Shown: positions 1 through 64,000 of the stretch, piece by piece
How positions within the stretch are numbered: position 1 is the stretch's first letter
Layout: the number at the start of each line of letters is the position of its first letter
Assembly (NCBI RefSeq): GCF_900129395.1
Contig: NZ_FQVP01000003.1
Coordinates: 496,001-560,000, forward strand
From: Pseudosulfitobacter pseudonitzschiae
GTDB lineage: Bacteria > Pseudomonadota > Alphaproteobacteria > Rhodobacterales > Rhodobacteraceae
DNA length: 64,000 nt
Direction of reading: 5' to 3'
Made by a program: the position numbers and the translations under genes
Notes under the pieces: model-generated
Database searches by the model: none
What the model saw: only the letters and a program-made list of their open reading frames with translations
Told to the model about the DNA's origin: nothing

Positions 1-1
1 C

Positions 2-511
2 GCGAACGAAGTGCTGGTGCAGTTCATGTATGTTACCGCCTATGCGATGGATGGCTTTGCCTTTGCCGCCGAAACGTTGATCGCCCGGGCTTACGGGCGG
101 CGCGACCCTGCGCGTGTGCGGCGCTCGGCGCTGCTGACCTCGGGGTGGGGCGCGGTAACATGCGTGATGCTGGCGCTGGGATTTGCACTGGGCGGGCCGT
201 GGCTGATTGATGTGATGGCCAAGGATCAGGGCGTGCGGGATACGGCCATGGAATTCCTGCCATGGATGGTCGCGGCACCTTTGGCGGGCTGTGCAGCCTG
301 GATGCTGGACGGGATATTCATCGGGGCCACACGCGGGGCGGACATGCGCAACATGATGCTTGTCAGCTTTGCGATCTATGTGGCCTGCGCGGCGGTTGCC
401 CTGCCGCTTTTGGGCAACCATGGCCTGTGGCTGTCGCTGCTGGTCAGCTTCGTGGCGCGTGGGGTGACCCTGGGCATGCGGTATCCGGCGCTGGAGCGCG
501 ACGCGCATTAG
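2..511 (+). CDS. MATE-family efflux transporter, C-terminal part (5' end outside window)
   Basis: Open from the window edge with no start, so only the last ~169 residues are present. They are strongly hydrophobic, with about five membrane-spanning stretches. The segment 'AMDGFAFAAETLIARAYG' is typical of the second half of DinF-like MATE transporters, which export drugs or metabolites using an ion gradient. It ends in a short polar tail. A hairpin-bearing intergenic repeat and the convergent pyrD follow. The substrate cannot be told. Confidence 0.85.
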   Translation, partial: ANEVLVQFMYVTAYAMDGFAFAAETLIARAYGRRDPARVRRSALLTSGWGAVTCVMLALGFALGGPWLIDVMAKDQGVRDTAMEFLPWMVAAPLAGCAAWMLDGIFIGATRGADMRNMMLVSFAIYVACAAVALPLLGNHGLWLSLLVSFVARGVTLGMRYPALERDAH

Positions 512-518
512 GCACGGG

Positions 519-555
519 GGGGCGCTGCCCCGAAGTAGACTTGAAGCCAAAAGAA
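519..555 (-). repeat. Intergenic REP-like repeat, copy 1 (degenerate)
   Basis: Read on the minus strand this starts TTCTTTTGGC seven bases after the pyrD stop and ends in the hairpin GGGGC-AGC-GCCCC (519-531). The head and hairpin match the copies at 23422, 32196 and 36491; the AT-rich core is degraded. It lies between convergent genes and may act as a terminator. Confidence 0.6.
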
Positions 556-561
556 GCGGCG

Positions 562-1605
562 TCAGAGCCAGTCCTTGGTGTTGGTGCCGACCGCTTCCGA
601 GACCGAGCCAAAGCCGTCCTGCTGCAGCAACACATCAAGGCCTTGGGCGATCCGCGCCGCCAGGCTGAGGCCGCCGTAGACAAGGCCGGTGTAGAGTTGC
701 ACCGCAGAGGCGCCCGCGCGGATCTTGGAATAGGCGTCGCGGGCCGTGCTGACGCCACCGACACCGATCAGCGGGATATCGGTCAACGTGTGCAGTTTGG
801 CCAGCGTGTGGGTGGATTTCTCGAACAAGGGTGCACCGGAAAGCCCGCCAGCCTCTTTTGCGTGGGGGCTGCGCAGGTTGATGCGGTCCAGCGTAGTGTT
901 GGTCGTGATAATCGCGGAAATCCGGGCATCCTCGGCCACTTTGGCGATGTCGGCCAGATCCTGATCGGTCAGATCGGGCGCGATTTTCAGGAACACCGGC
1001 ACGTTGCCGCGCACCTGCATGACGCCGTCCAGCAGGGCGGCCAGCGCCATCGGCCCTTGCAGGTCACGCAGCTTTTCGGTGTTGGGCGAGGACACGTTGA
1101 CCGTGGCAAAGTCGATATGACCACGCGCCATTTGCAGCACGCGGGCGAAATCTTCGGCGCGGTTGGCGCTGTCCTTGTTGGCCCCCAGGTTCAGTCCCAC
1201 GGGGATCGTCCTGTGGGCGCGGGCCAACCTGCGCACGATGGCCTCGGCCCCGTCGTTGTTGAACCCGAACCGGTTGATCGCGGCGCGGTCCTCGGTCAGG
1301 CGAAACAGGCGCGGTTTGGGGTTGCCGGGCTGTGGCAGGGGGGTCGCGGCCCCCACCTCGATAAAGCCGAAGCCCGCGCGCACCAGCGGGCGGATCGCGG
1401 TCGCGTTCTTGTCGAACCCCGCGGCCAGCCCGACCGGATTGTTCAGCGTCAGACCCGCGATGCGCGTGGTCAGCCGCGGCGAGGTCACCGGACCGGGCAG
1501 GGCGGCAAAGGGCGTGTGCAACGCGCGCAAGGCAAGGCCGTGGGCCATTTCGGGGTCGATCCGGCGCAGGGCGGCCAAGCCCATTTTCTCGATACTGCGC
1601 TTCAT
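562..1605 (-). CDS. pyrD: Dihydroorotate dehydrogenase (quinone), class 2
   Basis: Oxidises dihydroorotate to orotate with FMN and passes electrons to membrane quinone, the fourth step of pyrimidine synthesis. The 347-residue protein has the amphipathic N-terminal helix of class 2 enzymes, then '[13 protein letters not shown]', '[10 protein letters not shown]' and 'VNVSSPNT'; the serine in the last block is the class 2 catalytic base. I chose ATG 1605 because it overlaps the upstream DUF1330 stop (ATGA) and gives the family N-terminus; the frame is open further upstream only as DUF1330 antiphase sequence. Last gene of a DUF952-DUF1330-pyrD set. Confidence 0.97.
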
Positions 1606-2036
1606 CCGAAGGTTGCTCCGGCGTCGGAAGGCGATGTCCGGATCAACCGCGAGGTCAGCACGGCGGCCTGACGGTGGATCACCGCCTGCTTGTAGTCGGG
1701 GTCGGTGACCATCGCCAGAAAGGCACCCGCATCGGGATAGCGGGCGATGAAACAGGCGTCCCACACCTCATCTGCCGGTCCGATCAGCGTGGTCTGATAC
1801 GTCCCGCGCCAGACGATACGCCCGCCCAGACGCGCCAGAACGGGGCCAGAGTCGCGCCCGTAGTTGGCATAGGCCTGCGCGCCGGTCAGCCCTTTGCCGG
1901 CAAGCGGGTGATCCTCGGGATAGGCGGCCTGTTCACGGAACCGCACAAGGTTCAGCATTTCGATCGGATGATCGCGCGGCAGGTCCTTGAAAGCGTCGAA
2001 CTGCACGCGTTCGGGGTCGATGTGGCTGTCGGTCAT
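1602..2036 (-). CDS. DUF1330 family protein
   Basis: A 144-residue protein of the DUF1330 type, a ferredoxin-like alpha/beta barrel family related to dimeric small monooxygenases. Recognisable blocks are '[14 protein letters not shown]', '[20 protein letters not shown]' and '[20 protein letters not shown]'. No catalytic role is established. Its stop overlaps the pyrD start and its start overlaps the stop of the DUF952 gene (ATGA both times), so translation is probably coupled across the three genes. The start MTDSHIDPE at 2036 is set by that overlap. Confidence 0.85.
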
Positions 2037-2371
2037 AGGACACCCGCGGGGAATTGGTGAACGCCGTCCTGCAGGGGCAGCGGCTGTGCCCATGCCACGT
2101 CTTCCAGTTTCAGCGGGCGGTAAAGGTGGGGAAACAACGCACCGCCGCGCGATGGCTCCCAGACCAGCTTGTCACTCAGGTCGTTCGCCTCAAGTCCCAG
2201 CAACCACAGGTTTTCTTCGCCCGCGAAGTGTTTGGCTGCGGTTTCGGCAGCCTGCGCAGGTGTCGAAAAATGCACATAGCCGTCGGTGACGTCGATGGGG
2301 GCGCCCAAAGTTTCGCCCTTGGCGCGCAGGTCTTGCCATTCATCGGCACGGAATATTTTCAAAATCAGCAT
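2033..2371 (-). CDS. DUF952 family protein
   Basis: A 112-residue protein with DUF952 features: N-terminal 'ILKIFRADEWQDLRAKG', 'DGYVHFSTPAQAAETAAKHF' and C-terminal 'ALFPHLYRPLKLEDV'. The family is widespread and uncharacterised; the His-containing YVHFST block is its hallmark. I start at ATG 2371 (MLILKIF); an in-frame codon at 2407 would add 12 residues unlike the family. First gene of the coupled set leading into pyrD. No signal peptide. Confidence 0.85.
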   Translation of the reverse strand: MLILKIFRADEWQDLRAKGETLGAPIDVTDGYVHFSTPAQAAETAAKHFAGEENLWLLGLEANDLSDKLVWEPSRGGALFPHLYRPLKLEDVAWAQPLPLQDGVHQFPAGVL

Positions 2372-2523
2372 GGCTTCACTGATGCCGTGTGCCTTGAGGT
2401 TGGTCAAGCGGCCAAGGCTTCCGATACGTCAATTCGCGCGCCGTGCACTCCGGTTTTGACTCTTAATCAGAGCGCCGCCAGAGTGATGCCAATGCCAACA
2501 GACCTTTTAGGGGGATACCTGAC

Positions 2524-4083
2524 ATGTTTTTGCGTCTGACACAGACAGCGATCGCGCTTGCGCTGACCGCTGGCACAGCGATGGCGGATTATTCGCTGAC
2601 CATCCTGCACACCAACGATTTCCATGCACGGTTTGAACCGATCAGCAAATATGACGGTCCCTGCGGTGCCGAGGATAACACGGCCGGCGAATGCTTTGGC
2701 GGTACGGCGCGGCTGGTGACGGCGATCAAGGATGCCAAGGCACGCTCGAACAACGCCATCCTTGTGGACGGCGGTGACCAGTTCCAGGGCACGCTGTTCT
2801 ACACCTACTACAAGGGCAAGCTGGCCGCCGAGATGATGAACATGCTGGGCTATGACGCGATGACCGTGGGCAACCACGAATTCGACGATGGCCCCGAGGT
2901 GCTGGCCAGCTTTATCGATGCGATCAATTTCCCGATCCTGATGTCCAACGCCGATGTCTCGGGCGAGCCGCTGCTGGCGGACAAGATCGCGAAATCCACG
3001 GTGATCGAACGCGGTGGTGAAAAGATCGGCCTGATCGGCCTGACGCCGCAGGACACGGACGAACTGGCCAGCCCCGGCAAGAACGTGATCTTTACCGATC
3101 CGTCCGACGCGGTTCAGGGCGAGGTCGACAAGCTGACCGAAGAGGGCATCACCAAGATCATCGTGCTGTCGCACTCGGGCTATGTGGTCGACAAACGTGT
3201 GGCCGAGAACACCACCGGCGTTGACGTGATCGTAGGAGGCCACTCGAACACGCTGCTCAGCAATACCGACGAAAAGGCCGAAGGCCCCTATCCCACGATG
3301 GTGGGCAGCACCGCGATTGTTCAGGCCTATGCTTACGGTAAGTATCTGGGCGAGCTGAACGTGACCTTTGACGACGCGGGCAACGTCACCGAAGCCAAGG
3401 GCGATCCGATCCTGATCGACGCGAGCGTGGCCGAGGATGAGGCGACCGTGGCGCGCATTGCCGAAGCGGCGGCACCGCTGGACGAGATCCGCAACCGCGT
3501 GGTGGCCGAAGCATCAGACCAGATTGGCGGCGACCGGGAAACCTGCCGTGCGATGGAATGCTCGATGGGGACGCTGATTGCCGATGCAATGCTGGCACGG
3601 GTCAAGGATCAGGGCATCGAGATCGCGATCCAGAACGGCGGCGGTATTCGCGCGTCGATTGATGCAGGCCCCGTCACCATGGGTGAAGTGCTGACCGTGC
3701 TGCCGTTCCAGAACACGCTGTCCACGTTCCAGGTGACTGGCGCGACCTTGATCGAGGCGCTGGAAAACGGCGTGAGCCAGGTGGAAGAGGGCGCAGGCCG
3801 CTTTGCCCAGGTGGCGGGCATGTCCTATGCCTATGATGCGTCGAAGCCGGCGGGTGAGCGGGTGTCGGACGTGATGGTCGGCGGCGCGCCGATTGATCCT
3901 GAAAAGGTCTATGGCGTCGTGTCCAACAACTATGTGCGCAACGGTGGTGATGGTTACAAGATGTTCATCAACGCCGAAAACGCTTATGACTTCGGGCCGG
4001 ATGTGGCGGATGTGTTGGCCGAGTATCTGGCCGCGCAGGCGCCGTTCACGCCGGTCACCGACGGTCGCATCACGGTCAAGTAA
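2524..4083 (+). CDS. Periplasmic 5'-nucleotidase / UDP-sugar hydrolase-type metallophosphatase
   Basis: A 519-residue exported enzyme. Residues 1-21 form a signal peptide ending AMA. The calcineurin-like metallophosphatase domain follows, with 'HTNDFHAR' (residues 29-36), 'GDQFQGT', 'NHEFDDG' and 'GGHSN' supplying the two-metal site. The C-terminal 5'-nucleotidase domain includes 'NGGGIRASI' and 'NNYVRNGGDGY'. It should release phosphate and nucleosides from nucleotides in the periplasm. A strong Shine-Dalgarno (AGGGGGA) precedes ATG 2524. Monocistronic, with a strong terminator 25 bases after the stop. Exact substrate is not fixed by sequence. Confidence 0.93.
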   Translation: MFLRLTQTAIALALTAGTAMADYSLTILHTNDFHARFEPISKYDGPCGAEDNTAGECFGGTARLVTAIKDAKARSNNAILVDGGDQFQGTLFYTYYKGKLAAEMMNMLGYDAMTVGNHEFDDGPEVLASFIDAINFPILMSNADVSGEPLLADKIAKSTVIERGGEKIGLIGLTPQDTDELASPGKNVIFTDPSDAVQGEVDKLTEEGITKIIVLSHSGYVVDKRVAENTTGVDVIVGGHSNTLLSNTDEKAEGPYPTMVGSTAIVQAYAYGKYLGELNVTFDDAGNVTEAKGDPILIDASVAEDEATVARIAEAAAPLDEIRNRVVAEASDQIGGDRETCRAMECSMGTLIADAMLARVKDQGIEIAIQNGGGIRASIDAGPVTMGEVLTVLPFQNTLSTFQVTGATLIEALENGVSQVEEGAGRFAQVAGMSYAYDASKPAGERVSDVMVGGAPIDPEKVYGVVSNNYVRNGGDGYKMFINAENAYDFGPDVADVLAEYLAAQAPFTPVTDGRITVK

Positions 4084-4107
4084 GGCGCTTTGCCGCCTAA
4101 ACTGACA

Positions 4108-4140
4108 GGGCACGCAGGCATCGTTCTGCGTGCCCTTTTT
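4108..4140. terminator. Rho-independent terminator after the 5'-nucleotidase gene
   Basis: A perfect 10-bp stem GGGCACGCAG / CTGCGTGCCC around an 8-base loop, followed by TTTTT. It sits between convergent genes and may also stop transcription from the MFS gene on the minus strand. Confidence 0.9.
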
Positions 4141-4151
4141 CGTGGCTGTGC

Positions 4152-5420
4152 TTACGAGGCTGCGGCAGTGTCGGCTTCGGCCTGCACTTCGGCCTCGGAT
4201 GCACCCAGGACCGCGGTTTGCGGCGTGCTGCCGCGACCGCCCGGTGCCACCTGAAAGGCGGTCTTGTCCGCGTCTTTCACGGCCACCCGGCGCGAGATGC
4301 GCCATATTGTATAGACGATCACCAAAACATGGGCGACGGCGGTGACCATGAACAGGGCCCGGTCGGCAAAGTTGCTCATCGCCCAGCCTGCCATCAGCGG
4401 CCCCACGATACCGCCGCCGCCGTAAAGCAGCAGCAGTCCGCCCGAGATCTGGATCGACGTGCCGGGGGCGGCGTGGTCGTTGGCATGGGCCACGATCACC
4501 GGATACATGGCAAAGATCGACCCGCCCAGGATCGCGGCCAGGACCAGGTTGGGGATACGCCCCTGTGGTGCGATGGTGATGAACAGGATGTCGGCAACCA
4601 GCGCGGCCAGCGCGATGCCCACCAGCACCTTGCGCCGGTCCATCCGGTCGCTGAGAATGCCCACTGGGATTTGCGCCAGCGCACCTGCCAGGATCGGCAA
4701 TGAGGTAAAGAATGCAATCGCGGCCAGCATCAGCCCCGTGCGTTCCGCATAGACCGCCGCCAGCGTGCCAAAGGCCGAGTTGCTGACCCCCACCCAGAAC
4801 ACCGCGAAGACTGCGACAGGTGAATTGCGCCACAGGGCTTTCATATCCAGTCGCGCAGCCACAAGCGGTGCGGGGTTGGAGTTGGAGGACAGGGCGGTGG
4901 GGACCAGCGCCAGGCAATAGAATATCGCGCCCAAGGCAAAGAAGAAAAACCCGGAGGTGTCGCCCAGCGTCAGGGTCATCTGACCCGCGGTCACCGCTCC
5001 GAGGTTGACCATCGTGTAGACGCCAAAGATGCGCCCGCGCTGCTCGGGTGCCGCCTGATCGCTCAGCCAGCTTTCGACAATCATCGCAGCACCTGCAAAA
5101 CAGAAACCGCAAACGCCGCGCAGCGCGATCCACGCCCATGGTGTCAGCATGATCGCAGACCCCAGCATCGACACCGCGGCAATCGCGGCCATCGCGCCGA
5201 ACGCGCGCACGTGGCCGACATTTGCCACCAATCGCGGCGTCAGCACGCAACCGGCCATGTAGCCGATGGCCCAGCCCGTGCCGAGCAGACCTAAGGAAAA
5301 GGCCGAAAACCCCTCGGCGCTGCCACGCACCGGCAGGATCAGCCCGTTGATGCCCCCTGCGAACAGCAGGAAGGACGAGCCGAGCAAAAGGGCAAAGACG
5401 GGCAGGAACTGGCGGATCAT
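4152..5420 (-). CDS. MFS transporter, YcaD-like
   Basis: A 422-residue twelve-helix major facilitator carrier. The first helix ('FLPVFALLLGSSFLLFAGGINGLILP') and 'RGRIFGVYTMVNLGAVTAGQ' after helix 4 resemble the YcaD group of inner-membrane carriers, whose substrates are unknown. The start MIRQFLPV at 5420 is preferred; the open frame to 5507 adds polar residues unlike a carrier N-terminus. The C-terminus carries an acidic, alanine-rich tail of about 40 residues. Stands alone, divergent from the YedK gene. Confidence 0.88.
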   Translation of the reverse strand: MIRQFLPVFALLLGSSFLLFAGGINGLILPVRGSAEGFSAFSLGLLGTGWAIGYMAGCVLTPRLVANVGHVRAFGAMAAIAAVSMLGSAIMLTPWAWIALRGVCGFCFAGAAMIVESWLSDQAAPEQRGRIFGVYTMVNLGAVTAGQMTLTLGDTSGFFFFALGAIFYCLALVPTALSSNSNPAPLVAARLDMKALWRNSPVAVFAVFWVGVSNSAFGTLAAVYAERTGLMLAAIAFFTSLPILAGALAQIPVGILSDRMDRRKVLVGIALAALVADILFITIAPQGRIPNLVLAAILGGSIFAMYPVIVAHANDHAAPGTSIQISGGLLLLYGGGGIVGPLMAGWAMSNFADRALFMVTAVAHVLVIVYTIWRISRRVAVKDADKTAFQVAPGGRGSTPQTAVLGASEAEVQAEADTAAAS

Positions 5421-5566
5421 GGGGCAGGTGTCCAATCGGTCGGTGTGGTTGCAGTCTGCGCGGCTTTGATGGCGGTTGCAAACGGATGGCGTCGTCTTTC
5501 CGCTCAATGCGGGTGGGCCGTGGACGGGGCTTGGACCTGTGGCACAAGTCGCCTACATTCCCCACC

Positions 5567-6229
5567 ATGTGTGGCCGCATTGCCGTTACTCTACCACCCG
5601 ACGCGATGGCGCAACTGTTCGCGGCAGCGCCCGCAAACGATTTGCCGCATGTGCCCAATTTCAACGTCTGCCCCACCGATCCGGTGCATGTCGTCCGCAG
5701 CGATGGCAGTCAGCGGTCGCTGGGGGCGATGCGTTGGGGGTTTATCCCGCAATGGTACAAGAAACCGAATGACGGACCGTTGCTGATCAACGCGCGGGCC
5801 GAGACCATCGCCGATAAACCCGCCTTTCGCAGCGCTTGTCGCGACAGGCGGTGTGTCGTGCTGGCCACCGGGTTCTATGAATGGACCAAGGATGCCGACG
5901 GCAACCGACTGCCGTGGTACATCACCCGCCGGGATGGCGCGCCCTTGACCTTTGCGGCCATCTGGCAGGATTGGGAGGGGGGCGATACCCGGTTGCGGAC
6001 CTGCGCCATTGTCACCACGGGGGCCAACGCAACGATGTCCGCCATTCACCACCGGATGCCTGTCGTGCTGGAGCCGGAGCAGCTGTCACTGTGGTTGGGA
6101 GAAGAGGGCAAAGGTGCCGCCCGCCTGATGCAGCCAGCGCCCGAAGACACATTGCAGATGCACCGTGTGAGCACGGCCGTAAACTCGAACCGCGCCGAAG
6201 GGCCCGAACTGATCGAACCCTTTGAGTGA
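5567..6229 (+). CDS. SOS response-associated peptidase family protein (YedK/HMCES type)
   Basis: A 220-residue SRAP protein, which covalently caps abasic sites in single-stranded DNA. The start is fixed by MCGRIA at 5567: after Met removal, Cys2 becomes the N-terminal nucleophile that makes a thiazolidine link to the abasic site. Other active-site blocks are present: 'INARAETI' (Asn), 'GFYEWTKD' (Glu) and 'IHHRMPV' (His). Family length is usual. The role in DNA damage tolerance follows from the family. Convergent with the cupredoxin-like gene. Confidence 0.95.
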   Translation: MCGRIAVTLPPDAMAQLFAAAPANDLPHVPNFNVCPTDPVHVVRSDGSQRSLGAMRWGFIPQWYKKPNDGPLLINARAETIADKPAFRSACRDRRCVVLATGFYEWTKDADGNRLPWYITRRDGAPLTFAAIWQDWEGGDTRLRTCAIVTTGANATMSAIHHRMPVVLEPEQLSLWLGEEGKGAARLMQPAPEDTLQMHRVSTAVNSNRAEGPELIEPFE

Positions 6230-6239
6230 AACGCCGAAC

Positions 6240-6268
6240 GACCCGCTTGTCTGGACGACAAGCAGGTC
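6240..6268. terminator. Probable bidirectional terminator hairpin
   Basis: A 12-bp inverted repeat with one mismatch (GACCCGCTTGTC / GACAAGCAGGTC) and a 5-base loop, between the convergent YedK and cupredoxin-like genes. There is no clear T-run on either side, so it may only block exonucleases. Confidence 0.5.
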
Positions 6269-6293
6269 CCAGAGCGTGTCGCCCTGCGCAGTA

Positions 6294-6671
6294 TCAGTTG
6301 CCGAGTGGAGGCGTGCTGAAGCTGATCGCGCCCGAAGCGTTGGAAATGGCCTCTTCGTCGGCATCTTCGGCCAGGACCAGGCTGAAATCGTTTTTCATTC
6401 CGGCGAACACGGTGAATGTCTCTTCGCCCTCGATCGCGATCGGGCCGACGGTCCAGTTTTCATCTTTGGCCACGATCGACTGTTCGGCTTCGGATGCGTT
6501 GATGAACCGGACAGTGTCGCCGGGACTTGCATACGTCACACGCGGAAAGAAAGATGCGCCCAGAACCATGACGGTGTGTTCGTTGGTGGATTCACCATCG
6601 GCGAAGGCGGCAGGGGCCAATGTCGCACCGAAAGCGGCGGCAAGGGCCAGTTTTTGAATAGAACGCAGCAT
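6294..6671 (-). CDS. Exported cupredoxin-like protein
   Basis: A 125-residue protein with a signal peptide (residues 1-24, cleavage after AAFA). The mature part resembles a cupredoxin fold: 'HTVMVLGASFFPRVTYASPGDTVRFINASE' is the usual N-terminal beta half of a plastocyanin-like domain. It has no cysteine in the mature part, so a normal type 1 copper site (Cys-His-Met) is absent, and copper binding is doubtful. The start MLRSIQK at 6671 gives a proper signal peptide; the upstream nine codons do not. Stands alone. Confidence 0.75.
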   Translation of the reverse strand: MLRSIQKLALAAAFGATLAPAAFADGESTNEHTVMVLGASFFPRVTYASPGDTVRFINASEAEQSIVAKDENWTVGPIAIEGEETFTVFAGMKNDFSLVLAEDADEEAISNASGAISFSTPPLGN

Positions 6672-6757
6672 GAATGCTCCTGTTTGGTCCGGCCCCACCC
6701 GAAAACACTGACCGAAGCCCTAGCGGGAGATTGCGGCGCAAATGCGACGACAAGGGG

Positions 6758-7663
6758 TCAGGTCTGAGGTATTGGTTCGGACGCGTTGCGTGCCTGTTCA
6801 CCCAGCCACGCGCGAAAGGACCGCAGCGACGCCTGGGTGGCGCGTTCGGAAGGCCACACCAGGTAATAGGTCCCGATGCTTTGCGATGTCTGCGCCGAGG
6901 CGAGCGCAAGTTGGCCGCTGTCCAGATAGGGCTGGGCGACAAAGGTCGGCAGCAATGCCACGCCCATGCCGTGGATCGCCGCCTGTGCCATGGTCGAGAA
7001 TTGGTCGAACTGCATTCCGGCGCCCAATTCCCCTGTCCAGCCTTGCGCCGCCAGCCAGCGCGCCCAGCCCTTGGGGCGCGTTTCCAGATGCAGCAGGGGC
7101 TGCGCCGCGATCTGGGCGCTGCTGGCCTGTTGCAGCAACCCCGGCGCGCAAACCGGCACCACCGTTTCCGGCATCAGGGGCAGGTGATCCGCCCCCGGCC
7201 AGTCGGCGCGGCCGAAATGGATAGCAGCGTCGAACCGGCTGGCCCGGAAATCGAAGGGCGCCAGACGTGTGGACAAGTTGACCGTGACCTCTGGGTGGGT
7301 GCGGGCGAAATCCTGCAGGCGCGGGGCCAGCCAGTGCATCCCGAATGCAGGCAGGATCGCAAGGTTCAATGTGCCGCCGTCCGGGTTTGTACGTGCGGCC
7401 ACCGATGCCGCCGCCAGCCGGTGCAGGATCTCGCGCACCGTGCGCGCATATTCGCGCCCCACCGGCGTCAGCACCAGAGCGCGCCCCTCACGCTGCACCA
7501 GCGCCGCACCGATCTGTGTCTCAAGGCTGCGCAACTGGCGGCTGACCCCGCTTTGGGTCAACGACAGCTCTTGCGCGGCGGCCGTGGCGGACCCCAGACG
7601 CGCCACAGCCTCGAACGCCATCAGCGCGCCGGTCGAAGGCAGGAAGCGTCGGGGCGCGATCAT
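6758..7663 (-). CDS. LysR-family transcriptional regulator, GcvA/GcdR-like
   Basis: A 301-residue LysR regulator: winged helix-turn-helix at about residues 18-42 ('ARLGSATAAAQELSLTQSGVSRQL' region, quoted only in part here by sense), then the periplasmic-binding-like effector domain with 'HFGRADWPGADHLPL' and 'PVCAPGLL', typical of the GcvA subgroup. It is divergent from gcdH with 104 bases between starts. In pseudomonads a LysR protein, GcdR, next to gcdH controls glutarate use, so the same job is a fair inference here. It has a methionine start at 7663. Confidence 0.9.
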   Translation of the reverse strand: MIAPRRFLPSTGALMAFEAVARLGSATAAAQELSLTQSGVSRQLRSLETQIGAALVQREGRALVLTPVGREYARTVREILHRLAAASVAARTNPDGGTLNLAILPAFGMHWLAPRLQDFARTHPEVTVNLSTRLAPFDFRASRFDAAIHFGRADWPGADHLPLMPETVVPVCAPGLLQQASSAQIAAQPLLHLETRPKGWARWLAAQGWTGELGAGMQFDQFSTMAQAAIHGMGVALLPTFVAQPYLDSGQLALASAQTSQSIGTYYLVWPSERATQASLRSFRAWLGEQARNASEPIPQT

Positions 7664-7767
7664 CTATGACTAATCCTCATGTATCACAGGACGGATGATT
7701 GTTAGAACTTGCCGCGTTTCTTTGCAATACTGCACGAAATTCAACAGATTCGAGAAAGAGGCTGATC
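7664..7767. promoter_or_regulatory. Divergent LysR / gcdH control region
   Basis: A 104-base gap between divergent starts. An imperfect dyad AATC-N-TC ... GA-N-GGAT (about 7672-7700) is a possible LysR operator. No promoter hexamers stand out with certainty. An in-frame TTG for gcdH at 7699 lies inside this region and is rejected as the start. Confidence 0.35.
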
Positions 7768-8991
7768 ATGAATGCAGAAACCCCGATCCTGAAAGCCAAG
7801 GACGCTCCCGATCTGGGCAGCTTCGACTGGGCCGATCCTTTCCGCCTGTCGCAACAGCTGACCGAAGACGAGCGCATGATCCAGGACAGCGCCGCGGCCT
7901 ATGCCAAGGAAAAGCTGGCCCCGCGCATCATCGACGCCTTTGCCAACGAAACCTCCGACAAGTCGATCTTTGCCGAAATGGGCGACATGGGCCTGCTGGG
8001 CGTGACCCTGCCCGAGGAATACGGTGGTCTGGGCGGCTCTTATGTCTCTTATGGTCTGGTCGCCCGCGAAGTCGAGCGGATCGACAGCGGTTACCGGTCG
8101 ATGATGTCGGTGCAATCCAGCCTGGTGATCTATCCGATCTATGCCTACGGCTCGGAAGAGCAGCGCAAGAAATACCTGCCGAAACTGGCCAGCGGCGAAT
8201 GGGTCGGCTGCTTTGGTCTGACCGAACCTGATGCCGGGTCCGACCCCGCGGGCATGAAAACCCGTGCGGTGAAAACACCGACGGGCTACAAGCTGACCGG
8301 TTCGAAAATGTGGATTTCCAACGCGCCATTTGCGGACGTGTTTGTGGTCTGGGCCAAGTCGGAAGAGCACGGCGGCAAGATCCGCGGCTTTATCCTGGAA
8401 AAAGGCATGACGGGTCTGAGCGCCCCCAAGATCGAAAACAAGCTGTCCTTGCGCGCTTCGATCACCGGTGAAATCGTCATGGACGGTGTCGAGGTCGGTG
8501 ACGACGCGCTGTTGCCCAACGTGCAAGGTCTGAAAGGCCCCTTCGGCTGTTTGAACCGTGCCCGTTACGGGATTAGCTGGGGCGCGCTGGGCGCTGCCGA
8601 ATTCTGCTGGCACGCCGCACGCCAGTACGGTCTGGACCGCAAGCAATTCAACAAACCGCTGGCCGGAACGCAGCTGTTCCAGAAGAAACTGGCCGACATG
8701 CAGACCGAGATTGCACTGGGGCTGCAAGCCTCGTTGCAAGTGGGTCGCCTGATGGACGCAGCCCAGGCCGCGCCCGAGATGATTTCCATCGTCAAGCGCA
8801 ACAACTGCGGCAAGGCGTTGGACATTGCCCGCATCGCGCGTGACATGCACGGCGGCAACGGCATCTCGGGTGAATTCCAGGTGATGCGCCACGTGATGAA
8901 CCTTGAGACGGTCAACACCTACGAGGGCACCCACGACGTGCACGCCCTGATCCTGGGCCGTGCGCAGACCGGCATTCAGGCGTTCTTTTAA
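7768..8991 (+). CDS. gcdH: Glutaryl-CoA dehydrogenase
   Basis: A 407-residue acyl-CoA dehydrogenase of the glutaryl-CoA type, which oxidises and decarboxylates glutaryl-CoA to crotonyl-CoA during lysine, tryptophan and glutarate breakdown. It uses FAD and passes electrons to ETF. The glutaryl-CoA subgroup is shown by the N-terminal '[17 protein letters not shown]', '[14 protein letters not shown]', 'RMSHP-like' substrate region and the C-terminal '[19 protein letters not shown]', where Glu386 is the catalytic base. ATG 7768 is chosen as it gives the family N-terminus. The LysR gene upstream is the likely regulator; a terminator follows. Confidence 0.94.
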
Positions 8992-9024
8992 GCCTGCACG
9001 CTTTGAAAATTGAAACAGCAGATG

Positions 9025-9052
9025 CGGGGGCCACGGTGCCCCCGTTTCTTTT
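9025..9052 (+). terminator. Terminator after gcdH
   Basis: A 7-bp stem CGGGGGC / GCCCCCG with a 6-base loop, then TTTCTTTT. The T-tract merges with the start of a REP-like repeat at 9046. Confidence 0.85.
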
Positions 9053-9066
9053 GGCTCTGAATATCC
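9046..9066 (+). repeat. Intergenic REP-like repeat, copy 2 (head and core only)
   Basis: TTCTTTTGGCT, four variable bases, then ATATCC. Head and core match the copies at 23422 and 32196. The GC hairpin that normally follows is missing here; instead the head doubles as the T-tract of the gcdH terminator just upstream. Confidence 0.55.
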
Positions 9067-9146
9067 AAGCCCAAGCGCGCCGCGCAGGCTCTGGTGAAAC
9101 GCGCATCATCCGCTAAGCTGTGCCGAACACCAAAGCGAGGCGACAG

Positions 9147-9911
9147 ATGGTTCAGACACTTCCACACATTCCTTCTTTCGACCTCTCAGGCCGCCGCGCC
9201 CTTGTCACGGGGGCGTCCTCGGGCATTGGTCTGGGCTGCGCGGTCGCGCTGGCCGGGGCGGGGGCCCATGTGGTCTGTGCCGCGCGCCGCGCCGATGTGT
9301 TGCACGACAGCGTGGCCGCCATGCGCGACGCAGGGCATTCGGCCGAGGCGCTGGTGCTGGACCAGACGGATCTGACGGCGTTGAAGGATGCGTTTTCGAC
9401 GCCCTTTGACATTGTGGTGAATTCGGCGGGGCTGGCGCGGCATTCGGCGGCGGTGGACACCGATGTGGTAGATTTCGATACGGTGATGGATGTGAACGTG
9501 AAGGGGGCTTATTTCCTGTCCTCCTATGCCGCGCGCGCACTTCTGAACGCGGGCAAGCCCGGTTCGATCATCCACATCAGCAGCCAGATGGGTCACGTGG
9601 GTGGCCCGGACCGCGCGGTTTATTGCGCGTCGAAACACGCGGTCGAGGGCATGGTCAAGGCGATGGCCATCGAATGGGGCAAGGCGGGCATTCGCATCAA
9701 CACGATCTGCCCCACCTTCATCCGGACGCCGCTGACCGAAGGTACATTCAACGACGCACACAGCCTTGCGTGGATCATGGACAAGATCAAACTGCCGCGC
9801 GCGGGCGTGGTCAGCGATATTATGGGGGCGGCGCTGTATCTGGCGTCGGATGCCTCGGGAATGGTGACAGGCACGGCCATGATGGTCGACGGAGGTTGGA
9901 CAGCAGACTGA
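9147..9911 (+). CDS. Short-chain dehydrogenase/reductase (SDR) family oxidoreductase
   Basis: A 254-residue classical SDR. The cofactor motif TGASSGIG is at residues 21-28, 'NSAG' follows strand 4, and the catalytic Ser-Tyr-Lys is in 'HISSQMGHVGG' and 'YCASK'. The C-terminal 'VTGTAMMVDGGWTAD' is the usual end. It interconverts an alcohol and a ketone with NAD(P); substrate unknown. ATG 9147 follows GAGGCGACAG; the GTG nine codons earlier is less likely. Its stop overlaps the next start (TGATG), so it is in an operon with the M19 dipeptidase and the broken CIA30 gene. Confidence 0.9.
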   Translation: MVQTLPHIPSFDLSGRRALVTGASSGIGLGCAVALAGAGAHVVCAARRADVLHDSVAAMRDAGHSAEALVLDQTDLTALKDAFSTPFDIVVNSAGLARHSAAVDTDVVDFDTVMDVNVKGAYFLSSYAARALLNAGKPGSIIHISSQMGHVGGPDRAVYCASKHAVEGMVKAMAIEWGKAGIRINTICPTFIRTPLTEGTFNDAHSLAWIMDKIKLPRAGVVSDIMGAALYLASDASGMVTGTAMMVDGGWTAD

Positions 9912-10957
9912 TGGGGAAACAGATGATATTTGACGGGCACAACGATGCGCTGATGCGGTTGTGGAAGCACCAAGGCGACCCCGTGGCGCATTTTGCGACC
10001 GATGCAGGCCACGTGAACGCCGACGCCTGTCGCGCGGGCGGGATGGGCGGCGGGTTCTTTGCCATCTACAGTCCGGCCAGCCGCGCCCCGCATGCGGGCA
10101 ACACCGAGGTTACGGCCATCGAGCTTGAACCTCTGGACGATCCGCTGGATCAGGGATGGGCCTTGCAGGCAGCGATGGGGCAGGCGGGGATCGCCTTGCA
10201 ACTGGCCGATGCGGGCCTGATCGAGATTGTCACGCAGCCCGACCAGCTTGCGCGCGCGTTCATGGGCGATGCGTTGGCCTGTATCCTGCATCTGGAAGGC
10301 GCGGATTGCATCGACGCCGATCTGCTGGCGCTGGATGTGCTGCATGGTGTTGGCCTGCGGTCGCTGGGGCCGGTCTGGTCGCGCAACAATATCTTTGGCC
10401 ACGGCGTGCCGTTTGGCCACTTCCGTGATCCTGATCAGGGCCCGGGTCTGACCGACGATGGCAAGCGTCTGGCCGCGCGTTGCGGCGTGCTGGGGATCAT
10501 GTTGGACACCAGTCATATCACCCTGAAAGGGTTCGAAGACATTGCAAACATGGGCCAGCCCGTTGTTGCCACCCATTCGAACGCATGGGCGCTGTGCCCG
10601 TCCACGCGCAACCTGACCGACGCGCAATTGCAGGTCATCGCCCAAAGCGGCGGCATTGCGGGGCTGAACTTTGCGCCGCCGTTTCTCAGCGACGAGGGCT
10701 GGAAGACGTGGCGCGTGGGGCTGGATGCCTGCATTCGCCATCTGGATTATATGGTCGCGCATCTGGGCGAGGATCACGTGGCGCTGGGCAGCGATTTCGA
10801 CGGCGCGCGGATGCCCGACGGGATCGCGTCGGCAGCCGACTTGCCGGTGTTGGTCAAGGCGATGGAAGACGCAGGGTTTGGCGCGGAATTGATCGCCAAG
10901 ATCTGCCACGAAAACTGGCTGGGGTTTCTCGGGCGGCATCTGGAAAAAAGCGCATGA
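9911..10957 (+). CDS. Membrane dipeptidase family (peptidase M19)
   Basis: A 348-residue M19 enzyme, related to renal dipeptidase, a two-zinc hydrolase of dipeptides or related amides. Metal ligands are visible in 'FDGHNDAL' (His10, Asp12), 'LDTSH' and 'ATHSNAWAL', and the C-terminal 'ALGSDFDGARMP' carries the conserved Asp. It lacks a signal peptide, so it is probably cytoplasmic. Its stop and the CIA30 start overlap as ATGA. The true substrate could be a modified dipeptide or an amide rather than a peptide. Confidence 0.9.
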   Translation: MGKQMIFDGHNDALMRLWKHQGDPVAHFATDAGHVNADACRAGGMGGGFFAIYSPASRAPHAGNTEVTAIELEPLDDPLDQGWALQAAMGQAGIALQLADAGLIEIVTQPDQLARAFMGDALACILHLEGADCIDADLLALDVLHGVGLRSLGPVWSRNNIFGHGVPFGHFRDPDQGPGLTDDGKRLAARCGVLGIMLDTSHITLKGFEDIANMGQPVVATHSNAWALCPSTRNLTDAQLQVIAQSGGIAGLNFAPPFLSDEGWKTWRVGLDACIRHLDYMVAHLGEDHVALGSDFDGARMPDGIASAADLPVLVKAMEDAGFGAELIAKICHENWLGFLGRHLEKSA

Positions 10958-11088
10958 AGGTGCTGCATCCCGATTGGGAGTATGTTGCCGACGGTGTTAT
11001 GGGCGGCGTGTCGCGCGGGCAGGCGGGTCCAGCGCAGGTTGCGGGCCGCGCGGCCATGCGTCTGACGGGGGCGGTCAGCACGGACAAC
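10954..11088 (+). pseudogene. CIA30-domain protein, 5' fragment (split by insertion sequence)
   Basis: First 45 codons of a CIA30 (complex I intermediate-associated protein 30) type gene: 'WEYVADGVMGGVSRGQ' and 'GAVSTDN' are the family start. Reading then enters the insertion sequence and stops at 11116. Joining residue Asn45 directly to the codon at 12716 restores frame and the family sequence 'STDN-GGGFIQMAFDL', giving a 151-residue intact protein. The start overlaps the M19 stop (ATGA), so the gene was the third in this operon. Confidence 0.9.
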
Positions 11089-11290
11089 GTCCTATGTCGG
11101 GAAAATCTGGCTGCTTAGGTCAGCAGGTCATGGGGCATCCAGCGAACCGGATGCCCTGTTACGTTTGCCCAGACGGGCTCTGCCGTCAAGAAATGATCTC
11201 TTCCATAGCAAACACAGGGTACGCGCGATGGCGGCCCTCACCGTCCTCAATACGAGATCCCAAATCCCAAGCAGAAGGCCCGAACATTAT
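11089..11290 (-). ncRNA. Predicted bridge/seek guide RNA region of the IS element
   Basis: The 202 bases between the transposase stop and the element end hold no gene. IS110-family elements encode a structured RNA that pairs with target and donor DNA; in the IS1111 group it lies downstream of the transposase, as here. A perfect 8-bp hairpin GGGCATCC / GGATGCCC with an 8-base loop is at 11133-11156. The RNA should be on the transposase strand. Its limits and guide loops are not determined. Confidence 0.45.
11096..11116 (+). repeat. Subterminal inverted repeat of the IS element, left in window
   Basis: Begins GTCGGGAA and continues to GGCTGCTT; pairs with 12689-12708 read on the other strand at about 16 of 21 positions. 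It starts 7 bases inside the inferred element end. Confidence 0.75.
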
Positions 11291-12580
11291 CTACGAGGTC
11301 AGCGAACTGCCTCCACGGCTGCTACAGAGAGAGGTCCTTCCGCCTGGGCTCACCCCTTCGAAGAAGGGGCGATAGGGTGCGCCGTTTTTGACGACGGCGT
11401 GTACAGTGCGCGCCATCTTGGCCGCTATCGCCGTATAGGCCTTGCGACGCAGATGCGCGTTGTGTCGATCCTTTGAGATGTAGCGCTCGAACTTGTCCCG
11501 GAAGCTGTTGGTCCGCTTTAGCACGGCGGTCTGACCGGCCATCCAAAGCGTGCGCCGCAAACGGGCGTTGCCATACTTCGAGATCCGGCTCTGGCCGCGG
11601 AACATGCCGGATTGCGTTGTGGCGAGGTCCATGCCGCAGAACTTCAGGAACTGTCGATGGTGCCGGAAGCGACGCAAGTCACCGGCCTCGGCCAGGATGG
11701 TCATGGCGTTGATCGGGCCGATGCCGGGAATGGTCGTCAGCAGTTGATAGTCGGGGAGATCGGACAGAAGCTCGACGGCCCGTGCCTCGATCTCATCACG
11801 CTGTCGGATCAGACTGCGGCCCTCGGCTAACACGAGACGGAACATGCGGACCGCATCGGAGTCCGGGTGAACCGGCAAGCCTACAGATTCGACCGCCGTG
11901 TCGTAAATGTCTGAAAGCATACGTTCTTTGGAAACCTTGCGGCCGACAACATGCCAAGCATCGGCGACGAAAGCCTCCCGGTCCATAGCCTTGATTATGT
12001 GTGGTGTGGGATACTTCTCAAGGAATGCGAGAAACCAGTCGGTGCGGGAACTGCGGTGAAAGCGCTCCGCCTCGGGGAAATAGAGCGGCAGGTAATGCGT
12101 GAGGATGCGGTGCCACAGCTCAGTCTTCGAGCGCGAAACGATCTCGTGGGTCTTCGACAGTTCCTGGATGTCGGCTTTCCCGGTCACCAGCGGATCATGG
12201 AAGAACTGCACTGCCCCGATCTCCAGCATATGCAGAATGACCTGGGCGTCCTTGGGATCATTCTTGTCCCAGCTGTTGTGCAGAGCCTCGCGCGTTCGGG
12301 CCAAGCCAACGGAAGAGACAAGCTTCAGGTCGAACCCGGCTAGGCCGAGGTGGTGGGCCAAGGCACGGTGATAATTACCGGTCGCCTCAAACCCGATCCG
12401 TACCGGCAGTTCATAGCTGGCGAGAGTGGTGGCCAAGCGCTGAAAATCCTCCAGCGTGTTCGTAATCGTCAGTCGGCGGCGGCGCTTTTTGCCCGGAATG
12501 CTGATCAGCACCTCATGTCGATGCTTGGAAATGTCGATGGCGACCAACACGGTCGAAAGGGTAGCATAGGTAGCGGTCAT
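11291..12580 (-). CDS. IS110-family transposase (DEDD/serine type)
   Basis: A 429-residue transposase. The N-terminal RuvC-like DEDD domain has Asp16 ('VAIDISKH'), Glu65 ('GFEATGNY') and Asp108/Asp111 ('KNDPKDAQ'), with the spacing of known IS110 enzymes. The C-terminal transposase_20 domain has 'IPGIGPINAMTILAEAG' (about 284-300) and the serine-containing block 'SRISKYGNARLRR' (about 331-343). Such enzymes act with a guide RNA to insert circular donor DNA. ATG 12580 follows GAGGAG at good spacing; the frame runs on to 12646 without support. It looks intact, so the element may be active. Confidence 0.95.
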   Translation of the reverse strand: MTATYATLSTVLVAIDISKHRHEVLISIPGKKRRRRLTITNTLEDFQRLATTLASYELPVRIGFEATGNYHRALAHHLGLAGFDLKLVSSVGLARTREALHNSWDKNDPKDAQVILHMLEIGAVQFFHDPLVTGKADIQELSKTHEIVSRSKTELWHRILTHYLPLYFPEAERFHRSSRTDWFLAFLEKYPTPHIIKAMDREAFVADAWHVVGRKVSKERMLSDIYDTAVESVGLPVHPDSDAVRMFRLVLAEGRSLIRQRDEIEARAVELLSDLPDYQLLTTIPGIGPINAMTILAEAGDLRRFRHHRQFLKFCGMDLATTQSGMFRGQSRISKYGNARLRRTLWMAGQTAVLKRTNSFRDKFERYISKDRHNAHLRRKAYTAIAAKMARTVHAVVKNGAPYRPFFEGVSPGGRTSLCSSRGGSSLTS

Positions 12581-12688
12581 AGCCGGTCTCCTCACAGTGT
12601 GGTTATGCAAAACCACTGTTGAGACCTGAGACCCGGTTATGGCCACCCGCTGTGCAATTTAAAGGCTGCGCAGGCGGCCATAACCTAC

Positions 12689-12708
12689 AAACAGCCTTTC
12701 TTCCCGAC
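12689..12708 (-). repeat. Subterminal inverted repeat of the IS element, right in window
   Basis: Read on the minus strand: GTCGGGAAGAA then AGGCTGTTT. Partner of 11096-11116. It ends 7 bases from the point where the CIA30 frame resumes. Confidence 0.75.
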
Positions 12709-12715
12709 GTGCTAT

Positions 12716-13036
12716 GGTGGCGGATTTATCCAGATGGCGTTTGATCTGGCAGAAGATGCCGGCGGATGGACCGGTCTGGAGCTGGACGTTTACGGCAACG
12801 ATGAACGCTATGACCTGCGCCTGCGCACCACGCGGTTGACCCGTGCGTGGCAGTCCTTCCGCACCGAGTTCGTGGCGACGGCGGCGTGGACCACGATCAA
12901 GGTGCCTTTTGATGCGCTCGAAGCCTATCGGACGGACGCCAGTTTCGATGCGTCCGAGTTGCGCCGTGTCGGCGTGGTCGCGGTGGGTCGTGAATTCGCG
13001 GTTGATGTGGCGGTCAGCGGCGTGCGGTTGTACTAG
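12716..13036 (+). pseudogene. CIA30-domain protein, 3' fragment
   Basis: The remaining 106 codons of the broken gene, opening with 'GGGFIQMAFDL' and containing 'TGLELDVYGNDERYDLRLRT', typical of the CIA30 beta-sandwich. In eukaryotes CIA30 helps assemble respiratory complex I; bacterial members are uncharacterised. There is no other frame damage, so loss is due only to the insertion and would be reversed by clean excision. The TAG stop shares the palindrome CTAG with the stop of the convergent enolase-family gene. Confidence 0.9.
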
Positions 13037-14265
13037 GTCTTTGGCGCAGGCGCGCCGCCCTCGAATGCATTGCCATTCACGTAGTCGCAAGGCGCTTCCT
13101 GCATTTCCAGATGCAGGCCGGTGCCGGTGTAGGGGTTTGCACGGGCCAGGTCCTCGTCCACCTCGATCCCCAGACCGGGCGCGTCTGATGGCGTGACAAA
13201 GCCGTCCTCGACCCGGATGCTGCCCTTGATCAGCGCGTCGTGGAACGGGGTTTCGATGGTTTCACACATCAGCAGGTTGGGGATGGACGCGGCCAGTTGC
13301 AGGTTGGCGGCCCATTCGATTGGCCCTGCGTAAAGATGCGGCGCGAGTTGCGCATTGTACACCTCGGCCATTGCCGCGATTTTCTTGACCTCCCAGATGC
13401 CGCCCGCACGGCCCAGGGCAGGTTGCAGGATGCTGGCCGCACCACTGCGCAGGATCGGGGCGAACTCGGCCTTGGTGGTCAGTCGCTCGCCAGTGGCCAC
13501 GGGAATGCCCACGGCGCTGGCCACGGCGGCCATTTGTGCGGCATTGTCCGGTGGCACGGGCTCCTCGTACCAAAGCGGACTGTAGGGCGCGATGGCGCGG
13601 CCCAGCCGGATCGCGCCGGCGGTGGTGAACTGACCGTGGGTGCCGAACAGCAGGTCGGCGCGGTCGCCCACCGCTTCGCGGATTGCCTTGCAGAAGGCCA
13701 CCGACTGGCTGATGTCGCTCATTGCAGGCATGTGGCCGCCGCGCAGGGTATAGGGACCGGCGGGGTCGAATTTGACCGCCGTGTATCCCCGCGCCATGCA
13801 ATCGGCGGCGGCTTCGGCGGCCATCTGGGGCGAGGTCCAAAAGGCCGTCAGGTCATGATGAGGCAGGGGGTAGAGATAGGTGTAGGCGCGAATGCGGTCG
13901 TTCATCCGTCCGCCGATCAGCGCGTGCACAGGCCGCCCGCGATCCTTGCCCAAGATGTCCCAACACGCGATTTCCAGCCCTGAAAACGCCCCCATTACGG
14001 TCAGGTCGGGCCGCTGGGTAAAGCCAGCCGAGTAGGCGCGGCGGAACATCAGTTCGATGTTCTCGGGGTTTTCGCCCTGCATGTGCCGCGTGAACACGTC
14101 CTCGATCACCGCCTGCATGGCCCGAGGCCCCACAGAGGCCGCGTAACACTCACCCCAGCCGACGATGCCGGTGTTGGTGGTCACCTTGACCAATATCCAA
14201 TAGCGCCCGCCCCAGCCCGGAGCAGGCGGGGCCGTGATGATAATATCAAGATCTTGCAGCTTCAT
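13033..14265 (-). CDS. Mandelate racemase / muconate lactonizing enzyme family protein
   Basis: A 410-residue member of the enolase superfamily. The N-terminal capping domain ends near 'GGRMNDRIRAYTYL'; the barrel carries 'AVKFDPAG' (Lys), 'WYEEPVPPDN' (Glu metal ligand), 'ATGERL' (second Glu) and 'LAPHLYAGPIEWAA' (His). Where galactonate dehydratases have Asp-x-His-Gly-Arg as the first metal site, this protein has 'FGTHGQF', so the Asp is replaced. Dehydration of a sugar acid is the likely class of reaction, but the substrate is unknown. ATG 14265 gives the family N-terminus. Convergent with, and sharing stop bases with, the CIA30 remnant. Confidence 0.85.
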   Translation of the reverse strand: MKLQDLDIIITAPPAPGWGGRYWILVKVTTNTGIVGWGECYAASVGPRAMQAVIEDVFTRHMQGENPENIELMFRRAYSAGFTQRPDLTVMGAFSGLEIACWDILGKDRGRPVHALIGGRMNDRIRAYTYLYPLPHHDLTAFWTSPQMAAEAAADCMARGYTAVKFDPAGPYTLRGGHMPAMSDISQSVAFCKAIREAVGDRADLLFGTHGQFTTAGAIRLGRAIAPYSPLWYEEPVPPDNAAQMAAVASAVGIPVATGERLTTKAEFAPILRSGAASILQPALGRAGGIWEVKKIAAMAEVYNAQLAPHLYAGPIEWAANLQLAASIPNLLMCETIETPFHDALIKGSIRVEDGFVTPSDAPGLGIEVDEDLARANPYTGTGLHLEMQEAPCDYVNGNAFEGGAPAPKT

Positions 14266-14277
14266 GCGGGCTGGTCC

Positions 14278-14330
14278 TTCATCTTGCCAATAAACTCCGG
14301 GGCCGGAATCAAAATCGGGGGCAGAGCCCC
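14278..14330 (+). repeat. Intergenic REP-like repeat, copy 3 (TTCATCTTGCC subtype)
   Basis: Head TTCATCTTGCC, core AATAAACTCCGGGG, then the hairpin GGGGC-AGA-GCCCC at 14318-14330. Nearly identical head and core are found on the minus strand at 48547-48573. It lies in the 85-base gap between the alcohol dehydrogenase stop and the enolase-family start. Confidence 0.65.
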
Positions 14331-14350
14331 GGTCGGTCGGCATCCTATGC

Positions 14351-15442
14351 TTATCGGTTAAACACGATCACATTGCGCCGCGCAGTTCCAGTCTTGGTAT
14401 CGGCAATCGCCTCGTTGATCTGTTCCAGCGACCACCGTCCCGAGATCAACTCGTCCAGTTTCAGACGACCCTGCTCGTACAGATCCAGCATCCAGGGAAT
14501 GTCGCGCTGGATCACCACATCCCCCATTTTCGACCCGATCATGCCCTGACCGGCAGCGGCCAGATTGACAGGCTGGTATGTTGCCTGCCCCCCGACGTGG
14601 GGCATTCCGACCATAATGACCCTGCCCCCCGTGGCCAGATAGTTCGGGGCCTGGTCATAGGCCGGAATGGCACCCACGGTGACGATCACCGCATCTGCGC
14701 CGCGCCCACCCAAGGCTGTGCGCGCCGCCAGCCAGGGCGCTTTGTGGGTCGCCAGAACGCCATGTGTTGCGCCGAATGCCTTGGCAACGTCAAGTTTCTC
14801 GTTGCTCATGTCGACGGCCACGATGCGCCGCGCACCTGCAATCCGTGCGCCTTGGATGGCGTTCAGCCCGACGCCGCCCGCGCCGATCACCACCACGTCC
14901 TGACCAGCGCGCAGATGCGCCGAGTTCACCACCGCACCCACTCCGGTGATCACCCCACAGGCCAAGAGCGAGGCCACGTCCTTGGCGATCTTGTCCGAAA
15001 TGCGCACCACCTGACGCTGGTCCACCACCACCTTTTCGGCAAAGCCGCCGGTGGCCATTGCCTGATGCAGCTTGCTGCCGTCCGGCAGGGTGATCGGGCC
15101 CATGTCGCCGTTGTAGGGTGTCTCGCAGGACACCGGGCTGCCCCCGGCGCAAGGCGCGCAGGACCCGCACGAACGGATCAATGTGACCACAACACTATCG
15201 CCCTCAGACACCCCCTGCACACCGGTCCCAACGGCGCTGACGCGTCCCGCTGCCTCGTGACCATAGACCGCTGGCAGGCTGCCGCCCCAGGACCCTTCGG
15301 CATAGGAAATGTCCGAATGACAGATCGCCACCGCGTCGACGGTCACTTCCACCTCGCCTTGTTCGGGCGCGCGCAGGTGGATGTCTTCGATGCGCAGAGG
15401 CTCTCCAAAGGCGTGGCAGACGGCGGCTTTGATGATTTGCAT
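14351..15442 (-). CDS. Zinc-dependent alcohol dehydrogenase (MDR superfamily)
   Basis: A 363-residue medium-chain dehydrogenase. Catalytic zinc ligands are in 'AICHSD' and 'YGHEAAG'; the structural zinc loop retains three of the usual four cysteines ('SCGSCAPCAGGSPVSC' region). The NAD-binding motif is 'GAGGVGLNAIQGA'. It resembles class III / aryl-alcohol type enzymes. It lies just upstream of the enolase-family gene on the same strand, and the two may act on one substrate. ATG 15442 is preferred to an in-frame start at 15523, which adds a non-family leader. Confidence 0.88.
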   Translation of the reverse strand: MQIIKAAVCHAFGEPLRIEDIHLRAPEQGEVEVTVDAVAICHSDISYAEGSWGGSLPAVYGHEAAGRVSAVGTGVQGVSEGDSVVVTLIRSCGSCAPCAGGSPVSCETPYNGDMGPITLPDGSKLHQAMATGGFAEKVVVDQRQVVRISDKIAKDVASLLACGVITGVGAVVNSAHLRAGQDVVVIGAGGVGLNAIQGARIAGARRIVAVDMSNEKLDVAKAFGATHGVLATHKAPWLAARTALGGRGADAVIVTVGAIPAYDQAPNYLATGGRVIMVGMPHVGGQATYQPVNLAAAGQGMIGSKMGDVVIQRDIPWMLDLYEQGRLKLDELISGRWSLEQINEAIADTKTGTARRNVIVFNR

Positions 15443-15560
15443 GGGACAGTCCTGATGGCGGAAGGTGATCGACCCGTTCAGGGTGGGGGGCGCAATGGGG
15501 CCGCGCATGTCGGAAACCGACACTTCCCCGGTTCGTCCGCGCCAGTTTGGCCAGATAACG

Positions 15561-16763
15561 TCAGGTGATCCGTGTGCCGATGGGCCGCAGGTAGATCACC
15601 AGCGCCAGCCCCGTCAGCAGGGCCGACAGCACAAAGGGCGCACCGGGCAGATGGATGGGTGCGTCGGTGGCGGTGAAGCTGTAGAACACCGAGGTCATCA
15701 CCATCGGCGACAGGATCATTGCCAGTGCGTTGACCGATACCATGGCCCCTTGCAATTCGCCTTGCTGGTCGTCGCCGGTGGCCTTTGACATGATCCCCTG
15801 CAAGGCGGGGGCGATGACACCGCCCAAGGCGGCCAGCGGTGTCAGGATCAACGCCACGGTGCCCGAGGTGACCAGCGCGATCAGGATATAGGTCAGGACA
15901 CTGAACAGCAGCCCGTAGACGATCGTACCGCTTTCTCCAAACCGGCGCAGGGCAATGCGGATCAGGCCACCCTGTACCACGGCCATGGCAATGCCGAACA
16001 GGCCAAGGCTGAGGCCGATCAAGGCAGGAGACCAGTTGAACCGCGCGTGACCGAAATAGGCCCAGATCGCCGGATAGACGATAAAGGCGAACTGATAGAT
16101 GAAATAGACCACCAGCAGGCGACGGATTTGCGGCAGTTGTCCCAGTGCGCGCAATGTGCCCAGCGGGTTTGCCCGCCGCCATGAAAACGCGCGGCGGATG
16201 CGGTCGGTGACGGTTTCGCTCAGCACCAGCCAGCCGAACAGCGCATTCAGTCCCGACAGGGTCGCCGCCGCCCAGAAGGGCGCGCGGGTGCCATATTCGG
16301 CCAGCAGCCCGCCGATCAGGGGCCCCAGCACGAAACCGATGCCAAAGGCCGCGCCGATCAGGCCGAAATTGGCGCTTTTGTTTTCGGGGGCCGAGAGGTC
16401 GGCCATACAGGCGTTGGCCGTCGACTGGGTCGAGGCGGCAACCCCGCCGATGATCCGCCCCACCAGCAGCAACCAGATGCTGCCCGCCACCGCCATCAGC
16501 ATGTAATCCAGACACATGACGACCAGCGACAAGAGCAGCACGGGACGGCGGCCAAAGCGGTCGGACAGCCCGCCGATCACCGGGCCGAAGAGGAACTGCA
16601 TCACCGCAAAGGTTGTGGACAGCACGCCGCCCCACAGCGCCGCCTGCGCCAGCGTGCCGCCCTGCACCTCACGGATCAGGTCGGGCATGATCGGCAGGAT
16701 CAGCCCGATGCCCATTGCGTCCAGCAGGACGGTGAACAGCAGGAAAACAACGGCGGGTTTCAC
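15561..16763 (-). CDS. MFS transporter, TCR/Tet type
   Basis: A 400-residue twelve-helix carrier of the drug:H+ antiporter-1 group. Helix 1 'LLDAMGIGLILPIMPDLIREV' and the loop 2-3 motif 'GGLSDRFGRRPVLL' match the Tet/TCR family label. Family homology does not show tetracycline resistance. The start is a GTG at 16763, eight bases after pcaB; the frame open to 16988 runs over pcaB and codes for a Pro/Arg-rich leader. Last gene of the pca run, so export of an aromatic compound or metabolite is possible. Confidence 0.82.
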   Translation of the reverse strand: MKPAVVFLLFTVLLDAMGIGLILPIMPDLIREVQGGTLAQAALWGGVLSTTFAVMQFLFGPVIGGLSDRFGRRPVLLLSLVVMCLDYMLMAVAGSIWLLLVGRIIGGVAASTQSTANACMADLSAPENKSANFGLIGAAFGIGFVLGPLIGGLLAEYGTRAPFWAAATLSGLNALFGWLVLSETVTDRIRRAFSWRRANPLGTLRALGQLPQIRRLLVVYFIYQFAFIVYPAIWAYFGHARFNWSPALIGLSLGLFGIAMAVVQGGLIRIALRRFGESGTIVYGLLFSVLTYILIALVTSGTVALILTPLAALGGVIAPALQGIMSKATGDDQQGELQGAMVSVNALAMILSPMVMTSVFYSFTATDAPIHLPGAPFVLSALLTGLALVIYLRPIGTRIT

Positions 16764-16770
16764 GCCGGTG

Positions 16771-18105
16771 CTACACGGCAGCGGCGCTGCGGGCGCGGCG
16801 GGCAAAGGTGCGGGCGTCGTCTGCGGCCGTGCCCATCTGCGATGCGGCGTCAAACAGCCCCTTTGGCAGCTCGGGATAGGCACGCGCGGCCAGTTCGGGC
16901 AGCGGGGTCTGGGTGTCCATCGCGTCCTTGCACAGTGCCTTGGTCGCGGCTTGTGCTTCGGGGCGCGGCATCTGGCTCGCCAGCGCAAAGCTCAGCGCCT
17001 CGGCATGGATCAGGCCCAGACCGTCCTCAAGGGCTGCGTGCATCCGCGCAGGCACCGGATTGATGCCTTCTGCCAGTTTCAACGCGTGATGCAGGGCACA
17101 GGCGTTGGTCAGAACGACTTGCGGCAGAACCATCCATTCGGCGAACCAGGACGCCCCGTCCCGTTGGTGCTGGTGTGCGGCGGCCGCTTGCAGCGACGCG
17201 CGCAGACCGGCCATCTTGATGTTCAGCGCGACCAGCGCCGAAGGTCCGACCGGGTTCTGTTTCTGTGGCATCGTCGATGATCCGCCGGCACCGGAGAGGG
17301 TGACCTCGCCGATCCCGGACATGGTCAGCCCCACCAACGTGTCGCCCATCGCGGCCAGCGTGGCCGTCACCCGCGCCATCCATTCGGCTATGCGCAACAC
17401 CGGGCTGCGGTCGGTGTGCCAGCTGTGGCCGGGGTCTTTCAACCCCAGAGCTTTTGCCAGCGCCGCGCGCGTCTCTGCCGCCTTGGGGCCTAGCGCCGAG
17501 GATGTGCCCGCCGCGCCCGACAACGACACCCACAGGCTGGCCTCGCGCAGGGCAGGCAGGTCGTCCAATGCGGCAATCAAGGGCGTGCCCCACTGCGCCA
17601 GAACCGCGCCCCAGCTGGTCGGAGTGGCGACCTGGCCATAGGTGCGGGCCGGCATTGGTGTGGCGGCGTGATCCTCGGCTGCTTGGGCCAGTGCCCCCAA
17701 CAGCTTGCGGATGTCCGCCTCGGCCAGTGCCAGCGCCTGACGCAACCGCAGCATCAGCGCGGTGTCGGCGATGTCCTGGCTGGTGGCGCCCCAGTGGGCA
17801 TATTGTGCATGCTCCGGGGCCTCCATCGCCGCACGAAACGCCGCGACCAATCCGGGCACCGGCACGCCGTTCTGACCCGTGGCGGCACCCAGGGCACCGG
17901 GGTCGATGGCGACCTCCAGGCTGGCGCGGTGGATCGCGGCGCCGCTGATCTCGGGGATCACGCCCAAGCCACCCTGCACTTTGGCCAATGCCCCTTCGAC
18001 CAGCAGCATGGCGCGCACTTCGGCGCTGTCGGTGAACAGGCGTCCGGTCTCGCCCGTGGCGAACAACTGCCCGTAGAGCGGGCTTGCGAAAACACTGGCC
18101 GCCAT
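16771..18105 (-). CDS. pcaB: 3-carboxy-cis,cis-muconate cycloisomerase
   Basis: A 444-residue fumarase/aspartase superfamily enzyme that lactonises carboxymuconate in the protocatechuate branch of the beta-ketoadipate pathway. The superfamily signature 'GGSSTMPQKQNP' is present, as are 'HWGATSQDIADTA' and the N-terminal 'MAASVFASPLYGQLFATGE' typical of PcaB. Its start is one base from the pcaD stop. Only pcaD and pcaB of the pathway are in the window; pcaHG and pcaC are not. Confidence 0.95.
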   Translation of the reverse strand: MAASVFASPLYGQLFATGETGRLFTDSAEVRAMLLVEGALAKVQGGLGVIPEISGAAIHRASLEVAIDPGALGAATGQNGVPVPGLVAAFRAAMEAPEHAQYAHWGATSQDIADTALMLRLRQALALAEADIRKLLGALAQAAEDHAATPMPARTYGQVATPTSWGAVLAQWGTPLIAALDDLPALREASLWVSLSGAAGTSSALGPKAAETRAALAKALGLKDPGHSWHTDRSPVLRIAEWMARVTATLAAMGDTLVGLTMSGIGEVTLSGAGGSSTMPQKQNPVGPSALVALNIKMAGLRASLQAAAAHQHQRDGASWFAEWMVLPQVVLTNACALHHALKLAEGINPVPARMHAALEDGLGLIHAEALSFALASQMPRPEAQAATKALCKDAMDTQTPLPELAARAYPELPKGLFDAASQMGTAADDARTFARRARSAAAV

Positions 18106-18106
18106 C

Positions 18107-18895
18107 TCAGATATGCCCCGTGTCGCGCATGAACCTGGTCAGGATCTGCGCGTATTCCTCGGGTTTTTCGACGCAGGGCAGGTGGCCGGTGCGGCGGATG
18201 ATCTGGAACTGGCTGCCGGGGATCAGGTCGATGGTTTCGCGCACCAGATCGGGCGGGGTCGAGCCGTCCTCGGACCCGGCAATTCCAAGGGCGGGCAGGC
18301 GCAATGATGCGGTGGTGGAATAGAAGTCGGTGCCCGAGATGGCGGACGAGCAACCCGCGTATCCCTGCACCTCCTGGCGGATCAGCATGTTGCGCCACAG
18401 CTCAAGCTCGGGCGTGGCGCGGAAATCGGGCGCGAACCAGCGTTCCATCACTGCGTCGGCCAAGGGTTCGATCCCACCTTTCAGCACGGCGGCGATACGC
18501 TCGCCCCACATATCGGCATTGCCGATCTTGGCCCCGGTGTTCGACAGCACCAGCGCACGCACCAGGTCCAGACGTTTGACAGCCAGCCCCTGCGCGATCA
18601 TCCCGCCGATCGACAGTCCCACGAAAAGCGCGTCCTTGAAGCCGTGCATGTCCATCAGCTTTTCGGCATCCGTCACCAGCGACCCCATCGAATAGGGCGA
18701 GGGCGGGCAGGACGACAGCCCATGCCCGCGCTTGTCAAAGCGCAGCACCCGCAGACCCGCAGGCAACAGCGGCATGATCGGGTCCCACAGCCGCAAATCG
18801 GTGCCCAGCGAGTTGGCGAACACCACCGGTGCGCCATCGTCGGGGCCGTCGATACGGTAATGCAGGCGTACGTCGCCCAGGTCTGCCAGTTTCAT
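18107..18895 (-). CDS. pcaD: 3-oxoadipate enol-lactonase
   Basis: A 262-residue alpha/beta hydrolase that opens 3-oxoadipate enol-lactone to 3-oxoadipate. The nucleophile elbow is 'GLSIGG', the acid lies in the 'GSEDGSTPPD' region and the base is in 'GHLPCVEKPEEY'. PcaD-specific features include 'VFANSLGTDLRLWDPI' and 'RFDKRGHGLSS'. Its ATG overlaps the TGA of a 51-codon ORF upstream, and pcaB follows at once, so the three are probably translated together. Confidence 0.95.
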   Translation of the reverse strand: MKLADLGDVRLHYRIDGPDDGAPVVFANSLGTDLRLWDPIMPLLPAGLRVLRFDKRGHGLSSCPPSPYSMGSLVTDAEKLMDMHGFKDALFVGLSIGGMIAQGLAVKRLDLVRALVLSNTGAKIGNADMWGERIAAVLKGGIEPLADAVMERWFAPDFRATPELELWRNMLIRQEVQGYAGCSSAISGTDFYSTTASLRLPALGIAGSEDGSTPPDLVRETIDLIPGSQFQIIRRTGHLPCVEKPEEYAQILTRFMRDTGHI

Positions 18896-19047
18896 CGTTC
18901 GTCTCCTTGTCCCAGCGCCAGATGCGCCATGATCCGCCCGCGGTCCGAGGCCCGCTTGTTATACGGCCGTTCGGCGTGGCTGCCATCTGTCCGGTTGTCG
19001 TTCAATACGCCGAAGTCTTGCATTTCGCCAATGTGCGTTGGACTCAT
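18892..19047 (-). CDS. Small hypothetical protein (51 aa) coupled to pcaD
   Basis: An ORF of 51 codons, starting MSPTHIGEMQDFGVLNDNR and ending LGQGDER. It is preceded by AAAAGGAACACCC, one of the best Shine-Dalgarno sequences in the window, and its TGA overlaps the pcaD ATG (ATGA). About 69% of third positions are G or C: coding-like, though somewhat lower than the neighbours. The product is hydrophilic, without cysteine, signal peptide or membrane segment. I do not recognise a family. It could be a real small protein or a translated leader that sets pcaD expression. Confidence 0.6.
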   Translation of the reverse strand: MSPTHIGEMQDFGVLNDNRTDGSHAERPYNKRASDRGRIMAHLALGQGDER

Positions 19048-19107
19048 GGGTGTTCCTTTTCTGGACCGATCAGGTTTTCACCTTGAAACCGGAGATCGTG
19101 AACCGCG

Positions 19108-20079
19108 TCATTCCAATGTGTCCAGCGCGCGTGCGAACATGGGTGCATCGACATTTCCGCCCGAGATCACGACAATCACGTCATCGCCTGCGATCTCGTC
19201 GCGACGCGACAGCGCGGCCGCCAGCGCCGCCGCGCCGCCGGGTTCCGCCACCAGCTTTAGCCGCAGGAACGCCTGTGCGACGGCATGCAGCGCCTCGTCC
19301 TCGGACACCGCCAGACCGGGGCCGCACAGCCGGTGCAGGATGGGAAAGGTGATGTGCCCAGGCGCGGGGGTCATGATGGCGTCGCAAATATTGCCCGAGG
19401 TCTGCGCGTTGCGCTCGATCTGCCCGCTTTGCAGCGACTGTTTCACGTCGTCAAAACCTTCTGGCTCGGCCGGGCGCACGCGCAGCCCCGGTGCATCGGC
19501 CTCGAGCGCCAGGGCAATCCCCGAGGTCAGCCCGCCGCCACCACAGCACACCAGCACGTCAGCGGATTTGATCCCTTGGGCGTTTGCATCTTCTGCGATC
19601 TCAAGGCCCACCGAGCCTTGACCCGCGATCACCTGCGGTTCGTCAAAGGGTTTGATCAGCGTCAGACCTCGTTCCGCCGCCAGCCGGTCGCCGATGGCGT
19701 CGCGGTCCTCGGTGGCGCGGTCATAGGTCACCACTTCGGCCCCCAGTGCGCGGGTGTTCGCGAGCTTCAGCGCAGGCGCGTCCGATGGCATGATGATCAC
19801 TGACGGCACCCCGTGTTGGGCCGCAGCAAGCGCCACGCCCTGTGCGTGGTTGCCCGAGGAAAAGGCGATGACACCTTTGGCGCGCGTTTCCGCATCCAGC
19901 GCTGACAGCGCCGACCATGCGCCTCGAAACTTGAAACTGCCGGTGTGTTGCAGGCACTCGGGCTTGATCCAGACGCGGCGGCCCGCGATCTGGTCGATAA
20001 AGGGGGAGTTCAGCAGCGGGGTGCGGCGCGCGTGCCCTTGCAGCCGCAGGGCTGCGGCACGGATCATGTCGATGTTCAT
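19108..20079 (-). CDS. Threonine/serine dehydratase-type PLP ammonia-lyase
   Basis: A 323-residue fold-type II PLP enzyme. Lys50 in 'HTGSFKFRGA' binds PLP, 'FSSGNHAQGVALAA' holds the Asn stack, and 'CCGGGGLTSGIALAL' is the phosphate loop. It lacks a C-terminal ACT domain, so it fits the short, catabolic threonine ammonia-lyase or 3-hydroxyaspartate ammonia-lyase groups rather than biosynthetic IlvA. ATG 20079 overlaps the TGA of the hydrolase upstream (ATGA). The choice between threonine, serine and hydroxyaspartate as substrate is open. Confidence 0.87.
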   Translation of the reverse strand: MNIDMIRAAALRLQGHARRTPLLNSPFIDQIAGRRVWIKPECLQHTGSFKFRGAWSALSALDAETRAKGVIAFSSGNHAQGVALAAAQHGVPSVIIMPSDAPALKLANTRALGAEVVTYDRATEDRDAIGDRLAAERGLTLIKPFDEPQVIAGQGSVGLEIAEDANAQGIKSADVLVCCGGGGLTSGIALALEADAPGLRVRPAEPEGFDDVKQSLQSGQIERNAQTSGNICDAIMTPAPGHITFPILHRLCGPGLAVSEDEALHAVAQAFLRLKLVAEPGGAAALAAALSRRDEIAGDDVIVVISGGNVDAPMFARALDTLE

Positions 20080-20897
20080 TGAATAAGGTCCAGCCAGTCT
20101 TTCAAGGCGGTCACAGCCGCAGGTTCGTCCAGAAACGGAATATGCCCGCGATCGGGCAGGTTGGTGTAAATCATGTCGGGCCGCCGCGCGCGCATCTCCT
20201 GCGCCGTCTTGTCGTTCAGAATGTCGCTGCCGGCGGCATGGATCAGGCACAGCGGTTTGCCCGCGAGATCGTCGAAAAAGGCCCAGAAGTCGGGGCTTTC
20301 GGTTTCGTTGGCCACCGCATCGCGCAGGTGCGCGTCATAGGTCAGGTTCAGCCCGCCCGCGCCGTCATCGACGAAATGTGTCTCGGCCTCTTCCATCCAG
20401 CGGCTGGCGGGCACGCCGATGAAACCGCCCAGCAGGTTGGGCAGGATCAGCGCCGCTTCGGCATGGGTGCGGATGCTGGGTTTGACACCCAGGTAGGCCA
20501 TGATGTCCTTGATGCCATTGGGGTCAATCTCTGGGCCGACATCGTTGAACGCCACGCCAAGGATGCGGTCCGGCACCATCTGGCCCAGCATCATCGCGTT
20601 CAGCCCCCCGCGCGAGGTGCCAAGAATCGCGGCCTTGTCGATGCCCAGGTGATCCAGCAGTTCGATCGCATCGCGGCTTTCCACGGCCAGCGTGTAGTTG
20701 CGCCAGTCCTTGTCAAACTCGGATTTGCCGCGTCCGCGATAATCCATCGTGATCACGCGGTGGTCGTCCAGATAGGGCGCGACATAGCGGAAATCGGCGC
20801 CGGTGCGTCCCAGTCCGGACAGGCAAAGGATCGGCAGTCCGTTGCCTGTATCGGTGTAATACAGGCGCAGCCCGTCGGATGTGGTGAAGGTGGCCAT
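20076..20897 (-). CDS. Alpha/beta hydrolase
   Basis: A 273-residue alpha/beta hydrolase with oxyanion region 'LSGLGRTGADF', nucleophile elbow 'GTSRGG', and C-terminal 'DRGHIPFLDEP' supplying the His. The elbow Ser-Arg-Gly and the overall layout resemble C-C hydrolases and esterases acting on small acids. It lies two bases after the haloacid dehalogenase gene and overlaps the dehydratase start. ATG 20897 (MATFTTSDG) is preferred over an in-frame codon at 20912 that overlaps the dehalogenase gene. Substrate unknown. Confidence 0.85.
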   Translation of the reverse strand: MATFTTSDGLRLYYTDTGNGLPILCLSGLGRTGADFRYVAPYLDDHRVITMDYRGRGKSEFDKDWRNYTLAVESRDAIELLDHLGIDKAAILGTSRGGLNAMMLGQMVPDRILGVAFNDVGPEIDPNGIKDIMAYLGVKPSIRTHAEAALILPNLLGGFIGVPASRWMEEAETHFVDDGAGGLNLTYDAHLRDAVANETESPDFWAFFDDLAGKPLCLIHAAGSDILNDKTAQEMRARRPDMIYTNLPDRGHIPFLDEPAAVTALKDWLDLIQ

Positions 20898-20898
20898 G

Positions 20899-21585
20899 TC
20901 AAACTCCGGCAAGGGCAGGGATGCCCGTGAGATCGGTCAGGATGGTATCGGGGGTGGCGGGCAGGCGGTCCACCGGATCGCCTGCGCGGTTCACCCATGC
21001 GGTGCGAAACCCATAATGCGCGGCGGCGGCTGCGTCCCAGCCGTTCGAGGACACGAACAGAACCTCGTCCCTGGCGCAGCCAAAGCGCGCGCCCACAAGA
21101 TCGTAGACCCGGCTGTCCGGTTTGAAAATGCCCACGGATTCCACCGACAGACAGTCGTCCAGCACGTCGCCTATGCCTGCCGATTGCACCGCCCCGTCCA
21201 GCATCGCAGGCGCGCCGTTGGACAGAATCGCCGTGTTCAGCCCGGCGGCTTTCAGCGTCTTCAACATCGCGGGGACCTCGGGGTAGGCCTGCAATTCCCA
21301 GTAGAGATCCAACAACCGCTGGCGCAGCGCCGCGTCGCCCTCCAGCCCCGTCTTTTCCAGCGACCAGTCCAGCGCCTCCTGCGTCACGGTCCAGAAATCC
21401 GTATGGGTGCCCATGACGGCACGCAGCCATGAATAGTTCAGCTGCTTGGCCCGCCAATGCTCGGCCAGTTGCGGCCAAGCCTTTGCGAGTGCTGGAAATT
21501 CCGGCTGTTCAGCGGCCAGTCGCGCGGCGGCGGCCACATCGAACAGCGTGCCATAGGCATCAAAAACGCAGGTGGTAACGGGCAT
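20899..21585 (-). CDS. Haloacid dehalogenase, type II
   Basis: A 228-residue HAD enzyme of the L-2-haloacid dehalogenase group, which hydrolyses (S)-2-haloalkanoates to (R)-2-hydroxy acids. Motif I is 'FDAYGTLFDV' with nucleophile Asp9; motif II is 'LSNGAP'; the Lys is in 'FKPDSRVYDL'; and 'FVSSNGWDAAAAAHYG' is the family motif IV. 'LNYSWLRAVMG' is also diagnostic. First gene of the minus-strand run toward pcaB; a divergent FKBP gene begins 195 bases away. Confidence 0.92.
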   Translation of the reverse strand: MPVTTCVFDAYGTLFDVAAAARLAAEQPEFPALAKAWPQLAEHWRAKQLNYSWLRAVMGTHTDFWTVTQEALDWSLEKTGLEGDAALRQRLLDLYWELQAYPEVPAMLKTLKAAGLNTAILSNGAPAMLDGAVQSAGIGDVLDDCLSVESVGIFKPDSRVYDLVGARFGCARDEVLFVSSNGWDAAAAAHYGFRTAWVNRAGDPVDRLPATPDTILTDLTGIPALAGV

Positions 21586-21779
21586 GGGTTATCTCCGGTG
21601 GCTGCCCAGGCAGACTGTCACGCAGCAGCCCGAGGGAAAAGGCGCAAAATCACCGCAAGGCGGCGTGGCGGCGCCGGGGTTTACACTTATGCGCCGCTAT
21701 GTTGAATTAATGCCAACCCCGGAGCACCCGCGCAGACACGCGGCCTCCGTCCATTCCCCCCTAAAATTCGGAGAGTTAC
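21586..21779. promoter_or_regulatory. Divergent spacer between dehalogenase and FKBP genes
   Basis: These 194 bases should hold both promoters. I see no clear sigma-70 hexamers or strong dyad. The right end carries the FKBP ribosome binding site GGAGAG. Confidence 0.4.
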
Positions 21780-22208
21780 ATGACCCAGGTCAAATCTGGC
21801 GATACAGTTCGCATTCATTACACAGGCACGTTGCTGGACGGCAGCACCTTTGACAGTTCCGCAGGCCGCGACCCGCTGGAATTCCAGGTCGGCAGCGGCC
21901 AGATTATTCCCGGTCTGGACAGCGCGTTGCCCGGCATGGCCGTTGGCGAAAAGAAAGAAGTCAAGGTTGCCGCCGAAGAGGCATATGGCGCCGTGAACCC
22001 CGAGATGCGCCAGCAGGTTCCGCGCGAAGGCATCCCTGCCGACATCCCGCTGGACCTTGGCACGCAGCTGCAAATGCAAACCCCCGACGGTCAGGCCCTG
22101 CCTGTGACCGTGGTCGATGTGGACGAAAGCACCGTGACGCTGGACGCCAACCACCCGCTGGCGGGCAAGGACCTGACCTTTGACATCGAAGTCGTCTCGG
22201 TAAACTGA
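21780..22208 (+). CDS. FKBP-type peptidyl-prolyl cis-trans isomerase (SlyD-like)
   Basis: A 142-residue FKBP isomerase with the insert-in-flap domain of the SlyD group: 'VRIHYTGTLLDGSTFDSS', 'FQVGSGQIIPGLDSALPGM' and 'EEAYGAVNPEMRQQVPRE'. It speeds proline isomerisation and can act as a chaperone. It lacks the His-rich nickel tail of E. coli SlyD, so a metal role is unlikely. No signal peptide; cytoplasmic. Shine-Dalgarno GGAGAG lies before ATG 21780. Confidence 0.93.
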   Translation: MTQVKSGDTVRIHYTGTLLDGSTFDSSAGRDPLEFQVGSGQIIPGLDSALPGMAVGEKKEVKVAAEEAYGAVNPEMRQQVPREGIPADIPLDLGTQLQMQTPDGQALPVTVVDVDESTVTLDANHPLAGKDLTFDIEVVSVN

Positions 22209-22219
22209 GACAGGTTTTC

Positions 22220-22243
22220 GCGGAGGGCGGTGTAGCCCTCCGC
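22220..22243 (+). terminator. Hairpin after the FKBP gene
   Basis: A perfect 9-bp stem GCGGAGGGC / GCCCTCCGC with a 6-base loop, 12 bases after the stop. No T-run follows, so it is a weak or factor-assisted terminator. Confidence 0.5.
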
Positions 22244-22287
22244 ACACCCCCACCGACAGCATCTGGCCGCGCCCGCGAATTGCGCGT

Positions 22288-23415
22288 ATGACGCAGGCCA
22301 TGAGCACTCCTGACCCTTTTGAAATATTCCTCGTCTGCCCGCCCGGGCTGGAACATGTCCTTGCCGCCGAGGTGGCCGAGGCCGGTTTTGACGCGCCCGT
22401 GGCTTCCGTCGGCGGGGTCACGATCACAGGTGGCTGGGCGGATGTCTGGCGTGCGAACCTGTGCCTGCGCGGTGCGGTGCGCGTGCTGGTGCGCGTGGGG
22501 CACTTCATGGCCTTCCACCTGGCGCAACTTGACAAACGCGCGCGCAAATTTCCCTGGGGCGACATCCTGCGTGCGGATGTGCCGGTGCGGGTGCAGGTCA
22601 CCTGTAAACGCTCCAAGATTTATCATGCCGGTGCGGCCACCCAACGGATCGAAACCGCCCTGCGCGACAGCCACGGGCTGACCCTGTCGCCCGAAGCCGA
22701 GATCGTCATCAAGGTGCGCATCGACGACAACGCCGTGACCATCAGCCTGGATACCTCGGGCGAGACGCTGCACAAGCGCGGCCACAAAGAGGCCGTGGGC
22801 AAGGCGCCGATGCGCGAGAATCTGGCCGCGATGTTCCTGCGGCAATGCGGTTACGATGGCGTGGAACCCGTGGTGGACCCGATGTGCGGGTCGGGCACCT
22901 TCCTGATCGAAGCCGCTGAAATCGCCAGCGGACTGCAACCGGGCCGCTCGCGCGACTTTGCGTTTCAAAAGCTGGCCTCTTACGACGCGGACGCCTTTGA
23001 CGCCCTGCGCAGGGACATGCCCACGATCACCGGCCCCGCACGTTTCTTCGGATCAGACCGTGATCAGGGTGCCATCCGCATGAGCACGCAAAACGCCGAA
23101 CGGGCAGGGGTCGCCCCGCTATGTCAGTTCGACGTGCACGGCGCGGGTGAAGTCACACCGCCGGACGGCCCGCCCGGGCTGGTCATCGTCAACCCGCCCT
23201 ATGGCGCGCGCATCGGCAACAAGAACCTGCTGTATCCGCTGTACGGTACTTTGGGGGAAACCCTGAAAACCCGGTTCAAAGGCTGGCGCGTCGGCCTTGT
23301 CACCTCGGAACCCGGTCTTGCCAAAGCTTGCGGTCTTCCATGGAAACCGCAAGAGGCCCCTGTTGCCCACGGTGGCCTGAAAATCTGGCTGTGGCGCACA
23401 GACGCGCTGCGCTGA
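22288..23415 (+). CDS. THUMP-domain class I RNA methyltransferase (RlmL/RlmK-N-like)
   Basis: A 375-residue enzyme with an N-terminal THUMP region (about 20-150) and a Rossmann methyltransferase domain. The SAM motif is 'VDPMCGSGTFLIEAAE' and the catalytic motif is 'IVNPPYGARIG', the NPPY type of N2-guanine or N6-adenine methylases. It matches the N-terminal methylase half of RlmL, which makes m2G2445 in 23S rRNA; a family assignment to RlmL is likely but the exact base is not shown. ATG 22300 is an equally possible start. Confidence 0.87.
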   Translation: MTQAMSTPDPFEIFLVCPPGLEHVLAAEVAEAGFDAPVASVGGVTITGGWADVWRANLCLRGAVRVLVRVGHFMAFHLAQLDKRARKFPWGDILRADVPVRVQVTCKRSKIYHAGAATQRIETALRDSHGLTLSPEAEIVIKVRIDDNAVTISLDTSGETLHKRGHKEAVGKAPMRENLAAMFLRQCGYDGVEPVVDPMCGSGTFLIEAAEIASGLQPGRSRDFAFQKLASYDADAFDALRRDMPTITGPARFFGSDRDQGAIRMSTQNAERAGVAPLCQFDVHGAGEVTPPDGPPGLVIVNPPYGARIGNKNLLYPLYGTLGETLKTRFKGWRVGLVTSEPGLAKACGLPWKPQEAPVAHGGLKIWLWRTDALR

Positions 23416-23421
23416 GCGCAA

Positions 23422-23478
23422 TTCTTTTGGCCAAAAATATCCCGGGGGCGCGCCAAAGGCGCGGGGGCAGCGCCCCCG
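23422..23478 (+). repeat. Intergenic REP-like repeat, copy 4 (full-length)
   Basis: Head TTCTTTTGGCC, four variable bases, core ATATCCCGGGGG, then two hairpins: CGCGCC-AAA-GGCGCG (23449-23463) and CGGGGGC-AGC-GCCCCCG (23462-23478). It begins seven bases after the methyltransferase stop and is the most complete copy seen. It lies between convergent genes and probably ends transcription. Confidence 0.7.
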
Positions 23479-23493
23479 AACCCGAACCGATGC

Positions 23494-24285
23494 TTACAGG
23501 TGATCCGGCTGCGGCATGCCCAGCACGTGAAACCCGCCATCGACACGAATGATCTCGCCGGTGGTGCAAGCGCCCGCGTCCGATGCCAGGTAAACCGCCG
23601 TGCCGCCCACCGCTTCCAGCGTCGCGTTCGAGCGCAGCGGCGCGTTTTGGTCGGTGTGCTTGTAGGTCTTGCGCGCGCCGCCAATGGCCGCACCTGCCAG
23701 CGTTTTCATCGGACCGGGTGAAATGGCGTTGACGCGGATGCCTTCGGGGCCAAGGTCGTTGGCCAGATAGCGCGTGGCGCTTTCCAGCGCGGCCTTGGCC
23801 ACACCCATGACGTTGTAATTCGGCACGACGCGGTTGCTGCCCTGATAGGTTAGCGTCAGCAACGTCCCACCGTTTTCCACCATAAGCGGATGCGCACGGC
23901 GCGCCACGTCGATGAAGGAATAGGCCGAGATATCCATGGAGTTCTTGAAGTTGGCGCGGCTGGTGTTCAGGAACCGCCCCGTCAGTTCGGATTTGTCCGA
24001 AAATGCAATGGCATGGACCACGAAATCAATCGTCGGCCAGCGTGCGCCCAGCTGCTCGAATGCGCCGTCCAGACTGGCGTCGTCGGTGACGTCAACGTCG
24101 ACCATGAAATCGGACCCGACCGAGGCTGCCAGTGGCTCAAGCCGCTTGCCGAACGCCTCGCCCTGATAGGTAAAGGCCAGTTCGGCCCCGGCCGCGTGCA
24201 TCGCCTTGGCAATGCCCCATGCGATGGATCGATCATTGGCCACGCCCATAATCAGGCCGCGTTTTCCTGCAAGCACATCCGACAT
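23494..24285 (-). CDS. fabI: Enoyl-ACP reductase (NADH), FabI
   Basis: A 263-residue SDR-fold enzyme that reduces trans-2-enoyl-ACP in fatty acid elongation. 'GLIMGVANDRSIAWGIA' is the FabI NAD site and 'YNVMGVAKAALE' has the Tyr-(x)6-Lys pair that sets FabI apart from other SDRs. It is the target class of triclosan. ATG 24285 is preferred; a GTG at 24297 overlapping the fabB stop is possible. It follows fabA-fabB as the third gene of the operon, so one transcript joins unsaturated and saturated elongation. Confidence 0.96.
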   Translation of the reverse strand: MSDVLAGKRGLIMGVANDRSIAWGIAKAMHAAGAELAFTYQGEAFGKRLEPLAASVGSDFMVDVDVTDDASLDGAFEQLGARWPTIDFVVHAIAFSDKSELTGRFLNTSRANFKNSMDISAYSFIDVARRAHPLMVENGGTLLTLTYQGSNRVVPNYNVMGVAKAALESATRYLANDLGPEGIRVNAISPGPMKTLAGAAIGGARKTYKHTDQNAPLRSNATLEAVGGTAVYLASDAGACTTGEIIRVDGGFHVLGMPQPDHL

Positions 24286-24293
24286 TTTTGCAA

Positions 24294-25523
24294 TCACTCT
24301 TTATATTTGGAAAGGATCATCGACCCGTTGGTGCCGCCAAACCCGAACGAGTTTGTCATGACGGAGTCCAGCCCTGCGTTCTCGACCAGCTTGGTGGCAA
24401 TTTCGGCGGGGTCCAGTCTTTCGTCCAGCGTCTCGACGTTGATCGAAGGCGTGATGAAGTCATGTTTCAGCATCAGCAGGCAAAAGATCGCCTCAAGGGC
24501 ACCGGCGGCCCCTTGTGCATGGCCTGTCATCGACTTGGTCGAGGACACAGGCGGCGTGCTGCCCTGACCGAACACGCGGCGTACCGCTTCGATTTCGCCG
24601 ACGTCGCCGACGGGGGTCGAGGTGCCGTGCGCGTTGATATAGCCGACCTTGCGGCCCTCGGGCAGGGTTTGCAGCGCCAGACGCATCGCGCGTTCACCGC
24701 CCTCGCCCGAGGGTGCGACCATGTCGTGCCCGTCGGAAGTGGCGGCAAAGCCGGTGACTTCGGCGTAAATCTCGGCACCGCGCGCCAGCGCATGTTCCAG
24801 CTCTTCCAGCACGACCATGCCACCGCCACCCGAGATGACAAAGCCGTCGCGGTTCGCGTCGAACGCGCGCGAGGCTTTCTCGGGCGTGTCGTTGAATTTG
24901 GACGACATCGCGCCCATCGCGTCGAAGAGGCACGACAGGGTCCAGTCCAGCTCTTCACCGCCACCGGCAAACATCACGTCTTGTTTGCCCATCATGATCT
25001 GTTCGGCGGCGTTGCCGATGCAGTGCAAAGAGGTCGAGCAGGCAGATGTGATCGAATAGTTGATGCCCTTGATCTTGTAGGCTGTCGCCAGGTTGGCGCT
25101 GATCGTCGAGGACATGCATTTGGGCACGGCAAATGGCCCGATGCGTTTTGTCGCACCCGATGACAGCACCGTCTGGTGCGCCTGGAACAGAGCGGATGTG
25201 GATGGACCGCCCGAACCGGCCACAAGACCGGTGCGCGGGTTCACGATGTCATCCTCGGTCAGACCCGCGTCTGCAATGGCCTCGGCCATGGCGATATGGG
25301 CATAGGCGGCACCCGGTCCCATGAAACGCAAGGTGCGTTTGTCGACCAATTCGGAGACGTCTATTTTCAACGTCCCTGCGATGCGGCTGCGAAACCCGTG
25401 TTCGGTCATCTCTTCGGATGCCACGATACCGGATTTGCCAGCCTTGAGGGCGGCCAGCACTTCGCTTGCATTGTTGCCGATAGACGACACAATCCCCAGC
25501 CCTGTCACGACGACTCGGCGCAT
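24294..25523 (-). CDS. fabB: 3-oxoacyl-ACP synthase I
   Basis: A 409-residue ketoacyl synthase that condenses malonyl-ACP with acyl-ACP and is needed for unsaturated fatty acids. The catalytic Cys lies in 'ITSACSTSLHCIG', and the two His in 'INAHGTSTPVGD' and 'MTGHAQGAAGA'. Position between fabA and fabI supports FabB rather than FabF. The fabA-to-fabB gap is 33 bases. Normal full length. Confidence 0.96.
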   Translation of the reverse strand: MRRVVVTGLGIVSSIGNNASEVLAALKAGKSGIVASEEMTEHGFRSRIAGTLKIDVSELVDKRTLRFMGPGAAYAHIAMAEAIADAGLTEDDIVNPRTGLVAGSGGPSTSALFQAHQTVLSSGATKRIGPFAVPKCMSSTISANLATAYKIKGINYSITSACSTSLHCIGNAAEQIMMGKQDVMFAGGGEELDWTLSCLFDAMGAMSSKFNDTPEKASRAFDANRDGFVISGGGGMVVLEELEHALARGAEIYAEVTGFAATSDGHDMVAPSGEGGERAMRLALQTLPEGRKVGYINAHGTSTPVGDVGEIEAVRRVFGQGSTPPVSSTKSMTGHAQGAAGALEAIFCLLMLKHDFITPSINVETLDERLDPAEIATKLVENAGLDSVMTNSFGFGGTNGSMILSKYKE

Positions 25524-25556
25524 GGTAAACTCCTTCAGACCTCAGACCCTTCCGGT

Positions 25557-26066
25557 TCAGCTCTCGGACAGAGCGACCTTCATGTCAGTCACTTGATAGA
25601 TGGTTTCTCCGTCTGCTTCCACCCGTCCGTTGGCCACGCCCATGGTCAGGCGGCGCGTCTGGATCGCTTTGGTGAAATCGACGTAATATGTCAGCAGCTT
25701 GCGGTCGGGCCGCACCATGCCTGTCAGCTTGACCTCGCCCACGCCCAGGGCATAGCCGCGCCCTTGCCAGCCGCGCCAGCCCAGGTTGAAGCCGGTCAAC
25801 TGCCACAGCCCGTCCAGACCCAGACAGCCGGGCATGATCGGGTTGCCGGGAAAGTGGCAGTCAAAGAACCACAGGTCCGGTTTGATATCGAATTCGGCAA
25901 CAACATGGCCCTTTTCGTGCAGGCCGCGGTCGCCCGAAATATCCGTGATCCGGTCCATCATCAGCATCGGCGGTTCTGGCAACTGGGCGTTGCCGGGCCC
26001 GAAAAGCTCTCCGCGCGCGCATTTCAGAAGGTCGTCGCGGTCGAAACTGGTGGGATAGTCGGACAT
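25557..26066 (-). CDS. fabA: 3-hydroxydecanoyl-ACP dehydratase/isomerase
   Basis: A 169-residue hot-dog enzyme that dehydrates 3-hydroxydecanoyl-ACP and isomerises the product to cis-3-decenoyl-ACP, starting anaerobic-type unsaturated fatty acid synthesis. The active-site His is in '[21 protein letters not shown]' (shown in parts: CHFPGNP, and the Asp of GLDGLWQL). ATG 26066 is the [10 protein letters not shown] family start; the frame extends to 26087 without support. First gene of fabA-fabB-fabI, divergent from irr. Confidence 0.96.
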
Positions 26067-26253
26067 ATTACGGAATTCCCTTCGCATTCTTGCAATTAAA
26101 CCCCTCTAGCACCCGTGTGCCGGTGTTGCCAAGTGTGCCGAAGGGTACAGCCACCGCGCCCTTGGGTCGCACGGGTTGCGGTTGCGACGTTGTGGAAGGT
26201 GCGTACGGGGCGCGAAAGCCCGGCCGATATGGTGCGGGGATGCCACGTTGCGT

Positions 26254-26273
26254 TGATTTCCGTTTGAAAATCA
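26254..26273. promoter_or_regulatory. Dyad operator candidate over the irr -35 region
   Basis: TGATTT and AAATCA form a perfect inverted repeat with an 8-base spacer, and partial symmetry extends inward (TC ... GA). It overlaps the irr -35 hexamer. It could bind an iron regulator, but it does not match the known Irr ICE box, so the binding protein is unknown. Confidence 0.5.
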
Positions 26274-26293
26274 CCTGATGCGCCCTCTATATA
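26264..26293 (+). promoter_or_regulatory. Sigma-70-type promoter of irr
   Basis: TTGAAA and TATATA are separated by 18 bases. The start of transcription would fall near 26300, leaving a leader of about 20 bases before ATG 26320, which has its own GAGGAC ribosome site. Confidence 0.65.
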
Positions 26294-26319
26294 GGGAAGG
26301 AATTGAATTGAGGACAGGC

Positions 26320-26739
26320 ATGGCGCAGTCGCAACATGACATCGGAACCGAGTGGCTGGCGGGCGCAGGATTGCGCCCCACACGGCAGCGCGTGACGCTG
26401 GCGGCCCTTTTGATCGGTGACGGCCAGCACCGCCATGTCACCGCCGAAAGCCTGTTCGAGGCTGCCAAGATCGAAGGCGAGGCCGTGTCCCTGGCCACTG
26501 TGTACAACACGCTGCGCACCTTTTGCGAGGCGGGATTGCTGCAAGAGGTCACGGTCGACGGATCGAAAAGTTACTTCGACACCAATACGCACGACCACCC
26601 GCATTTCTTCTGGGAAGACGAGGCACGGCTGAGCGATGCACCCTCGGACGAACTGGTGATCTCGCGGCTGCCCAAAGCGCCTGCGGGTGCGGAAATTTCG
26701 TCGGTGGACGTGGTGATTCGGTTGCGCAAGAAGTCGTAA
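26320..26739 (+). CDS. irr: Iron response regulator, Fur superfamily
   Basis: A 139-residue Fur-superfamily regulator. The N-terminal helix-turn-helix includes 'GLRPTRQRVTLAALLIGDGQHRH' (in part) and 'VSLATVYNTLRTFCEAGLLQEV'; the His-rich segment 'NTHDHPHFFWEDE' is the Irr haem/metal site, in place of the Fur C-terminal zinc cysteines. In alphaproteobacteria Irr senses haem status and controls iron genes. The divergent fabA arrangement is usual in Rhodobacteraceae. ATG 26320 is set by GAGGAC upstream; the frame open to 26278 starts before the promoter -10. Confidence 0.94.
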   Translation: MAQSQHDIGTEWLAGAGLRPTRQRVTLAALLIGDGQHRHVTAESLFEAAKIEGEAVSLATVYNTLRTFCEAGLLQEVTVDGSKSYFDTNTHDHPHFFWEDEARLSDAPSDELVISRLPKAPAGAEISSVDVVIRLRKKS

Positions 26740-26780
26740 CGCGGCACCAAGGTGCAGGATAATACCGGATTTTTGCACCC

Positions 26781-27575
26781 ATGACCCAAGAGCCAATCGT
26801 AACCCAGGACCAGATCGACGCCTATCGCCGCGACGGCGTTGTGCTGGTGCGCGGTCTGTTTGCCGACCATGTCGAGACACTGCGTGCCGGTGTGGCACGC
26901 AATATGGACGAGCCCGGCCCATACGCTTCGGAAAACAAGCGTGAGGGCGAGCGAGGGCGGTTCTTTGACGATTATTGCAACTGGCAGCGTATCCCCGAGT
27001 TTGAACAGGTCATTCGCACATCGCGCGCCGCCGAAGTGGCCGCCGCTCTGATGGGGTCGGAACGTGTGCAACTGTTCCACGATCATGTGCTGGTGAAAGA
27101 GCCCGGGACTTCGATGGCGACGCCGTGGCATACCGACGGGCCTTATTACTTTGTCGAAGGACAGCAGGTTGTCAGCTTTTGGTCGCCGCTCGATCCGGTG
27201 ACCACCGCCAGTCTGCGCTGTGTCGCCGGATCGCATCTGTGGGAAAAGGACGTGCTGCCGACCCGCTGGGCCAAGGGCGATGCGTTCTTTGATCCCGCGC
27301 CCTACATACCGGTTCCCGACCCGGACGCTGAAGGCATGACCGTTGTCGAATACCAGATGCAGCCGGGCGATGCCGTGGCGTTCCATTACCGGACCCTGCA
27401 TGGTGCACGGGGCAACACCAGCGACAGTCGCCGTCGCGCGTTTTCACTGCGGCTGGTGGGGGACGACGCCCGCTATGTCGCGCGCCCCGGTCCCACGTCA
27501 CCGCCGTTTCCGGGGCATGACATGCAACCGGGACAACGTCTGCGCGAGGACTGGTTTCCGGTGCTGCGCGCCTAG
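26781..27575 (+). CDS. Phytanoyl-CoA dioxygenase (PhyH) family protein
   Basis: A 264-residue Fe(II)/2-oxoglutarate oxygenase. The metal triad is His-x-Asp in 'PWHTDGPYYF' and the distal His in 'FHYRTLHGARGN', where the Arg can bind 2-oxoglutarate. It hydroxylates an unknown substrate; bacterial PhyH proteins act on ectoine, quorum signals and many others. It starts 41 bases after irr on the same strand and may be cotranscribed. Convergent with the glycosyltransferase-like gene, 7 bases apart. Confidence 0.87.
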   Translation: MTQEPIVTQDQIDAYRRDGVVLVRGLFADHVETLRAGVARNMDEPGPYASENKREGERGRFFDDYCNWQRIPEFEQVIRTSRAAEVAAALMGSERVQLFHDHVLVKEPGTSMATPWHTDGPYYFVEGQQVVSFWSPLDPVTTASLRCVAGSHLWEKDVLPTRWAKGDAFFDPAPYIPVPDPDAEGMTVVEYQMQPGDAVAFHYRTLHGARGNTSDSRRRAFSLRLVGDDARYVARPGPTSPPFPGHDMQPGQRLREDWFPVLRA

Positions 27576-27582
27576 GGTTGCC

Positions 27583-28449
27583 TTAGAACCATTGTCCCGG
27601 TTCCATCAGCCCCAGATCCAGCAATTGCCGTGAATGCCATTCAAACGGCGCCGAGTTGTGCCATTTGAACGTGGGAATATCAAAGGTGCTGCCGGGATTG
27701 CGCTTGAGCGCCTTGGCGGTGCGGAAGGACACGATCGCTGCCGTGATGTTGTGGTGCCACGGGCAGGCAAAGGTGTTGTATTCCTCGACGTTGAAGGTGT
27801 GGTCCTCGCGCAGGCGCAGCTTGGGGGCGGCACGGAAGATCGCGATCCGGTCGATTTTCCGGCGGGCGGCGGGCACGTGTTCTTCGTAACGCCAGCGCAG
27901 GCCACCGAAGAAATCCAGCTGTCGTTCCCGCGGATGTCCGGTGGCCGGGTCCTTGCGGGCCAGAGCGTAATAGCCCGAACGGTCCAGAAAGGCATGATCC
28001 AATGAGACCGCATCGGGATAGGTGTTCAGATCCTCCGCGTATAGATCCACAACATAGGTCAGCATCGCCGAGCGCCGTTCCTCGGTGTGAAAGGCCAGCA
28101 TCTCGCCCACGCTACGGGTCTCGCAAAACGGGTGGAAGAGGTATTCGGCGTTGTAGCAGTAGAACATCCATTGCCCGATGGCAGCGTCATTGATCCGGTT
28201 GACGGCCTGTTGGACGGCACCCTCAAGGGTCACGTCATAGGTGATGCGGATGATGCTCTCGTCCAGATCACGTGGCAGCGTGAAATCCTTTGGCATGAAG
28301 GCCAGCACCGCCGCGAACCCCAGTTGCTGGTGGTGGCGCAGGGTCGTGGCGACCTCGACATCGTCCTCGACCATGATCAGGGCAATCGGACCTTTGGCCA
28401 GAACGGCGCCTGCGTCCTTCATGAATTCATCGAGAGAGGGGTACAACAT
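27583..28449 (-). CDS. Glycosyltransferase family 2-like protein
   Basis: A 288-residue soluble protein. The N-terminus 'PIALIMVEDDVEVATTLRHHQQLG' region and 'WMFYCYNAEYLFHPFCETRSV' resemble the GT2-type family 4 fold (glycosyltransferase-like proteins of capsule and LPS loci), but I do not see an unmistakable DxD nucleotide-sugar site. The frame open to 29196 runs over miaB; the true start is ATG 28449, facing miaB over a 108-base gap. The function is therefore only a fold guess. Confidence 0.55.
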   Translation of the reverse strand: MLYPSLDEFMKDAGAVLAKGPIALIMVEDDVEVATTLRHHQQLGFAAVLAFMPKDFTLPRDLDESIIRITYDVTLEGAVQQAVNRINDAAIGQWMFYCYNAEYLFHPFCETRSVGEMLAFHTEERRSAMLTYVVDLYAEDLNTYPDAVSLDHAFLDRSGYYALARKDPATGHPRERQLDFFGGLRWRYEEHVPAARRKIDRIAIFRAAPKLRLREDHTFNVEEYNTFACPWHHNITAAIVSFRTAKALKRNPGSTFDIPTFKWHNSAPFEWHSRQLLDLGLMEPGQWF

Positions 28450-28557
28450 TCTGGGGCCTGTCCGTTTTGTGCAAAGTCCGACAATCTGGCTCTCATTGCA
28501 AGATGCGCGCCTTGCTGATAGCACCCCGCAGTGACCCCAGATGCCCGGATGCCCGTC

Positions 28558-29895
28558 ATGACACAGACAAAACCCGCACCGAAGAAACTGTTTATCAAGA
28601 CCTACGGGTGCCAGATGAACGTCTATGACAGCGAACGCATGGCCGAGGCGCTGGGCGGGCAGGGCTATGTCGAAACCGCAACGGCGGCAGATGCCGACAT
28701 GATCCTGCTGAACACCTGCCACATTCGTGAAAAGGCAGCCGAGAAAATCTACTCCGAACTGGGCCGCTATCGTGATCTGAAGGACGAGAAACCCGACCTG
28801 ATGATCGGCGTTGCCGGCTGCGTGGCGCAGGCCGAAGGGGCCGAGATCATGCGCCGCCAGCCGCTGGTCGATCTGGTGGTCGGCCCGCAAAGCTATCACC
28901 GCCTGCCCGAAATGGAAGCCAAGGCGCGTCAGGGAGAAAAGTCGCTGGATACGGATTTTCCCGAAGAGGACAAATTCGAACGGCTGAAATCGCGCCCCAA
29001 GGCGGCGCGCGGACCCACCGCTTTTCTGACCGTGCAGGAAGGCTGTGACAAATTCTGCGCCTTTTGCGTGGTGCCCTACACCCGTGGCGCCGAAGTCAGC
29101 CGCCCCGCTGCCCGCATCCTGGATGAGGCCCGCGATCTGGTGGAACGCGGCGTGCGCGAGATCACACTGCTGGGCCAGAACGTCAACGCCTATCACGGGG
29201 CAGGGCCGGACGGATCGGATTACACATTAGCCAAGCTGATCTGGGATCTGGACAAGGTCGACGGGCTGGAGCGCATCCGCTTTACCACCAGCCACCCCAA
29301 CGACATGACCGACGACCTGATCGAGGCACACGGCACCTGCGCCAAGCTGATGCCCTATCTGCACCTGCCCGTGCAATCGGGCAGCGACCGTATCCTGAAA
29401 CGGATGAACCGCAGTCACACCGCCGAAAGCTACCTGCGGCTGATCGAACGCATCCGGGCTGCGCGGCCCGATATCGTGATGTCGGGCGATTTCATCGTGG
29501 GTTTCCCCGAAGAGACCGAAGCGGATTTTCAGGCCACGCTGGATCTGATCGAAGAGGTCAGATACGGCTATGCCTATTCCTTCAAATATTCGACCCGCCC
29601 CGGAACGCCGGCCGCCGAGCGCCCCCAGGTCGACGCCGCCGAAGGCGATGCGCGCCTGCAGCGCATCCAGGCTCTGATCACGCGTCACCAGCGTGAGATC
29701 CAACAGGAGATGGTCGGCCGTACGCTGAATGTCCTGTTCGAAAAACCGGGCCGCCAAAAAGGTCAGATGGTGGGAAAGTCGGATTATCTGCACGCAGTCC
29801 ATGTCGATGCCGATGACGTGACCCCCGGCGAAGTGCGCCCGGTCAGAATCGTGTCATCCGGCACCAATTCCCTGGGCGGCGTGTTGCTGGATTGA
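28558..29895 (+). CDS. miaB: tRNA-2-methylthio-N6-dimethylallyladenosine synthase
   Basis: A 445-residue radical-SAM methylthiotransferase acting on i6A37 of tRNAs that read UNN codons. The N-terminal domain has the first cluster cysteines ('TYGCQMN', 'NTCHIRE', 'AGCVAQ'); the radical SAM cluster is '[16 protein letters not shown]'; the C-terminal TRAM domain binds RNA. Candidate starts are ATG 28549 and 28558 and GTG 28531; 28558 best fits family length. In many alphaproteobacteria miaB directly precedes phoH(ybeZ)-ybeY; here two other genes intervene. Confidence 0.96.
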
Positions 29896-29946
29896 TCCCC
29901 ACGGCTGTGTCCAAATATGGCATAAATTTGAACTTCACCCCCTAAG

Positions 29947-29965
29947 TGTGGCGAAAATAGCCACA
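29947..29965. promoter_or_regulatory. Short dyad upstream of the OmpA gene
   Basis: A perfect 6-bp inverted repeat TGTGGC / GCCACA with a 7-base A-rich loop, 50 bases past the miaB stop. It could be a protein operator for the OmpA-lipoprotein pair or a weak miaB terminator; there is no T-run. The remaining ~130 bases before 30095 are AT-richer than the genes and should hold the promoter, which I cannot pin down. Confidence 0.3.
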
Positions 29966-30094
29966 ATATGCGGTTAAAGCGACTTCACACAGCGGAAAAA
30001 CTTTCCTACTCTGAAACAGTAGTAGCAAAGCCCCGAGCTGCCAGTTTTTTATTTCCGGGTCTTTGCGGGGGAACATTTGATAAGGGACAGGGCT

Positions 30095-30685
30095 GTGGGT
30101 TACACACTTTCCAAAACCACAAGTGCATTTATGCGCGTGGTTTCTGCAATGGCCGTCGCACTTGCGACGGTTGTTGTGTCGGCGGCGGACGTCGATGCGC
30201 AGACGCGATCGCAAGGAGGCCGCGACCGTGGCCAATATATTCCAACCATCTGGGTCGATCCGGACGGGTGTGAACACTGGGTCATGGATGACGGCGCCGA
30301 AGGTTATATGACACCCCACGTGTCGCGTCAGGGTATTCCTGTCTGCCGCCGGGGCAATGTCTGCGGCGTGATGGAAACCGACCAGTTCTTTGCCACCGAC
30401 AGCTACCGCATTTCGGCGGCAGGCAAACAGCGTCTGGCCCAGTTCTTCCAGAGCACCGGTGCCACCAGCTATATCATCACAGGCCACACCGACAGCCGCG
30501 CCTCGGACGCCTATAACATGCGTCTGTCGCTGAACCGCGCCAATGCGGTTGCTTCGGTTGCACAATCCACCGGCGCCCGTATCGCCGATGTGCGTGGCTA
30601 CGGCGAGCGTATGCCCGCGGCTCCGAACAACTCGGCGGCGGGCATGGCCAAGAACCGTCGTGTCGAAATTATCTGTATCCGTTGA
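30095..30685 (+). CDS. OmpA-family protein with N-terminal Cys-pair module
   Basis: A 196-residue exported protein. The start is probably GTG 30095 after AAGGGACAGG; TTG 30077 and ATG 30131 are alternatives. A hydrophobic signal segment ends near VDA (about residue 35). A module with 'IWVDPDGCEHWVMDDGAEGY' and 'GIPVCRRG' follows, then a C-terminal OmpA peptidoglycan-binding domain ('TDQFFATDSYRIS', 'ITGHTDSRAS', 'YGERMPAAPNNSAAGMAKNRRVEI'). No beta-barrel is present, so it is likely a periplasmic or outer-membrane-linked peptidoglycan binder. The next gene repeats the Cys-pair module. Confidence 0.85.
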   Translation: MGYTLSKTTSAFMRVVSAMAVALATVVVSAADVDAQTRSQGGRDRGQYIPTIWVDPDGCEHWVMDDGAEGYMTPHVSRQGIPVCRRGNVCGVMETDQFFATDSYRISAAGKQRLAQFFQSTGATSYIITGHTDSRASDAYNMRLSLNRANAVASVAQSTGARIADVRGYGERMPAAPNNSAAGMAKNRRVEIICIR

Positions 30686-30698
30686 GGGGACCATTATT

Positions 30699-30998
30699 GT
30701 GAAACGCATTGCACTTTCGCTGAGCTTGTGTGCCTTCGGCCTTGCCGCTTGCGGCACCGGGTATTCGCCAGATAAAACCGTCGACCGTGGCTTTGACAGC
30801 AAGGACCTGAGCCAGCTCAAGGCCGGCATCTGGGTTGATCCCAACGGCTGCGATCACTGGATCATCGACGATGGTCTGGAGGGGTATCTGTCCCAGCGTC
30901 TTGATAAATACGGCAAACCGGTCTGTTCTGGCATCGCCGCACCCACGCAAACCGTGGGCGATTTCAAGCGCGGCTCCAGCGTGTTGGACCCGAACTAA
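30699..30998 (+). CDS. Small lipoprotein sharing the Cys-pair module
   Basis: A 99-residue lipoprotein starting at GTG 30699, 13 bases after the OmpA gene, with GAGGGGACC upstream. The signal peptide ends in the lipobox LAAC (Cys18). The mature part has 'IWVDPNGCDHWIIDDGLEGY' and 'GKPVCSG', almost the same as the neighbour, with two conserved cysteines that probably form a disulphide. There is no other domain. The pair may form a lipid-anchored and a peptidoglycan-bound partner at the envelope. I know of no function for this module. Confidence 0.8.
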   Translation: MKRIALSLSLCAFGLAACGTGYSPDKTVDRGFDSKDLSQLKAGIWVDPNGCDHWIIDDGLEGYLSQRLDKYGKPVCSGIAAPTQTVGDFKRGSSVLDPN

Positions 30999-31026
30999 GG
31001 CGACGCATCGTCTCCAACCGATTTTC

Positions 31027-31061
31027 AAAGGGCCAGAGCGCAATCCGCTCTGGCCCTTTTT
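31027..31061 (+). terminator. Strong terminator after the OmpA-lipoprotein pair
   Basis: A perfect 14-bp stem AAAGGGCCAGAGCG / CGCTCTGGCCCTTT around a 5-base loop, with the T-tract in the stem end. It separates the pair from phoH, which therefore needs its own promoter. Confidence 0.92.
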
Positions 31062-31157
31062 CCATCTGTGGCGTGAAATTCTTGTAAATTGATGGAAAAA
31101 GCGAACCGTCACAGTTGCGCCGCCCGTGCAAACTTGCGACGCTACATCAGACCCCTG

Positions 31158-32192
31158 ATGCAGGAGCAGGCATTGGCCACAGGCGCCCCACTAACCCCGA
31201 TTGACACCGCTCCACCAACCGAGACGCTGGTGGAATTCCCTGACAACAGATTGCTGATCGACCTGTGTGGTCCTTATGATCGCAATATCACGGCCATCGA
31301 ATCCGCGCTTGAGGTGCAGATCGTCCGGCGCGGCAACCATCTGGCTATTCTCGGCCCCGCTGATTCCCGTGCCCGTGCGCTGGAAGTGATGAACGCGCTT
31401 TATCTGCGCCTTGAATCGGGGCGCGAGGTTGAGACCGGCGACATTGACCGCGAATTGCGTATGGGCGGCGGATCAGACGATGCGCGTCGGCCGATGCTGG
31501 GCGACCAGATGGAAATGCCCGTCGGTCACAAGGTCGAGATCAAGACCCGCAAGAAACCGGTCGAACCCCGCACCGAGGCGCAAAAGGCTTATGTGCAATC
31601 GCTGTTCGACAACGAACTGGCCTTTGGCATCGGTCCCGCCGGCACCGGCAAAACCTATCTGGCCGTTGCTGTGGGCGTGTCGATGTTCATCGGCGGTCAT
31701 GTGGACAAGATCATCCTCAGCCGTCCCGCCGTCGAGGCGGGCGAGAAGCTGGGCTATCTGCCCGGCGACATGAAGGACAAGGTCGACCCCTACATGCAGC
31801 CGCTTTACGACGCGCTGAACGACTTTTTGCCGGGCAAGCAACTGGCCAAGCTGATCGAAGAGAAACAGATCGAGATCGCGCCGCTGGCCTTCATGCGGGG
31901 CCGCACGTTGGCCCGCGCCTTTGTTGTGCTGGACGAGGCGCAGAACGCCACGACCATGCAGATGAAGATGTTCCTGACCCGCCTTGGCGAAGGCTCGCGC
32001 ATGGTCATCACCGGTGACCGTACCCAGATCGACCTGCCGCGCGGTCAGGCATCGGGCTTGCAGGACGCGGAACGGCTGCTCAAGAACATCCCCAAGATCA
32101 GCTTCAACTACTTCACCTCGAAAGACGTGGTGCGCCACCCCCTTGTGGCGGCGATCATCGAGGCATACGAGGCAGACTCACAAACGGGCTGA
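31158..32192 (+). CDS. ybeZ: PhoH family ATPase (YbeZ)
   Basis: A 344-residue PhoH-type P-loop ATPase. Walker A 'GIGPAGTGKTYLAV' and Walker B 'AFVVLDEAQNAT' are clear, with 'TGDRTQIDLPRG' after. The N-terminal 'NRLLIDLCGPYDRNITAIESAL' is the KH-like part. YbeZ works with the endoribonuclease YbeY in rRNA maturation, and ybeY is next. ATG 31158 gives usual length; the frame reaches back to ATG 31092, just after the terminator. Confidence 0.93.
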   Translation: MQEQALATGAPLTPIDTAPPTETLVEFPDNRLLIDLCGPYDRNITAIESALEVQIVRRGNHLAILGPADSRARALEVMNALYLRLESGREVETGDIDRELRMGGGSDDARRPMLGDQMEMPVGHKVEIKTRKKPVEPRTEAQKAYVQSLFDNELAFGIGPAGTGKTYLAVAVGVSMFIGGHVDKIILSRPAVEAGEKLGYLPGDMKDKVDPYMQPLYDALNDFLPGKQLAKLIEEKQIEIAPLAFMRGRTLARAFVVLDEAQNATTMQMKMFLTRLGEGSRMVITGDRTQIDLPRGQASGLQDAERLLKNIPKISFNYFTSKDVVRHPLVAAIIEAYEADSQTG

Positions 32193-32195
32193 TCC

Positions 32196-32241
32196 TTCTT
32201 TTGGCCGTAGATATTCCGGGGGTCCGGGGGCTGGCCCCCGG
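32196..32241 (+). repeat. Intergenic REP-like repeat, copy 5 (inside an operon)
   Basis: Head TTCTTTTGGCC, four variable bases, core ATATTCCGGGGG, then CCGGGGG-CTGG-CCCCCGG (32224-32241). It begins four bases after the phoH stop and ends 8 bases before the ybeY GTG. A hairpin here could lower ybeY translation or stabilise the upstream message. Confidence 0.65.
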
Positions 32242-32249
32242 AATGCGAC

Positions 32250-32771
32250 GTGAACCATACGATCGATATCGCCATGGAAGACCCCCGCTGGGAACAGGCG
32301 GGGCTTCAGGCCTTGGCTGATCGCGCGGCACAGGCAACTTTTGCACACCTTCATATCACCGAGGCTGAAATCGCGATCCTTGCCTGTGACGATGCGCGTA
32401 TCGCCGAGTTGAACGCCGATTTCCGCGCCAAGCCGGTGCCCACCAACGTGCTCAGCTGGCCATCGGACGAGCGTGGGGCCGAGGAAGAAGGGGGCGCGCC
32501 GTTGCCGCCCGAACCCGATCCCGACGGCACGCTGGAGCTGGGTGACATCGCCATTGCCTATGATACCTGTGCCGCCGAGGCCGCGTCCGCCGGCAAATCC
32601 CTGCCGGATCACGCAACCCATCTGATCGTGCATGGTATTTTACATCTGTTGGGCTATGACCATATACGTGACGGCGATGCCACGGTCATGGAACGGCTGG
32701 AAGTCGAAATACTTGGCAAACTGGGCCTTGATGACCCATACTCGCCGCAATTGGCAGATCCCTCTGCTTGA
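32250..32771 (+). CDS. ybeY: rRNA maturation endoribonuclease YbeY
   Basis: A 173-residue zinc enzyme for 16S rRNA 3'-end maturation and ribosome quality control. The signature 'HGILHLLGYDH' binds zinc with three His, and 'NADFRAKPVPTNVLSWP' is typical. It starts at GTG 32250; an ATG eight codons later would cut the family N-terminus. An acidic insert 'DERGAEEEGGAPLPPEPDPDG' follows the NVLSWP block. Neighbours phoH and corC are conserved partners. Confidence 0.94.
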   Translation: MNHTIDIAMEDPRWEQAGLQALADRAAQATFAHLHITEAEIAILACDDARIAELNADFRAKPVPTNVLSWPSDERGAEEEGGAPLPPEPDPDGTLELGDIAIAYDTCAAEAASAGKSLPDHATHLIVHGILHLLGYDHIRDGDATVMERLEVEILGKLGLDDPYSPQLADPSA

Positions 32772-32787
32772 ACTGGATAAGGACCCG

Positions 32788-33705
32788 ATGGGCGACAACG
32801 ACGACGGATCGTCTGAGGCAGCGCAAAGCGCGCAGTCTGAGACAGACATAGAACCCCCGCAGACCGACACGCCGAAATCCGGCGGTTTTCTCTCTCGCGT
32901 ATTCGAGGCGCTCAGCCCCTCTGACGGCGATTACGGTGATACGGACACCGTGTCCGACACGCCGCCCAGCCGCAGCGGGCACGGCATGATCAACCTGCGC
33001 CGTATGCGTGTGGAAGACGTGGCCATTCCAAAGGCTGATATCGTTGCGGTGCCCAGCACCATCTCGCTGGACGAGTTGGTCGAGGTGTTCAAGGACAGCG
33101 GAATGACCCGTTTGCCCGTGTTCGAGGGCACGCTGGACACGCCGTTGGGCTTTGCCCACCTCAAGGACCTGGCGCTGCTCTACGGATTCAACGGCGACCG
33201 GGGCAAGGATTTCATCCTCGAAGACATGATTCGCCCGCTGCTGTTCGTCCCGCCGTCGATGACCATCGGTGTTCTGCTGACCAAAATGCAGACCGAACGG
33301 CGGCACATGGCGCTGGTGATTGATGAATACGGCGGCGTTGACGGACTTGTGACCATCGAGGACCTGATCGAACAGGTCATCGGCGAGATCGAGGACGAGC
33401 ACGACGTGGACGAGGGCCAGTTCTTCAACCTCGACGCTGCGGGCGACGGGTATCTGGCGCTGGCCAAGACCCCGCTCGAAGATTTCGAGACCGAGATCGG
33501 CCAATCGCTGACCGACCACGAGGACGTGGACGCCGAGGAAATCGATACGCTGGGCGGGCTGGTCTTTATGCTGGCGGGCCGCGTACCTGCGCGTGGCGAG
33601 GTTGTCGTGCATCCCGAAGGCCCGGAGTTCGAAGTGATCGACGCTGATCCGCGCCGGATCAAACGGTTGCGGGTGCGGCTGCCGGGGCAGGACGACGACG
33701 CATGA
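32788..33705 (+). CDS. CorC/HlyC-type CBS-domain protein (YbeX)
   Basis: A 305-residue cytosolic protein with two CBS domains (about 75-195; 'MRVEDVAIPKADIVAV', 'TRLPVFEGTLDTPLGFAHLKD') and a C-terminal transporter-associated CorC_HlyC domain ('ALAKTPLEDFETEIGQ', 'TLGGLVFMLAGRVP'). It has no membrane DUF21 part. In enterobacteria YbeX/CorC is linked to magnesium and cobalt movement and ribosome assembly. The N-terminal 60 residues are acidic and probably disordered. ATG 32788 follows ATAAGGA; the stop overlaps the lnt start (ATGA). Confidence 0.92.
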   Translation: MGDNDDGSSEAAQSAQSETDIEPPQTDTPKSGGFLSRVFEALSPSDGDYGDTDTVSDTPPSRSGHGMINLRRMRVEDVAIPKADIVAVPSTISLDELVEVFKDSGMTRLPVFEGTLDTPLGFAHLKDLALLYGFNGDRGKDFILEDMIRPLLFVPPSMTIGVLLTKMQTERRHMALVIDEYGGVDGLVTIEDLIEQVIGEIEDEHDVDEGQFFNLDAAGDGYLALAKTPLEDFETEIGQSLTDHEDVDAEEIDTLGGLVFMLAGRVPARGEVVVHPEGPEFEVIDADPRRIKRLRVRLPGQDDDA

Positions 33706-35195
33706 TGATCGCCGCATGGCTTGCGGCGCGCACGGTGTGGCAGTGGATCTTGCTGGCGCTGGGCTGTGGGGCTGTCATGTCCCTGGGGCAGGCGCCGGTC
33801 GATCTGCCTTTGCCGATGATGCTCGGGCTGTTGGTCAGCTTTGTGTTCTATACAGGGGCCGCGCGCGCCGGTCGGGCAGGGCTGGTCGGCTTTGTCATTG
33901 GCTTTGCCTATTTCGTGCTGACGCTGACCTGGCTGACCGAACCGTTCCAGATCGACGCGGCCCGCGATGGCTGGATGGCGCCCTTTGCGCTGGCGGGCAT
34001 GTCGGCACTGTTGGCGGCATTCTGGGGCGTGGCCTTTTCCCTGGCGCGGCGGTTGCGCACAGGCGTGATGGGACTTGCGGTGCTGTGGCCGCTGGCCGAA
34101 CTGGGGCGCGGCTATCTGTTCACCGGATTTCCGTGGGGCATGTTGCCACAAGGGCTGCTCGATACGCCTGCTGCGCAGGCTCTGGCGTGGGTTGGTCCTT
34201 ATGGGCTGATGCTGTTGCTGTGCGCGGGGGCGGCAGTGCTGGTGTGGTTGATCGACCGTCCGCTGTTGGTCCTGCCGCCTGCCGCGGTGGCGCTGGCCGC
34301 CGTGCTTTGGCCGATGAGCTTGCCCGCGCCACAGACAACCGGCCAAATGGTGCGCCTCGTGCAGCCCAATGCACCGCAGGAGGAAAAGTTCGACCCAGAG
34401 AAGCTGCCGGTTTTCATGAATCGATTACTGGAAGCCACGGCGGCCGAACCGCAGCCTGATCTGGTGGTCTGGCCGGAAACCGCCGTGCCGTATCTGCTGG
34501 AATATGCCCAGCCGGTCTTTGACGAGATTGCCATCGCGGCGCGTGGTGCGCCGGTGGTGCTGGGCATCCAGCGGCGCGATGAGGACTGGTACTATAACTC
34601 GCTGGTCGTGGTGGACGGCAACGGGCAGGTGACGGACACATACGACAAATACCACCTGGTGCCCTTCGGTGAATACATGCCGCTGAGCGATCTGGCGTCC
34701 AAGCTTGGCCTGCGCGGTCTGGCCGAAGCGGTGGGCGGATACGGTCGAGGGCCGGGGCCGCGCATGATCGACCTGGGCGCGCTGGGACAGGCACTGCCGC
34801 TGATCTGCTACGAGGCGGTCTTTGCGCAGGATGTCGGCGCCGCGCCGACCCGCCCCTCGTTCCTGATTCAGATCACCAATGACGCATGGTTCGGCCAGCG
34901 CGCAGGTCCGCAGCAGCATCTGGCACAGGCGCGGATGCGGGCGATTGAACAGGGGCTGCCGCTGGCGCGTGCGGCCAACACCGGTATTTCCGCGATGATC
35001 GGTCCGCGTGGCCAAGTGCTGGAGAGCCTTCCCTTGGGCGTTGCGGGTCATGTGGACGCCGATTTGCCTGCGCCCCTGGCGCCGACAGTTTATGCACGCA
35101 CCGGCGATATGCCGCTGTTGATCGTGTTGCTCTTGGGGTGGGGCGTCCTTTTGGCACGCCGCATTTCGATTGACGCACCCCGTCGTCGTCCATAA
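33702..35195 (+). CDS. lnt: Apolipoprotein N-acyltransferase
   Basis: A 497-residue inner-membrane enzyme that adds the third acyl chain to lipoproteins. About seven hydrophobic segments precede and follow the nitrilase-like domain. The catalytic triad is visible: Glu in 'VVWPETAVPYLLE', Lys in 'YDKYHLVPFGEYMPL' and Cys in 'PLICYEAVF'. The start overlaps the corC stop (ATGA), so translation is coupled. Full length. metK with its riboswitch follows after a 12-base space. Confidence 0.96.
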   Translation: MMIAAWLAARTVWQWILLALGCGAVMSLGQAPVDLPLPMMLGLLVSFVFYTGAARAGRAGLVGFVIGFAYFVLTLTWLTEPFQIDAARDGWMAPFALAGMSALLAAFWGVAFSLARRLRTGVMGLAVLWPLAELGRGYLFTGFPWGMLPQGLLDTPAAQALAWVGPYGLMLLLCAGAAVLVWLIDRPLLVLPPAAVALAAVLWPMSLPAPQTTGQMVRLVQPNAPQEEKFDPEKLPVFMNRLLEATAAEPQPDLVVWPETAVPYLLEYAQPVFDEIAIAARGAPVVLGIQRRDEDWYYNSLVVVDGNGQVTDTYDKYHLVPFGEYMPLSDLASKLGLRGLAEAVGGYGRGPGPRMIDLGALGQALPLICYEAVFAQDVGAAPTRPSFLIQITNDAWFGQRAGPQQHLAQARMRAIEQGLPLARAANTGISAMIGPRGQVLESLPLGVAGHVDADLPAPLAPTVYARTGDMPLLIVLLLGWGVLLARRISIDAPRRRP

Positions 35196-35207
35196 ACCGG
35201 ACAGGAC

Positions 35208-35252
35208 GTGTCACAACGGCTTCCTGGCGTGACACATGATTTCAATGGAGCA
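35208..35252 (+). promoter_or_regulatory. SAM/SAH riboswitch controlling metK translation
   Basis: A stem GTGTCAC (35208-35214) pairs with GTGACAC (35229-35235). The loop reads AACGGCTTCCTGGC, and TGGAGCA (35246-35252) follows the stem after a short linker. This is the layout and conserved sequence of the small H-type pseudoknot SAM/SAH riboswitch of Rhodobacterales metK genes: loop CUUCC can pair with GGAG, which is also the metK Shine-Dalgarno. Bound ligand should hide the ribosome site and lower metK expression. This also fixes the metK start at 35257. Confidence 0.93.
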
Positions 35253-35256
35253 CTTC

Positions 35257-36438
35257 ATGTCCCGACAGAATTACATTTTCACCTCGGAATCCGTTTCCGA
35301 GGGACACCCTGATAAGGTGTGCGACCGCATTTCCGACGCTGTTCTGGATGCGCTGCTGACTGAAGAACCCGAAGCGCGTGTCGCCTGCGAAACCTTTGCC
35401 ACCACCAACCGCGTGGTCATCGGGGGCGAGATCGGCCTGTCGGATCAGGATAAACTGCACGAATACATGGCGCGGATCGAAGACATCGCCCGCGACTGTA
35501 TCCGTGACATCGGCTACGAGCAGGACAAGTTCCACTGGGAAACCTGCGAGATCACCAACTTGCTGCACGAACAGTCCGCACATATCGCCCAAGGGGTGAA
35601 TGCGGCCACTGACAAGGAAGAGGGCGCAGGCGATCAGGGCATCATGTTCGGTTTCGCCACCAATGAAACAGACGCGCTTATGCCGGCGCCGATCCTCTAT
35701 GCCCACGCGATCCTGAAACGGCTGGCCGAAGTCCGCAAGGACGGCACCGAACCGACCCTTGGCCCTGATGCCAAAAGCCAGCTGTCCGTGCGCTACGAAA
35801 ACGGCAAGCCGGTGGGCGTGTCGTCACTGGTTCTGTCCACGCAGCATCTGGACCCCGACCTGACCAGCGCCGACATTCGCGCAATCGTGGAGCCCTACAT
35901 CACCGAAGTGCTGCCCGAAGGCTGGCTGACCGACGCCACGAAGTGGCACGTGAACCCCACGGGCAAGTTTGTCATCGGCGGCCCCGACGGCGACGCTGGT
36001 TTGACCGGTCGCAAGATCATCGTGGACACCTATGGCGGTGCAGCCCCGCACGGCGGCGGTGCATTCTCAGGGAAAGACCCGACCAAGGTGGACCGCTCGG
36101 CGGCCTATGCGGCGCGCTATCTGGCCAAGAACGTCGTGGCGGCAGGGCTGGCAGAGAAATGCACGATCCAGCTCAGCTATGCCATCGGTGTCAGCAAGCC
36201 GTTGTCGATCTATTGCGATACCTTCGGTACGGGGGCGGTAAGGCCCGCGGACATCGAAGCGGCGATTGATAAGGTGATGGACCTGACCCCGCGCGGTATC
36301 CGCGAGCACCTGAGCCTGAACAAACCGATCTACCAACGCACGGCGGCCTACGGCCACTTTGGTCGCGCACCGGATGCGGATGGCGGGTTCAGCTGGGAAA
36401 ACACCGATCTGGTCGAGGCTTTGAAAGCCGCCGTCTGA
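35257..36438 (+). CDS. metK: S-adenosylmethionine synthetase
   Basis: A 393-residue enzyme that makes SAM from ATP and methionine. Family blocks are '[20 protein letters not shown]' (shown at limit), '[16 protein letters not shown]' and '[23 protein letters not shown]' (part). ATG 35257 is chosen because GGAG, seven bases upstream, is the riboswitch-controlled ribosome site and [12 protein letters not shown] is the family start; ATG codons at 35236 and 35248 lie inside the riboswitch. Feedback by SAM or SAH is expected. Confidence 0.98.
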
Positions 36439-36451
36439 GCGCGCTGCCTTG

Positions 36452-36491
36452 GCGCCTTTGGCGCTTGCCGGGGTACTTGGGGCGAAAAGAA
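36452..36491 (-). repeat. Intergenic REP-like repeat, copy 6 (degenerate)
   Basis: Minus-strand head TTCTTTTCGCCCC, a CCAAGTACCCCGG core in place of the AT-rich core, then GCGCC-AAA-GGCGC (36452-36464). Head and small hairpin match copy 4. It lies between convergent metK and the ABM gene, next to a separate terminator. Confidence 0.5.
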
Positions 36492-36493
36492 GC

Positions 36494-36523
36494 GGGGCGG
36501 TGCCGGTGGGCGCCGCCCCTTTT
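36494..36523 (+). terminator. Terminator between metK and the ABM gene
   Basis: An 11-bp GC-rich stem GGGGCGGTGCC / GGCGCCGCCCC with one G-U pair, 4-base loop and TTTT tail. It ends metK transcription and may act on the convergent gene. Confidence 0.85.
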
Positions 36524-36528
36524 CATGA

Positions 36529-36843
36529 TCAGGCGGGGCTGAGCACATGAATCTTGCGGTCGGCGATCATGTCTTTTGTCGCCCTGCCATAGTCTTTCAT
36601 ATGGGGCGCGACCGCATGGGCCATCAGCGCATCAAGGCTGGCCCAATCCTCGATCACCATGAAGGTGTCTTCACCGATGGGGGTTTGGAACGGACCCACA
36701 TCCGGCGTGTCCGTAACCGCGCGGTAGCTGATGCAGCCGTCTTCGGCGTGCACGGCGGGCACGTTGGCGTTGAATTTCTCCAGAAGTTTGGCGCGCTGGC
36801 CGGAGTTGGCGGTGATGACGGCAACGACGTGGACATGGCTCAT
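36529..36843 (-). CDS. Antibiotic biosynthesis monooxygenase (ABM) domain protein
   Basis: A 104-residue single-domain protein of the dimeric alpha/beta-barrel ABM family: 'VHVVAVITANSGQRAKLLEKF', 'AEDGCISYRAVTD' and 'FMVIEDWASLDALMAHAVAPH' are typical. Members include quinol monooxygenases and many proteins of unknown use. ATG 36843 follows GAGGAG; the frame open to 36885 is not supported. Stands alone, divergent from trmB. Confidence 0.87.
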   Translation of the reverse strand: MSHVHVVAVITANSGQRAKLLEKFNANVPAVHAEDGCISYRAVTDTPDVGPFQTPIGEDTFMVIEDWASLDALMAHAVAPHMKDYGRATKDMIADRKIHVLSPA

Positions 36844-36944
36844 GGGGCTCTCCTCTTTCCTGTGCCCAAGGCTAGCAGCGCGCACGTTGCGGGGAAGCGA
36901 TACGTTGCGTTGCGCATTTCAAAACTTGGCGCTAAACCGCCGCC

Positions 36945-37646
36945 ATGAACACACCCACACGCCCCCACCGCAATTTTTATGGCCGCCGCAAGGGCAAGCA
37001 CCTGAAGTCGAGCCAGGAAGGCTATCTTGACCAGGACCTTGCCGCGCTGTCGCCGGGGCCGGTGGATTGGGACGTGAACCCCGACCGCACGCCGCTGGAT
37101 TTACAGGGGCTGTTCGGAGGCAAACCTGTCTGGCTGGAAATCGGCTTTGGCGGCGGCGAGCATATGGTGCACCAGGCCGCCGCGAACCCCGACGTGGGGA
37201 TCATCGGCTGCGAGCCTTATATCAACGGCGTGGCGATGTTGCTGGGCAAGATCCGCAAGGCCAAGGTGGACAATCTGGCGGTCTATCCGGGTGACGTGCG
37301 CGACATGTTCGACGTGCTGCCCGAAGCGTCGATTGACCGTGCGTTCCTGCTGTATCCCGACCCCTGGCCCAAAGCGCGGCATCACCGGCGCCGGTTTGTG
37401 ACGCCCGAACATCTGGAGCCGCTGGTGCGCGTGATGAAACCCGGCGCAATCTTTCGCGTGGCGACGGATATTCCCGATTATGTACGGCAAACGCTGGAGC
37501 AGGTGCCGGGGCACGGGTTTGAATGGCTGGCCGAGGGACCGGACGACTGGCGCGTGGCTTGGGATGACTGGATTTCGACCCGCTACGAAAAAAAGGCACT
37601 GCGCGAGGGGCGCGTGCCGCATTATCTGACGTTTCGGAAAAAGTAG
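36945..37646 (+). CDS. trmB: tRNA (guanine-N7-)-methyltransferase
   Basis: A 233-residue enzyme that methylates G46 in the variable loop of tRNA. 'WLEIGFGGGEHMVHQAA' is the SAM site, and 'LLYPDPWPKARHHRRRFV' is the TrmB signature. The N-terminal 'RNFYGRRKGKHLK' is basic and may bind tRNA. Full length. Monocistronic, ending at a GC hairpin shared with the convergent aldehyde dehydrogenase. Confidence 0.96.
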   Translation: MNTPTRPHRNFYGRRKGKHLKSSQEGYLDQDLAALSPGPVDWDVNPDRTPLDLQGLFGGKPVWLEIGFGGGEHMVHQAAANPDVGIIGCEPYINGVAMLLGKIRKAKVDNLAVYPGDVRDMFDVLPEASIDRAFLLYPDPWPKARHHRRRFVTPEHLEPLVRVMKPGAIFRVATDIPDYVRQTLEQVPGHGFEWLAEGPDDWRVAWDDWISTRYEKKALREGRVPHYLTFRKK

Positions 37647-37650
37647 GGAT

Positions 37651-37672
37651 CGGGGGGCCAAAGCGCCCCCCG
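37651..37672. terminator. Bidirectional terminator hairpin between trmB and the aldehyde dehydrogenase
   Basis: A perfect 8-bp stem CGGGGGGC / GCCCCCCG with a 6-base loop, 5 bases after the trmB stop and 19 bases from the other stop. No clear T-run. Confidence 0.65.
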
Positions 37673-37691
37673 AGTTCATTTCAAGCGGTGG

Positions 37692-39074
37692 TCATTCGTC
37701 CATGATCAGGACAGCCTTGGCGTTGGTGAATTCCAGCATGCCAAAGCCGCCGTGCTCGCGGCCATAACCTGAATCCTTCACGCCGCCGAAGGGCATGTTC
37801 GGTGTCGCCAAGCCAAAGCCGTTGATGAACACCATGCCTGTGTCGAATTCGACCTCTGCCAGTTCCTGCGCACGTTTCACATCGCGCGATATGATGCCGC
37901 CGCCCAAGCCGAACTTGCTGTCATTGGCGATGCGCATGGCGTCCTCATCATCCTTGGCGCGGATCAGGGCCGCGACGGGGCCAAACAATTCGTCGTCATA
38001 GGCAGGCTGGCCCGGCTGGACGTTGGCCAGAACGGTCGCGGGATAGAAGTATCCGTTACCGTCGGGTATTTCACCGCCGCACAGGATTTCGGCACCCTTG
38101 GCGACCGATTGCTCCACCTGCTTGTGCAGATCGTCGCGCAGGTCCTTGCGGGCCATCGGACCGATCCCGGCCTCCTTGCCGGTGGGATCGCCGTAGGTCA
38201 CGGCTTTCATCGCCTTGACGAAAGCCTCGCGGAAATCGTCATAGACCGCGTCCGAGACCACAAAGCGTTTGGCCGCAACGCAGGTTTCGCCGTTGTTATA
38301 GGTCCGGCCCGTGGCACAGATTTGCGCGGCTTTCTCGACATCCGCATCTGCCATGACAATGTAGGCATCGTTCGACCCCAGTTCGAGCACGGTTTTCTTC
38401 AGCACCTTGCCCGCCTTGACCGCAATGTCGCGACCTGCAGCGGGGCTGCCGGTCAGGGTGACGCCGCGCACCAACTCATGTTCGATCACGGCGTCGGATT
38501 GGTCATGGCTGATGATCAAGGCTGAGAATAGGCCCGCGGGCAGTCCCGCATCCGCATAGATTTCATCCAGCATCTGGCCCGATCCAGCGACGTTCGAGGC
38601 GTGTTTCAGCAGCACGCCGTTGCCTGCCATCAGGTTGGCGATGGAATAGCGCACGACCTGATAGGCGGGAAAATTCCACGGCTGAATGCCGTACACGATG
38701 CCGATGGGTGCGTGAACCACGCGGCCACGGCTGCCGCTTTGAATCTCGCGTTCCTCGCTTGCCAATACCTTGGGCCCGTTTTCGGCGGTATAATCACAGA
38801 TGGCAGCGCACAGATCGATTTCCTGCTCGGACTGGCTCAGTAGCTTGCCCATCTCTTGGGTCATCAGCGCGGCCAATTCGTCCTTGCGGTCGCGCAGGCC
38901 CTGGCCGATGGCCTTGATCACTTTTCCGCGCTCTTCGTGCGACTTTAGCCGCCAGTCGCGGAATGCCGCGTGGCAGGCCTGGATGCGCGATTCCAGTTCG
39001 GCGTCGTCCAGATAGGTGTGGGTGGCGATTTTGGCACCGGTGGCGGGGTTTGTGGTGTCGAATGAATGGGTCAT
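37692..39074 (-). CDS. NAD(P)-dependent succinate-semialdehyde dehydrogenase-like aldehyde dehydrogenase
   Basis: A 460-residue aldehyde dehydrogenase. The nucleophile Cys lies in 'TYNNGETCVAAKRF', the Glu in 'TVLELGSNDAYIV', and 'IQPWNFPAYQV' binds the cofactor. 'LELGSND' and the length fit the GabD/Sad group that oxidises succinate semialdehyde and similar short aldehydes. No GABA aminotransferase is next to it, so the real substrate is uncertain. Divergent from aroA with a 115-base gap. Confidence 0.88.
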   Translation of the reverse strand: MTHSFDTTNPATGAKIATHTYLDDAELESRIQACHAAFRDWRLKSHEERGKVIKAIGQGLRDRKDELAALMTQEMGKLLSQSEQEIDLCAAICDYTAENGPKVLASEEREIQSGSRGRVVHAPIGIVYGIQPWNFPAYQVVRYSIANLMAGNGVLLKHASNVAGSGQMLDEIYADAGLPAGLFSALIISHDQSDAVIEHELVRGVTLTGSPAAGRDIAVKAGKVLKKTVLELGSNDAYIVMADADVEKAAQICATGRTYNNGETCVAAKRFVVSDAVYDDFREAFVKAMKAVTYGDPTGKEAGIGPMARKDLRDDLHKQVEQSVAKGAEILCGGEIPDGNGYFYPATVLANVQPGQPAYDDELFGPVAALIRAKDDEDAMRIANDSKFGLGGGIISRDVKRAQELAEVEFDTGMVFINGFGLATPNMPFGGVKDSGYGREHGGFGMLEFTNAKAVLIMDE

Positions 39075-39189
39075 GAAGCTCTCCTACTTGTTGGGGACCC
39101 AACGCGAGGGGCTGGGGCATGTTCCGTGCATGGACGTGACGGAAACGAGCGGCTAAGACTTGGCGCGAACACGAAACCAAGGAATTGCC

Positions 39190-40542
39190 ATGTCCAGCCA
39201 CGGTGCCCCCATCCCTATGACCTCGCGCGCCTGCGGTGCGCTGACCGGAACGGCGCAGGTGCCGGGCGACAAGTCGATCTCGCATCGCTCGTTGATCCTG
39301 GGTGCCCTGAGCGTGGGCGAAACCACGATCACCGGATTGCTGGAAGGGCAGGACGTGCTGGACACGGCGCGCGCGATGCGTGCCTTTGGCGCCGAGGTGA
39401 CGGATCACGGCGGCGGCAGCTGGTCGGTGCACGGTGTCGGCGTCGGGGGCTTTGCCGAACCGGATCAGGTGATTGACTGCGGCAACTCGGGCACCGGCGT
39501 GCGGCTGATCATGGGTTGTATGGCGACCTCGCCCATTTCCGCGACGTTTACCGGCGATGCCAGCCTGAACGGCCGTCCCATGGCGCGGGTGACCGATCCG
39601 CTGGCCTTGTTTGGCACACAATCGGTGGGCCGCTCGGGCGGGCGTCTGCCCATGACCATCGTGGGTGCGGCCGAGCCTGTGCCAGTGCGCTACGTCGTGC
39701 CGGTGCCGTCGGCGCAGGTGAAATCGGCGGTGCTGCTGGCCGGGCTGAACGCCCCCGGCAAAACCGTGGTGATCGAGACCGAGGCGACCCGCGACCACAC
39801 CGAACGGATGCTGGCAGGCTTTGGCGCGGAGATCACCACCGAGATCACCGACGAAGGCCGCGTCATCACCCTGACCGGTCAGCCGGAGTTGAAGGCCCAG
39901 CATATTGACGTACCTCGCGATCCGTCGTCCGCAGCCTTCCCGGTCTGTGCAGCGTTGATCGTGCCCGGCTCGGACGTGCTGGTGCCCAACATCGGCCTGA
40001 ACCCGACGCGGGCAGGGTTGTTCACCACGTTGCGCGAGATGGGGGCGGACCTGACCTATGAAAACGAACGTGAAGAGGGCGGCGAGCCTGTGGCCGACCT
40101 GCGTGCGCGGTTCTCCCCCGATCTGAAAGGCATCGAAGTGCCCGCCGAACGTGCCGCCAGCATGATCGACGAATACCCCGTTCTGTCGGTCGTCGCGGCC
40201 TTTGCCAACGGCAAGACGCATATGCCCGGCGTCAAGGAACTGCGCGTCAAGGAAAGCGACCGGATCGACGCGATGAAGGTGGGGCTTGAGGCCAACGGGA
40301 TCACCGTCGAGGACGGCCCCGATTGGTGGACTGTCACCGGATTGGGCCACGGCAACGTGCCGGGTGGGGCGACCTGCGCCAGCCACCTGGATCACCGCAT
40401 TGCCATGTCATTCCTGGTGTTGGGCATGGCAACGCAGCGGCCCGTGTCGGTGGATGATGGCGGGCCGATCGCCACCTCCTTCCCGATATTCGAGCCGCTG
40501 ATGGGGGGCCTGGGTGCCGCCATCACGCGCAGCAATGGCTGA
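39190..40542 (+). CDS. aroA: 3-phosphoshikimate 1-carboxyvinyltransferase (class II EPSP synthase)
   Basis: A 450-residue EPSP synthase of the shikimate pathway. It has the class II motif set: GDKS (26-29), SAQVK, RDHTE and NPTR, as in the Agrobacterium CP4 enzyme. At the glyphosate-contact position where CP4 has Ala100 ('GNAATG'), this protein has Gly101 ('GNSGTG'), as in class I enzymes. The start MSSHGAPIP at 39190 follows AAGGAA. It overlaps the small membrane-protein gene by 8 bases and heads aroA-orf-cmk. Confidence 0.95.
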
Positions 40543-41059
40543 TCCGCTGCCCCGCTGGTTCGGCCCGCTTTTGTGGGCCACGATGCTGGTGTTCGCGGCG
40601 ATGGCATGGACCGCGACCCGCAGCCTGACGCCTGCGCCCGAATGGTCGGTGTTCGATGCGCGCGTTTTCGGTTACGATCTGGACTATGCGCAGGGTTATA
40701 TCGCGGCCTTGCGCATAACAGACGGGATCGAGGTCTATCTGGGCCGACAGAGGATGCTGGACACGGTCTTTCCGGCGTTGTTGTCCGCGGTTTTGCTGGT
40801 GGTGATCCGGGCGCGGTTTCGCGGCGTCGCACAGATGGGCCTGGGCGCGCTGGTGCTGTTCTATCTGGGCGCGGATTACATCGAGAACATGCGTGTGGCC
40901 GCGATGCTGCGGACCGCACCCGACGCGCTGACCCAACAAATGGTGCAGGCCGCCAGCCTTGCCACCGTGCTGAAATATGCGTTTCTCGCCCCCTGCCTGA
41001 TCGCTGCGCTCGTGGTCTATGTTCAGGGGCGCATTGCGCAATCGGAAGGAAGTTCATGA
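40535..41059 (+). CDS. Hypothetical inner-membrane protein between aroA and cmk
   Basis: A 174-residue protein with four likely membrane helices (about 12-28, 68-88, 95-112 and 148-165), overlapping aroA by 8 bases and cmk by the ATGA junction. '[14 protein letters not shown]' and '[18 protein letters not shown]' are its most distinctive blocks. I do not recognise a named family. The position suggests cotranscription with aroA-cmk but not a shared pathway. Confidence 0.8.
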
Positions 41060-41670
41060 CCGAACCGTTCACAATCGCCATCGACGGCCCAGCAGCCGCA
41101 GGCAAAGGCACGATCTCCAAGGCCGTGGCTGCGCATTTCAACATGGCGCATCTGGACACCGGGTTGTTGTACCGCGCCGTGGGTGCGCGGATGCTGTCAG
41201 GCGAGGATGCCGTGACCGCCGCCCGTGCGCTGGTGGCCTCGGATCTGGACAACGACAGCCTGCGCACGCAGGCGGTGGCGCAGGCCGCAAGCCAGGTGGC
41301 TGTCATCGCGGAGGTGCGTGCCGCGTTGCTGGATTTCCAGCGTGCCTTTGCCCGCAGGGCCGGGGGGGCCGTTCTGGACGGGCGCGACATCGGCACGGTG
41401 ATCTGCCCGCAGGCCGAAATAAAGCTGTTCGTCACCGCCAGCGCCGAAGTGCGCGCCAAGCGGCGCTATGACGAGCTGGTCCAGCGCGGACAGCCTGCCG
41501 ATCTGGATGCGGTCACCGCTGATGTCAAAGCGCGCGATGCCCGTGACATGGACCGCGCCGAGGCGCCGCTGCGGCCTGCAGACGACGCGGTGCTGATCGA
41601 TACCTCCGACAAGACCATAGACGAAGCGGTGGCCGCAGCCATCGCCGCTGTGAAAAAAGTGAAAGGATGA
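41056..41670 (+). CDS. cmk: Cytidylate kinase
   Basis: A 204-residue kinase that phosphorylates CMP and dCMP. The P-loop '[13 protein letters not shown]' and '[11 protein letters not shown]' open the protein; '[21 protein letters not shown]' and '[20 protein letters not shown]' (shown to limit) are typical. ATG 41056 overlaps the upstream stop (ATGA). aroA-cmk-rpsA-ihfB is a common bacterial order, here with an aldo/keto reductase added before rpsA. Confidence 0.95.
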
Positions 41671-41674
41671 TCCG

Positions 41675-42673
41675 ATGAAGATGCGCAAGCTGGGGGCACT
41701 TGGCCCGGAGATTTCCGCACTTGGTTATGGCGCCATGTCCTTTGCCGATTTCTACGGCAAGGCAACCGAGGAGGGCAGCCACGCGATCCTGGACATGGCG
41801 CGCGATCAGGGCGTGACCCATATCGACACATCGAATGTCTATGGCATGGGCCAATCCGAAAGCTTTATCGGCAGCTATCTGGCCGCCAATCCGGGCGCGC
41901 GGGATGCATTCCACATCGCGACAAAGGCTGGCATTTCGAAAGACGCAAGCGGCAACCGTTGCTTTGACAACACCCCTGCGCATTTCGAGGCCGAACTGGA
42001 CAAAAGCCTCAAGCGGCTCGGCGTCGATCACGTGGACCTGTATTATTGCCACCGCCGTCAGGCCGACATCCCGATTGAAGAGGTCACCGGCACGCTGGAT
42101 GCGCTGCGCAAAAAGGGCAAGGTCAAGGCCATCGGCTTTTCCGAAATCGCCCCTTCGTCCCTGCGCCGTGCGGTGGCCGTGGCCCATGTGGATGCGGTGC
42201 AGTCGGAATATTCCCTGCAAACCCGTTTCCCCGAACTGGGGCTTGTGCAGGCTTGCGCCGAACTAGGCACGGCGCTGGTCGCCTTTTCTCCGGTCGGGCG
42301 CGGGCTGTTGACGGACACGCCTGCGACGGCAGAAAAGGCAGCGGGCCTGCCGTTCCTGCGCACCAACCCGCGGTTCCAATCGCCGAACCTCGAGGCGAAC
42401 CTTGAAATTCTCAAGGGGTTCCGGGCGCTGGCCGCCGAGATGGGCGAACCCACGGCGGCCCTGTCGATTGCCTGGCTGCTTGCGCAGGGTGACCACATCA
42501 TCCCGATCCCCGGCACCCGCCACACCGCATTCTTCCGCGATCTGGTGCGCGGCGCCGAATTGCAGCTCAGCGCCGACGACCTGGCCCGCATCGACGCGGT
42601 GCTGCCCGTCGGCTGGTGCCACGGCGACCGCTACAACGCGGATCAATGGAACGGTCCGGAACGCTATTGCTAG
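41675..42673 (+). CDS. Aldo/keto reductase
   Basis: A 332-residue (alpha/beta)8 NADPH reductase. The catalytic tetrad is visible: Asp in 'HIDTSNVYG', Tyr in 'NVYGMGQSE', Lys in 'ATKAGIS' and His in 'YYCHRRQ'. C-terminal 'IIPIPGTRH' binds NADPH. It resembles AKR13/YajO-like proteins; the substrate is unknown. ATG 41675 follows AAAGGA and is four bases after cmk, so cotranscription is likely. Confidence 0.9.
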   Translation: MKMRKLGALGPEISALGYGAMSFADFYGKATEEGSHAILDMARDQGVTHIDTSNVYGMGQSESFIGSYLAANPGARDAFHIATKAGISKDASGNRCFDNTPAHFEAELDKSLKRLGVDHVDLYYCHRRQADIPIEEVTGTLDALRKKGKVKAIGFSEIAPSSLRRAVAVAHVDAVQSEYSLQTRFPELGLVQACAELGTALVAFSPVGRGLLTDTPATAEKAAGLPFLRTNPRFQSPNLEANLEILKGFRALAAEMGEPTAALSIAWLLAQGDHIIPIPGTRHTAFFRDLVRGAELQLSADDLARIDAVLPVGWCHGDRYNADQWNGPERYC

Positions 42674-42693
42674 GGCAGGGTGGCGCTTGGACC

Positions 42694-42722
42694 TTGCGCA
42701 CAAGGCCCAAGCCCGCTATACG
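42694..42722 (+). promoter_or_regulatory. Candidate rpsA promoter
   Basis: TTGCGC and TATACG separated by 17 bases, about 165 bases before the rpsA ATG. The leader between is long for this genome and may hold S1 autoregulation; I see no clear structure in it. Confidence 0.4.
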
Positions 42723-42889
42723 CGCGCCTGTCAGCAAGGTGAACACACCGCAAGGCATCGAGATGAGCAGGGTCGGAACACCTCCGGCCCTCTTTGCTTT
42801 GCCGCTCACCTGACCAACGAAACCCTCAAGACCGGCGGAGACAACCGCACGGCCCGAAAACAAACGTAGATTAGGAAACCAGAGACCAC

Positions 42890-44569
42890 ATGGCTCAATC
42901 AACATCTATGGAGGAATTCGAAGCCCTCCTGAACGAAAGCTTCGAAATGGACACACCCGAAGAAGGGTCTGTCGTAAAAGGCAAAGTCATCGCAATTGAA
43001 GCGGGCCAAGCCATCATCGACGTCGGCTACAAGATGGAAGGCCGCGTTGACATCAAAGAATTTGCAGATCCCGGTGAACAGCCCAAAATCGCCCCCGGCG
43101 ATGAGGTCGAAGTGTTCCTGCGTCAGGTCGAAAACGCGCGTGGCGAAGCCGTCATCAGCCGCGAAATGGCCCGCCGTGAAGAAGCATGGGATCGTCTCGA
43201 AAAAGCTTACGCCGACGACACCCGCGTCGAAGGTGCGATCTTTGGCCGTGTCAAAGGCGGCTTTACCGTTGATCTGGGCGGCGCGGTTGCGTTCCTGCCC
43301 GGTTCTCAGGTTGACGTGCGCCCCGTGCGTGACGCAGGCCCGCTGATGGGTCTGAAGCAACCCTTCCAGATCCTGAAAATGGACCGTCGCCGTGGCAACA
43401 TCGTTGTCTCGCGTCGCGCCATCCTGGAAGAATCGCGTGCCGAACAGCGCGCCGAAGTCATCGGCAACCTGACCGAAGGTCAAACCGTCGAAGGCGTGGT
43501 CAAGAACATCACCGAATACGGTGCGTTCGTTGATCTGGGCGGCGTTGACGGCCTGCTGCACGTCACAGACATGGCATGGCGCCGGGTCAACCACCCGTCG
43601 GAAATCCTGTCGATCGGTGAATCGATCAACGTTCAGGTCATCAAGATCAACAAGGACACGCACCGCATTTCGCTGGGCATGAAACAACTGCAGGAAGATC
43701 CGTGGGATCTGGTGGCTGCCAAATATCCGCTGGAATCGGCGCACACCGGCCGCGTGACCAACATCACAGACTACGGCGCATTTGTTGAGCTGGAGCCGGG
43801 TGTTGAAGGTCTGGTTCACGTCTCGGAAATGTCCTGGACCAAGAAGAACGTGCACCCCGGTAAAATCGTGTCCACCTCGCAAGAGGTTGAGGTCATGGTT
43901 CTGGAAATCGACAGCGCCAAGCGTCGCGTTTCGCTGGGCCTGAAACAGACCATGCGCAACCCGTGGGAAGTGTTTGCAGAAACACACCCCGAGGGCACCG
44001 AAGTCGAAGGCGAAGTCAAGAACATCACCGAATTCGGTCTGTTCGTGGGTCTGCCGGGCGACATCGACGGCATGGTTCACCTGTCCGACCTGTCCTGGGA
44101 CGAGCGTGGCGAAGACGCCATCCAGAACTACCGCAAGGGCGACATGGTTCAGGCCGTCGTTTCGGAAGTTGACGTCGAGAAAGAGCGCATCTCGCTCTCG
44201 ATCAAAGGCGTTGGTGGCGACAAGTTCGCAGAAGCGGTTGGCGGCGTGAAGCGCGGCTCGATCGTGACCGTGACCGTGACCGCGATCGAAGAAGGCGGCA
44301 TCGAAGTGGAATATGAGGGCATGAAATCCTTCATCCGCCGCTCCGACCTGTCGCGTGACCGTGCCGAGCAACGCCCCGAGCGCTTTAGCGTTGGCGACAA
44401 GGTTGATGTGCGCATCACCAACGTCGACAACAAATCGCGTCGTCTGGGTGTGTCGATCAAGGCACGCGAGATCGCAGAAGAGAAAGAGGCCGTCGAACAG
44501 TATGGTTCCTCCGACTCGGGCGCATCGCTGGGCGACATTCTGGGCGCCGCGCTGAAAGGCGACGATTGA
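42890..44569 (+). CDS. rpsA: 30S ribosomal protein S1
   Basis: A 559-residue ribosomal protein with six S1 OB-fold repeats. Repeats 3-6 are marked by 'VKNITEYGAFVDLGGVDGLLHVTDM', 'VTNITDYGAFVELEPG', 'VKNITEFGLFVGLPGD' and 'VTAIEEGGIEVEYEG'. It helps unfold and place mRNA on the 30S subunit. Codon use is strongly biased to a few codons, as for highly expressed genes. The C-terminal tail is acidic and Ser/Gly-rich. A long minus-strand frame over it is an artefact. Confidence 0.98.
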   Translation: MAQSTSMEEFEALLNESFEMDTPEEGSVVKGKVIAIEAGQAIIDVGYKMEGRVDIKEFADPGEQPKIAPGDEVEVFLRQVENARGEAVISREMARREEAWDRLEKAYADDTRVEGAIFGRVKGGFTVDLGGAVAFLPGSQVDVRPVRDAGPLMGLKQPFQILKMDRRRGNIVVSRRAILEESRAEQRAEVIGNLTEGQTVEGVVKNITEYGAFVDLGGVDGLLHVTDMAWRRVNHPSEILSIGESINVQVIKINKDTHRISLGMKQLQEDPWDLVAAKYPLESAHTGRVTNITDYGAFVELEPGVEGLVHVSEMSWTKKNVHPGKIVSTSQEVEVMVLEIDSAKRRVSLGLKQTMRNPWEVFAETHPEGTEVEGEVKNITEFGLFVGLPGDIDGMVHLSDLSWDERGEDAIQNYRKGDMVQAVVSEVDVEKERISLSIKGVGGDKFAEAVGGVKRGSIVTVTVTAIEEGGIEVEYEGMKSFIRRSDLSRDRAEQRPERFSVGDKVDVRITNVDNKSRRLGVSIKAREIAEEKEAVEQYGSSDSGASLGDILGAALKGDD

Positions 44570-44858
44570 TCCAGCCCTGCCTTCGGGCAGTTGGTATAAA
44601 CTATGACATAGGGCCTCGCATCTTCGGATGCGGGGCTTTTTTCTGTCCGAATCATCGCGACCGCCAGCGGCGCGGTTTTTGAGCGCGGCCTTGCCTTGTT
44701 GATGGGCAATGGTGTCCAAACGCGATTTTCTCACCCGAAACAGCGCCTTCGCCCTGCAAATTCTTGCTTGCTGCTTGCGCTACCTGTTTCCGCAATTGAT
44801 TTTTGTTCCTATAGTCACCTCTTGTGACAAGCGCGAATAACGCCCCGGGGGGACAAAT
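44570..44858. other. rpsA-ihfB spacer (289 bases)
   Basis: The longest gene-free stretch. It holds the rpsA terminator (44613-44642). The right part is AT-richer and includes TATAGT at 44810-44815, a possible -10 for ihfB without a convincing -35. No ORF or further structure is clear. Confidence 0.7.
44613..44642 (+). terminator. Terminator after rpsA
   Basis: A 10-bp stem GCCTCGCATC / GATGCGGGGC with one U-G pair, a TTCG tetraloop and TTTTTT. Confidence 0.93.
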
Positions 44859-45143
44859 ATGATCCGGTCTGAACTTATTCAGAAAATCGCAGACGAGAAT
44901 CCACACCTGTATCAGCGAGATGTCGAACGGATTGTGAATACAATTTTTGAGGAAATCACCGGAGCCATGTCGCGTGGTGACCGGGTCGAGCTGCGCGGCT
45001 TTGGAGCGTTTTCCGTAAAACAGCGCGATGCACGTGTCGGACGGAACCCACGCACGGGTGAAACCGTTCACGTAGAAGAAAAGCATGTGCCATTCTTCAA
45101 AACCGGCAAGCTGCTTCGAGACCGACTGAACGGAAACGACTGA
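44859..45143 (+). CDS. ihfB: Integration host factor, beta subunit
   Basis: A 94-residue DNA-bending protein of the HU/IHF family. '[25 protein letters not shown]' carries the arm with the intercalating proline. It works as a heterodimer with IHF-alpha encoded elsewhere. The start follows GGGGGGA. lapA starts at the next base, so the two are an operon. Confidence 0.97.
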
Positions 45144-45494
45144 ATGCGCTATATTCGTTATGCCTGCATCGCGATTTTCGCGATTGCCCTGATTGCCGTT
45201 GCCCTCGCCAACCGCGAGGTGGTGACTCTGAAAGTGCTGCCTTCAGAGGTGGCAGGCTATTTCGCGTTGAACCCGTCCATCCAGTTGCCGATGTTTCTGG
45301 TGATCTTCATGGGCATCATCGTGGGGCTTCTGGTCGGTTTTGTCTGGGAATGGATGCGTGAACATGCGGTCCGCGCCGAGGCATCGCGCAAGGGCCGCGA
45401 AGTGCGCAAGCTTGAGCGCGAAGTGAAGCGCCTGAGAGGCGAAAAGCACGAGGGCAAGGACGAGGTTTTGGCCCTTCTGGATGAAGCGGGCTGA
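45144..45494 (+). CDS. lapA: LapA family (DUF1049) membrane protein
   Basis: A 116-residue protein with two membrane helices (about 5-23 and 46-70) and a charged coiled-coil tail rich in Arg, Lys and Glu. This is the LapA/DUF1049 layout; in E. coli LapA works near LapB in lipopolysaccharide assembly. No lapB follows here. The ATG directly follows the ihfB TGA. The symbol rests on family placement. Confidence 0.8.
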   Translation: MRYIRYACIAIFAIALIAVALANREVVTLKVLPSEVAGYFALNPSIQLPMFLVIFMGIIVGLLVGFVWEWMREHAVRAEASRKGREVRKLEREVKRLRGEKHEGKDEVLALLDEAG

Positions 45495-45503
45495 CCGGTT
45501 TTT

Positions 45504-46163
45504 ATGTCACCTGACATAGCTGTAAAGATCTGTGGGCTGCGGGCGGCGGCCGATGTTGCCGTGACCGCGGCGTCAGGGGCTGCCTATTGCGGTTTCGTGT
45601 TCTTTGCGAAATCTCCGCGCAACCTGTCGTTTGATGCGGCGGCAGCGCTGGCGGTGGACGCGCCTGTGGGGCTGGCCAAGGTCGCCCTGACCGTGGATGC
45701 CGACAACGCCTTTCTGGACGCCCTGACCGCACAAGTGCCGTTGGATATGTTGCAACTGCACGGGCACGAAACCCCGGCGCGCGTGACCGAGGTCAAGGCG
45801 CGTTATGGGCTTCCGGTGATGAAGGCAGTTGGCGTGGCGGATGCGTCCGACCTGTGGGCATTGGACAGCTATCTGACAGTGGCCGACCAGATCCTGGTGG
45901 ACGCCAAGCCGCCACGCACCGCCGCGCTGCCCGGCGGCAACGGGCTGTCGTTTGACTGGCGTCTGATCGCAGGCCGTCGCTGGCCGGTCCCGTGGATGCT
46001 GGCGGGCGGGCTGACCCCGGACAACGTGGCCGAAGCGATCCGGGTCACCGGCGCACGGCAGGTTGATGTATCATCCGGTGTCGAATCCGCGCCGGGCGTC
46101 AAGGACGCGGACAAGATCGCGGCCTTCTGCCGTACGGCGCACGCTGCCCCTGTGCGGGTCTGA
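45504..46163 (+). CDS. trpF: Phosphoribosylanthranilate isomerase
   Basis: A 219-residue TIM barrel for the third step of tryptophan synthesis. '[12 protein letters not shown]' holds the catalytic Cys, '[11 protein letters not shown]' and 'ILVDAKPP' (Asp) follow, and '[14 protein letters not shown]' and '[15 protein letters not shown]' bind phosphate. It begins 9 bases after lapA. trpB lies 1.1 kb on, with a sulfotransferase-like gene between. Confidence 0.95.
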
Positions 46164-46185
46164 CCACCGGAAAGGGCAGAAACCT

Positions 46186-47214
46186 ATGGCACGGCTCATT
46201 CTGCATATTGGACATGGAAAAACCGGCTCCAGCGCGCTGCAATCGGCGCTGGCGCTCAGCACCGATGCGCTGGCGGCACAGGGCATCGTGTATCCTGACC
46301 ATGCCTCTCTTGCGCAGGCCCGCGCGGGTCAGATCACCGCGGGAAACGTGAACGGGCGCACGCTGGTCGCCACCGCAAAGGCAGCGCTGAAGCGCAGCGC
46401 GCAGGATGTGCTTTTGTCCAATGAAAGCCTGATCCACTTTTTCCTGAACGATCCCGACCTGCTGTCCCGCGTCGCAAACCTTGGGGTTCCTGTTCAGCTG
46501 ATCCTGTATGTGCGCAACCCTTTCGACCACGCCTGTTCAGTCTATGGTCAAACCGTCAAGCGCGGGGGCGCGGATATCAGCTTTGACGCTTTTCTGGCGG
46601 GCTATCCGACACCGTCAAAGGTGCGCGAAATGATCCGGCTTGCGGACCGGGCCGGTGTCGATCTGACAGTCATCAATTATTCCAATCATGCCGCTGACAT
46701 CCTGCGCAGCCTGACCGACGCACTGGGCGTGCCTGCCGATACGCTGACACCGGCGGCAGCCGGGCGGGTCAACCGATCGCTGACACGTTCGGAAATGGAA
46801 CTGCAACGTATGTTCAACCGCCACTGGGGCCGCCGCAGCAGCCGGTTCGTGTCGGACGCCCTGTGCAACGCCTTGCCAGAAATCCGCGCGGACAGGCCGG
46901 TTGCATCAGCGCGGGCGCTTGATGCCTTTGTTGCGCGCCAAACCCCCATCGTGACCGAAGTGAACGCGCTGTTGCCACCCTCCGAGGCCTACAGGCTTGA
47001 GGTGCCGGGGGACGCGCCCGGGACCGAAGACCAAAGCGACCTGACATTCACGCCTGAGCAGATGGAGGTGCTGGTCCAGGCCATTTCCGAACGCATCCCC
47101 AATGTGCTGGAAAACGACCGCTGGCACCGGCTGTTGATCCGTCTGCGCGGCGGACAGCATGGCAGCGTTCTGAAAAGCTTGAAAAGCAAGATTACAGGCC
47201 GCAAAAACGGCTAG
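46186..47214 (+). CDS. Sulfotransferase-like P-loop protein inserted between trpF and trpB
   Basis: A 342-residue protein with an N-terminal 'LILHIGHGKTGSSALQSAL', the PAPS-binding loop type of sulfotransferases (residues 5-18), and 'LILYVRNPFDHACSVYGQ', the second nucleotide-binding block with Arg and Ser. It could sulphate a surface sugar or another acceptor. ATG 46186 follows GGAAAGGG. It lies 22 bases after trpF and 61 bases before trpB, so it may be cotranscribed with them without being a Trp enzyme. Confidence 0.75.
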   Translation: MARLILHIGHGKTGSSALQSALALSTDALAAQGIVYPDHASLAQARAGQITAGNVNGRTLVATAKAALKRSAQDVLLSNESLIHFFLNDPDLLSRVANLGVPVQLILYVRNPFDHACSVYGQTVKRGGADISFDAFLAGYPTPSKVREMIRLADRAGVDLTVINYSNHAADILRSLTDALGVPADTLTPAAAGRVNRSLTRSEMELQRMFNRHWGRRSSRFVSDALCNALPEIRADRPVASARALDAFVARQTPIVTEVNALLPPSEAYRLEVPGDAPGTEDQSDLTFTPEQMEVLVQAISERIPNVLENDRWHRLLIRLRGGQHGSVLKSLKSKITGRKNG

Positions 47215-47275
47215 TCCTTTACACGCAGGGCGCTGAAAGCTAGGTCCAAGTCTACACCAGACAGGAGCAGCCCCG

Positions 47276-48508
47276 ATGGCGAACGATCTCTTCAATTCAT
47301 TCATGACCGGCCCCGACGAACAGGGCCGCTTTGGCGATTTCGGTGGGCGTTTCGTGTCCGAAACGCTGATGCCGCTGATCCTGAGCCTTGAGGAAGAATA
47401 CGAGAAGGCCAAGACCGACGACAGCTTCTGGGCCGAGATGAACGACCTGTGGACGCATTACGTGGGCCGCCCGTCGCCGCTGTATTTCGCGGAACGGCTG
47501 ACCGATCATCTGGGCGGTGCCAAGGTCTATATGAAACGCGACGAGCTGAACCACACCGGTGCGCACAAGATCAACAACGTGCTGGGCCAGATCATCCTGG
47601 CCCGCCGCATGGGCAAGACGCGGATCATCGCGGAAACCGGCGCGGGCCAGCACGGTGTGGCCACGGCCACGGTCTGTGCCAAGTTCGGTCTGAAATGCGT
47701 GGTCTACATGGGCGCGCATGATGTTGAACGTCAGGCGCCCAACGTGTTCCGCATGCGTCTGCTGGGGGCTGAAGTGGTGCCGGTGACCTCGGGTCGTGGC
47801 ACACTGAAGGATGCGATGAACGACGCGCTGCGCGACTGGGTGACCAACGTACGCGATACGTTCTATTGCATCGGCACGGTGGCGGGTCCGCACCCGTACC
47901 CTGCGATGGTGCGCGACTTTCAGGCCATCATTGGCAAGGAAGTCCGCGAACAGATGGATGCCGCCGAAGGCCGTTTGCCCGATACGCTGGTTGCGGCGAT
48001 CGGCGGTGGCTCGAACGCGATGGGCCTGTTTTTTCCGTTCCTTGACGACAAGGAAGTCAACATCATCGGCGTCGAGGCCGGCGGCAAGGGCGTGAACGCC
48101 AAGATGGAGCACTGCGCGTCGCTGACCGGTGGCCGCCCCGGCGTGCTGCACGGCAACCGCACCTATCTGTTGCAGGATGACGATGGCCAGATCCTCGAAG
48201 GGTTCTCAATCTCGGCGGGGCTGGACTATCCCGGCATCGGCCCCGAACACGCTTGGCTGCACGAGATCGGGCGGGCGAAATACGTCAGCATCACCGATGT
48301 CGAGGCGCTGGAGGCATTCCAGTTGAGCTGTGCGCTCGAAGGGATCATTCCGGCGTTGGAACCCAGCCACGCGCTGGCTCATGTGATGAAGCTGGCACCG
48401 ACCCTGCCCAAGGATCACATCATCTGCATGAACATGTGCGGGCGCGGCGACAAGGACATCTTTACCGTGGCCAAGGCGCTGGGGTTCGAGATGGGGAATT
48501 TCGGCTGA
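47276..48508 (+). CDS. trpB: Tryptophan synthase, beta subunit
   Basis: A 410-residue PLP enzyme that joins indole to serine. The PLP Lys is in '[14 protein letters not shown]', and '[13 protein letters not shown]' binds the phosphate. Other family blocks are '[16 protein letters not shown]' and '[14 protein letters not shown]'. It is TrpB1 type, partner to TrpA, whose gene is 7.4 kb away on the other strand. A CAGGAG ribosome site precedes ATG 47276. Confidence 0.97.
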
Positions 48509-48517
48509 CAGGGGACT

Positions 48518-48573
48518 GGGGGCGCTGCCCCCGGCGCCGTGCGCCTCCCCCGGAGTTTATCGGGCAAGATGAA
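48518..48573 (-). repeat. Intergenic REP-like repeat, copy 7 (full-length, TTCATCTTGCC subtype)
   Basis: On the minus strand: TTCATCTTGCC, CGATAAACTCCGGGGGA, then GGCGC-ACG-GCGCC and GGGGGC-AGC-GCCCCC. Head and core equal copy 3; the double hairpin equals copy 4, showing the two head subtypes are one family. Between convergent trpB and the DUF2237 gene. Confidence 0.7.
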
Positions 48574-48587
48574 GCAGGGGCCTGCGC

Positions 48588-48956
48588 CTAGGAAGCGTGG
48601 GCCTTTAGCACGTCCAGCGGCACGATATCGAGGGCCCGCTGATGGGTGGAGGCGAGGGACACAGCAGGGGCACAGCCTTCGTCGTGCGCTTGCAGGAACC
48701 GCGCGGCGCACAGGCACCAGCGGTCTCCGGGTTTCAGCCCGTCAAAGCCGAACTCGGGACGCGGTGTGCTGAGATCGTTGCCGACGTATTTGGAATAGGC
48801 GAGGAATTCGGCTGTCATCACCGCGCATACTGTGTGGCTGCCGTGATCTTGGGCGCAGGTGTTGCAATGCCCGTCGCGGAAAAAGCCGGTCAGCGGGGCG
48901 GTGCTGCAAGGGGTCAGGGCTTGGCCCAATACGTTTACGGCGTCATCAGGTTCCAT
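48588..48956 (-). CDS. DUF2237 family protein
   Basis: A 122-residue Cys-rich protein of the DUF2237 family: 'PLTGFFRDGHCNTC', 'GSHTVCAVMTAEFLAYSK', 'GDRWCLCAARF' and the C-terminal 'THQRALDIVPLDVLKAHA'. Conserved cysteines suggest metal or redox chemistry, but no function is known. Start 48956 overlaps the end of the serine hydrolase gene by 11 bases, so the pair is probably coupled. Confidence 0.88.
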   Translation of the reverse strand: MEPDDAVNVLGQALTPCSTAPLTGFFRDGHCNTCAQDHGSHTVCAVMTAEFLAYSKYVGNDLSTPRPEFGFDGLKPGDRWCLCAARFLQAHDEGCAPAVSLASTHQRALDIVPLDVLKAHAS

Positions 48957-50130
48957 CTTTTGCCTCCGTGGCTTTGGTGATCCGGCGCAGCGTGTCGATG
49001 CTGGCATCGGTCACGCCGGGGTCGCGAAATTTGCGGTCGGCGGCGGTGACGACGATTACCACATGCGCGTCCTTGTCGATATAAAGATACTGGCCATAGA
49101 CGCCGCGCCCCGTGACCTCTCGGCCCGGCACGGCGCCCACCGGCACCCACCATTGGTAACCATAGCCGATTTCGCCGGGCGATGTCTTGGCTGTGGGACG
49201 AATTGCGGTGTCGATCCAGTCTGCGGGCACGATCTGTTTGCCCTGCCACTTCCCGTCCTGCTCGATCATCTGGCCAAAGCGGGCATAGTCGCGCGTGCGC
49301 AGGTTCAGCCCGCCCAGCACAAAGGCGACACCGACGCCGTCGGTGACATAATAGGGCGTGGCCTCGACCCCCAGGGGGGCGATGATCTTCTCGGACAGCA
49401 GCGCAGGGATGTCGCGGCCTGTGGCTCCTCGGATCACCATGCCCAGAACGTGGGTGTCGATCGAGGTGTATTGCATCTGCGTGCCGGGGGCGGTGAAGGT
49501 CTCGGTCAGGCTGGCGGCAAAATCGTCCATCCTGCCGCCCAGGGCCAGCACGCGACCCATGCGGTTGATGTCGCTGTCGTAGTCTAGGTAATCCTCGTCA
49601 AAGGTCACGCCAGACGACATTTGCAGTACGTTGCGGATGGTCGCCCCGTCATAGGCACCCCCCTTCAGTTGTGGCGCGTACCGGGTAACGGGATCGTCCA
49701 GCGACGCGATCGCGCCTTCTTCAACGATGATGCCCATCAACGCGGACAGAAAGCTTTTGGCGACGGACCAGCTGATGCGCAGGTCGTCCTCGGTGGTGCC
49801 GAGGAAATAGTCCTCGTAGACGATCTGGCCGTCCTTCAGCACCAGCAGCGAGGTAACGGCGCGCTCCTTGATCCAGGCGTCGGTGCCTTCGGGCAGGGTC
49901 ATGGGGGCGCCGTAGGGCAGGGGCGAAATCGGCCCGTCCCCGCGCGGGATTTCACGCGACAGGAATGCGTCGTTCATGTGGCTGAAGTTGCCGACGATCT
50001 TATCCTCGGAAAACAGGCTGTTCACTGCCATCAGGCGCATGATTTCTTCACGCTTCCAAAAGCCAATGACAGCGGCGGCCAGTATGGCCATCAACAGGAT
50101 GCGAACGGCCCATTTCAACAAGCGGCGCAA
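48946..50130 (-). CDS. Serine hydrolase, class C beta-lactamase-like
   Basis: A 394-residue penicillin-binding-like hydrolase. 'SWSVAKSF' gives the Ser-x-x-Lys motif; the Tyr motif is 'YTSID' (YxS rather than YxN, as in 6-aminohexanoate-dimer hydrolase relatives); 'GRGVYGQ' fills the third motif. The N-terminus 'RRLLKWAVRILLMAILAAAVIG' is a membrane anchor or signal. The start is TTG 50130, after GGGGGA; the first ATG (50091) would cut the positive N-region. Esterase or amidase is more likely than beta-lactamase. Confidence 0.85.
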   Translation of the reverse strand: MRRLLKWAVRILLMAILAAAVIGFWKREEIMRLMAVNSLFSEDKIVGNFSHMNDAFLSREIPRGDGPISPLPYGAPMTLPEGTDAWIKERAVTSLLVLKDGQIVYEDYFLGTTEDDLRISWSVAKSFLSALMGIIVEEGAIASLDDPVTRYAPQLKGGAYDGATIRNVLQMSSGVTFDEDYLDYDSDINRMGRVLALGGRMDDFAASLTETFTAPGTQMQYTSIDTHVLGMVIRGATGRDIPALLSEKIIAPLGVEATPYYVTDGVGVAFVLGGLNLRTRDYARFGQMIEQDGKWQGKQIVPADWIDTAIRPTAKTSPGEIGYGYQWWVPVGAVPGREVTGRGVYGQYLYIDKDAHVVIVVTAADRKFRDPGVTDASIDTLRRITKATEAKDGT

Positions 50131-50190
50131 GGTTTTTCCCCCAAATTACTTGCCCCCAGTCAATCACGTGACAGGGGGGCGGGGCAAATC

Positions 50191-51231
50191 CTATGTCGGT
50201 CCAGTCCAGTTGACCCAACGTCCATGAAAATCGGCACGTCCCAGCGTCAGGCGCAGATCACCCGGCCACAGGCGCAGGATCAGGGCGGCCCCTACTACGC
50301 CGGTCACGTCGCCTTCGGTTTCCATCGACAGCCATGCCAGCGGGCGGGTTCGCGTGGCCTTTGCGCCGGCTGCTTCGATCAGGGCAGTGCCACGGACCTG
50401 TGCGACGGCGGGGAAATACTGCCAAGCGACCGTGTGCTGGATCAGGTGCATCTGCCCTTCGGGCTGGGCGTTCAGGCGCTGTTCCAGCCAGTCGATAGCA
50501 TCGCCGCGTGTCATCTCTGCGTCAAACACGGCGGCAGCGGCGCGGGTGCGGGCCAGACGTTCGGGCTGGTCGGCCCAAAGATAGGCAGTGAGGCGCAGCA
50601 GGTCATCCGCGTCGCGCGGGTTCAGCGGGTTCAGGTCCACGCCCGCGCGGCTCGCGATGCGCGGCACCGTGGCGGGGGGCAGCGGACCGGTCCAGTCCGG
50701 GGACAGTGTCAGGGCGGGATCGGCGGGACCAAGGGTCGTCCCCGCCACGCTCAGCGCAAAATGGTCCCACATCAGGTTCAGCCCGCCGGATGCGCCCAGC
50801 TCGCTGAGCATCACCGGCAGGTCAAACTGCGCGCAGGCGACCCGTGCCCCCGCGATCAGGGCAGCGGAACGGCGAACCTCGTTGGTTTGCGGCGGGCTGT
50901 CGATCCAGTCGAGCAGGAAGGCTTCGTGCGTGAACAATGCTTCCAGCACGGCATCGCGCAGCGGCGCATCATCGGGGGCGTGGGGCGGGTAGCAGGCGGC
51001 GAGCCGGGGGCTGCGCCCGGAGAGCACCAGCGCGTGCAATCCGCCCGCGACACGCAGGGGCAGGGAATGGCCCGACGGCCCGATGTCGCCGCTGAAGGTG
51101 TCCAGTTTCCGCGCCAGAGCACTGTCGGTAGGCCAGTCGGTCGCCAGAAGCGTCAGCAGGCGTTGCATAAAAGGCGAATCAAGCCGTGCGCAGGATTGCG
51201 CCTGGTTGCGGAAAGCTTCCGCAAGGCTCAC
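50191..51231 (-). CDS. DUF2332 family protein
   Basis: A 346-residue protein of the DUF2332 family: 'TNEVRRSAALIAGA', 'LSELGASGGLNLMWDHFAL' and 'HTVAWQYFP'. The 'ELGASGGLNL' block resembles a nucleotide- or SAM-binding loop; some members sit in methyltransferase-like folds. No activity is known. It starts with GTG 51231, which overlaps the pth stop (GTGA), so the two are translationally coupled. Confidence 0.85.
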   Translation of the reverse strand: MSLAEAFRNQAQSCARLDSPFMQRLLTLLATDWPTDSALARKLDTFSGDIGPSGHSLPLRVAGGLHALVLSGRSPRLAACYPPHAPDDAPLRDAVLEALFTHEAFLLDWIDSPPQTNEVRRSAALIAGARVACAQFDLPVMLSELGASGGLNLMWDHFALSVAGTTLGPADPALTLSPDWTGPLPPATVPRIASRAGVDLNPLNPRDADDLLRLTAYLWADQPERLARTRAAAAVFDAEMTRGDAIDWLEQRLNAQPEGQMHLIQHTVAWQYFPAVAQVRGTALIEAAGAKATRTRPLAWLSMETEGDVTGVVGAALILRLWPGDLRLTLGRADFHGRWVNWTGPT

Positions 51232-51917
51232 TTGAAACGCTCCACCAGTCTTTGCAGGGCCGAGCGTGGCGCTTCGGGTTCCGGTTCGGCTGCGGGCTTC
51301 GGGGGCTCCGGCTTGACTTTCGGCCCCTTGTCGCCTGTGCCCGAGCGGGGCGGCGATACACGCAGCGCCACGGCGTTCATGAACTTGGCCGGATCGTCCT
51401 GCGCCAGATACTGCGCCCCGTCCGATACACCGCGCAGCACATCGTCCAGCCAGTCCTGATCGGCCTTGGCAAAGTCGTGCAGCACATAGCCCGCCACGCG
51501 GTCCTTGTGCCCCGGATGGCCGATGCCCAGCCGCACGCGTCCGTAGTCGGCCCCAAGATGAGCATGGATCGAGCGCAGACCGTTGTGCCCGGCATGTCCG
51601 CCACCCTGTTTGAAGCGCACCTTGCCGGGGGCAAGGTCCAGCTCGTCATGCAGCACGATCACGTCCTGCGGCTCAAGTTTGTAGAACTGGACAGCGGCAT
51701 TCACCGACTGGCCCGAGTTGTTCATGAACGTCTCGGGTTTCAGCAGCACGACACGGTCGCTGCCAAAGCGGCCTTCGATCACCTGTCCCTGGAACTTGGA
51801 TTTCCAGGGGCCAAAGCTGTGGTCATCCGCCATCCGGTCCAGACACATAAAGCCGATGTTGTGGCGGTGGCCTGCATATTTTGCGCCCGGATTGCCCAGA
51901 CCGACGATCAGTTTCAT
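51228..51917 (-). CDS. pth: Peptidyl-tRNA hydrolase
   Basis: A 229-residue enzyme that frees stalled peptidyl-tRNA. Active-site residues appear in 'GLGNPGAKYAGHRHNIGF' (Asn10, His of RHN) and 'LHDELDLAPGKVR' (Asp). The last ~40 residues are Pro/Lys/Glu-rich and extend beyond the usual core, as in other Rhodobacteraceae. ATG 51917 is the family start. It follows rplY (150 bases), the usual pairing. Confidence 0.96.
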   Translation of the reverse strand: MKLIVGLGNPGAKYAGHRHNIGFMCLDRMADDHSFGPWKSKFQGQVIEGRFGSDRVVLLKPETFMNNSGQSVNAAVQFYKLEPQDVIVLHDELDLAPGKVRFKQGGGHAGHNGLRSIHAHLGADYGRVRLGIGHPGHKDRVAGYVLHDFAKADQDWLDDVLRGVSDGAQYLAQDDPAKFMNAVALRVSPPRSGTGDKGPKVKPEPPKPAAEPEPEAPRSALQRLVERFK

Positions 51918-52018
51918 CAATCGCTCCCTTGGATGTTGCGGCGCAGCATACGCGCAGGGGGCAGGCGGGTCCAGTCAACCTGTCGGGACAGGGCCAACAT
52001 ATGCCTTCCCCAAACGCA

Positions 52019-52044
52019 AAACGGGGCCCCGAAGGACCCCGTTT
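52019..52044 (-). terminator. Terminator after rplY
   Basis: On the minus strand an 11-bp stem AAACGGGGTCC / GGGCCCCGTTT with one U-G pair and a TTCG loop, right after the rplY stop. The T-tail is short. Confidence 0.8.
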
Positions 52045-52067
52045 CAAATGACTGCGAAAGCCCAGAC

Positions 52068-52721
52068 TTATTCGTCTGCGCCTGCTTCCATTTCGGTGGC
52101 GGGCACTTCGTCTGCGGCCACTTCTTCTTCGTCGTCCGACTGCGATGCCAGACCCGACGGAGCCGAGATTTGTGCGATGACAAAGTCACGGTCGATCGTG
52201 GGCTTTGCGCCTTCGGGCAGTTTCACCGAGGAAATGGTGACGCTGTCGCCGATTTCGACTTCGGAAACGTCGATGGTGACGTGATCGGGGATATCGCCCG
52301 CGGTCACGATCAGTTCCACTTCGGGACGGACCATTGTCAGAACGCCGCCGTGCTTCAGGCCGGGCGATGTTTCTTCGCCGACCACTTCAACCGGGATGAA
52401 CAGGTTGATTTTTGTGGTGCGGCGCAGACGCATGAAATCGACGTGAGTCGGCAGGTCCTTGACCACGTGACGCTGAACGTCGCGGCAGATGACGCGCACG
52501 TCGTCATGACCTTCGACCTTCATGTTGAACAGGGTCGATTTGAAACGGCCCGCTTTCAGCATTTTCAGCAGTTTGTTGAACGGGATGTTGATGGGCAGCG
52601 GATCTGCGTCGCCACCAAAAACAATGCCCGGAACCATGCCATCACGGCGTGCCTGACGAGCGGCGCCCTTGCCTGTCCCCGTCCGTTCCAGAGCTTCGAG
52701 ATCAGGAATCTCTCCAGCCAT
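52068..52721 (-). CDS. rplY: 50S ribosomal protein L25/general stress protein Ctc
   Basis: A 217-residue L25 of the long CTC type: the N-terminal 5S rRNA-binding domain ('[20 protein letters not shown]', in part) plus a C-terminal beta domain ('[15 protein letters not shown]'), and an acidic tail ending [11 protein letters not shown] 52721 ([13 protein letters not shown]) is the family start; the frame open to 52877 is not used. Upstream of pth on the same strand. Confidence 0.95.
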
Positions 52722-52882
52722 AGTAATTCTCCAATACATAAGGGCAGGGTGCCTCCAAGGCTGCCACCCCGCGTGAAGTCGCGCATATAGACCGGATCGG
52801 ATGCCGTGAAAAGAGGGATTTTGCACAGGGTTCGTGCCATGGCCCCTTGTGCCGGTGCGCACCCCGTGGCACCGCACCGCCC

Positions 52883-54037
52883 ATGAGCATTTTTAGCGAC
52901 CTTTGGATCAGCCGCAAGCCGATGGCGGGCTTTCTGGTGATTGGCATCGCCTGGGCGTCGTATTTCGCGCAGATGCCTGTGATCAAGGCCGGTATCAACG
53001 CATCCGACGGCGCCTATGGCAGCGTGATCCTGTTGGCCGCGCTGGGGGCGGTGGCCGCGATGTGGCTCGCCCCCATGGCGGACCGGATCGCGGGGCCGTC
53101 GGCCTTGCCTGTCTTCGCGATTGCGGTGGCGTTGGGTTTCCTCTGGGCCGGTGCCGCGGGCAGTTTGCTGGGGTTGATGTTTGCACTGACGCTGGCGTCG
53201 GTCGGTTCGGGTGTTGTCGATGTGCTGGTCAACGCGCGTCTGTCCGAGAAAGAGGCGCAGCACGGACGTGACCTGATGAACCTCAACCACGGCGTTTATT
53301 CCTTCACCTATGCCGGTGCTGCGCTGATCGTTGGCTGGGCGCGCGAGGCGGGTTGGCCGCCGGTTGCGGTCTTTGGGGTCATGGCGGTGGTGATCGTGCT
53401 CTTGTGCCTGATGATGCTGGGGGATGATGCAGCGCCTGCGATCCCCGAAACGGGCGATGCACCCGCAGCCTTTCCGCATGTGCTGGTGTGGCTGATGGGG
53501 CTGCTGGTGCTGACCGGCTTTCTGACCGAAGCAGGCACCGAAGGCTGGTCGGCGCTGCATCTGGAACGCACGCTGGAGGGTGGTCCCGCGCAGGGCGCGC
53601 TGGGGCCTGCGATTCTGGGTTTGACCATGGGCATCGGGCGGTTGAGTGGTCATGCGCTGGCGCGGTTCCTGCCCGTGATGGTCCTGCTTGCCTGCGCCTG
53701 TTTATTGTCCGCCTTTGGCGTGATCCTGGCCGGGGCTGCCAGCACCCTGATGATGGCCTATTTCGGTTTTGCGTTGGGGGGATTGGGCATTTCCGTGGTG
53801 GTGCCGATGGTGATCGCGCTGGCGGGGCGTGTGGTCGAACCCGCCGCCCGCCTGACCGCGATCAGCCGCGTGTCGGTGCTGGGGTATGGCGCGTTCTTCA
53901 TCGGGCCGCCGCTGATGGGACTGGTCAGCGAAGGGTGGGGGCTGCGCACGTCGTTCTATATGATCGGTGCGTTGCTGGTGCTGGCCGCCGCCGTGTTGAT
54001 CCCGGTGATTGCCGCACAGGTCAGGCGGCGGGCGTGA
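52883..54037 (+). CDS. MFS transporter, YbjJ-like
   Basis: A 384-residue major facilitator carrier with about 12 helices. '[19 protein letters not shown]' at helix 1 and '[16 protein letters not shown]' resemble the YbjJ group, inner-membrane carriers of unknown substrate. ATG 52883 is preferred to a codon at 52847. Its 3' end overlaps the convergent sulfotransferase-like gene by 17 bases. Confidence 0.87.
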
Positions 54038-54641
54038 CCAGATGGCCGCCTGCGGCCTTGACCCGTTCGTACAGCGCAAATTCATCCGCCCGCACCTTGC
54101 GCAGTTTCGCCTCGACCGCTGCCGACAGCGGTGCCTCGGCAGGGGGCGAGACATTTTTCTGCTTCAACACAATTTCCTCGCGAAAGGCTTGAGTCAGAAA
54201 GGCGCGGAACACCGGTTGGCGTTCATAGGCGAACAGGTGGTTCACCAGCACCTCGCCCTTGCCCGAGGTGACAAAGTTGAACTGGCTTCCGATGCCCGCA
54301 AAGGCCGGCGGGTTGTCCGAGATCACTGCCAGCACGAATTCGTCAAAGCTGCAGCCGTTCGTGCTGGCCTTGGTGCCTTTTTGGCGCGGGCCGCTGCGAT
54401 AGCGGTACCAACTGCGGATCTGCTCTATGGGGTCGCGCATGACCGCCATCGTTTCAACCGTCAGATCAAAAGTATCGGCCAGGAACGGCGCCACCTTGTT
54501 GTGAAACCGAGTCGCGGTCAGGTGTTTGCGCCGTTTGGACAGGATAATGTCTGCACGCGGACGCAGGGCCATCTCGAAGGCGGTCGTGCCGGTCTTTGGG
54601 ACCGCAAGAAAGGCCAGGTTCTGATCGGAGAAAACCAACAT
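54021..54641 (-). CDS. Sulfotransferase-like protein (small)
   Basis: A 206-residue P-loop protein: 'AFLAVPKTGTTAFEMAL' is the PAPS-binding loop (Lys16-Thr20), and 'VMRDPIEQIRSWYRYRS' holds the Arg and Ser of the second site. Automatic annotation of relatives as gamma-glutamyl kinase is not supported. It is shorter than and not closely alike to the one at 46186. Acceptor unknown. It lies 18 bases after the lactate dehydrogenase gene on the same strand. Confidence 0.72.
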   Translation of the reverse strand: MLVFSDQNLAFLAVPKTGTTAFEMALRPRADIILSKRRKHLTATRFHNKVAPFLADTFDLTVETMAVMRDPIEQIRSWYRYRSGPRQKGTKASTNGCSFDEFVLAVISDNPPAFAGIGSQFNFVTSGKGEVLVNHLFAYERQPVFRAFLTQAFREEIVLKQKNVSPPAEAPLSAAVEAKLRKVRADEFALYERVKAAGGHLVTPAA

Positions 54642-54659
54642 AACCCCAGCCTTACCCTG

Positions 54660-55832
54660 TCAGTGACCGTCTTGCCAGCGGCCTGCAAAGTCTTCGGGTA
54701 TCAGCAGGTTGTGCCGTCCCAGATTTGCAACATTTGTCTCGCCGCACAGGGCCATTGTCAGGTCCATCTCACGGTGAATGACCTCAAGCGCCTTGGTGAC
54801 ACCTTGTTGGCCCATCGCGCCCAGTCCGTAGATAAAGGCACGGCCGATGAACGTCCCTTTGGCCCCCATCGCCAGCGCCTTCAGCACGTCTTGACCCGAC
54901 CGGATGCCACTGTCCAGATGCACCTCGACCTGATCACCCACGGCGTCCAGGATCGACGGCAGCGCGCGGATCGACGACAGTGCGCCGTCCAGCTGACGCC
55001 CGCCATGGTTGCTGACGACAATCGCGTCGGCTCCGACCTTCAGCGCCATCTTGGCGTCCTCGGCATCCAATATCCCCTTCAGGATCACCTTGCCGCCCCA
55101 TTCTTCCTTGAGTTTGGCGACCTTGTTCCAGTCCAGCGTCGGATCAAACTGTTCTGCCGTCCAGGCGCTCAGTTGCGAGGTGTCGCTCAGACCTTGGACA
55201 TGCCCCACGATATTGCCGAACTCGCGCCGCTTGGCCCCCAGCATTTCGAGACCCCATGCCCATTTGGTCGCAAGGTTGGCGATGGTCTTGGGCGTCAGTT
55301 TGGGTGGGGCGGACAGGCCGTTTTTCAGGTCCTTGTGGCGTTGCCCGAGAATCTGCAGGTCCAGCGTGATCACCAGCGCCGAACATTTCGCATCCTTGGC
55401 GCGCTGGATCAGGCGGCTGACATAATCGGTGTCGCGCATGGTATAAAGCTGAAACCAGAACGGTGCCGTTGTCGCCTCGGCCACATCTTCGATCGAGTTG
55501 ATAGACATCGTGGACAGGGTGAAGGGCACGCCAAAGGCCTCAGCGGCTCGGGCGGCTTTGATCTCGCCATCGGCGTGTTGCATCCCCGTCATGCCGACCG
55601 GGGCAAGCGCCACGGGCATGGCAACGTCCTGCCCGATCATCTGGCTCTTGGTGCTGCGCCCCGACATGTCCACCGCCACGCGCTGACGCAGGCGGATGTC
55701 ATCGAAATCGGAAGAGTTTTCACGAAAGGTCTGTTCGGTCCACGATCCGCTTTCGCAATAGTCATAGAACATGCGCGGCACACGCCGTTCGTAAATACGT
55801 TTGAGATCGGCGATTTCGGTAATGACAGGCAT
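54660..55832 (-). CDS. lldD: FMN-dependent alpha-hydroxy acid dehydrogenase (L-lactate dehydrogenase-like)
   Basis: A 390-residue flavoenzyme of the LldD / glycolate oxidase family, oxidising L-lactate or a related 2-hydroxy acid and feeding electrons to the respiratory chain. The active-site block 'VSNHGGRQLDG' (His and Arg) is clear, with 'VHLDSGIRSGQDVLKALAMGA' for FMN phosphate (in part) and the N-terminal 'MFYDYCESGSWTE'. L-lactate is the best guess for this subgroup. No lactate permease is adjacent. Confidence 0.9.
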   Translation of the reverse strand: MPVITEIADLKRIYERRVPRMFYDYCESGSWTEQTFRENSSDFDDIRLRQRVAVDMSGRSTKSQMIGQDVAMPVALAPVGMTGMQHADGEIKAARAAEAFGVPFTLSTMSINSIEDVAEATTAPFWFQLYTMRDTDYVSRLIQRAKDAKCSALVITLDLQILGQRHKDLKNGLSAPPKLTPKTIANLATKWAWGLEMLGAKRREFGNIVGHVQGLSDTSQLSAWTAEQFDPTLDWNKVAKLKEEWGGKVILKGILDAEDAKMALKVGADAIVVSNHGGRQLDGALSSIRALPSILDAVGDQVEVHLDSGIRSGQDVLKALAMGAKGTFIGRAFIYGLGAMGQQGVTKALEVIHREMDLTMALCGETNVANLGRHNLLIPEDFAGRWQDGH

Positions 55833-55918
55833 GATGCGGACTCCAAGGCGCGATATTGGTCAGTTTTTGTTACCGATATACGCGCTTTGGATCAATCCCG
55901 CATAAGTTTCTCATCACA

Positions 55919-56710
55919 TCACGCGCTGTGGGCACCATCGGCCAACGATTTCACGAATGTCAGGATCTCGGCCACGCTGTCGCCCTTGGCGATCTTTGCC
56001 ACGATGGCCGACCCCACAACCGCTCCGTCGGCCACAGACGCAATCGCGCGGCTTTTCTCGGGTGTGTTGATGCCAAAGCCTACGATAATCGGCAGATCGG
56101 TCTGCGATTTGATCCGCGCAACCTCGGGGCCGACATCTGTCGCTTCGGCCTCTGCCGAGCCGGTGATGCCGGTGATCGACACGTAATAGACAAAGCCCGA
56201 AGTGTTTTGCAGCACGCGGGGCAGGCGTTTGTCGTCGGTGGTGGGGGTCGCAAGACGGATAAAGTTCAACCCCGCCGCTTGCGCCGGAATGCACAGCTCG
56301 CTGTCTTCCTCGGGGGGCAGGTCAACCACGATCAGCCCGTCAATGCCGGCCGCTTTGGCGTCCACCAGGAACTTGTCCACGCCGCGCGAATAGATCGGGT
56401 TATAATAGCCCATCAGCACGATCGGCGTGGTGTCATCGGTTTCGCGGAACGCACGCGCCAGATCCAGCGTGCGCTGCAGGGTCATCCCACCCTCAAGGCT
56501 GCGCTGGCCTGCCAGCTGGATCGTCGGGCCGTCGGCCATCGGATCGGTAAAGGGCAGACCCAGCTCGATGATGTCCACACCCGCACCCGGCAATCCCTTG
56601 ACGATCTCAAGCGAGGTGTCGAAATCGGGGTCACCCGCCATCACGTAGGAAACGAATGCCTTTTTGCCAGCGGCTTTGAGGTCGGCGAATTTTGCGTCGA
56701 TGCGGGTCAT
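55919..56710 (-). CDS. trpA: Tryptophan synthase, alpha subunit
   Basis: A 263-residue TIM barrel that splits indole-3-glycerol phosphate. Catalytic Glu is in '[16 protein letters not shown]' (E/L block with Asp in DPMADGP), and '[13 protein letters not shown]' ends the phosphate site. ATG 56710 ([11 protein letters not shown]) is the family start. It is separated from trpB and on the other strand, so coupled control of the alpha and beta subunits is not by one operon. Divergent from ychF. Confidence 0.96.
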
Positions 56711-56908
56711 GGGGCGGCCTTTTTCTGTGTCTGCACCGCAATGCCGAAACTGACGCAGGAAATCAATGCACCGCGGCAGGAACGGGGCAAATTGCGCCCA
56801 TGTGGCGGTTCCGGGGCTGACATATCTGCCCTGCGCGCCCATTCACCGCCTTGCACGCAGCGAAGCCCGCCTTTAGAAGCAGCCTGTCGTGGATTTCGGA
56901 GAACGAAC

Positions 56909-58006
56909 ATGGGTTTCAAGATGGGTATCGTCGGGCTGCCGAACGTGGGCAAATCGACCCTGTTCAACGCGCTGACACGCACAGCCGCTGCACAGGCTGC
57001 GAACTTTCCGTTCTGTACAATTGAGCCCAACGTGGGCGAAGTGGCCGTGCCCGATGCACGTCTGGACAAGCTGGCAGAGATCGCACAGTCGAAATCCATC
57101 ATTCCCACCCGAATGACCTTTGTCGATATCGCCGGTCTGGTCAAAGGCGCGTCCAAGGGCGAGGGGCTGGGCAACCAGTTTCTGGCCAACATCCGTGAGG
57201 TCGACGCCATCGCCCACGTGCTGCGCTGCTTTGAAGACGGCGACGTGACACATGTCGAGGGTCGTGTGGACCCGGTGGCCGATGCTGAGACCATCGAAAC
57301 CGAACTGATGCTGGCCGATATCGAAAGCATCGAGAAACGCTTGCAAAACATCGTGCGCAAGGTGCGTGGCGGTGACAAGGAAGCGGTGCAACAGGAGCGC
57401 CTGATGCGCGCGGCTTTGGCCGTATTGGAAGAGGGCAAACCGGCCCGTGTTGTCGAGGTCGATGATGATGACCTGCGCGCGTGGAAAATGCTGCAACTGC
57501 TGACCACCAAGCCGGTTCTGTATGTGTGTAACGTCGGTGAATCCGAAGCGGCCGAAGGCAACGCCCTGTCCGCCCGCGTCGGCGAAATGGCCGCCGCCGA
57601 AGGCAACATGCACGTCATCATCTCGGCCCAGATCGAAGAAGAGATCAGCCAGCTTGAGCCGGAAGAGGCGCAGATGTTCCTGGACGAAATGGGGCTGAGC
57701 GAAGCGGGCCTCGACCGGCTGATCCGCGCAGGCTACGAGCTGCTGCACCTTGAAACCTATTTCACCGTCGGCCCGAAAGAAGCCCGCGCCTGGACCATTC
57801 GCCAGGGCACATCCGCGCCCAAGGCGGCCGGCGTGATCCACGGGGATTTCGAAAAAGGCTTCATTCGCGCCGAAACCATCGCCTATGACGATTTCGTCGG
57901 CCTTGGCGGTGAGCAGCCTGCGAAAGAGGCAGGCAAGATGCGCGCAGAAGGCAAGAGCTACGTCGTCAAGGATGGCGATGTGCTGCACTTCCTGTTCAAC
58001 ACCTGA
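56909..58006 (+). CDS. ychF: Redox-regulated ATPase YchF
   Basis: A 365-residue Obg-family P-loop protein. 'GIVGLPNVGKSTLFNALT' (Walker A), 'FVDIAGLVKGASKGEGLGNQF' (G3; shown to limit) and C-terminal TGS domain ('YFTVGPKEARAWTIRQGT', 'VVKDGDVLHFLFNT'). The usual NKxD is replaced by a 'VCNVGES' block, giving ATP rather than GTP preference. It is linked to ribosomes and stress response. ATG 56909 is the family start (MGFKMGIVG). Confidence 0.97.
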   Translation: MGFKMGIVGLPNVGKSTLFNALTRTAAAQAANFPFCTIEPNVGEVAVPDARLDKLAEIAQSKSIIPTRMTFVDIAGLVKGASKGEGLGNQFLANIREVDAIAHVLRCFEDGDVTHVEGRVDPVADAETIETELMLADIESIEKRLQNIVRKVRGGDKEAVQQERLMRAALAVLEEGKPARVVEVDDDDLRAWKMLQLLTTKPVLYVCNVGESEAAEGNALSARVGEMAAAEGNMHVIISAQIEEEISQLEPEEAQMFLDEMGLSEAGLDRLIRAGYELLHLETYFTVGPKEARAWTIRQGTSAPKAAGVIHGDFEKGFIRAETIAYDDFVGLGGEQPAKEAGKMRAEGKSYVVKDGDVLHFLFNT

Positions 58007-58015
58007 GTTTGATTA

Positions 58016-58036
58016 CGGGGGGAAACCTTCCCCCCG
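58016..58036. terminator. Bidirectional terminator between ychF and pqiC
   Basis: A perfect 9-bp stem CGGGGGGAA / TTCCCCCCG with a 3-base loop, 10 bases after ychF and 5 bases before the pqiC stop. Confidence 0.75.
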
Positions 58037-58040
58037 CAGA

Positions 58041-58610
58041 CTACAGCCCCTTGCGCGCGATGGTTTCGGCCAGCCGACCCACAGCCCGCCCACGTGCGGC
58101 GGCAATGGCGGTGGGCGAACCGGTGTCCCCGACAATCGGCTCTTCGATTGCGAATGACCCCGCGCTGGCACGGCCCCCCGCTTCGGGCGCGATGAAATAC
58201 TGGCCGGACAGGCGGAACACCCCTTCGGCCGTGGCCAGCAACTCCTCGATCCGCACATCGACCTTGGCCGCGGCATAGGCGCGGAACGGCCAGGGTTCGG
58301 GGGCCACGGTCACGCCCGTGATGGCCCCCAGATCGCGCGAGAGCTGCAGGGTGATCGAGCGCGCGGGCAGGTCAGCCCACAGCGTGCCCATGGGCGAGAT
58401 GGTGCCGTCTGCCGCGCGCATATAGATGTCTTCGGCAGCGGCATAGCTGGGCAGGGTCACCTCGGACACTTCAAGGCTGGAAAAGCTGGACCGCAGCCGC
58501 GTCTCGGGTGCGGTGACGGGGGATGCGACACGGACTTCGGGGGACCCGCAGGCGGCAATCAGCGTCACAAGGCCAAGGGCAGCCATGCTGCCGGTATTGA
58601 TCATTTTCAT
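58041..58610 (-). CDS. pqiC: PqiC-like lipoprotein
   Basis: A 189-residue lipoprotein with lipobox IAAC (Cys21) and the ABC-type transport auxiliary (DUF330) domain: 'TLPSYAAAEDIYMRAADG', 'WADLPARSITLQLSRDL' and 'APEPWPFRAYAAAKVDVRI'. With PqiA and PqiB it forms an outer-membrane-to-inner-membrane lipid path. Start 58610 lies 4 bases after the pqiB stop. Confidence 0.87.
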   Translation of the reverse strand: MKMINTGSMAALGLVTLIAACGSPEVRVASPVTAPETRLRSSFSSLEVSEVTLPSYAAAEDIYMRAADGTISPMGTLWADLPARSITLQLSRDLGAITGVTVAPEPWPFRAYAAAKVDVRIEELLATAEGVFRLSGQYFIAPEAGGRASAGSFAIEEPIVGDTGSPTAIAAARGRAVGRLAETIARKGL

Positions 58611-58614
58611 AAGG

Positions 58615-60714
58615 TCACCGTCCCAGGATAAGCGAGTTTGGATTGCGTTCGATGGCCCGCGCCAGCCGTTCGATGGCCGAGGCCGCTGCCTCGATCTGGC
58701 GCAGTGCGGCACTGGTTTCGCGCGAGAATGCAGATTCGCGCCCATAGTTGTTCAGCGTGGCCGCCGCCTGATTGGCGACGTTGCGCAGCTGTGTGGCGAT
58801 GCCGGGCAGCAGCTTGGTGGCCTCTTCGACCGCCGATGCCGCATCACGCGCCGAGGCAAGCGTGGCGTTGGCATTGTCAACCAAACCGCCGTCGCGCAGC
58901 TCTTCCAGCGTCAGGGTCAATTGCGCCAGCGCCTCGTTCAGCTCTTGCGGCAGCGCGCGGGTCGACGGCTGGTCGATGAGCGCATTTGCCGCAGCCAGCA
59001 GTTCGGTTGTGCGGTCCGCCAGTGTTTTCAGCGACACCTCGGCCGCGTCGTCCAGAATGGCGCTGGCCTGGTCCACGATACCCGGCAGGCCGTCGGCGGC
59101 GGTTTTCACGCTGTCGATGGCGCTGATCAACTGGTCGACCACGCCCTTGCGTTCGATTTCGGTCACGATTGTATTCAGCTTGCCCGAGATCTGTTCGAGG
59201 TCTTTCAGGACGACCGAAACCTGACCGGGAATCGCCTGCACGTCGTCGCTTTCGACCACGCCACGCACGCCAGACAGGATGCCGCGCAGCTCTTCGGGGG
59301 CCTCTTGCAAGGCTTGCGAGCCGACAAGGGCCGTGGCGTTGTCCAGAAAGGCGATGGCGGATTGCATGACTTCCTCGATGGGCAGGTCGTTCACCCGCTG
59401 CAACACACCCTGCGCCGAGGTTGCGACATCGGTGATCTCGGCATCGGTGGTGGGCATGATCGGGTAAGGTTCAGCCGTGCGTATCAGTTCCGCCTCGGGG
59501 GCGTCCGGCACGTCGATCAGCCGGATTTTCAGCGCTCCGGTCAGCAGCGACGCGTTGGTCAATTGCCCGCGCATCCCCGCCGCGACTCGCCGCGAGAGGA
59601 AATCAAGCAGATCCTCGTCGCCCGCCTCGTCCCCCAGCCCGACCCGGCTGGGGTTGATCCGCATGGTTGTCATCAGCCGCACATTGTCGTCGCCGAACCG
59701 GTCGGCATCGACCAGCCCCGTCAGCGAGGCCACTTCACCCACGCGCAACCCGCCCAGCTCCACCGGCGCACCGGCGCTCAGCCCGGACAGGTTTTGGTCA
59801 AAGATCATGGTCAGTGTCGCGCTGTTGCTTTCGCCATCCCCTTCGACCAGGAAATCGTTGCGCGCGGATTCTTCGTCCGCGAACAGTTCGAACACCTGGT
59901 CCTGTTCCAGCGGCGCACCGCCCGATCCCATTGTATCAAAGGTAATCCCGCCCGAGATCAGCGAGGCAAAGCTGTCAAAGTTGATCTGCGCGCCCGCAGC
60001 GCCCAGCGAGAAGGAAAAGCCCGAGACATCCCAGAACCGTGTGCCGGTGGTCACCAAGGTGGTGTAAGGCGCATAGATCACGGCCTTGGCCGCGACCCCT
60101 GTGCCGTCTTCGTTGATCTCGGCCGAAGCGACCTGACCCACCTGCAATCCCTTGTACAGAATGGGCGTATTGGCCGTTGGCAGGCTTTCCGGCGAGCGCA
60201 GGGTGAACTGGATACCCTCGCGGTCCGCGCTGAGCAGCGGGGCTGTGGAAAGGCCTGCGAATTCTGTCTGAAAACCTCCGGCGGTGCCGTCCCATGTCCC
60301 CTGAATGTAGACGCCCGACAAAACGGTATCCAGACCGGTGACCCCTTGGGCCGACACCTCGGGGCGTACGACCCAGAACTGCGACTCGTTGTCGATGAAC
60401 TCGGCCAGATTCTTGGACACCCGCACGCCGACGCGCACCTGTGTTAGGTCATCGGTAAAGCCAACGGTTTCCACCAGGCCCACGCGGATGTCGCGAAAGC
60501 GCAGCTCGGTTTCTCCGGCCTTGACCCCTGCGGCGTTCTCAAAGGTGATCTCGATCAGCGGACCCTGCTGGTTGAAATTGTTCCACGCCGCCCCCAGCGC
60601 GACGAAAAGCGCCAGAATGGGGATCAGCCAGATGAACGAAATCCCTTCCCAGAACCGGGGCTTGCCTTCTTCTACGGGGACGGGATCGGGGGTCGGCGTA
60701 CTGTGGTCGGACAT
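58615..60714 (-). CDS. pqiB: Intermembrane transport protein PqiB (MCE domains)
   Basis: A 699-residue membrane-anchored MCE protein. One N-terminal helix ('FIWLIPILALFVALGAAW') is followed by three MlaD/MCE domains (openings at 'GPLIEITFENAAGVKAGET', 'GIQFTLRSPESLPTANTPI' and 'ATLTMIFDQNLSGLSAGAP') and a long helical, coiled-coil tail. In E. coli PqiB hexamers make a periplasm-spanning tube for lipids. Part of pqiA-pqiA-pqiB-pqiC. Confidence 0.94.
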   Translation of the reverse strand: MSDHSTPTPDPVPVEEGKPRFWEGISFIWLIPILALFVALGAAWNNFNQQGPLIEITFENAAGVKAGETELRFRDIRVGLVETVGFTDDLTQVRVGVRVSKNLAEFIDNESQFWVVRPEVSAQGVTGLDTVLSGVYIQGTWDGTAGGFQTEFAGLSTAPLLSADREGIQFTLRSPESLPTANTPILYKGLQVGQVASAEINEDGTGVAAKAVIYAPYTTLVTTGTRFWDVSGFSFSLGAAGAQINFDSFASLISGGITFDTMGSGGAPLEQDQVFELFADEESARNDFLVEGDGESNSATLTMIFDQNLSGLSAGAPVELGGLRVGEVASLTGLVDADRFGDDNVRLMTTMRINPSRVGLGDEAGDEDLLDFLSRRVAAGMRGQLTNASLLTGALKIRLIDVPDAPEAELIRTAEPYPIMPTTDAEITDVATSAQGVLQRVNDLPIEEVMQSAIAFLDNATALVGSQALQEAPEELRGILSGVRGVVESDDVQAIPGQVSVVLKDLEQISGKLNTIVTEIERKGVVDQLISAIDSVKTAADGLPGIVDQASAILDDAAEVSLKTLADRTTELLAAANALIDQPSTRALPQELNEALAQLTLTLEELRDGGLVDNANATLASARDAASAVEEATKLLPGIATQLRNVANQAAATLNNYGRESAFSRETSAALRQIEAAASAIERLARAIERNPNSLILGR

Positions 60715-60717
60715 GAT

Positions 60718-61362
60718 TCAAGAGGTCTTTCGGGGTTGTTGACGCCGCACGGCATCCCAGATCAGCCGGGGATCAAAGGCCTGAGCGGATAACATGGTGC
60801 AAATGACGGACAAAGCAAAGGTCATGGCCGCTGGTCCCGGCTGGATCGAGGCCACGACAGACAACTGCACAAGCGATGACAGGATTGCCACGACAAAGAC
60901 GTCGATCATGGACCAGCGGCCGATGAATTCGACGATCTCGAACATATGGGTGCGGGTGCGGGGGGGCACGGTCGATCCGCGCCGGGCACTGATGGCCAGA
61001 AAGGCAATTGCCAGAAACTTGCCCACGGGGATCAGCACACTTGCAATCAGGATGATCGCCGCCACACCAAAGCTGCCATGATGGGCCAGCTCGACCGCGC
61101 CACCGATGATTGTGTTTTCGGTATGCGACACCAGCGTGTTGGTTTTCAGCATCGGATAGAGGTTGGCCGGGATATAGGCAATGACGCCTGCAATCCACCA
61201 CGCCCAGACCTTTTGCAGGCTTTTGGTGTCACGCGATTCCAGATGACTGCCACAGCGCCCGCAGCGCGCCTGACCCATCGGCCAGACCCGCGCACAGCGG
61301 CGGCAGGCCACCAGGCCCGCATCGCGCGCCGTCAGTCGTTTTCCAGCTCGAGTGATTTCCAT
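60718..61362 (-). CDS. pqiA: Paraquat-inducible protein A, second half-protein
   Basis: A 214-residue membrane protein with an N-terminal zinc ribbon ('CRRCARVWP', 'CGRCGSHL') and four helices: PqiA domain. E. coli PqiA has two such halves in one chain; here they are separate genes, this being the second. The start is uncertain: ATG 61362, ATG 61371 or GTG 61377; all overlap the preceding half (stop 61332). It should form the inner-membrane part of the Pqi lipid path. Confidence 0.88.
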   Translation of the reverse strand: MEITRAGKRLTARDAGLVACRRCARVWPMGQARCGRCGSHLESRDTKSLQKVWAWWIAGVIAYIPANLYPMLKTNTLVSHTENTIIGGAVELAHHGSFGVAAIILIASVLIPVGKFLAIAFLAISARRGSTVPPRTRTHMFEIVEFIGRWSMIDVFVVAILSSLVQLSVVASIQPGPAAMTFALSVICTMLSAQAFDPRLIWDAVRRQQPRKTS

Positions 61363-61985
61363 ACAGACCATGTACACAAGAAATTATCGTTAATCAGAAC
61401 CAGGATGACCAGGGCGGAGAACATCCAGAATGCGGGGCCAAATCCGATATGGGCCAGATCCTGCACCTTGACCAGTGCCACGGCGCACCCGATGGCAAAG
61501 ACTTCGGCCATGGCCCAGGGTTTCAGCTCTTGCGACAGGCGAAAGGCACGGCGCGCGTGGGGCAGGGCGGGGCGGTCGCGCACGACAGGGATCAGCACAT
61601 AGAGGATCAGCACGGTGCGCAGCAGCGGCACGAATATGATCGCCGCCGCCACGAGGAATGACAGGAACACCATATACCCGGATCGAAAGCTGGACGCCGC
61701 GTCCAGGATTGACGTCGAATTGCCGATGCCACCGGCGTTGATGTCCAGAAACGGAAAGAACAGCGCCGCCACCACCAGGATCATCACCGTCAGCGTCAGT
61801 GCGATCATCTTCTTGCCTGCCTTCGTGCGCGGCGCGATCAGCACCGTGTGGCAATGACTGCACACCGCGCGCCCGCCCTTCGCGGGCATCTGTGCCAGAT
61901 ACAACGCATCACAATGGGGGCAGGCGATCAGGTCTTCGATCGCCGCCTCCTCGGGCGTGGTCCGGGCAAGTGTTTCGGTCGTCAT
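61332..61985 (-). CDS. pqiA: Paraquat-inducible protein A, first half-protein
   Basis: A 217-residue membrane protein with zinc ribbon 'CPHCDALYL' and 'CSHCHTVLI', followed by four helices. It is the first of two tandem PqiA half-genes and overlaps the second by about 30 bases. ATG 61985 is the family-like start; the frame open to 62018 adds 11 codons. First gene of the pqi operon; a 159-base gap precedes it. Confidence 0.88.
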   Translation of the reverse strand: MTTETLARTTPEEAAIEDLIACPHCDALYLAQMPAKGGRAVCSHCHTVLIAPRTKAGKKMIALTLTVMILVVAALFFPFLDINAGGIGNSTSILDAASSFRSGYMVFLSFLVAAAIIFVPLLRTVLILYVLIPVVRDRPALPHARRAFRLSQELKPWAMAEVFAIGCAVALVKVQDLAHIGFGPAFWMFSALVILVLINDNFLCTWSVWKSLELEND

Positions 61986-62144
61986 GGCCGGGTCAGGCAC
62001 TCCAAATTCTGCGGTCAAAGCAATGGTGCAGGTGTTTGCGCGCGCCAGAGTTTTGACCTGTCAGGGAATATAGCCCGTTTCATATACCCTGACAGGGTTT
62101 GCGGCGTCATCCTTTGGAAAATCACGCAGATTTTTTGCCTGCGG

Positions 62145-64000
62145 TCAAATTCCCTGCGCCGCCTCCAGTTCCGATTGCAGCCGGGCCTCTTCATGTGCCT
62201 TGGGCGTGGCAAAGCGGGCCAGCAGCAGATAGGCCACCGGTGTGAGGTACAGCGTCGACAGCGTCGCCATCCCCAGCCCGCCGACAATGACCCAGCCCAG
62301 AGCCTCGCGCGCCTCGGCGCCTGCGCCTGCGGACAGGATCAGCGGAATGCCCCCCACCACGGTCGAGGTCATGGTCATCATCACGGGCCGCAACCGGATG
62401 GTCGAGGCATTCAGGATCGCGTCGTGCACGCTGTCGCCCTTGTCGCGCAGCTGATTGGCAAATTCGACGATCAGAATCCCGTTCTTGGCCATGATCCCGA
62501 TCAGCATCACCAATCCGATCTGGCTGTAGACGTTCAGGCTTTGCCCCGTCAGCAACAGCGCAAAGACCGCACAGGCCAGCCCAAGCGGCACCGTCGCCAT
62601 CACGACCACTGCCGAAATAAAGCTTTCGAATTGCGCGGCCAGCACCAGGAACACCACGAGGATGGCAAAGCCGAAGGTGAGGAAGATGCCAGAATTGGTC
62701 TGGTCCAGCGTCGCCGCTTCGGCCAGCGGCACGATGCGGTTGCTTTCGGCCAGAACCTCGTCGCCAATGGCGCGCACCTCGGCCAGCGCATCGCCCAGCG
62801 ACAGATCGGGCGTCAACCCCGCCGTCAGCTCGACCGAACGGTTCTGCCCCTCGCGGTCCAATTCGGGGGCAACCGCGCGTTCTTCCAGCGTTACAAAACT
62901 GGCCAGCGGCACCATCAGGTCATTGCCCGACTGGACAAAGATGTTCTCAAGGTCGCGCGGATCGTTCACCGGTGTTGAGGTCGATAGCATCTTCACGTCA
63001 AAGCTTTTGTCGTCGATGAACACTGATCCAACGGTGCGCCCGTCCAACATGGCCTGCAACGCCTGACCCAGCCCGGTGATATCAATCCCCAGGTCGGCGG
63101 CCAGTGCACGGTCGATCTGGACGAACAACTGCGGTTGCGTGCGTTCGTATTCCAGCCGGACCTGCCCCATGTCAGGGTTCTGGCTCAACTGTGCGACCAT
63201 GTCCTCGGCGACCTTGCTCAGCTGGTCATAGCTGTCTCCGGTGATCGCAAAGGCCAGCCCGCGCCCCGCGCCGCGAATGCCCAGCGAATTGGGTTGGATC
63301 GCAAAGGCCCGTACCCCGATGATCCCGCCCAGCTTGCCGTTGATCTCGCTCACAATGTCCTGCTGGCTGCGGGTGCGGTCCTCCCATTTGGCCAGTGTGA
63401 ACACCATGAACCCCCGGTTGTCCGCGCCAAAGCCGGTGATCGAAAACACATTGGTGATCTCGCCGGCCTCTTGCATCGGGGCGACGATGTTTTCGATCTC
63501 GCGCATCTTGCTGCGGGTGTAATCCAGTGACACGCCTTGCGGCGCGGTGACGCTCAGCAAGGCGACGGCACGGTCCTCGGCAGGGGTCAGTTCCTGCCGG
63601 ATGCTGCCCGCCATCATCGCGGCGGTGGCGGCAACAATTGCCGCGATCAGCACGATCACGAACGGCATCGCCAGCGCACCGCGCAGGCTGGTCTCGTAGA
63701 GCTGCATCAAACGGTTGCCCAGCCAGATCATCGGTCCGCGCGCGTTCTGGTCGGGAGCTTTCGTCAACATGCGGCTGGCCAGCACCGGACACAGGCTCAG
63801 CGCCACGACCGATGACAACAGCACCGCCATTGCCAGTGTAAAGCCGAATTCGCGGAACAGCCCGCCCGCCTGTCCGGGCAGGAACGACAGCGGTACGAAC
63901 ACCGCAGCAAGGGTCGCGGTGGTGGTCACGACGGCAAAGAACACCTGTGACGTGCCGTTTACGGCAGCGGCCCGTGGTCCCATGCCGGCCACCCGCTGGC
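62145..64000 (-). CDS. RND-family efflux transporter, C-terminal part (5' end outside window)
   Basis: The last ~617 residues of an AcrB/MexF-type inner-membrane pump (usually about 1,030). It has 'FFAVVTTTATLAAVFVPLSFL', the porter-domain repeat, helix bundle 'IGLVMLIGIMAKNGILIVEFANQL', and the C-terminal 'TPVAYLLLARF'. The reading frame runs through the window edge at 64000, so it is cut by the window and not broken. The proton-relay Asp pair would lie upstream. The exported compounds are unknown. Confidence 0.92.
   Translation of the reverse strand, partial: QRVAGMGPRAAAVNGTSQVFFAVVTTTATLAAVFVPLSFLPGQAGGLFREFGFTLAMAVLLSSVVALSLCPVLASRMLTKAPDQNARGPMIWLGNRLMQLYETSLRGALAMPFVIVLIAAIVAATAAMMAGSIRQELTPAEDRAVALLSVTAPQGVSLDYTRSKMREIENIVAPMQEAGEITNVFSITGFGADNRGFMVFTLAKWEDRTRSQQDIVSEINGKLGGIIGVRAFAIQPNSLGIRGAGRGLAFAITGDSYDQLSKVAEDMVAQLSQNPDMGQVRLEYERTQPQLFVQIDRALAADLGIDITGLGQALQAMLDGRTVGSVFIDDKSFDVKMLSTSTPVNDPRDLENIFVQSGNDLMVPLASFVTLEERAVAPELDREGQNRSVELTAGLTPDLSLGDALAEVRAIGDEVLAESNRIVPLAEAATLDQTNSGIFLTFGFAILVVFLVLAAQFESFISAVVVMATVPLGLACAVFALLLTGQSLNVYSQIGLVMLIGIMAKNGILIVEFANQLRDKGDSVHDAILNASTIRLRPVMMTMTSTVVGGIPLILSAGAGAEAREALGWVIVGGLGMATLSTLYLTPVAYLLLARFATPKAHEEARLQSELEAAQGI

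What the first reader, a model, noticed from the sequence alone, without database searches (positions are those of the whole stretch)
11089..12715. IS1111-type element with symmetric subterminal repeats and a likely target-guiding RNA region
The CIA30 reading frame fixes both ends of the element to within a base or two. The imperfect repeats lie exactly 7 bases inside both ends. The transposase has DEDD residues with the IS110 spacing (Asp16, Glu65, Asp108, Asp111) and appears intact. A 202-base non-coding tail downstream of the transposase carries a perfect 8-bp hairpin (11133-11156). IS1111-group elements carry their bridge/seek RNA there. The guide loops could be read and compared with the flanking CIA30 sequence.
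Basis: partly seen in the sequence, partly recalled or inferred. Interest (0 to 1): 0.75.

Follow-up and report, generated by a model that had tools for sequence, protein, structure and literature searches.

The report
RNA-guided jumping gene hitting rival transposases
A bacterial jumping gene carries a structured RNA that appears to steer it, by base pairing that tolerates synonymous codons, into the catalytic Asp-Asn-Gly codons of other jumping genes; in this genome it has landed in an ordinary gene that has the same three codons.

Summary
The element is real and intact: one copy, 1,627 bp, minus strand, 429-aa DEDD transposase, inserted in a CIA30 gene. Seventy aligned sequences support its four stems by covariation. 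Its two loops hold four guide words in the IS621 order: GCCGU and GAUAAU for the target, AGGACG and UGCUAUG for the element's own ends. Relatives sit mostly at GA[C/T]-AA[C/T]-GG, the Asp-Asn-Gly of the rve/DDE catalytic motif of IS3, IS481 and IS30 transposases. Wobble-tolerant bases fall on the synonymous positions. A 48%-identical relative changed donor guides together with its ends. ISEc21 was already reported to target this motif, so the targeting is a known kind; the 3'-located, IS110-ordered RNA and the codon-degenerate guide are the variant. "IS1111-type" is only partly right. Expression and activity are untested, and 8-9 guided bases do not explain the strong preference for transposases.

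The parts
11088..12714 (-). IS110-family element, donor-derived segment (left end at 12714, right end at 11088); target-derived core base at 12715
   Evidence: End-to-end relatives; empty CIA30 sites; boundary set by uninterrupted target copies
11291..12580 (-). transposase/recombinase gene, 429 aa, ATG at 12580 with GAGGAG upstream, stop at 11291-11293
11190..11348 (-). predicted bridge/seek RNA (two-loop guide RNA); transcript ends not mapped
11333..11348 (-). stem P1, 5' arm, inside the tnp coding end
   Evidence: covariation; position
11315..11319 (-). left target guide LTG GCCGU (same sense as target top strand GCC|RT)
11295..11313 (-). hairpin P2 inside the target loop
11285..11291 (-). 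right target guide RTG GAUAAU(G), complementary to C|RTTRTC with G.U allowed at both R positions
11266..11281 (-). stem P1, 3' arm
11254..11259 (-). stem P3, 5' arm, closing the donor loop
11242..11247 (-). left donor guide LDG AGGACG, same as the element's right end
11216..11238 (-). hairpin P4 inside the donor loop
11204..11210 (-). right donor guide RDG UGCUAUG, complementary to the element's left end
11195..11200 (-). stem P3, 3' arm
12701..12708 (-). left subterminal repeat GTCGGGAA
11096..11103 (-). right subterminal repeat (inverted)
12635..12685 (-). leader hairpin in the left end, covarying; probably control of tnp expression, no guide set
10954..11087 (+). CIA30 gene, 5' part (ends ...Thr-Asp and the first two bases of the Asn codon)
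   Evidence: PF08547, E 3.6e-4, 21.1 bits, under its 24-bit cut-off
12715..13036 (+). CIA30 gene, 3' part (last base of the Asn codon, then Gly-Gly-Gly-Phe...)
   Evidence: PF08547, E 2.1e-8, 34.8 bits

Best explanation
This is an IS110-family insertion sequence that moves by RNA-guided recombination. Its right-end region makes a two-loop bridge RNA that begins inside the transposase gene's 3' end. The first loop reads the target: GCCGU pairs with one strand and GAUAAU with the other, together reading GCC-R|T-T-R-T-C, which on the other strand is GA(C/T)-AA(C/T)-GG. Uracil or guanine sits at the Asp and Asn synonymous positions, so both codons of each can pair. The second loop reads the element's own joined ends (AGGACG and TAGCA). 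A circular donor would then recombine at a two-base core (R-T in the target, G-T in the donor). The target's core base stays at the left junction and the donor's at the right, as IS621 chemistry predicts. Because Asp-Asn-Gly surrounds the second catalytic Asp of many rve/DDE transposases, the clade lives mostly in rival insertion sequences; the window copy sits in a CIA30 gene that has the same codons. Shown: gene, ends, insertion sites, RNA covariation, guide matches. Inferred: transcription, RNA-protein complex, circle, recombination.
For: RNA structure: RNAalifold on 70 sequences (the window's and 69 relatives) finds the four stems (with some further pairs), 18 of 38 pairs with two-sided changes. 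For the named structure 91.5% of cells pair and 110 cells change on both sides, against 24.1 shuffled (0/500 as high) and 3-22 when slid. The window's own minimum-energy fold contains the same four stems. Guides: required to pair with every synonymous target form, each of the four words occurs once in the 161-nt RNA, in the order LTG-RTG-LDG-RDG; the leader holds one LTG-like word and no RTG, LDG or RDG; the last 102 bases hold only the element's own right end. Among 73 extracted RNAs LTG is present in 71, RTG in 69, LDG in 73, RDG in 68 (the 73 were chosen by an anchor word, six elements left out); over all 79 elements GATAAT is in 73 and GCCGT followed by GATAAT in 70. All four words in order occur in 10 of 20,000 dinucleotide shuffles (word lengths chosen after seeing them). 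Targets: -2 C 80/81, -1 C 81/81; +2 T 78/78, +3 T 75/78, +4 G/A 62/16, +5 T 77/78, +6 C 78/78. Interrupted genes: rve in 49 of 62 N-halves, rve_3 in 60 of 71 C-halves; IS3 model in 41, IS481 in 29, IS30 in 1 of 62 (overlapping). Synonymous indifference: Asp GAC/GAT 59/16 at insertions against 24/6 in 30 intact DNG genes (P=1); core base G/A 46/35 against Asn AAC/AAT 14/16 (P=0.39). Donor guides: L349 (48% aa identity) has right end AGTCC with LDG AGUCC, and left end TAGT with RDG ACUA, while its target words are unchanged and its C-side flank is rve_3. Left-end base 4 pairs with its RDG base in 75 of 76 located (G-C 54, A-U 20, G.U 1; 3 of 79 not located). Core polarity: targets with an uninterrupted homologue at 90% or more agree 6 of 6; IS621 top strands are cut 3' of the core (PMC11208158 passages).
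Against: No expression or activity data. The RNA's folding energy is not unusual (z -0.11). Taken singly the words are not rare: LTG in 17,693, LDG in 10,002, RTG in 3,994 and RDG in 1,759 of 20,000 shuffles. One named P3 pair fails in 52 of 70 rows and the outer P1 pairs in 18-22; 'further pair types' is not above shuffles (268/500). The G-C to A-U donor change is essentially one event on the tree plus a partial reversal in L011 (where L062 was mislabelled; corrected). The target is constant across the clade, so target-guide covariation cannot be tested; positions -4 to -10 show no match that would survive correction (smallest P 0.013 of 8 tests). CCGTTRTC occurs 340 times in this genome (396 for the reversed control) and 42 sites match a longer consensus (control 24), so the guide words do not explain why most insertions are in rve genes. 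The six concordant core bases rest on four different homologues; at 80-90% identity 5 of 15 disagree, and by left flank alone at 90% or more 6 of 7 agree. In L349 the base after AGUCC does not match the core, and the right-hand pairing is shorter. L348's right end (CGGGC) does not match the usual LDG. The covariance model did not reach L125 (46%). Sites L048, L058, L086 depart at +3 or +5 and L099 at -2.
Confidence: 0.82

Rival explanations
1. The guide RNA is the structured leader in the left end (as in IS621), and the 3' RNA has another role.
For: The leader folds better than all 200 shuffles (z -3.88) and its hairpins covary.
Against: In the window's leader one LTG-like word and no RTG, LDG or RDG is found, while all four occur once and in order in the 3' RNA; the leader's second hairpin is predicted to pair with the tnp ribosome-binding site, so translation control is the simpler role.
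Confidence: 0.06
2. The transposase protein, not the RNA, selects the target; the conserved words are protein-binding sites.
For: Preference for rve genes is stronger than 8-9 bases predict; the target words hardly vary, so target pairing is not tested by covariation.
Against: Four guide words in IS621 order and position; donor words changed with donor ends in L349; wobble bases at the synonymous positions and no codon bias there.
Confidence: 0.07
3. On the guided site the element inserts at many CCRTTRTC places; the excess in transposases is survival in dispensable genes (compatible with the main reading, but against rve genes as the evolved target).
For: 340 CCGTTRTC sites in the genome; non-transposase insertions exist (window CIA30, L012 subtilase, L123 DUF1173 gene).
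Against: G000 has 8 rve matches in all against 340 sites, so survival alone would have to remove nearly all other insertions.
Confidence: 0.3
4. A standard IS1111-group element with a top-then-bottom seekRNA in the tail around the 11133-11156 hairpin.
For: RNA downstream, short subterminal repeats, covarying hairpin.
Against: Guide words lie upstream of that hairpin and in bottom-then-top order; transposase length and end extensions do not fit.
Confidence: 0.04

Closest known systems
ISEc21 (IS110 family, PMC11187229)
   Same: Targets the codons of and around the second D of DDE in certain IS3 transposases by an RNA with bottom-then-top guide order (section 12 read).
   Different: Its RNA is upstream of tnp and its transposase is 358 aa by the paper; ours is downstream, overlaps tnp, 429 aa. 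ISEc21's letters were not at hand, so kinship was not tested.
IS621 bridge RNA (PMC11208160, PMC11208158)
   Same: Two guide loops, LTG-RTG-LDG-RDG order, two-base core ending in T, core polarity, DEDD plus Ser-Gly catalytic residues.
   Different: IS621's RNA is in the left end and it targets REP sequences; its solved chain has 328 residues; core CT rather than RT/GT.
IS1111-group seekRNA elements (ISEc11, ISPa11, ISKpn4; PMC11187229)
   Same: Downstream guide RNA and subterminal inverted repeats.
   Different: Top-then-bottom order, 7/3 end extensions, usually 11-13 bp repeats, 330-350 aa transposases (from the paper).
ISRel25 and ISMex12 (names from the plasmid annotation)
   Same: 74% and 68% identical transposases. 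ISRel25 (L127) has the same ends and target on both sides; for ISMex12 (L117) only the left end and left target were seen, its right end being broken by another IS.
   Different: No paper naming either was found.

Membership tests
IS110 family | DEDD RuvC-like domain plus Transposase_20 domain | tested here: met
   (NF033542 226.6 bits, cut-off 140)
IS110 family | Catalytic D,E,D,D and Ser-Gly | tested here: met
   D16, E65, D108, D111, S324-G325
IS110 family | Site-specific insertion without target duplication | tested here: met
   empty sites; 81 insertions at one word
IS110 family | Circular or joined-end intermediate | tested here: inconclusive
   only indirect: L116 is a head-to-tail tandem with junction GGACGTAGCAC
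Bridge RNA (IS621 type) | Two guide loops with LTG-RTG and LDG-RDG pairing | tested here: met
   (by complementarity and covariation); donor change in L349
Bridge RNA (IS621 type) | RNA expressed and bound by the recombinase | not testable with these tools
   no expression data
IS1111 group | Guide RNA downstream of tnp | tested here: met
   (it starts inside the tnp end)
IS1111 group | Subterminal inverted repeats (7-17 bp in PMC11208160; usually 11-13 bp in PMC11187229) | tested here: inconclusive
   8 bp, then imperfect
IS1111 group | End extensions of 7 (or 6) and 3 bases | tested here: not met
   6 and 8, counted from 12714 and 11088
IS1111 group | Transposase 330-350 aa | tested here: not met
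   429 aa
IS1111 group | Top-strand guide 5' of bottom-strand guide | tested here: not met
   bottom-strand guide (LTG) first

The most novel reading that the evidence does not exclude
The guide acts as a codon-degenerate probe: it reads the peptide Asp-Asn-Gly of the DDE catalytic core by placing wobble bases on the synonymous positions. One RNA can thus find transposases of several IS families in many genomes, and a clade that reaches a second class of the phylum has kept the same target words while its transposases diverged to 48% identity and its own ends changed. If ISEc21 reached the same motif independently, the catalytic motif of rival transposases is a recurrent home for RNA-guided elements.
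Probability: 0.5. Interest if true: 0.8.

Novelty: new variant of a known kind. Interest (0 to 1): 0.6.

Why it matters
It proposes all four guides of an IS110-family RNA from sequence comparison alone, shows that such an RNA can overlap the recombinase gene's end, and gives natural evidence, without an experiment, for where strands are exchanged. It suggests that RNA-guided recombinases can hold on to a protein motif through synonymous variation, a useful design rule for programmable recombinases, and a way for one mobile element to spread by disabling others.

Tried and rejected
Rfam: no match in 10800-13000 up to E 1. Class-wide protein search at E 1e-40: 3 of 385 genomes, own included. Mutual information between target/donor positions and tail columns was dominated by the two clades and gave nothing usable for the target. 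A first reading of the Asn codon bias (AAC 73/0 at insertions against 14/16 in intact genes, P=6e-11) as guide discrimination was rejected: that base is the element's own, as uninterrupted copies show. One search used a mis-oriented pattern and is not used. The regular expression mis-read the RDG of some rows (L062, L105) and its LDG column is not used; recounted. I considered the leader as guide RNA and a plain IS1111 label; both set aside. A tree with named IS1111/IS110 reference transposases was not made because reference letters were not at hand. Rahnella relative L125 (46% aa) shows the target words by eye, but its right end was not found and the model did not reach it. The model matched 17 of 38 sources, nearly all of them homologous elements left out of the alignment; that is consistency, not independent proof. 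Literature: nine searches; the only report of targeting this motif that I saw is ISEc21. Papers: PMC11187229 outline, abstract, sections 6, 8, 9, 12, 13 and passages; PMC11208160 section 12 and passages; PMC11208158, PMC3281130 and PMC1525189 passages only; figures and supplements not seen.

Full report
WHAT IS THERE. The element lies on the minus strand. The genome (G000) has one copy. Close relatives match it end to end at about 81-89% DNA identity in genomes of the same family and on plasmids, more distant ones at 70-77%. The gene is a 429-aa transposase with both IS110 domains; D16, E65, D108, D111 and S324-G325 are in place. It interrupts a CIA30 gene: the halves match PF08547 at E 3.6e-4 (under the family cut-off) and 2.1e-8, and in 5 of 5 congeners the flanks are contiguous.

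EXACT ENDS. Among 81 insertions compared (73 plus 8 added; a few may be copies of one event), the first left-end base is A in 35 and G in 46, while the base after the right end is G in 78 of 78 with enough flank. In 30 intact DNG rve genes of the same family the corresponding Asn codon is AAC in 14 and AAT in 16. The 6 insertions whose target has an uninterrupted homologue at 90% identity or more (four different homologues) all agree: the left base equals the target's base (A in 4, G in 2) and the right G is the element's. The clearest is L101 against L292, identical flanks in one genome, target base A, right base G. At 80% or more, 16 of 21 agree; by left flank alone at 90% or more, 6 of 7. 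The donor-derived segment is thus 12714->11088. This is what IS621 chemistry predicts: the top strand is cut 3' of a two-base core whose T is nearly invariant (PMC11208158 passages). The second core base is T in 81 of 81 left ends. L116 is a natural head-to-tail tandem whose junction reads GGACGTAGCAC.

TARGET. In element orientation the site is CC-R|T-T-R-T-C. On the opposite strand it reads GA(Y)-AA(Y)-GG, in most cases in frame as Asp-Asn-Gly. Of 73 deduplicated insertions, 62 had at least 25 open codons on the N-side and 71 on the C-side. rve was found in 49 of 62 N-halves; rve_3 in 60 and rve_2 in 44 of 71 C-halves. NCBIfam calls IS3 in 41, IS481 in 29 (overlapping) and IS30 in 1 of 62. 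Exceptions seen: the window (CIA30), L012 (subtilase), L072 whose N-half matches a sugar-kinase domain just under its cut-off, L055 whose C-half matches nothing, and, among the 8 added, L123 in a DUF1173 gene. Seven diverged plasmid relatives at 62-67% aa identity with both ends seen (L115, L118-L123) keep the same site.

THE RNA. Conservation in the 3' region starts inside tnp. An alignment of 70 sequences (70 distinct of 73 extracted; six elements lacking the anchor word were left out; the set includes L047 and L051, whose 5' parts are rearranged) gives the four stems by RNAalifold, 18 of 38 pairs with two-sided change, covariation term -3.7 of -31.89 kcal/mol. For the structure I named: 91.5% of cells paired, 15 pairs and 110 cells with two-sided change, 0 of 500 shuffles as high, slid versions at 3-22 cells; 'further pair types' was not above shuffles (268/500), and one P3 pair fails in 52 of 70 rows. 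The window's own fold contains the four stems, though it is not more stable than shuffles (z -0.11). A covariance model finds the RNA in homologous elements left out of the alignment and at E 3e-12 in a genome of another class of the phylum; 4 of 398 phylum genomes (own included) and 1 of 78 in that genome's order have it. It did not find it in L125.

THE GUIDES. The first loop has GCCGU on its 5' side and GAUAAU on its 3' side; the second has AGGACG and UGCUAUG. Requiring pairing with all synonymous target forms, each word occurs once and in order in this RNA; the window's leader has one LTG-like word and none of the others. In the 73 extracted RNAs LTG is found in 71, RTG in 69, LDG in 73, RDG in 68; over all 79 elements GATAAT is in 73, and GCCGT followed by GATAAT in 70. 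All four in order turn up in 10 of 20,000 dinucleotide shuffles, though singly the words are common there (LTG 17,693, LDG 10,002, RTG 3,994, RDG 1,759); word lengths were chosen after the fact. Both Asp codons are used as in intact genes (59/16 against 24/6, P=1), as are both Asn codons judged by the core base (46/35 against 14/16, P=0.39). So the U (RTG) and G (LTG) at those places do seem to read both synonyms. That is the codon-degenerate reading; it rests on pairing rules and natural sites, not on an assay. The 30 control genes come from 98 control loci, of which 53 gave a motif (30 DNG, 22 DRG, 1 DHG) and 45 gave none.

DONOR TEST. Left-end base 4 and its RDG partner are G-C 54, A-U 20, G.U 1 (L011), mismatch 1 (L091), of 76 located; 3 of 79 were not located. 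On the tree this is essentially one joint change and one partial reversal (made with an earlier table in which L062 was mislabelled). A better test is L349, 48% identical: its right end is AGTCC and its LDG AGUCC; its left end is TAGT and its RDG ACUA; its target words are unchanged and its C-side flank is rve_3 (4e-16), its other flank carrying an HTH_21 match under the cut-off. The base after AGUCC does not match the core there. Against: L348 has right end CGGGC with the usual LDG, and L031 and L047 have AGGCC.

WHAT REMAINS OPEN. CCGTTRTC occurs 340 times in G000 (396 for the reversed control), 42 sites fit a longer consensus (control 24), and G000 has 8 rve matches. The guide words alone therefore do not explain why transposases dominate; extra specificity or survival bias is needed. 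Positions -4 to -10 of the target show no convincing match to the RNA.

KNOWN OR NEW. ISEc21 was reported to target the second D of DDE in IS3 transposases with an upstream RNA (PMC11187229 section 12). The present clade does this with a downstream RNA that overlaps tnp, IS110 guide order, 6/8 end extensions and a longer transposase. It is best called an IS110-family subgroup with a right-end bridge RNA, not a standard IS1111 element.

Noticed in passing
window 12581-12714 (-): The left-end leader folds into a long hairpin (12635-12685) and a second one predicted to pair with the tnp ribosome-binding site; both covary in relatives. Probably blocks translation from read-through transcripts.
   Followed up: partly
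L116 (Sinorhizobium meliloti plasmid): Head-to-tail tandem of the element with RE-LE junction GGACGTAGCAC.
   Followed up: partly
L065, L070, L062, L103: By eye the two flanks look like halves of different transposase genes (for example IS481-like N-half, IS3-like C-half), as if copies in two genes had recombined.
   Followed up: no
L012 and L123: Non-transposase insertions: a subtilase gene at Asp-Asn-Gly in frame and a DUF1173 gene, where the site lies antisense.
   Followed up: partly
L018, L020, L029, L030: Loci that match only about the first 75-180 bases of the element: left-end remnants or other elements sharing the leader.
   Followed up: no
G000:C12:9135-9155: A longer-consensus target site inside an rve match of this genome (C12:8915-9232) is unoccupied although the single copy sits in CIA30.
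   Followed up: no
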